From positions 1-20,378 of IMG/VR virus record IMGVR_UViG_3300037672_001842: DNA of 20,378 bases, one strand, 5' to 3'. This DNA comes from a virus. The notes beneath the pieces were generated by a model. The model ran no database searches and was not told the DNA's origin. It saw only the letters and a list, made by a program, of their open reading frames with translations. Position numbers and translations under genes: made by a program. Below, one piece after another: positions 1-20,378 of the stretch; the stretch's first letter is position 1; every line of letters begins with the position of its first letter.

Positions 1-252
1 GATGAGTTTACGAGAGCAATGTTCAGGAACATGACCGAACCATTCCTCAGGGATGTTAAAGGAAGACGCGGTATTACTGATTTTCTAGTTGTTTGTGACG
101 AAACAAATAACACAGGAACAGTGATTGACGCTAATCGGTTTGTTGCAGATATTTACATTAAGCCTGCTCGTTCAATCAACTTCATTACTTTGAATTTTGT
201 TGCAACAAGAACAGGTGTTGAATTCTCTGAGATCGTTGGAACTGGTAACTAA
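1..252 (+). CDS. 18: Tail sheath protein gp18, C-terminal part (gene runs in from the left)
   Basis: The reading frame is open from base 1 and stops at 250-252, leaving the last 83 residues. The sequence (ending FVATRTGVEFSEIVGTGN, with the upstream LVVCDETNN and DIYIKPARSINFI blocks) matches the C-terminal domain of T4-family contractile tail sheath proteins, the part that contacts the tube and neighbouring sheath subunits. Its position directly upstream of the tail tube gene is the standard T4 order 18-19. The start lies outside the window, so length cannot be compared with the family. Identification rests on recognisable family sequence plus synteny and is fairly secure. Confidence 0.88.
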   Translation, partial: DEFTRAMFRNMTEPFLRDVKGRRGITDFLVVCDETNNTGTVIDANRFVADIYIKPARSINFITLNFVATRTGVEFSEIVGTGN

Positions 253-258
253 TAAATA
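251..258 (+). promoter_or_regulatory. Variant late promoter box (AATAAATA) before tail tube gene
   Basis: AATAAATA overlaps the gp18 stop codon and differs by one base from the T4 late consensus TATAAATA recognised by gp55. A start about 6-7 nt downstream would begin the transcript at the first bases of the purine-rich leader of gene 19. The same variant is found before uvsY at 7004-7011. It is an inference from sequence similarity only; AT-rich DNA gives such matches by chance. Confidence 0.4.
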
Positions 259-261
259 ACA

Positions 262-280
262 AAAAGAAAGAAAAACTATT
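262..280 (+). repeat. Purine-rich leader shared with the major capsid gene (copy 1)
   Basis: The bases just before the tail tube ATG read AAAAGAAAGAAAAACTATT and are identical to the bases before the gp23 ATG (5194-5212). Identity continues upstream with only one extra A (AAC followed by five rather than four A). There is no classical GGAGG Shine-Dalgarno; the A/G-rich tract probably acts as the ribosome-loading signal. Tail tube and capsid are the most abundant virion proteins of the T4 family, so a shared high-expression leader is a reasonable inference. Confidence 0.65.
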
Positions 281-802
281 ATGGCAACAGTAGACGATTT
301 TAAAGCAAAACTTATCGGTGGTGGAGCAAGGGCAAACCTTTTTAAGGCGACCATTGCTTTCCCAGCGTACGCTGCAGGAGATAGCGAACTTGCACAATTT
401 ATGTGTAAATCCGCACAACTTCCAGCCAGCGTTGTTGGTCAGATTGATGTTCCCTATCGTGGACGTCAAATGAAAATAGCCGGTGATCGTACATACGAAA
501 ACTGGTCAGTAACAATTATTAATGATACAGGGTTTGAAATTCGCGACGCAATGGAGCGTTGGCAGAATGGAATAAACTCTCACGTATCAAATGGTGGTTT
601 AACAAACCCATCTGATTACGAGGCTGATCTCGCAGTTGATCAGCTTGATAAAGCAGGGAACGTTATCAAAACTTATACATTTAGATCGGCATGGCCAGTA
701 AATGTTTCAAGTATTGAAGTAAGTAACGACTCTGCTGATACTATTGAGGAATTCACTGTTGAATTTGCTTATCAGTATTGGGAGTCAAACACCACAAGTT
801 AA
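281..802 (+). CDS. 19: Tail tube protein gp19
   Basis: This 173-residue protein is close to the 163 residues of T4 gp19 and carries the family pattern: an N-terminal helix-forming MATVDDFKAKL segment, a middle block with the RGRQMKIAGDRTYENWSV motif (roughly residues 60-80), and a C-terminal beta-rich part containing the SAWPVNVSSIEVSNDS block. It forms the hexameric rings of the inner tail tube inside the sheath. It lies 28 nt after gp18, as in T4. The start is the ATG immediately after the shared purine-rich leader; no other start in this frame gives the family N-terminus. A strong terminator follows, so gp18-gp19 form the end of a transcription unit. Compare the weaker tube-like paralogue at 6535-7002. 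Confidence 0.93.
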   Translation: MATVDDFKAKLIGGGARANLFKATIAFPAYAAGDSELAQFMCKSAQLPASVVGQIDVPYRGRQMKIAGDRTYENWSVTIINDTGFEIRDAMERWQNGINSHVSNGGLTNPSDYEADLAVDQLDKAGNVIKTYTFRSAWPVNVSSIEVSNDSADTIEEFTVEFAYQYWESNTTS

Positions 803-810
803 AACAATAG

Positions 811-842
811 AACTAGGGAGGTCCAAACCCTCCCTAGTTTTT
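811..842 (+). terminator. Rho-independent terminator after gene 19
   Basis: A perfect 11-bp inverted repeat, AACTAGGGAGG (811-821) and CCTCCCTAGTT (829-839), encloses a 7-nt loop and is followed directly by a T-rich tail (838-842, then ATTAT). It ends 3 nt before the late promoter of the portal gene, so gene 20 is isolated from upstream read-through. Confidence 0.9.
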
Positions 843-844
843 AT

Positions 845-852
845 TATAAATA
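845..852 (+). promoter_or_regulatory. Late promoter TATAAATA of the portal gene
   Basis: An exact match to the T4 late promoter core lies between the gene 19 terminator and the gene 20 ATG. Only 7 nt separate the box from the ATG at 860, so a transcript starting the usual 6-7 nt downstream would have a leader of about 0-2 nt. Confidence 0.75.
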
Positions 853-859
853 ATATATT

Positions 860-2371
860 ATGGCGATAAATTTATTTGGATTTGAAATTAGTAAAAAAGT
901 TTCACCACAGAATAGTGTTGAAGCGATCTCACCTATACCTAAGCCGACCGATGAGTCTTCATCAACGGTGGCAGTTGGAGGCGGCTACTACGGCCAATAC
1001 GTAGATCTTTCAAATACCGACACGGTTTCTGACCACGAATTAATTCGTAAATACCGTGAAACCGCAATGCAGCCTGAGTGTGATGCGGCTGTCTCTGACA
1101 TTGTTGATAGCGCGATTGCATCATCAGATCAATCTTCTCCGGTTGATTTATCTATGAGTGATTTAGACTTACCTAACAATGTAAAGAAACAAATAATTAA
1201 AGAGTTTAACCGTGTGCTAAAACTCTACAAGTTTAATAGAAATGCCTCAGAGTATTTTCGTAATTGGTATGTCGATGGTAAATCGTATTTTAATGTAATT
1301 ATTGATCCCAATAATCCTCAGAAAGGTATTATAGAACTTCGGCCAGTTGAATCGACACACATCAATAAAGTCAGGGAAGTAAAACAAGAAACTGACTCAA
1401 AGACAGGATTGGAATATGAAAAGGTTGTAGACGAATATTACGTGTATTCTCCTGATCTTGGAAATAATGCTGTTGATAAATTAAATGGGATTAAGTTTGC
1501 TAATGATGCTATTATCCAAGTTAATTCTGGAATAATGGATCCTGATAAGATCCGAACAGTTGGCCACCTTCATAAAGCAATGAAGCTAGCTAATCAGCTT
1601 CGCTATATGGAAGATTCTTTGGTTGTATATCGTGTTTCACGCGCACCAGAAAGAAGAATCTTTTATATTGATGTTGGTAACCTTCCAAAAGGTAAGGCCG
1701 AAGAATACGTTCAGCAAGTTGTTTCTCGTTATAGAAATAAGCTTGTGTATGATGCAAATACTGGAAATATTAGCGATGATCGTAGACATATGTCAATGCT
1801 TGAGGATTTTTATCTCCCTAGACGAGAGGGAGGAAGAGGAACCGAGATTACTACACTTGGTGGTGGAGAAAACTTGGGTCAGATTGAAGACGTACAGTTT
1901 TTCCAACGTAAGCTGTACCGAGCACTTAACGTTCCTGTTGCAAGGTTAGAACAGGATAACGCTTTTAGTGTCGGCCGTGCAAGTGAAGTTTCAAGAGAAG
2001 AAGTTAAATTCCAAAAGTTTATCGATCGTTTAAGGAAGAAGTTTTCTTTCATGTTAATGGATGCTTTGAGAATACAGCTCATCCTTAAAGGTGTTATTAC
2101 CGAAAAAGATTGGGGCGACATCGAAGAATCTATTAACATTAGCTTCCTTGAAGATAACTATTTTGCTGAATTAAAGGAATTTGAAATCCTTAGAGAACGT
2201 TTAGAAATGTCACAGATGCTCGAAGATATTGTTGGTAAATATATCTCTGACAAGTACGTGCGTACAGTTATACTTAAACAATCAGATGAAGATATTATGC
2301 GTTTAGACGCAGAAATTGAAGAAGAAGGTTCAGGAGATGAAGGTGATGAATTTGAAGATGAAGATATTTAA
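860..2371 (+). CDS. 20: Portal vertex protein gp20
   Basis: The 503-residue protein (T4 gp20 is 524) matches the T4 portal family. It has an N-terminal MAINLFGFEI start, the DTVSDHELIRKYRE block and the EPECDAA-like MQPECDAAVSDIVDSAI motif, the VYRVSRAPERRIFYIDVG core (about residues 255-272), the LGGGENLGQIEDV segment and the RLEQDNAFSVGRASEVSREE segment typical of the stem and clip region. The C-terminus is an acidic Glu/Asp/Gly tail. Portals form the dodecameric ring through which DNA is packaged and the neck attaches, and nucleate prohead assembly. The gene is set apart by an upstream terminator and has its own late promoter box. There is no Shine-Dalgarno sequence; the ATG at 860 is the only start giving the conserved N-terminus. 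Confidence 0.96.
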   Translation: MAINLFGFEISKKVSPQNSVEAISPIPKPTDESSSTVAVGGGYYGQYVDLSNTDTVSDHELIRKYRETAMQPECDAAVSDIVDSAIASSDQSSPVDLSMSDLDLPNNVKKQIIKEFNRVLKLYKFNRNASEYFRNWYVDGKSYFNVIIDPNNPQKGIIELRPVESTHINKVREVKQETDSKTGLEYEKVVDEYYVYSPDLGNNAVDKLNGIKFANDAIIQVNSGIMDPDKIRTVGHLHKAMKLANQLRYMEDSLVVYRVSRAPERRIFYIDVGNLPKGKAEEYVQQVVSRYRNKLVYDANTGNISDDRRHMSMLEDFYLPRREGGRGTEITTLGGGENLGQIEDVQFFQRKLYRALNVPVARLEQDNAFSVGRASEVSREEVKFQKFIDRLRKKFSFMLMDALRIQLILKGVITEKDWGDIEESINISFLEDNYFAELKEFEILRERLEMSQMLEDIVGKYISDKYVRTVILKQSDEDIMRLDAEIEEEGSGDEGDEFEDEDI

Positions 2372-2390
2372 ATCTCTAAAACAAAAAAAT

Positions 2391-2398
2391 TATAAATA
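2391..2398 (+). promoter_or_regulatory. Late promoter TATAAATA of the 135-aa core gene
   Basis: An exact TATAAATA lies 8 nt before the ATG at 2407. The predicted transcript start (about 2404-2405) leaves a leader of 2-3 nt. No Shine-Dalgarno sequence is present. The promoter would drive the core-protease-scaffold-capsid series. Confidence 0.72.
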
Positions 2399-2406
2399 GT
2401 ATTAAT

Positions 2407-2814
2407 ATGAGTGATATTGCTAAAGAATTATTTAAAAGTATTGTTACTAATACAGCTTCGCAGGAAGATTTTAGTAGCGCAATAAAACAAAAGATGGATC
2501 AAGCTGTGGATGTTCGTAAAGCCGGTATTACCGCAGGAATTTATAACCAGCAATCTACAAGCTCTGAAACTTTCGAAGAATCAGTTGAAGAAGAAATTAA
2601 CGAAGCTTCTAGCGGAGACATTGCTAAGCTTTTGAAATTTATAGCTAAAAACGGTGCAAAAGTTAAAGGCAGTGTTGCAGATTTTGGCGGCTCTAAAATT
2701 GAGTTTAGTTTTGACAAAGGTAAAATTAAGTTTGATGGAGGTAAAGATTCTGTAGAATACTTTGACAATCTTCGTGATGCTATCTCTGCGCTATCAATAG
2801 GGATGGAAGACTAA
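2407..2814 (+). CDS. Probable prohead core protein (gp67/gp68 position), family not certain
   Basis: I do not recognise this 135-residue protein with certainty. It sits between portal and protease, where T4 carries the small prohead core genes 67 and 68. The N-terminal half is helical (MSDIAKELFKSIVTNTAS, then a segment like AVDVRKAGITAGIYNQ) and is followed by a strongly acidic linker (ETFEESVEEEINEASS, about residues 55-69) and a compact C-terminal part with alternating Lys, Gly and beta residues. I-N-E66 followed by Ala67 fits the gp21 cleavage consensus and would separate the halves, as happens to T4 core proteins during maturation. The assignment is inferred from position, composition and this site. 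A late promoter box lies 8 nt upstream; the next gene follows after 16 nt. Confidence 0.6.
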   Translation: MSDIAKELFKSIVTNTASQEDFSSAIKQKMDQAVDVRKAGITAGIYNQQSTSSETFEESVEEEINEASSGDIAKLLKFIAKNGAKVKGSVADFGGSKIEFSFDKGKIKFDGGKDSVEYFDNLRDAISALSIGMED

Positions 2815-2830
2815 ACACAATAATAAAAAA

Positions 2831-3118
2831 ATGAAAATTGAACCATTAACAGTAGCAGCAGCTGCATCGCTTACTGCTGGAGCATCAAATGTAAGTGAAG
2901 CTCAACAAGTACTAGTACAAAATATTGGTACTGCTGCAGCATACGTACATATAGAAACAGGAACAACCGGAACGCGCTATGCTTCATTTTATGTTCCAAC
3001 TAAAAGTAACATCATAGTTCGTAAAGCCATCGCGGACCAAATTTTCGCATCCACTGCAGCCGCAGGAACTGGTGCAAATACTAACGTCCTATTTACTAAG
3101 CTAGGTTTTTACGGATAA
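2831..3118 (+). CDS. Small conserved-looking structural-region protein of unknown function
   Basis: This 95-residue protein is not recognised. It is rich in Ala, Thr, Val and Gly, with no transmembrane segment; predicted beta-strand stretches (QQVLVQNIGTAAAYVHIETG, TRYASFYVPTKSNIIVRKA) suggest a small beta-sandwich. It lies between the core gene and the prohead protease in an unbroken run of structural genes (16-nt and 5-nt gaps), so a virion or assembly role such as a capsid accessory protein is likely. It has no obvious gp21 cleavage site. The ATG at 2831 follows an A-run without a clear Shine-Dalgarno. Function is inferred from neighbourhood only. Confidence 0.75.
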   Translation: MKIEPLTVAAAASLTAGASNVSEAQQVLVQNIGTAAAYVHIETGTTGTRYASFYVPTKSNIIVRKAIADQIFASTAAAGTGANTNVLFTKLGFYG

Positions 3119-3123
3119 AAGCT

Positions 3124-3768
3124 ATGAAATTAATTACGGAACATTTAGATAAGCTTGAGTATATTACTGAAGCGAAAGATAACGGTGAAAAGAACGTTTT
3201 CATTGAAGGAATTTTTATGCAAGCGGAGCAACAAAACCGCAATAAACGTATTTACCCCAAAGCTGTGTTAGAATCAGCGTGCGGAAAATATGTAAAAGAA
3301 CAAGTTAAAACTGGTCGGGCAGTTGGTGAGTTGAATCACCCCGAAGGACCAGCAATTAACTTAGATAAAGTTTCACACAGAATTACCGAACTTAATTGGG
3401 ATGGTAATAATGTTGTTGGAAAGGCACTTATACTTGATACACCAATGGGCAAAATCGTGAAAGGTCTCGTTGAAGGTGGATGTAAGTTAGGTGTCTCTAG
3501 CCGTGGTATGGGTACTGTTGAGCAAAAGGAAGGCAAAACATATGTTAAGGACGATTTCGTTCTTTCTACTGTGGATATTGTCCAAGATCCTTCTGCTCCT
3601 TCCGCCTTCGTTGAAGGTATTATGGAAGGTGTTGAATGGATTTGGGAGAATGGTCTTCTCAAACCTCAGCAAATTGAAGAATATGAGACTGAAATTAATA
3701 AAGTTCCACTTGGGCGCGTAAGCGAAGCTCAGGAACGGATCTTCAATGATTTCCTCTCCAAACTCTAA
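3124..3768 (+). CDS. 21: Prohead core protease gp21
   Basis: The 214-residue protein (T4 gp21 is 212) belongs to the T4 prohead protease family (peptidase family U9/S80, herpesvirus-assemblin-like fold). The probable catalytic His72 lies in GELNHP and the nucleophile is Ser125 or Ser126 in KLGVSSRGMG; the DIVQDPSAPSAFVEG block (about 152-165) is also conserved. The enzyme cuts scaffold, core and capsid proteins after (L/I)-x-E once the prohead is complete, then cuts itself. Possible self-cleavage sites are I-T-E16 before Ala17 and I-M-E168 before Gly169. The gene starts 5 nt after the preceding gene and ends 16 nt before the gp22 start. Identification is secure; residue roles are assigned by family analogy. 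Confidence 0.95.
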   Translation: MKLITEHLDKLEYITEAKDNGEKNVFIEGIFMQAEQQNRNKRIYPKAVLESACGKYVKEQVKTGRAVGELNHPEGPAINLDKVSHRITELNWDGNNVVGKALILDTPMGKIVKGLVEGGCKLGVSSRGMGTVEQKEGKTYVKDDFVLSTVDIVQDPSAPSAFVEGIMEGVEWIWENGLLKPQQIEEYETEINKVPLGRVSEAQERIFNDFLSKL

Positions 3769-3784
3769 ATTAAAACAAGAAAAT

Positions 3785-5179
3785 ATGTCAGAAGAAAACC
3801 AAATTATAGAAGACGTAGAGGAAAAGGACCTTGTTGAGAATCAGGAGCTTGTGCAGGATAATCCTGAAGAAGTTGCTGAGGATACAAGTCAAACTTTAAC
3901 TCAAGCCGTCGTAGACGCACTTCTAGGCGAAGCCAAGAAGAATGAATCCGAAGAAGAGTCAGATGACGATTCTAAAGATGATGAAGAAGAAATGGAAGAA
4001 GCTAAAGCCAAGACAGAAGAAGAGTCAGAAGACGATTCAGAAGAAGTGGAAGAAGCTAAAGCCAAGACAGAAGAAGAAGATCCCGAGGAAGAGGAAGAAG
4101 AATCTGCTGAAGAAGATGAAGAGGTAGAAGAATCTGCCGACGACTCTGATGAAGTAGAAGAAGTTAGCCTTCCAGGTGTTAAAACTAAAGCAGGTTATCT
4201 TGCTGCAAGTTTTGATGCTCTTAAGGGCATGAAGAAATCACAACTCGTTAGTGCTTATAAAGGTATTAATGTGAGTGAAGATGAAGGTGAAGTAGAAGTG
4301 CCAAAGACAAAGGCAGATATTATCAACGCAATGTATGGTCAACTTAAGGCTATGAAAAAGGATCAATTGACTGCCTCTTATAAGGCTATTCAAGATTCTT
4401 GCGGTGGTATGCATGAGGAACTTGAGACTGAAAGCTATGCTGAAGATCTTAAAGTTCTTGCCGACTCTGAACAGGAATTGACCGAAGGCTTTAAAGCTAA
4501 GGTTGCTACTCTGTTTGAAGGTGCTATTGCAAACCGTGTTGTCGAGATCAAAGAATCTCTTGAAGCTCAATATGAGAACGATCTTCAAGAAGAAGTAGGC
4601 TACATTCGTGAGTCTCTCGTCACTAAGATTGATGATTATCTTTCTTATGTGGTAGAAACTTGGATCGAAGAAAACCAGGAGTTTGTTGATAACAAGCTTC
4701 GCACTGACATCACAGAAAACTTCATGAAAGCTCTTCAAGGTGTTTTCACAGAACACTACATCGAAGTACCTGATTCTAAGGTTGATCTTGTTGATCAACT
4801 TTCAGAGGAAGTTGCTTCTGTTAAAGAATCCCTCGTAGATGTTGAGGAAAAGAATGTTACTCTTGCTGAAGAACTTGAAAGTCTTCATCGGGAAAAGATT
4901 CTTTCTGAGGCTACTACTGATTTGGCTTCCACGCAAGTCGCTAAACTCTCTTCTCTTATTGAAGAAGTTGACTTTGTAGATGCAGATACATTTGCATCTA
5001 AGGTAGCTGTAATTAAAGAAGGATTCTTCTCAGATTCTGATTCGAAAGAAGAAGAAGTCATTACTGAATCAACTGATTCAACTAACGTAAAAACAATCGT
5101 CGAGGGAGAAATTGATCCTAATAGCAAGTTGTCTGGTGACATGCAACGCTATATTTCAACTCTTTCTCGCTTCAAATAA
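3785..5179 (+). CDS. 22: Prohead scaffolding core protein gp22
   Basis: From the ATG at 3785 the protein has 464 residues, much longer than T4 gp22 (269). An upstream ATG at 3746 in the same frame lies inside gene 21 and is less likely. Residues 1-130 are extremely acidic and contain a tandem repeat (EEAKAKTEEE twice). A pair of 29-residue repeats follows at about 133-161 and 174-202 (KTKA...LK.MKK.QL...YK.I). The rest is long helical coiled-coil-like sequence (about 230-375), ending in the QRYISTLSRFK tail. The scaffold fills the prohead interior and is degraded by gp21; matching sites include LGE49-A, LTE234-G, LFE245-G, LSE375-A and IVE440-G. Assignment rests on position between 21 and 23, composition and the C-terminal pattern. 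Confidence 0.9.
   Translation: MSEENQIIEDVEEKDLVENQELVQDNPEEVAEDTSQTLTQAVVDALLGEAKKNESEEESDDDSKDDEEEMEEAKAKTEEESEDDSEEVEEAKAKTEEEDPEEEEEESAEEDEEVEESADDSDEVEEVSLPGVKTKAGYLAASFDALKGMKKSQLVSAYKGINVSEDEGEVEVPKTKADIINAMYGQLKAMKKDQLTASYKAIQDSCGGMHEELETESYAEDLKVLADSEQELTEGFKAKVATLFEGAIANRVVEIKESLEAQYENDLQEEVGYIRESLVTKIDDYLSYVVETWIEENQEFVDNKLRTDITENFMKALQGVFTEHYIEVPDSKVDLVDQLSEEVASVKESLVDVEEKNVTLAEELESLHREKILSEATTDLASTQVAKLSSLIEEVDFVDADTFASKVAVIKEGFFSDSDSKEEEVITESTDSTNVKTIVEGEIDPNSKLSGDMQRYISTLSRFK
3950..4069 (+). repeat. Imperfect tandem repeat in the acidic region of gene 22
   Basis: Two adjacent units, 3950-4015 (66 nt) and 4016-4069 (54 nt), share the ends GAAGAAGAGTCAGA and GAAGAAGCTAAAGCCAAGAC. 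They differ by a 12-nt stretch in the middle. The run TGGAAGAAGCTAAAGCC and its continuation recur exactly 54 nt apart (3993 and 4047). The repeat stays in frame and encodes the duplicated acidic EEAKAKTEEE block, consistent with slippage-driven expansion of the scaffold. Confidence 0.8.
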
Positions 5180-5193
5180 CCCAACCAAACAAC

Positions 5194-5212
5194 AAAAGAA
5201 AGAAAAACTATT
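5194..5212 (+). repeat. Purine-rich leader shared with the tail tube gene (copy 2)
   Basis: AAAAGAAAGAAAAACTATT directly before the gp23 ATG is identical to 262-280 before gene 19. Upstream of it lies a C/A-rich stretch (CCCAACCAAACAAC) but no clear TATAAATA box, only the weak CAAATAAC at the gene 22 stop. It probably acts as the translation signal of the capsid gene. Confidence 0.65.
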
Positions 5213-6463
5213 ATGCTAAACGCAGAAAAAGAACTACAAAAATGGGCTCCCGTGCTTGAGCACGCTGACGCTCCCGCTATCACTGATAGCTATAAGAAGG
5301 CTGTTACAGCCAAACTACTCGAGAACACTGAAGTTGCACTCCGTGAGGAGTCTGCCGCATCTTCATTCGGTGTTTTAAGCGAGGGACAGACCCAAACGTC
5401 TGCTGCTGTTAACCCTGATCCAGTGCTTATCTCATTGGTTCGCCGTGCAATGCCTAACCTCATCGCTTATGATGTCGCTGGTGTCCAGCCTATGTCTGGT
5501 CCTACTGGTCTCATCTTCGCAATGAAGGCTCGTGTTGGTCACGCTTCAAATGCAATCGCGACGTCTGATGCTGAAGCACTCTTCAATGAGGCTGACACAG
5601 ACTTCTCTGGTGCTGGTACACAGAGCGCTAAGGGACTCTTTGATTCCCCTGCTACTATCACTACAGGAACTGGTATCACTACAGCTACTGGTGAAGCTTC
5701 CTCTTCGCTTGCGAATATGGGTTTCACTATCGAAAAGTCGACTGTTACTGCTAAGACTCGTCAGCTCAAAGCTGAGTACACCATGGAGCTTGCTCAAGAC
5801 CTCAAAGCTGTTCACGGCCTTGATGCTGAGTCTGAGCTTGCTAACATCCTTTCCGGTGAGATCCTTGCGGAAATCAACCGTGAGGTTATCCGTAACATCG
5901 TTGTTACTGGTAAGGAAGCTGGTATTGGTGTTAAACACGAGTTTGACCTTAAGACACAAGCCGACGGCCGTTGGGCTGTTGAGAAATTCCAGTCATTGAT
6001 CTTCCAGATCGAGAAGGAAGCCAACCAAATTGCATTAGAAACACGTCGTGGTAAGGGTAACTTCGTTATCTGCTCAAGCAACGTTGCTTCTGCACTTGCT
6101 GCTGGTGGTCAACTTAAGTTTGGCGGAGAAGGTGAAATTGCTGTTGATGCTGCTGGTAATACATTTGCTGGTACACTCAATGGAAGCCTGAAAGTGTATG
6201 TTGACCCATATGCTACATCTGACTACGCCACTGTTGGTTATAAGGGAACTTCCCCATATGACGCTGGTGTGTTCTACTGCCCGTACGTTCCTCTTACTAT
6301 GGTTCGTGCTGTTGGAGAGAACAACTTCCAGCCGAAGATTGCATTTAAGACACGTTACGGTCTTGTTGCTAACCCAATGGTTACACTTAATGGTCTTGGT
6401 GCTGCTAATAGTAACCCATACTTCCGTACATTCCGCGTTAAGAACATTAACACACTTGTTTAA
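5213..6463 (+). CDS. 23: Major capsid protein gp23
   Basis: The 416-residue precursor belongs to the T4 gp23 family: an N-terminal propeptide, then NPDPVLISLVRRAMPNLIAYDVAGVQPM and the PTGLIFAMKARV block (residues about 67-110), the ELAQDLKAVHGLDAESELANILS helix region, and a C-terminal KTRYGLVANPMV segment. It forms the hexamers of the icosahedral head in an HK97-type fold. The best gp21 site is L55-S-E57 before Gly58, giving a mature protein of about 359 residues. This is shorter than T4 gp23 (521, cut after residue 65) and suggests the peripheral insertion domain is reduced. Synonymous codon use is richer in C-ending codons (GTC, ATC, CTC) than in neighbouring genes, fitting very high expression. 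It is followed by a strong terminator. Confidence 0.96.
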   Translation: MLNAEKELQKWAPVLEHADAPAITDSYKKAVTAKLLENTEVALREESAASSFGVLSEGQTQTSAAVNPDPVLISLVRRAMPNLIAYDVAGVQPMSGPTGLIFAMKARVGHASNAIATSDAEALFNEADTDFSGAGTQSAKGLFDSPATITTGTGITTATGEASSSLANMGFTIEKSTVTAKTRQLKAEYTMELAQDLKAVHGLDAESELANILSGEILAEINREVIRNIVVTGKEAGIGVKHEFDLKTQADGRWAVEKFQSLIFQIEKEANQIALETRRGKGNFVICSSNVASALAAGGQLKFGGEGEIAVDAAGNTFAGTLNGSLKVYVDPYATSDYATVGYKGTSPYDAGVFYCPYVPLTMVRAVGENNFQPKIAFKTRYGLVANPMVTLNGLGAANSNPYFRTFRVKNINTLV

Positions 6464-6488
6464 TACGGCGGTTTAAAAACCTAAATTT

Positions 6489-6520
6489 AAGAGGGTCCTT
6501 GAAAGAGGGCCCTCTTTTTT
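6489..6520 (+). terminator. Rho-independent terminator after gene 23
   Basis: AAGAGGGTCC (6489-6498) pairs with GGGCCCTCTT (6507-6516) with one T-G wobble, around an 8-nt loop; a run of six T (6515-6520) follows. It closes the head gene unit. The next late promoter begins 2 nt later. Confidence 0.9.
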
Positions 6521-6521
6521 G

Positions 6522-6529
6522 TATAAATA
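6522..6529 (+). promoter_or_regulatory. Late promoter TATAAATA of the tube-like gene
   Basis: An exact late box lies immediately after the gp23 terminator. Only 5 nt separate it from the ATG at 6535, so the predicted start falls on or beside the A of the ATG and the transcript would be leaderless. Confidence 0.75.
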
Positions 6530-6534
6530 CATGT

Positions 6535-7002
6535 ATGGCTCAGAATAATTTAACATCTAACACGAATCTTCTTTCTCCTGTTGGTTTTAAACTTACAATT
6601 AATCGGCAGAAGTATGCTAATACCGAGTACTTTATAACGAACTTTGGTATACCTGAGATTAGTGCTGGTGAAGTTCAAATGAATTTTAGAGGAGGGATTT
6701 CATATCAAACAAGCGAGACTCGTCAATTTGGAGGATTGAGTTTAAGGTTCGCTATTGACGAAGATATGAAGAACTATACAGAAATATATAATTGGATGAA
6801 GGATAATACTGAAAAGTATGAAGTTGCTGATATGATTCTTTCAGTTATGTCTAGTCATAATACTGTGAATAAACAATTTCAATTTAAGAATGCCTTTCCT
6901 ACTTCTTTAAGCGGTGTAGATTTTAACGTACAGTCAAACGATGTAGAATATGCACAGGCTGATGTTGCCTTTAGATACGACGAATTCCTAATCATAAAAT
7001 AG
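6535..7002 (+). CDS. Tail-tube-fold structural protein (gp19-like paralogue)
   Basis: I take the ATG at 6535, giving 155 residues; an upstream in-frame ATG at 6499 lies in the terminator, and the ATG at 6531 is out of frame and soon stops. The C-terminal pattern (NAFPTSLSGVDFNVQSNDVE... ADVAFRYDEFLI) lines up with gp19 of this phage (SAWPVNVSSIEVSNDSAD... TVEFAYQYWE). The middle GGISYQTSETRQFGGLSLRF resembles the gp19 block around RGRQMKIAGDRTYENWSV. It is therefore probably a second tube-fold protein, such as a tube initiator, terminator or baseplate-hub component. The position right after gene 23 is where marine T4-like phages often carry the tail completion gene 3, which is an alternative I cannot exclude. 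Confidence 0.7.
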   Translation: MAQNNLTSNTNLLSPVGFKLTINRQKYANTEYFITNFGIPEISAGEVQMNFRGGISYQTSETRQFGGLSLRFAIDEDMKNYTEIYNWMKDNTEKYEVADMILSVMSSHNTVNKQFQFKNAFPTSLSGVDFNVQSNDVEYAQADVAFRYDEFLIIK

Positions 7003-7003
7003 T

Positions 7004-7011
7004 AATAAATA
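7004..7011 (+). promoter_or_regulatory. Variant late promoter box (AATAAATA) before uvsY
   Basis: AATAAATA overlaps the stop region of the tube-like gene and lies 7 nt before the ATG at 7019. It has the same one-base variation as the box before gene 19. Support is by motif only. Confidence 0.4.
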
Positions 7012-7018
7012 ATACTAT

Positions 7019-7468
7019 ATGATGAATTTGAATGATATTTTAATGATGTGGAAAAAGGATGCTGTTATTGATGACGTATGCCTTGATGACGAGACGCTTA
7101 AATCTTCCAAATTGCACGCAAAATACCTAGAGCTTTTTTCTATGTCAAAACTAATGCTTAAGAAAAAAGAAATGGAGTATGTATCTATGAAAAAAGATAA
7201 GTGGCTTTACTACAATGGAAAGATGACTAAAGATGATATGGATAAGAACAAATGGAAATATGATCCATTTGATGGCATGTCTAAGCCTATGAAGTCTGAT
7301 ATGGATATGTACTATTCAACTGACAAAGATCTTGTAAAAATAAAAGCACAAATTGATTACCAGAAAACAATTGTTGAAACTCTGGAAGAAATCATGGGCA
7401 ATATTAGATGGCGGCACACCCATGTAAAAAATATATTGGAATTTAAGAAGTTTACTTCTGGCATGTAA
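7019..7468 (+). CDS. uvsY: Recombination mediator UvsY
   Basis: The 149-residue protein (T4 UvsY is 137) has the family features: helical N-terminus with the MNLNDILMMWKKDAVID block, the LYYNGKM segment at about residues 63-69 (T4: LDYYSGR) and the C-terminal IMGNIRWRHTHVKNILEFKKF helix. It is Lys- and Met-rich. UvsY forms a hexamer that loads UvsX recombinase on gp32-coated single-stranded DNA. Two successive ATGs (7019 and 7022) are possible starts. Its stop overlaps the uvsW start (TAATG at 7466-7470), so the pair is translationally coupled, as in T4 where uvsY and uvsW are adjacent. Identification is secure. Confidence 0.92.
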   Translation: MMNLNDILMMWKKDAVIDDVCLDDETLKSSKLHAKYLELFSMSKLMLKKKEMEYVSMKKDKWLYYNGKMTKDDMDKNKWKYDPFDGMSKPMKSDMDMYYSTDKDLVKIKAQIDYQKTIVETLEEIMGNIRWRHTHVKNILEFKKFTSGM

Positions 7469-8964
7469 TGATAACTGCGTATAAGAAAAATGAGGCAAAA
7501 GTTATCCTTAGATCAGATGATTCTGGTATTCTAATGGAGCTTAGCGAATATTTTACATTTTTTGCAGAAGGCTATAAGTTTATGCCAGCTTATAGAAATA
7601 AACTTTGGGATGGTAAAATACGGCTTTTCGATTCTCGGTCACAAACTATTCCATATGGTTTAATGAAGCGTGTAGCTGAATTTTGCCAAGAGCGTGGATA
7701 CAAACTTGTACATGATGAGTCAATGAAGAACGCTGAATTCTTTGAAAAGGATCAATTAGAAGAATTTATTAAAGGCTCAAAAATAAGTATAAAGGACAAA
7801 TTTATTAATCCGCGAGATTATCAGTTCGACGCTTTTGTTCACGGAATTCAAAATAAAAGAGCAATACTAATTTCTCCAACTGGGTCAGGAAAATCTCTTA
7901 TTATCTACATGATGATGCGGCATTATTTAAACCATGAAATGGATAAAAAGGTTTTAATCGTCGTGCCTACTACATCTTTAGTAGAACAAATGTACAAAGA
8001 CTTTGAGTCATATTCCTGGCAGGATAAATCCTTTGATGTTACTGAAGATGTTCATCGGATATACTCTGGTAAAGACAAAAGTGGTTTTGATTCGTCTGTA
8101 GTTGTTACTACATGGCAAAGCGCGATTAATTTACCACAATCCTGGTTTGCTGTTTACGGGATGATCATCGGTGATGAAGCACACACATTCAAAGCTAAGT
8201 CGCTAACTACAATTATGAACAGGTTAGTAAATGCTGGTTTTAGAATAGGAACCACAGGAACTATTGACGATACAATAGCAAACCAAATGACTCTTGAAGG
8301 TAATTTTGGTCCAGTGTATAAAGTTACTACAACAAAAGAGCTTATCGATTCTGACACACTGGCGCAACTAACTATTCAATGTTTAGTTCTTAAGTATTCA
8401 GACGAAGAAAGAAAATTGTGTAGAGGACTAAAGTACCAAGATGAAATCGATCATATAGTTTCCCACGAAAAAAGAAATAGATTTATTGTCAATCTTACAT
8501 GTGATCAAAAAGGTAATTCACTTGTTCTGTATAATCTTGTGCAAAAACATGGTAAACCTTTGTATGACGCATTTGCAGAAAGGTTGAAGGGTACTGACCG
8601 CAAAGTATTTTTTGTGTCGGGAGCAGTAAATGCAGAAGAAAGAGAAAAAATTCGTGAGATTACAGAGAAAGAAAAAAACGCCGTTATTGTAGCGAGTGTA
8701 GGCACCTTTTCTACAGGTATAAATATAGTTAACTTGCACAACATAATGTTTGCATCTCCGACAAAATCGCAGATAAGAGTATTACAATCAATTGGGCGAG
8801 GTTTAAGAAAGACAGAGGATGGGCAAGGTACTACAATCTATGACTTAGCCGATGATCTTTCTTGGAAAAAGAAGAAAAACTATACACTAAATCACGCTAT
8901 TGAGCGTGTAAAAATATACTCTAAAGAAAAGTTTATCTACAATATTCACGAAGTACCTATATGA
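7468..8964 (+). CDS. uvsW: Recombination and replication-fork helicase UvsW
   Basis: The 498-residue protein (T4 UvsW is 503) is a superfamily 2 helicase. It has a Q-motif-like NPRDYQFDA (114-122), Walker A SPTGSGKS (136-143), DEAH box (236-239), motif III GTTGT (261-265) and motif VI QSIGRGLR (440-447). The first about 100 residues form the UvsW-specific N-terminal domain (YKFMPAYRNKLWDGKIRLFD). It unwinds branched DNA, RNA-DNA hybrids at origins and stalled forks, shifting the phage to recombination-dependent replication. It is coupled to uvsY upstream and overlaps the next gene by four bases (ATGA at 8961-8964). Confidence 0.96.
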   Translation: MITAYKKNEAKVILRSDDSGILMELSEYFTFFAEGYKFMPAYRNKLWDGKIRLFDSRSQTIPYGLMKRVAEFCQERGYKLVHDESMKNAEFFEKDQLEEFIKGSKISIKDKFINPRDYQFDAFVHGIQNKRAILISPTGSGKSLIIYMMMRHYLNHEMDKKVLIVVPTTSLVEQMYKDFESYSWQDKSFDVTEDVHRIYSGKDKSGFDSSVVVTTWQSAINLPQSWFAVYGMIIGDEAHTFKAKSLTTIMNRLVNAGFRIGTTGTIDDTIANQMTLEGNFGPVYKVTTTKELIDSDTLAQLTIQCLVLKYSDEERKLCRGLKYQDEIDHIVSHEKRNRFIVNLTCDQKGNSLVLYNLVQKHGKPLYDAFAERLKGTDRKVFFVSGAVNAEEREKIREITEKEKNAVIVASVGTFSTGINIVNLHNIMFASPTKSQIRVLQSIGRGLRKTEDGQGTTIYDLADDLSWKKKKNYTLNHAIERVKIYSKEKFIYNIHEVPI

Positions 8965-9428
8965 AAAAAGAGTTGAAAGACTATTTAAACAATTACGCAT
9001 TGATAAATTATCGGTTGCGCGATGGAAGTAGTGTGATAGCCAATGAGAAACACTATGATAAAGAAACACAATCTTTCTACATTTCAGGGGCGGTAGAGAT
9101 AATAATAACACCCGAAGGAAGTTCTTTCCTCATCCCATGGGTTTTAACTGATGACGAGGATATAATTCAAATACAGAAAAGCAATATAATTGCATCTGCT
9201 GCAGTAAGTGAAGACATTCAAATACAATATCACAAATATCTTATCAAGCTTAATCTCCAAGATAATTTGACTGAAAAGGAGATTGGTATTATATTAGACA
9301 AAGTATTTACCGATGATATTGATAATCTAGATACTAGCGAAGTTGATGGAGGCTACGAGGCATTATATGATTATGATGAGCCTAAAGATTTGGAATGGAG
9401 GAACAAATGGAAACCATACAACAATTAG
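8961..9428 (+). CDS. Unknown 155-aa protein coupled to uvsW
   Basis: This protein is not recognised with certainty. The N-terminal half has alternating beta-strand character (YRLRDGSSVIANEKHYD, then FYISGAVEIIITPEGSSFLIPWVL), loosely like a small Sm-like barrel; the C-terminal half is acidic (TDDIDNLDTSEVDGG) and ends in WRNKWKPYNN. It starts in the ATGA that ends uvsW, so it is translated by coupling. Proteins of similar make-up sit next to uvsW in marine T4-like phages, to my knowledge without an assigned function. The Sm-like comparison is speculation from strand pattern alone. Confidence 0.8.
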   Translation: MKKELKDYLNNYALINYRLRDGSSVIANEKHYDKETQSFYISGAVEIIITPEGSSFLIPWVLTDDEDIIQIQKSNIIASAAVSEDIQIQYHKYLIKLNLQDNLTEKEIGIILDKVFTDDIDNLDTSEVDGGYEALYDYDEPKDLEWRNKWKPYNN

Positions 9429-9544
9429 AGCTTTTTTGTTATTCTAAGAATATTATACCCTATACAGCAAACATTGTAAATAAAAAAATGCACAACCATG
9501 TAAAAAAGTATTTACATCCGTGTGATTTAGTGTATAATATATAA
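9407..9544 (+). CDS. Possible 45-aa small protein overlapping the previous gene
   Basis: An ATG at 9407, preceded by a strong GGAGG (9397-9401, 5-nt spacing), opens a 45-residue frame that overlaps the end of the 155-aa gene by 22 nt and stops at 9542-9544, 7 nt before gp55. The product starts METIQQLELFCYSKN and is Tyr/Lys/Asn-rich, with no recognisable domain. The Shine-Dalgarno is much better than those of most neighbours, which favours a real gene. Against it, the early promoter of gp55 lies inside its last third, and AT-rich DNA readily gives short open frames. Confidence 0.42.
   Translation: METIQQLELFCYSKNIIPYTANIVNKKMHNHVKKYLHPCDLVYNI
9511..9538 (+). promoter_or_regulatory. Early sigma70-like promoter of gp55
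   Basis: TTTACA (9511-9516) and TATAAT (9533-9538), 16 nt apart, within the context AGTATTTACA...TATAATATA shared by the other early promoters here. The ATG of gp55 is at 9552, giving a predicted leader of about 7 nt. Confidence 0.72.
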
Positions 9545-9551
9545 AATAATT

Positions 9552-10133
9552 ATGAAGAAGAAGAAACCTAGTGAGAAACCACACTATGTAAACAATAAAC
9601 AGTTTTCTGGATCAGTTGTTGACTATGTGAATTCAGCAAATGAAGCTCGTAGCAAAGATGAGGAGGAACCTATTATTACTGAATATATCGGTACATGCTT
9701 CTTAAAAATCGCTGAGGGCCTATCGCATAAGCCAAACTTTTCGGGATACACATACAGAGAGGAAATGGTTATGGATGCTGTTGAAAACTGTATTAAGGCT
9801 ATTATGAATTACGACGTAAAGAAAGCAACTCGCACTGGCTTACCCAATGCCTTTGCGTATTTTACACAAATTACATATTACGCGTTTTTAAGACGAATTG
9901 CTAAAGAGAAAAAGCACCAAGATATCAAAGAGCTGTATATGGAGCACGCAAGTGCTTCAGGGTTTATGGATACTGGTGGGTTCTCAGACGCTTCAGGCAT
10001 TGTTGAGCGTGTTAGGTTTAAATCTCAACGGATCCGTGATAGAGATTCTGCTATTAAGAATTTTGGTAAGACTCTTAAAAAGAAGAAGAGATCAAAAAAG
10101 AGAATTAATGGCTTACTAGACGAGTTTTTATAA
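9552..10133 (+). CDS. 55: Late-transcription sigma factor gp55
   Basis: The 193-residue protein (T4 gp55 is 185) has the signature DAVENCIKAIMNYDVKKATR and the PNAFAYFTQITYYAFLRRIAKEKKHQDIK block (about 98-126), corresponding to sigma region 2 and recognising the TATAAATA late promoters. The basic linker KKKKRSKKR is followed by a hydrophobic tail, NGLLDEFL (186-193), equivalent to the clamp-binding end of T4 gp55 that contacts gp45. It is driven by an early promoter 13 nt upstream. The stop is one base from the gp47 start, so gp55-gp47-gp46 form one unit. The seven late boxes in this window are its expected targets. Confidence 0.95.
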   Translation: MKKKKPSEKPHYVNNKQFSGSVVDYVNSANEARSKDEEEPIITEYIGTCFLKIAEGLSHKPNFSGYTYREEMVMDAVENCIKAIMNYDVKKATRTGLPNAFAYFTQITYYAFLRRIAKEKKHQDIKELYMEHASASGFMDTGGFSDASGIVERVRFKSQRIRDRDSAIKNFGKTLKKKKRSKKRINGLLDEFL

Positions 10134-10134
10134 T

Positions 10135-11193
10135 ATGCGACTTGCTATAATTAATGACACCCATTCTGGAGTAAAAAATGGGTCTGATATTTTCTTAGAT
10201 TACTCTGCCAAATTTTTTGATGATGTTTTCTTTCCATACTTACTAAAAAATGACATACGAGACATTGTACATCTTGGTGACTATTTTGATCATCGCAGGT
10301 TTGTTAACTTTAAAGTTTTAAAACACAATTTTGAAGTCTTTATTAAAAAGCTTTATGATTACGACATGCACATGGATATTATTCCAGGCAACCATGACGT
10401 TTATTACAAAAACACAAATGAATTAAATTCTTTAGAGCAAATTTTAGAGAAATATAACGACAGGATTCATATCCATCTGAGCCCTACTGTTAAAAAATTT
10501 GAAGGACTAAACGTAGGTTTGCTCCCTTGGATTTGTGAAGAGAATAGAGCGGAATCAATGGACTTTATTAAAAACTCTGAAGCTTCAGTATTGATGGGCC
10601 ACCTTGAGCTAGGAGGTTTTAAATACATGGGCAACGCGAGTATCAAATCTCACGGCATGGATAAATCTTTATTTGATAGATACGATGCTGTTTACTCTGG
10701 TCATTATCATACTAAAAGCAGCGAAGGAAATGTCACGTATCTTGGGACTCAATACCAATTAACATGGTCAGACGCTAATGATCCTAAATATTTCCATATA
10801 CTTAACACGGAAACTAGAGATCTTGAAGCTGTTATAAATCCTAACGTTTTATTTCAAAAAATTTACTACGATGAAGATAACATTCCTGCTATAACACCTA
10901 GTTTAGTAAAGAATACTTATGTAAAAGTCATCGTTACTAATAAAAAAGATTTATTTGTTTTTGATAAATTCATGGAGCAAATATATGACTTCAACCCTTA
11001 TGAAGTTAGGATAATAGAAAACTTTGACGAATATGGTGGAGATAAGATTAATGACGAAGACGTAAAAGTTGACGACACACCAACACTGTTGAATAGTTAT
11101 ATCGACGCGACAGAAACAAATTTAGACTCTAATGTTCTTAAAAAAATGATGCAAGAACTTTTGATTGAAGCGCAAGCCTTAGACAATATATAA
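10135..11193 (+). CDS. 47: Recombination nuclease subunit gp47 (Mre11-like)
   Basis: The 352-residue protein (T4 gp47 is 339) is a calcineurin-like metallophosphoesterase. Metal ligands are visible in order: Asp8 and His10 (NDTHSG), Asp49 (HLGDYFDHRR), Asn86-His87 (GNHD), His156 (GHLELGG), His190 and His192 (SGHYHTK). With gp46 it forms the Mre11/Rad50-like complex that resects DNA ends for recombination-dependent replication and contributes to host DNA breakdown. The C-terminal about 90 residues form the capping and gp46-binding region. It starts one base after gp55 and overlaps gp46 by one base (TAATG at 11191-11195). Confidence 0.96.
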   Translation: MRLAIINDTHSGVKNGSDIFLDYSAKFFDDVFFPYLLKNDIRDIVHLGDYFDHRRFVNFKVLKHNFEVFIKKLYDYDMHMDIIPGNHDVYYKNTNELNSLEQILEKYNDRIHIHLSPTVKKFEGLNVGLLPWICEENRAESMDFIKNSEASVLMGHLELGGFKYMGNASIKSHGMDKSLFDRYDAVYSGHYHTKSSEGNVTYLGTQYQLTWSDANDPKYFHILNTETRDLEAVINPNVLFQKIYYDEDNIPAITPSLVKNTYVKVIVTNKKDLFVFDKFMEQIYDFNPYEVRIIENFDEYGGDKINDEDVKVDDTPTLLNSYIDATETNLDSNVLKKMMQELLIEAQALDNI

Positions 11194-12905
11194 TGATTAC
11201 ATTTAAAAAACTCACTTGGAAAAACTTTTTATCTACCGGAAATAACGAAACTACAGTATATCTTAACAAAGATTCTGCCACTCTCGTCGTCGGTTCAAAT
11301 GGTGCCGGGAAATCTACAATGCTTGACGCATTGTCTTTCGCGCTTTTTGGTAAGCCTCACCGTAGTATTAATAAGCCGCAATTAGTAAACTCAATCAACA
11401 ATACAAATTGTTTAACGACAGTTGAATTTAGTGTAGGTCGTATTGAATACAGAATTGTCCGAGGAATTAAACCTAACATATTCGAGGTTTACCGAAATGG
11501 GAAGTTACTTAATCAGGAATCGCACAGTCGCGACTATCAAAAAATTATTGAACAAAATATTTTAAAACTTAACCACAAATCTTTTCACCAAGTAGTTGTA
11601 TTAGGGTCTTCAAATTTTATTCCATTCATGCAATTACCTTCACACCAACGTAGGAATGTGATTGAAGATCTACTCGATATTGGCATTTTCACTAAAATGA
11701 ATGGTGTTCTTAAAGAGAAAATTATGGCTCTCCGTCATAAAATGAACGATACTGATAATGAACTTAAGATTCTTAAAGAAACAATTAAACTTCAAACTTC
11801 ACATATTAGAGAATTAAAGAAGATTGATTCTACACAAGAAGAAAAAAGAACAAAGGAGATAAGTTCCATTAACGAAGAAATTTCTGTATTAGAAGGCAGC
11901 AACTTAGACCTCCAACGCGAGTATGATCTAAATTATAAAACTACTGTTGAAGGTCACGAAAAAGCTGCTAGCAACAAAACATCATACACAGTAGAAATTT
12001 CTAACCTTAAGCGTAATATGGATGACGTTGTTAAGGAGTCTAAGTTTTACGAAAAAAATGACCACTGCCCCACGTGTTCTCAAGATATTTCGGTGGAGCT
12101 TAAAACTTCTAAAAATGAAGAATGTCAAAACAAAGCCAAGACTCTTAATTTAGAGTATGTCAATACAAAGGAGCAACTAAAAGTATCTGAATCTGAAGTA
12201 AATAAGCTGTATGCTCAAATTGTGCATCTTAATGAAGTCAATAATAGTATTCGACAAAATGAGACACGAATTAATATTCTTAAAACTAGAGTTGAAGCTT
12301 TGTCACAGAAGGCCGATGTTCAAGACACTACTGAGGCAGAAACAAAACTTTCAGAGGATAAGGAAAAAAGTTTAAAACTTCTTGAACTTAGATTTGAGCA
12401 GACTACATTAACTTCTTACTTTGATGCTATTGGTGAATTGCTAAGAGATACTGGTATAAAAACAAAAGTTATCAGACAGTATCTTCCTATTATGAATAAG
12501 CTCATTAACCAGTATTTGCAGGTCCTTGATTTTTTTGTTCTTTTCAACCTCGATGATTCATTCAATGAAACAATTAAATCTCGGCATAGAGATGAATTTA
12601 CGTATTCTTCTTTTTCAGAAGGAGAAAAACAAAGGATAGATTTGAGTTTACTTTTTTCGTGGAGACAGATTGCTCGTATGAAGAACAGCGCAAATACAAA
12701 TTTACTAATTTTGGACGAGACATTCGATTCAAGTATGGATGCTGATGGTGTTGACAATCTTCTTAAGATTCTAAATACCCTTGGAAAAGAAACCAACGTC
12801 TTTATTATTTCTCATAAACAGGATCTTTTAGAAGGAAAGTTTCCTATGAAGATAGAGTTTGAGAAGATTAAAAACTTCAGTCAGATGAAAAAAGGTGAAA
12901 AATAG
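11193..12905 (+). CDS. 46: Recombination nuclease ATPase subunit gp46 (Rad50-like)
   Basis: The 570-residue protein (T4 gp46 is 560) is an SMC/Rad50 ATPase: Walker A GSNGAGKS (34-41), coiled coils on both sides of a zinc-hook CPTC (292-295), ABC signature SFSEGEKQR (473-481), Walker B LLILDET (504-510) with D-loop SSMDADG, and the switch His541. It powers and regulates gp47 and tethers DNA ends through the zinc hook. Translation is coupled to gp47 through the shared TAATG. Its stop codon TAG is embedded in the AGTATTTACA element of the next early promoter, so this promoter starts exactly where the gene ends. Confidence 0.96.
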   Translation: MITFKKLTWKNFLSTGNNETTVYLNKDSATLVVGSNGAGKSTMLDALSFALFGKPHRSINKPQLVNSINNTNCLTTVEFSVGRIEYRIVRGIKPNIFEVYRNGKLLNQESHSRDYQKIIEQNILKLNHKSFHQVVVLGSSNFIPFMQLPSHQRRNVIEDLLDIGIFTKMNGVLKEKIMALRHKMNDTDNELKILKETIKLQTSHIRELKKIDSTQEEKRTKEISSINEEISVLEGSNLDLQREYDLNYKTTVEGHEKAASNKTSYTVEISNLKRNMDDVVKESKFYEKNDHCPTCSQDISVELKTSKNEECQNKAKTLNLEYVNTKEQLKVSESEVNKLYAQIVHLNEVNNSIRQNETRINILKTRVEALSQKADVQDTTEAETKLSEDKEKSLKLLELRFEQTTLTSYFDAIGELLRDTGIKTKVIRQYLPIMNKLINQYLQVLDFFVLFNLDDSFNETIKSRHRDEFTYSSFSEGEKQRIDLSLLFSWRQIARMKNSANTNLLILDETFDSSMDADGVDNLLKILNTLGKETNVFIISHKQDLLEGKFPMKIEFEKIKNFSQMKKGEK

Positions 12906-12907
12906 TA

Positions 12908-12936
12908 TTTACAGATTGCTCAAAACGTGATATAAT
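12908..12936 (+). promoter_or_regulatory. Early sigma70-like promoter with long leader
   Basis: TTTACA (12908-12913), 17-nt spacer, consensus TATAAT (12931-12936). Its AGTA extension before the -35 is shared with the gp43, gp55 and MazG-like promoters. The predicted start near 12943 gives a leader of about 100 nt, unlike the very short leaders of the other early genes. Confidence 0.8.
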
Positions 12937-12942
12937 ATCTAC

Positions 12943-13044
12943 ATACCAATAAAAAACTTCAGTGGTTAATAGCCACATTTCATAGCATAACCTAACCTGA
13001 TTAAGTCCTCGCCTCCTAGCGGAGGCGAGGCAACCTTTAAAAAA
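12943..13044 (+). promoter_or_regulatory. Structured leader RNA of the dNTP hydrolase gene
   Basis: The predicted 5' UTR has a weak hairpin (GTGGT/GCCAC at about 12962-12975) and a perfect 10-bp, GC-rich hairpin: CCTCGCCTCC (13007-13016), loop TAGC, GGAGGCGAGG (13021-13030). There is no T-run after it, only CAACCTTTAAAAAAATG, so it is not an ordinary terminator. The hairpin hides a GGAGG sequence but this lies 19 nt before the ATG, too far for a normal ribosome site. A role in mRNA stability, attenuation or translation control is possible. No known riboswitch class is recognised. Confidence 0.55.
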
Positions 13045-13332
13045 ATGACTGGAATCAAATACGATTCACAAAAACCAGACTATAGTTTAATCCCGCCTAA
13101 CGCGTTGGATGATGTAGTTAAAGTGTTAACTTACGGAGCTCAAAAATATGACAGAAACAATTGGCAACATCTTGAGAATCTTGATAGTCGTTATTTTGCT
13201 GCAGCGCAACGTCATCTATGGGCGTTGCAACGAGGCGAAACATTGGATGAGGAGACCGGCATTCATCATGCCGCACACGCAATTTGTTGCATGATGTTTA
13301 TGCTTGAATTTTATTATTTACAAACTGACTAA
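13045..13332 (+). CDS. dATP/dGTP diphosphohydrolase-family small protein (DUF5664-like)
   Basis: The 95-residue protein matches the small phage and bacterial family annotated as dATP/dGTP diphosphohydrolase N-terminal domain: KYDSQKPDYSLIPPNALDDV, VLTYGAQKYDRNNW, RYFAAAQRHLWALQRGE, and DEETGIHHAAHAICCMMF, with the HHAAHA histidines as likely metal or substrate contacts. The alpha-helical make-up recalls MazG-type NTP pyrophosphohydrolases. In a phage replication cluster it would adjust deoxynucleotide pools, but activity is inferred from family annotation. It is the first gene after gp46, with its own early promoter and an unusual structured leader. The gp45 promoter overlaps its last codons. 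Confidence 0.8.
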   Translation: MTGIKYDSQKPDYSLIPPNALDDVVKVLTYGAQKYDRNNWQHLENLDSRYFAAAQRHLWALQRGETLDEETGIHHAAHAICCMMFMLEFYYLQTD

Positions 13333-13345
13333 AACATTATATAAT
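13317..13345 (+). promoter_or_regulatory. Early sigma70-like promoter of the sliding clamp
   Basis: TTTACA (13317-13322), 17-nt spacer, TATAAT (13340-13345), followed by ATAC. The -35 lies within the last codons of the preceding gene. The ATG of gp45 is 9 nt after the -10, so the predicted leader is about 3 nt. Confidence 0.75.
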
Positions 13346-13354
13346 ATACTCGTT

Positions 13355-14026
13355 ATGAAAATAAGTAAAGAAACTATTGAAGTCCTGAAAAACTTCTCAG
13401 GTATTAACCCAAACCTTGTCATTAAACAAGGAAACAAACTATCAACAATTGCCGATGCAAAAAACATTATGGCTAATGTTACTGTAAGCGAAGTGTTTGA
13501 CACTGAAGTAGGAATCTATGATTTAAATGAATTTCTATCAGCTCTTAATTTGATTGAAGATCCAGAACTAGATTTTGGAGACAATTCAGTGACTATTGCG
13601 AATAATCGCGCATCAGTAAATTACCGATACTCAGATCCTCTTATTCTTACTTCTCCGCAAAAAGAAGTGAATATGCCAGATCCTGATTTCACAGTTGAAC
13701 TTTCATCTAATACAATTAACGAAATTCGAAAAGCCGGCGGAGCTTTAGGTCACGCTGTTGTTTCTATTTCTTCTTCTGAAGATAGCGAAAAAGTTTATTT
13801 AGAAGTAAAAGATCCTGATAATTCTTCGGCCAATATGTATCGCCTAAATATTGGAGATGGCGAATCTCGTACATATGATTTTCAATTTCTTATTTCAAAC
13901 TTAAAACTTTTGCCAGATGACTACGAAATTTCCGTAAGTTCTAAGCTAATTTCGCAGTGGAAAGGTTTAAATAGTAAAACACAATATTGGATCGCACTCG
14001 AAAAAAATTCATCATTTAACTCATAA
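13355..14026 (+). CDS. 45: DNA polymerase sliding clamp gp45
   Basis: From the ATG at 13355 the protein has 223 residues (T4 gp45 is 228). It matches the phage clamp family: MKISKETIEVLKNFSGIN at the N-terminus, the EVGIYDLNEFLSAL block (about 49-62), LILTSPQKEVNMPDPDF in the middle, and the C-terminal DYEISVSSKLISQWK...QYWIALE. The trimeric ring tethers gp43 and also activates late transcription by binding gp55. A longer open frame begins at 13304 but would place the promoter inside the gene and lacks family similarity in its first 17 residues. Start choice is therefore firm. Confidence 0.95.
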   Translation: MKISKETIEVLKNFSGINPNLVIKQGNKLSTIADAKNIMANVTVSEVFDTEVGIYDLNEFLSALNLIEDPELDFGDNSVTIANNRASVNYRYSDPLILTSPQKEVNMPDPDFTVELSSNTINEIRKAGGALGHAVVSISSSEDSEKVYLEVKDPDNSSANMYRLNIGDGESRTYDFQFLISNLKLLPDDYEISVSSKLISQWKGLNSKTQYWIALEKNSSFNS

Positions 14027-14041
14027 CAATAATAATACATT

Positions 14042-14320
14042 ATGTCAGAAAAAACAGTAAAACCTACTCAAGAAGTAGAAACCGCACAGAATGAAGAGGA
14101 ACAAACTGAACCTCAGATTTCATTTAATCAAATCGCTGCAGTCACAGAGATCATTGATCTCTGTTCTACCCGCGGTGCATTTAAAGGACCAGAGCTTGAA
14201 GCTATTGGTCAAATTCGAAACTCTTTTGCTGGATTTGTCAATTTCCATGCGCCAAAAGAAGAAGAAGAAAAACCGACGTCTGCTCCTAGCGCTGAGGGGA
14301 CTGAGGAAACCTCTGAGTAG
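14042..14320 (+). CDS. Unknown 92-aa acidic protein after gp45
   Basis: Not assigned to a known function. The protein has a disordered acidic N-terminus (about 1-25, TQEVETAQNEEEQTEP), a predicted helical core (SFNQIAAVTEIIDLCSTRGAFKGPELEAIGQIRN, quoted in two parts as SFNQIAAVTEIIDLCSTRG and AFKGPELEAIGQIRN), and a Pro/Glu/Ser-rich tail. The core pattern EIIDLCSTRGAFKG is reminiscent of small conserved proteins found next to clamp genes in marine T4-like phages. It follows gp45 by 15 nt without its own promoter, so it probably shares its transcript. The ATG at 14042 is preceded by AATAATACATT, without a Shine-Dalgarno. Confidence 0.75.
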   Translation: MSEKTVKPTQEVETAQNEEEQTEPQISFNQIAAVTEIIDLCSTRGAFKGPELEAIGQIRNSFAGFVNFHAPKEEEEKPTSAPSAEGTEETSE

Positions 14321-14371
14321 TTAACCGGCAACCTAGGCTAAGTTGTTAAACTGGCCTTAATATTAAATATT

Positions 14372-14662
14372 ATGACTGGAAAAGAACCACATAGAGCTTA
14401 TATTAAGCTTATTAAAAATAAGAAATCACGCACGAGTGCTTCGGAAAATTATTTTCATGTATTCGCTGAGAATGGTGAAGCGTATCTCTTTACTCACAAT
14501 GATATGGAGAAAGCTTTAAACCGTGCGAAAAGAAATCCAGAGGATACGTATCCTGTTCAATTTGCTGAACCTGAAGCGAAGGTAATTGAAAAAGAAGTCG
14601 TGAAATATATCGAAGTTAAAAGTCCTGGCATTTTCTCTAGATTAGCCAATATTTTTAAGTAA
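14372..14662 (+). CDS. Unknown 96-aa protein upstream of the tRNAs
   Basis: Not recognised. The protein is basic and strand-rich at the N-terminus (MTGKEPHRAYIKLIKNKKS, YFHVFAENGEAYLFT), has a helix with NDMEKALNRAKRNPED in the middle and a C-terminal end (VVKYIEVKSPGIFSRLANIFK) that looks like an amphipathic helix. That tail could bind a membrane or a partner protein; this is only inferred from its pattern. The 51 nt before it contain no clear promoter, so expression probably comes from the gp45 promoter. It ends 7 nt before the tRNA-Thr gene. Confidence 0.72.
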   Translation: MTGKEPHRAYIKLIKNKKSRTSASENYFHVFAENGEAYLFTHNDMEKALNRAKRNPEDTYPVQFAEPEAKVIEKEVVKYIEVKSPGIFSRLANIFK

Positions 14663-14669
14663 GATAATA

Positions 14670-14745
14670 GCTCCGATAGCTCAGTTGGTAGAGCAGTTGA
14701 TTTGTAATCACCAGGCCGTCGGTTCAAGTCCGACTCGGAGCTCCA
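14670..14745 (+). tRNA. tRNA-Thr, anticodon TGT
   Basis: A complete cloverleaf of 76 nt: acceptor GCTCCGA/TCGGAGC, D-stem GCTC/GAGC, anticodon stem GTTGA/TCACC with loop TTTGTAA (anticodon TGT at 14703-14705), T-arm GTCGG-TTCAAGT-CCGAC, discriminator T and encoded CCA. The anticodon stem has one T-C mismatch at the second pair; all other stems are perfect. Threonine ACA reading would help an AT-rich genome in a host with fewer such tRNAs. It belongs to a pair with tRNA-Asn. Confidence 0.95.
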
Positions 14746-14750
14746 TTTAT

Positions 14751-14825
14751 TCCGAAGTAGCTCAGTGGTAGAGCGGGTGGCTGTTAACCACTAGGTCGTA
14801 GGTTCGAACCCTACCTTCGGAGCCA
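14751..14825 (+). tRNA. tRNA-Asn, anticodon GTT
   Basis: A complete cloverleaf of 75 nt: acceptor TCCGAAG/CTTCGGA, D-stem GCTC/GAGC, anticodon stem GGTGG/CCACT (one G-T wobble) with loop CTGTTAA (anticodon GTT at 14783-14785), T-arm GTAGG-TTCGAAC-CCTAC, discriminator G and encoded CCA. It follows tRNA-Thr after 5 nt, so both are probably processed from one transcript that continues from gp45. Confidence 0.96.
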
Positions 14826-14833
14826 TTTTAGTA

Positions 14834-14862
14834 TGTACAATCTATAAAAATTAGTATAAAAT
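14834..14862 (+). promoter_or_regulatory. Early-type promoter of gp44 (weaker match)
   Basis: TGTACA (14834-14839) and TAAAAT (14857-14862) are 17 nt apart, in the context TAGTATGTACA that resembles AGTATTTACA of the other early promoters. A TATAAA at 14855-14860 gives an alternative with 15-nt spacing. The gp44 ATG is 10 nt after the -10. Confidence 0.55.
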
Positions 14863-14872
14863 ATATTTGTTT

Positions 14873-15814
14873 ATGAGTAAAAGTGAATTCCTATGGGTTG
14901 AAAAATATCGCCCACAAACCATCAAAGATTGTATTCTTCCAGAAAGTCTAAAGAAGACTTTTCAACAAATTGTTGATACTGGAGAAATGCATAATATGTT
15001 ATTGACTGGTTCTGCCGGTCTTGGTAAGACTACAGTTGCACGAGCATTGTGTAACCAGTTAAATCTTGATTATATCATTATCAATGCTTCAGAAGAAAAT
15101 GGCATTGATGTTCTAAGATCTAAGATCAAGCAGTTTGCTTCATCTGTTTCTTTAAGTGGAGGAACGAAGGTTGTTATACTTGATGAAGCTGATTATCTAA
15201 ATGCACAATCAACACAACCAGCATTACGCGGTTTTATTGAAGAGTTTAGTACTAATTGTAGATTTATCTTAACGTGTAATTTCAAGAATAGAATTATTGA
15301 GCCTCTTCATTCAAGGTGTTCAGTTATTGAATTCAACACTACAAAAAAACAACTTGCCGCACTCGCCGCAGGGTTTATGAAAAGGATGCAGGATATCCTT
15401 ACTTCTGAAGGTGTTGACTTTAATAATAAAATTCTTGCAGAGTTGATTATGCGCTATGCACCAGACTGGCGCAGAGTTATTAATGAATGTCAACGCTACT
15501 CATCATCTGGCGAAATTACTTCAGATATTTTGATTGGCCTGTCAGATCAAAATATCGCTGCGTTAGTAGGATTCTTAAAGAGTAAGGATTTTAAGAGTAT
15601 GAGATCTTGGGTTACAAATAACACAGATGTAGATTCCTCTGTTATTTTTAGAAGAATCTATGATACGTTATATGATTTTGCTCAACCACAATCAATTCCA
15701 GCAATCATTCTAATCCTTGCTGATTACCAATACAAAGCAGGTTTTGTTGCAGACAAAGAACTAAATACTGTTGCGTGTCTCACAGAAATAATGGCTTCAT
15801 CTGAGTGGAAATGA
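14873..15814 (+). CDS. 44: Clamp loader large subunit gp44
   Basis: From ATG 14873 the protein has 313 residues (T4 gp44 is 319); a TTG two codons upstream is in frame but less likely. AAA+ clamp-loader features: EFLWVEKYRPQTI (5-17), Walker A TGSAGLGKTT (45-54), Walker B LDEAD (103-107), sensor 1 TCN (134-136) and the SRC arginine finger (147-149). The C-terminal collar domain follows. Four gp44 and one gp62 subunits load gp45 on primer-template DNA. It overlaps gp62 by four bases (ATGA, 15811-15814), the usual coupling that fixes subunit supply. Identification is secure. Confidence 0.96.
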   Translation: MSKSEFLWVEKYRPQTIKDCILPESLKKTFQQIVDTGEMHNMLLTGSAGLGKTTVARALCNQLNLDYIIINASEENGIDVLRSKIKQFASSVSLSGGTKVVILDEADYLNAQSTQPALRGFIEEFSTNCRFILTCNFKNRIIEPLHSRCSVIEFNTTKKQLAALAAGFMKRMQDILTSEGVDFNNKILAELIMRYAPDWRRVINECQRYSSSGEITSDILIGLSDQNIAALVGFLKSKDFKSMRSWVTNNTDVDSSVIFRRIYDTLYDFAQPQSIPAIILILADYQYKAGFVADKELNTVACLTEIMASSEWK

Positions 15815-16242
15815 GTAAAATAACACCGTTTACATTTATAAGCTCCATCAACGATGGACGTAAGGGAAAGCATTTGCTGAAAGATTGTAAAGCAGATCAA
15901 TCTCTAGAAATATCAAATCCCGATTCCATAGAAAAGGCGTATGTTCCTTTTGTAGTAAACCGATCATTATCTTATTTTAAAGATACTGTAATATTTGCTA
16001 ATGAAATGAACATCCATCATACACTACCTAATCGTATGCAGTATGACTTTTATAGAAACATGGTAACTGCAAAACGTAGATTTTCTAAATGGTCTAAAAA
16101 GGCTGACGCAACAGCTGACATAAAAATTATACAAAAAGAGTACGGTTATTCACGCGAAAAAGCAGAAGCCGTTTACACGCTATTTAGTAATGATGAGATA
16201 AATAAGCTTTATAAGAAACATGACAAGGGAGGGAAAAAATGA
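15811..16242 (+). CDS. 62: Clamp loader small subunit gp62
   Basis: The start is the ATG inside gp44's stop (15811), giving 143 residues; an in-frame GTG at 15805 is less likely. T4 gp62 is 187, so this is a short form as found in marine relatives. The middle carries the recognisable family core YVPFVVNRSLSYFKDTVIFANEMN and the MQYDFYRNMVTAKRRFSKW block (about 75-95). It completes the gp44/62 clamp loader but lacks ATPase motifs. Its stop overlaps the next small ORF (ATGA, 16239-16242), which has a strong GGGAGGG Shine-Dalgarno inside gp62's last codons. Confidence 0.92.
   Translation: MSKITPFTFISSINDGRKGKHLLKDCKADQSLEISNPDSIEKAYVPFVVNRSLSYFKDTVIFANEMNIHHTLPNRMQYDFYRNMVTAKRRFSKWSKKADATADIKIIQKEYGYSREKAEAVYTLFSNDEINKLYKKHDKGGKK
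16227..16233 (+). promoter_or_regulatory. Strong Shine-Dalgarno of the 30-aa microprotein
   Basis: AAGGGAGGG ends 5 nt before the ATG at 16239, ideal spacing. It encodes Gly-Gly near the end of gp62. Most genes here lack such a strong ribosome site, so it decides that the small ORF is likely translated. Confidence 0.7.
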
Positions 16243-16331
16243 AATTTAAAAAAACAATCGCCTCTGGTATATTAGCGGCCGTCGCTATTTCCGTTAAAAT
16301 ACTTATTCGCAAATTTAAAAATAAAAAGTAA
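16239..16331 (+). CDS. 30-aa cationic single-span membrane microprotein
   Basis: A short ORF (MKFKKTIASG, then ILAAVAISVK, then ILIRKFKNKK) fills the whole space between gp62 and the 83-aa gene. It starts in gp62's ATGA and ends in the TAATG of the next start, so it is coupled on both sides. GGGAGGG sits 5 nt upstream. Residues 6-23 form a hydrophobic stretch, interrupted by Lys20, with basic residues on both flanks (nine Lys/Arg in 30). It could insert in or bind the inner membrane, or act as an amphipathic peptide. No homologue is recognised, and nothing here tells its function. It may recruit the replisome to the membrane or affect the host envelope, but this is speculation. Confidence 0.68.
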   Translation: MKFKKTIASGILAAVAISVKILIRKFKNKK

Positions 16332-16582
16332 TGAGTGTTAAAATTGAAGTTACTAGTGAATTTGAAGAAGAAGCTAAGAAGGTATCAGAATTCACGAGAG
16401 AGTTAATGTTCCTAGCTGAAGAAAAAATCAAAGATCTTTTTGAAAAGGCTAAAAACGAAGAATGGTATACCGGCCCATCATTTATTATTGAAGATCTATT
16501 GTATGATTATTGTTTAAATAAAACAACTCAAAGACCATGGTCAAACTATTGCGGAGCTGATGTTATTTCCTCTAAAAAGTAA
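16331..16582 (+). CDS. Unknown 83-aa helical protein before regA
   Basis: Not recognised. The N-terminal half is a long charged helix (EFEEEAKKVSEFTREL, AEEKIKDLFEKAKNEEW), followed by YTGPSFIIEDLLYDYCLN and a Trp/Cys-containing end (RPWSNYCGADVISSKK). It may be a small protein-binding or nucleic-acid-accessory factor. Start and preceding stop overlap as TAATG, so it is coupled to the microprotein. It is the last gene of the gp44-62 unit before the regA late promoter. Confidence 0.78.
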   Translation: MSVKIEVTSEFEEEAKKVSEFTRELMFLAEEKIKDLFEKAKNEEWYTGPSFIIEDLLYDYCLNKTTQRPWSNYCGADVISSKK

Positions 16583-16624
16583 GATACCTATTAAAATATG
16601 CGAATATGATAAAGGTTAAATTTC

Positions 16625-16632
16625 TATAAATA
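16625..16632 (+). promoter_or_regulatory. Late promoter TATAAATA before regA
   Basis: An exact late box lies 5 nt before the regA ATG at 16638, predicting a leaderless message. It is in a replication cluster otherwise driven by early promoters, so regA would gain extra late expression. Confidence 0.68.
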
Positions 16633-16637
16633 GTTCT

Positions 16638-17060
16638 ATGAACGAAGATATTATAGAATGGAAACCTACGAGCATGTTAGAGGTGCAAATTGAAGAACCT
16701 GATGATTTCCTAAAAATTAGAGAAACACTTACACGTATTGGTGTATCTTCTAAAAAAGAACAAAATACTTTATACCAAAGTTGTCATATTCTTCACAAAC
16801 AAGGTCGCTATTTTATCGTTCATTTTAAAGAACTTTTTCTTCTTGACGGCAAACCTTCAAACTTTACAGAGGACGACTTTGCTAGAAGAAACACTATTGC
16901 TACTTTACTTTCTGATTGGGGTTTATTAGAAGTTGTTATTCCAGAACAAGCTTCGCCTAAAACGTCTTTACGTTCTATTAAAATAATTTCACATCGCGAC
17001 AAAAAAGAATGGAATCTTGAATCAAAATATTCAATTGGTAACGTAAAAACGTATAAATAA
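16638..17060 (+). CDS. regA: Translational repressor RegA
   Basis: The 140-residue protein (T4 RegA is 122) matches the family: EVQIEEPDDFLKIRETLTRIG (in two parts, EVQIEEPDDFLKI and RETLTRIG), LYQSCHILHKQGRYFIVHFKE (residues about 45-65, in two parts LYQSCHILHK and QGRYFIVHFKE), LLSDWGLLEVV and the C-terminal KEWNLESKYSIGNV. RegA binds the start region of early mRNAs and blocks ribosome access. It has an N-terminal extension of about 12 residues compared with T4. Very short AU-rich leaders of gp43, gp44, gp45 and gp55 here would place its targets at the extreme 5' ends. The order 45-44-62-regA-43 is that of T4. Confidence 0.94.
   Translation: MNEDIIEWKPTSMLEVQIEEPDDFLKIRETLTRIGVSSKKEQNTLYQSCHILHKQGRYFIVHFKELFLLDGKPSNFTEDDFARRNTIATLLSDWGLLEVVIPEQASPKTSLRSIKIISHRDKKEWNLESKYSIGNVKTYK
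17052..17059 (+). promoter_or_regulatory. Late promoter TATAAATA before hsp20
   Basis: An exact late box overlaps the regA stop codon. The hsp20 ATG is at 17147, so the predicted leader (from about 17065) is about 80 nt. Confidence 0.65.
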
Positions 17061-17063
17061 CTT

Positions 17064-17146
17064 TTGAGTAGTTGAAGTGACTACTCAAACGAGCGTCTGA
17101 AAGGAGCTCAACATTATTAACTCGCTTAAATAAGGAGATAAAAAAA
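17064..17146 (+). promoter_or_regulatory. Structured leader of hsp20 with Shine-Dalgarno
   Basis: A perfect 8-bp hairpin, TTGAGTAG (17064-17071) and CTACTCAA (17081-17088) with a 9-nt loop, stands at the predicted 5' end; no T-run follows. Further on are AAAGGAGCTC (17100-17109) and the true ribosome site AAGGAG (17132-17137), 9 nt before the ATG. Small heat-shock genes often have RNA thermometers, but I do not see a convincing duplex that hides the AAGGAG, so that role is only a possibility. Confidence 0.5.
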
Positions 17147-17581
17147 ATGACAAATACAAATACATGGCCAGGTCAATCCTGGACGGTCGGGTTCGATTCT
17201 ATGTTTGATAGGATCGAAAAATTAAATACGCAGCAATCTGGTTATCCGCCTCACAATGTAGTGAAGCATGATGATGACCGATTTGAAATTGCGATTGCAG
17301 TTGCAGGTTTTAACGAGAAAGATTTATTCGTTGAACAAAAAGAAAATGTTATTACCGTCGCATCTAAAGATGTTGATCTAAATGGTAATAAAGAATATAT
17401 TCATAAAGGAATTGCAACGCGTAAGTTTAATAAAACATTCACTCTCGGTGAATACATCGAACTAGAAGAGGTTACTCTTGCAGATGGAATTCTATCTATT
17501 TATTTAGAGAAAAGAATTCCTGAAGAGAAAAAGCCTAAAAAGTTTAAAATTAACCAAAAGAGAGAACTTTTAAACGAGTAA
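17147..17581 (+). CDS. hsp20: Hsp20 small heat-shock protein (alpha-crystallin domain)
   Basis: The 144-residue protein matches class A small heat-shock proteins (IbpA-like). After WTVGFDSMFDRIEKLN it has YPPHNVVKHDDDRFEIAIAV (beta strands of the alpha-crystallin domain), AGFNEKDLFVEQKENVITV, the FNKTFTLGEYIELEEVTLADGILSIYLEK block and the IPEEKKPKKFKI C-terminal motif. Such ATP-independent chaperones hold unfolding proteins; Hsp20 is a common auxiliary gene of marine T4-like phages near gene 43. It has a good Shine-Dalgarno, unlike most genes here, a late promoter box and a structured leader. A strong terminator follows. Confidence 0.95.
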   Translation: MTNTNTWPGQSWTVGFDSMFDRIEKLNTQQSGYPPHNVVKHDDDRFEIAIAVAGFNEKDLFVEQKENVITVASKDVDLNGNKEYIHKGIATRKFNKTFTLGEYIELEEVTLADGILSIYLEKRIPEEKKPKKFKINQKRELLNE

Positions 17582-17604
17582 CACACGTAAACCGTAAATA
17601 CTAT

Positions 17605-17638
17605 AGCCCTCTTAGAATCCGTTCTAAGAGGGCTTATT
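17605..17638 (+). terminator. Rho-independent terminator after hsp20
   Basis: A perfect 13-bp stem, AGCCCTCTTAGAA (17605-17617) and TTCTAAGAGGGCT (17622-17634), with loop TCCG is followed by TATTC. The T tail is short but the stem is very stable. It isolates gp43 from hsp20 transcription. Confidence 0.82.
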
Positions 17639-17660
17639 CGTCTACACATGAACTTTAGTA

Positions 17661-17689
17661 TTTACAACTACCATTAAATAAGTTATAAT
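17661..17689 (+). promoter_or_regulatory. Early sigma70-like promoter of gene 43
   Basis: TTTACA (17661-17666), 17-nt spacer, consensus TATAAT (17684-17689), with the AGTA extension upstream. Just 6 nt separate the -10 from the ATG at 17696, so transcription would start on or next to the A of the ATG. Confidence 0.8.
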
Positions 17690-17695
17690 ACATAC

Positions 17696-20170
17696 ATGAT
17701 ATTAGGCGGATTTTACACAAGTGTCGAAAGGTTTGCAAACAATCTTCTTTATAGAGGCTATGATGATGACGGAAAAAAAGTAACTCATCGTATTAAATAC
17801 AAACCGACGTTATATTTAAAATCAAAAAAGCAAAACACAACGTGGAAATCACTTGATGGAGTCCCTGTTGATCCCATACAATTTAGCTCTATGTCGGAGC
17901 TAAGAGATTTTCAAAAAACTTACCGCGACGTTCCTGACTTTAAACTTTATGGAAACGAACGGCACATCCCGGCTTTTATTCAAGGTCAGTTTCCAAACGA
18001 AATTCCTTATGATCGACGGCTAATTGACATTGCTTCTCTTGATATCGAAACTTCATTTGGCGACGGATTCCCGGAAATTGACAACCCAGTAAACGAGATT
18101 CTTACTATTGCTTTAAAAAGTTCTAAGGACGACACATACCGTGTTTGGGGTTTGAAACCTTACGATGAACAAGCAACTCAGCTTAATCATCTAAAGATTG
18201 AGTATCGCCAATTCACAAGCGAAGCTGCGATGCTAGAGGCTTTCATAGAATATTGGGCAACGCCAGATAATACACCAGACATCATTACGGGCTGGAACAC
18301 GCGTTTCTTTGATATTCCTTATATGATTTCACGTATGGTCTTTTTGTTGGGTGAAGAGGTAGTACGAAACATTTCTCCATGGCGGAAGATTGAGCGTAAA
18401 GATATCCGCGTTCAAGGAAGTATACGAACAACATTCGATATTACTGGTATTCAACACCTTGACTATATGGACTTATTTAAAAAGTTCGCTTATACATATG
18501 GAAACCAAGAGTCGTATTCCCTTAATCATATTTCTAGCGTTGTACTAGGCGAGAAAAAACTCGACTATTCTGAAGTTGGTTCTCTCCGGGATCTTTACGA
18601 TGCCGACTATCAAATGTTTGTTGACTATAACATTAAAGACGTAGAGCTTATTGAGCGTATGGAAGACAAGCTAGGTCTTATCACTCTTGTTATGACTATG
18701 GCATATCTTGGCGGTGTGAATTATCAAGATACGTTAGGTACATGTGCGATATGGGATTCAATCATCTTCCGTCGTCTAGCACGTTCTAAGATTGCGACGA
18801 TTCCATCAGAGGAAAAAACCACAGAAGCATTTCCTGGAGGTTACGTGAAAGATCCACAAGTTGGTATGCACGATTGGGTAATGTCATTTGACCTAAACTC
18901 TCTTTATCCTAATCTTATCGTGCAATACAATATGTCGCCAGAAACTATTTTAGGAATGCCTGGTGCAGAAGGAGCAACAGCATCTAATGGTGCAGTCTTC
19001 AGTAAAGCTAAGAAAGGCATTATTCCTGAAATTGTCGAAGAGCTATATGCTAAGCGTGTTACTGTTAAGGATGAAATGCTTGAAGCTAAAACAAAGCTTG
19101 AAACAATATCAAAACGTAAACGTAAAGAATACCAAGCTACTACAGGCCAAGTTGCACGCCTTGAAACTCTTCAGACTGCAATTAAAATTCTTCTTAATTC
19201 TCTTTATGGTGCTATGGGTAACAAATACTTTCGGTACTTTGACCTTCGCATTGCCTCTGGTATTACTATGACCGGACAGGCGGTTATCAAACACGGCGAG
19301 AAAAGTGTTAATGAATTCCTTGATAAGTTTTTAGGAGAAAGCAAAGACCGTGTAATTGCAATGGACACTGACTCTTTGTATATTGGAGTTAATGATTTAA
19401 TTGAAAAGTTCAAGCCAAAAAACCCAGTAAATTTCTTAGATGAGTTTGGCTCGAAAGCAATTGAGCCAATGCTCGAAAAAGCGTTCAACGATTTCTCAGA
19501 TGAAACAAATGCTTATAGTCACCGCATGGTTATGAAGCGCGAAGCAATTGCTGATAGAGGAATATGGACTGCTAAAAAACGGTATATTCTTAACGTTCAC
19601 AACAACGAAGGTGTTCAGTACGCTGAACCTAAAATTAAGATAATGGGTATTGAAGCAGTCAAGTCATCCACTCCACAAGTTTGCCGTGAGGCAATGAACA
19701 ACATGTTTAAAATAATCGTCTCCGGCGATGAAGAAAAAACACAAGAAGCGATAAAAATGTTTAAAGATTATTTCAAATCGCTTCCTCCCGATGAAATCGC
19801 CTTTCCGCGGGGTATAACAGACATGACGAAATGGGCAGATCGCTCTGCTACCTATAAAAAGGGTACTCCCATCCATGTCCGCGGCGCTTTGTTACACAAC
19901 AATCGTATACGTTCTTTAGCTCTTGAGAAAAAATACCAACTTATTCAAAATGGCGATAAGATCAAATTCATCTATCTTATGGTTCCCAATGTAATTCAAG
20001 AAAATGTCATTTCGTTCCCCGGCCATTTACCAGAAGAGCTTGAACTACATAAGTACGTGAATCATGATTTACAGTTTGAAAAAACATTCCTAGATCCTAT
20101 TAAGATAATTCTTGATGCGATTGGATGGGCTGCAGAACCACGAGCTGATTTGCAACAATTCTTCTTTTAG
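17696..20170 (+). CDS. 43: Replicative DNA polymerase gp43 (family B)
   Basis: The 824-residue protein (T4 gp43 is 898) is a family B polymerase with proofreading. Exonuclease motifs: Exo I SLDIETS (Asp116, Glu118), Exo II TRFFDIPYM (Asp206), Exo III YNIKDVELI (Asp315). Polymerase motifs: A SFDLNSLYP (Asp399), B AIKILLNSLYG (495-505, Lys497), C MDTDSLYI (Asp557, Asp559). The C-terminus ADLQQFFF is the expected clamp-binding peptide for gp45. It is about 70 residues shorter than T4, mainly between motifs and in the C-terminal half. Terminator and promoter directly upstream make it an independent unit, and the message is probably leaderless; no Shine-Dalgarno is present. All catalytic acids are intact. 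Confidence 0.97.
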   Translation: MILGGFYTSVERFANNLLYRGYDDDGKKVTHRIKYKPTLYLKSKKQNTTWKSLDGVPVDPIQFSSMSELRDFQKTYRDVPDFKLYGNERHIPAFIQGQFPNEIPYDRRLIDIASLDIETSFGDGFPEIDNPVNEILTIALKSSKDDTYRVWGLKPYDEQATQLNHLKIEYRQFTSEAAMLEAFIEYWATPDNTPDIITGWNTRFFDIPYMISRMVFLLGEEVVRNISPWRKIERKDIRVQGSIRTTFDITGIQHLDYMDLFKKFAYTYGNQESYSLNHISSVVLGEKKLDYSEVGSLRDLYDADYQMFVDYNIKDVELIERMEDKLGLITLVMTMAYLGGVNYQDTLGTCAIWDSIIFRRLARSKIATIPSEEKTTEAFPGGYVKDPQVGMHDWVMSFDLNSLYPNLIVQYNMSPETILGMPGAEGATASNGAVFSKAKKGIIPEIVEELYAKRVTVKDEMLEAKTKLETISKRKRKEYQATTGQVARLETLQTAIKILLNSLYGAMGNKYFRYFDLRIASGITMTGQAVIKHGEKSVNEFLDKFLGESKDRVIAMDTDSLYIGVNDLIEKFKPKNPVNFLDEFGSKAIEPMLEKAFNDFSDETNAYSHRMVMKREAIADRGIWTAKKRYILNVHNNEGVQYAEPKIKIMGIEAVKSSTPQVCREAMNNMFKIIVSGDEEKTQEAIKMFKDYFKSLPPDEIAFPRGITDMTKWADRSATYKKGTPIHVRGALLHNNRIRSLALEKKYQLIQNGDKIKFIYLMVPNVIQENVISFPGHLPEELELHKYVNHDLQFEKTFLDPIKIILDAIGWAAEPRADLQQFFF

Positions 20171-20172
20171 TA

Positions 20173-20201
20173 TTTACAAAACCAAGTAAATAGAGTATAA
20201 T
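20173..20201 (+). promoter_or_regulatory. Early sigma70-like promoter of the MazG-like gene
   Basis: TTTACA (20173-20178), 17-nt spacer, TATAAT (20196-20201). The gp43 stop codon TAG is part of the AGTATTTACA context, as at the end of gp46. The ATG is 17 nt after the -10. Confidence 0.78.
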
Positions 20202-20218
20202 ATATCTAAATTAATAAT

Positions 20219-20378
20219 ATGAGTAAAGATTGGGTACAAGATATCAATAAAATGCATGAGAAATATGGCGTACGTCCTGTAGTTGAAAAAATGGACAGAT
20301 TGGACTTACGCACATTTCTAAATTTCAGAGTAAAATTCCTCAATGAAGAATTAGACGAAACTAAGCTAGCTGCAAATA
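20219..20378 (+). CDS. MazG-like / phosphoribosyl-ATP pyrophosphohydrolase-like protein, N-terminal part
   Basis: The frame opens at ATG 20219 and runs off the window after 53 codons. The sequence starts MSKDWVQDINKMHEKYGVRP, then LRTFLNFRVKFLNEELDET. The FLNEELDET helix is the EExxE-like metal-binding start of all-alpha NTP pyrophosphohydrolases, and the DWVQDINKMHEKYG opening is typical of the phage group annotated as phosphoribosyl-ATP pyrophosphohydrolase-like or MazG-like. It probably hydrolyses (d)NTPs. It has its own early promoter. The rest of the active site (second E-x-x-D helix) lies outside the window. Confidence 0.72.
   Translation, partial: MSKDWVQDINKMHEKYGVRPVVEKMDRLDLRTFLNFRVKFLNEELDETKLAAN

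Follow-up and report, generated by a model that had tools for sequence, protein, structure and literature searches.

The window analysed here is a whole virus record of 20.4 kb (20,378 nucleotides) from a T4-like marine phage. The nearest relatives of its gp44 are in Phage C48C1 (at 65% identity), in Methylophilales phage Melnitz (at 59%) and in cyanophages. Both C48C1 and Melnitz are placed in the Kyanoviridae, as is Mosig, and the DNA polymerase of the window is less than 50% identical to that of any isolate. The clamp loader genes gp44 and gp62 are followed by regA, and a very short reading frame lies directly behind gp62. The features of this region are as follows.

14873-15814, plus strand: gp44, clamp loader large subunit (AAA+; PHROG 168, E=2.1e-120), upstream in the same operon
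15811-16242, plus strand: gp62, clamp loader small subunit (PHROG 225, E=1.8e-36; Pfam PF16790, Phage_clamp_A)
16227-16233, plus strand: ribosome-binding site GGGAGGG, seen in the sequence 5 nt before the microprotein ATG
16239-16331, plus strand: 30-aa microprotein gene (MKFKKTIASGILAAVAISVKILIRKFKNKK and stop), basic with a hydrophobic core; supported by the ORF list, homologues, an omega of 0.16 and a predicted helix over residues 3-29
16331-16582, plus strand: 83-aa gene, family unassigned, its start overlapping the microprotein stop (TAATG)
16625-16632, plus strand: TATAAATA, a motif resembling T4-type late promoters, shortly before regA and kept in relatives
16638-17060, plus strand: regA translational repressor (PHROG 242, E=5.7e-58; Pfam PF01818), the downstream border of a variable slot

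As read from the window sequence and the ORF list, the microprotein frame runs for 30 codons from the ATG at 16239 to a TAA ending at 16331, and with 93 nt including the stop it is close to the usual length limits of gene callers. The initial annotation had described a frame that starts in the ATGA of gp62 and ends in a TAATG, preceded by a well-spaced GGGAGGG and encoding nine basic residues. All of these details are borne out: the ATG overlaps the gp62 TGA (16240-16242), the final A of the TAA doubles as the A of the next ATG (16331), the ribosome site has the spacing listed above, and MKFKKTIASGILAAVAISVKILIRKFKNKK contains nine basic and no acidic residues. The GGAGG is retained in the alignment with those relatives whose frame adjoins gp62, and also in the related contig L007. 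A clear ribosome site is absent directly before the microprotein ATG of L008, and the true start may therefore differ in that contig.

The 83-aa gene that follows has no match in Pfam or PHROG and forms a conserved family of its own (omega about 0.15) with a recurrent WYxG...C...W..YC core. Further out, tRNA-Thr(TGT) and tRNA-Asn(GTT) genes precede gp44 at 14670-14825 and are kept in L005, L008, L010 and L019; L007 has a tRNA-Leu(TAA) in place of the tRNA-Asn gene. The TATAAATA motif at 16625-16632 lies 5 nt ahead of the regA ATG, and transcription from it would begin at or inside the start codon; a second such motif lies at 17052-17059, inside the last codons of regA. In a sister group of phages, a long hairpin containing TATAAATA sits directly upstream of the regA AUG (L200:2915-3010, with 16 outer pairs and z = -4.1; also L219:2910-3005 and similar loci in L201-L220), and could be an autoregulatory element for regA. 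The hairpin is weaker in L219 (z = -1.5) and absent from the window (z = +0.9).

Relatives were collected by searching IMG/VR with gp62 and regA, and were kept if the gp62-regA interval could be read and gp62 identity was 80% or more, which gave 15 contigs with the window counted. The initial annotation had called for a conserved small frame in related phages, and this expectation holds for part of the group. The frame is intact in nine of the 15 contigs (the window, L003, L004, L005, L007, L008, L010, L011 and L023), which represent seven distinct sequences; in four others (L012, L013, L014 and L019) its place is taken by another small basic-hydrophobic frame, and two (L006 and L017) have neither. 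Length differences among the homologues are of 3 or 6 nt only, always multiples of three, and the residues M1, K2, K4, K5, T6, G10, A13, A14, A16, S18, I23, R24 and K29 are invariant. A profile of the family detects every copy, with E values from 2e-16 to 5e-21, and finds no second copy (paralogue) in the 15 contigs. The same profile leaves L012-L014 and L019 unmatched even at E<=1, and the small frames of L019 and L012 are just 52% identical to each other as DNA; homology of these replacement peptides to the family is not claimed.

The window peptide matches no Pfam or PHROG family at E<=1, and tblastn against 50,697 phage records gave no match at E<=10. A scan with a five-sequence alignment recovered only the known contigs and hinted at the displaced copy in L008, while a degenerate DNA pattern (KFKNKK-stop-TGA) found, beyond the known contigs, only unrelated frames. 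Searches with the L019 and L012-L014 peptides produced no further contigs, and a regA search of genome contigs produced no relative. The frame was not seen in any of the more distant relatives examined, and no equivalent is annotated in the gp62-regA interval of the isolates C48C1, Melnitz and Mosig.

Does such a short frame encode a protein? AT-rich DNA yields many short frames, dozens of them in the ORF list of this window, and one of just 30 codons could in principle be a chance occurrence or a DNA or RNA element with no coding role. The substitution pattern argues strongly otherwise. A maximum-likelihood codon model gives an omega of 0.16 for the microprotein, compared with 0.15 for the 83-aa gene and 0.043 for gp62, and omega = 1 is rejected (lnL of -337.60 when free and -350.97 at omega = 1, the latter taken as the best of five kappa values; 2ΔlnL ≈ 26.7), on an alignment of only 29-30 codons in which recombination is possible. 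The pooled pairwise pN/pS is 0.30. When the observed substitutions were shuffled, 5% or fewer of the shuffles had so few amino-acid changes in 12 of 21 pairs, the pairs not being independent of each other. Moreover, none of the seven sequences contains a stop codon, while 10-70% of the shuffled-substitution controls gain one in most pairs, and the indels preserve the frame. The test that the initial annotation had proposed, that of dN/dS, thus comes out non-neutral, and its view of the frame as a real gene gains from the intact homologous frames on eight other contigs and their purifying selection. We consider it very probable, from these comparisons, that the microprotein is a real translated gene; a chance frame or noncoding element is extremely improbable. 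The case provides a clean example of a 30-codon phage gene that can be supported from metagenomic relatives alone.

The close fit of the frame between its neighbours raises another alternative, namely that it is a device for translational coupling that mainly hands ribosomes on from gp62 to either the 83-aa gene or regA, with the peptide itself being irrelevant. The ATGA and TAATG overlaps and the strong ribosome site are what such a device would look like, and the slot is held by other peptides of similar size in L012-L014 and L019. However, purifying selection acts at the level of amino acids, and the frame is kept where the gp62 overlap is absent. In L003, L005, L010 and L023, gp62 ends in TAA and is followed by a separate microprotein ATG, so the ATGA overlap is dispensable, and L023 has no downstream gene coupled to the microprotein. 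In L007 and L008, the frame remains intact despite 0.7-1.5 kb of other genes after gp62. The coupling explanation is therefore very unlikely.

The two displaced copies differ in what separates them from gp62. The L007 insert (L007:4410-5208) holds three genes, encoding a 43-aa Cys-rich protein, a 140-aa protein with a borderline match to a mechanosensitive-channel domain (E=0.00057) and an 82-aa protein with a lipoprotein-like start. It is flanked by direct repeats of the gp62 tail and ribosome site (ATGACAAAGGAGGAA...ATGAAAT), 39 nt long, 82% identical and 760 apart, an arrangement that suggests recombination at the sequence of the ribosome site. In L008 (L008:4430-5941), genes of 304 and 218 aa stand between gp62 and the microprotein. 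The 304-aa gene is also present in L009 and L190, two contigs from one metagenome, where it is apparently followed directly by regA, with no microprotein.

The slot between gp62 and regA is variable in other ways. Against L010 and L023, the identity of L019 is 91-94% for gp62 and 95% for regA but only 59% for the small frame. L023 has kept the microprotein and lost the 83-aa gene, while L006 and L017 have the 83-aa gene without the microprotein. On the gp62 tree, the label for the small frame requires at least two changes among the labelled rows, with many of the branches being weak. In more distant relatives, regA directly follows gp62 or other genes occupy the slot, and in Melnitz and Mosig other genes separate gp44 from gp62. 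Small hydrophobic ORFs of other kinds lie before gp62 in L205, L213 and L216 (56 aa, about -645 to -474 before regA) and in L231 and L236 (about 50 aa, about -1040 to -890 before regA); the 56-aa ORF shows a resemblance to DUF2061 that falls short of the cut-off (E=0.077). The clamp loader operon of this group is thus a place where small genes come and go, and a small hydrophobic product within it is not unique. The initial annotation had called a membrane peptide in this operon unexpected. That surprise is lessened by what the relatives carry, namely small hydrophobic ORFs in the gp44-gp62 interval and a mixture of genes in the gp62-regA slot. The gp62-regA junction of the group is a hotspot for the insertion, loss and exchange of small accessory genes, in one case apparently at a ribosome-site sequence.

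Considering its absence from L006 and L017 and its replacement in L012-L014 and L019, the microprotein is both dispensable and exchangeable. Such loss and replacement match the behaviour of genes for host or phage-phage conflict, unlike that of replication machinery. The 83-aa neighbour was considered as the partner in a toxin-antitoxin pair and rejected, since each gene occurs alone (the microprotein in L023, the 83-aa gene in L006 and L017).

With the seven-sequence alignment, AlphaFold2 predicts one helix over residues 3-29 (mean pLDDT 86, about 95 over residues 11-20), although a lone helix from only seven related sequences is a weak prediction. The family members are 28-30 residues long with net charges of +8 to +10. 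The single hydrophobic span that had been proposed at first corresponds to this helix, but its ability to cross a membrane is less clear. The uncharged hydrophobic run is 12-16 residues, short for a spanning helix; a mid-helix Lys or Arg follows the hydrophobic part in six of the seven homologues; and the octanol score of the best 19-residue segment ranges across the family from -2.9 to +0.7 kcal/mol, that is, about zero. The C-terminal half is strongly amphipathic, with a mean moment of 0.66-0.79 over 11 residues. Because of the short run, the charged mid-helix residue and the near-zero octanol score, the helix may as plausibly be monotopic and amphipathic as membrane-spanning. The residues G10, A14 and S18 (i, i+4, i+8) are invariant and may form a face of small residues similar to those in helix-packing motifs. 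Overall, the product is probably membrane-associated.

Three sigma-70-like sites with 11 of 12 consensus bases (TTTACA-17-TATAAT) were found on the plus strand of the window, at 12908-12936, 13317-13345 and 17661-17689. The sites at 12908 and 13317 precede gp45-gp44-gp62, and the stretch of the window between 8725 and 16625 is free of TATAAATA late motifs. This combination suggests that the microprotein is transcribed along with the replication genes.

What we infer beyond a conserved, translated membrane helix is the following. The microprotein would be made together with the replication proteins from an upstream early or middle transcript. Its small-residue hydrophobic half (GILAAAAxS) would insert into the inner membrane of the host, with phospholipid head groups bound by the amphipathic cationic half (SVKLLIRKFKNKK), and the peptide might be oligomeric via the conserved G10/A14/S18 face. 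It would then act on the host membrane to the benefit of the phage, most likely in host takeover or in the exclusion of superinfecting phage. As an overall reading, an accessory gene of marine T4-like (Kyanoviridae-related) phages whose cationic helix acts at the host inner membrane is a reasonable possibility, which we favour while stopping short of calling it probable. The specific role in host takeover or superinfection exclusion is put forward more tentatively. Counting against the overall reading are the absence of any characterised homologue in Pfam, PHROG or the 50,697 phage records, the short hydrophobic stretch with its marginal octanol scores, and the fact that gene swapping is common among accessory phage genes irrespective of function. 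Somewhat more doubtful again is the idea of a new family of phage microproteins that retains the slot and the biophysics (basic ends, short hydrophobic core, mid-helix Lys or Arg) but exchanges its sequence from lineage to lineage, which would make it a membrane peptide undergoing host- or rival-driven diversification inside a replication operon.

Other roles for a membrane helix fit the data less well. A toxin-like or lysis-related peptide that depolarises the inner membrane, like the small type I toxins or the accessory peptides of holin/antiholin systems, would share the size, the cationic helix and the amphipathic C-terminal half (moment as above). However, the gene is located in a replication operon instead of a lysis cassette, early uncontrolled depolarisation would hurt the phage, and there is no obligate antidote, the 83-aa neighbour being missing in L023 and standing alone in L006; we regard this role as unlikely. 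Alternatively, the conserved place of the frame immediately after gp62, as seen in the window, L003, L005, L010 and L023, could indicate a membrane tether or modulator of the phage replisome and a direct partner of gp44/gp62. If so, it is difficult to see how the close-relative clamp loaders of L006 and L017 manage without the microprotein, or how L019 has a different peptide at the same place with gp62 still >90% identical; in addition, the microprotein no longer adjoins gp62 in L007 and L008. A replisome partner is thus quite improbable, and host takeover or superinfection exclusion remains the reading that we prefer.

The results give the replication operon of marine T4-like phages a further microprotein family, one under selection and not classified before, and the general picture will stay unchanged until a function for the microprotein is shown. 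A close analogy is with the T4 superinfection exclusion proteins of the Imm/Sp type, the likeness being that of small, membrane-associated phage products (as predicted here). The imm gene is located in the early replication region of T4, and Imm, at 83 aa, is longer than the microprotein. Searches of Pfam and PHROG at E<=1 gave no homology to a known exclusion family. The small hydrophobic ORFs between gp44 and gp62 (L205, L213 and L216; L231 and L236) are alike in being short hydrophobic products of the same clamp loader operon, but occupy another slot, are longer and are unrelated in sequence. Bacterial type I toxin-like membrane peptides share a length of about 30 aa, a single helix and a cationic character; the microprotein differs from them in its lack of a constant antidote gene, its place in a viral replication operon and the absence of a family match. 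As a small phage protein, the microprotein is an ordinary kind of thing, even though the sequence family itself matches no Pfam family, PHROG or phage isolate. A review counts more than 2 million small phage genes (PMC11323111), and the small proteins it describes are similarly <100 aa, unassigned in function and easily missed. In comparison with these, the microprotein, which the consulted passages of the review do not name, is a specific and newly delineated family with evidence of selection.
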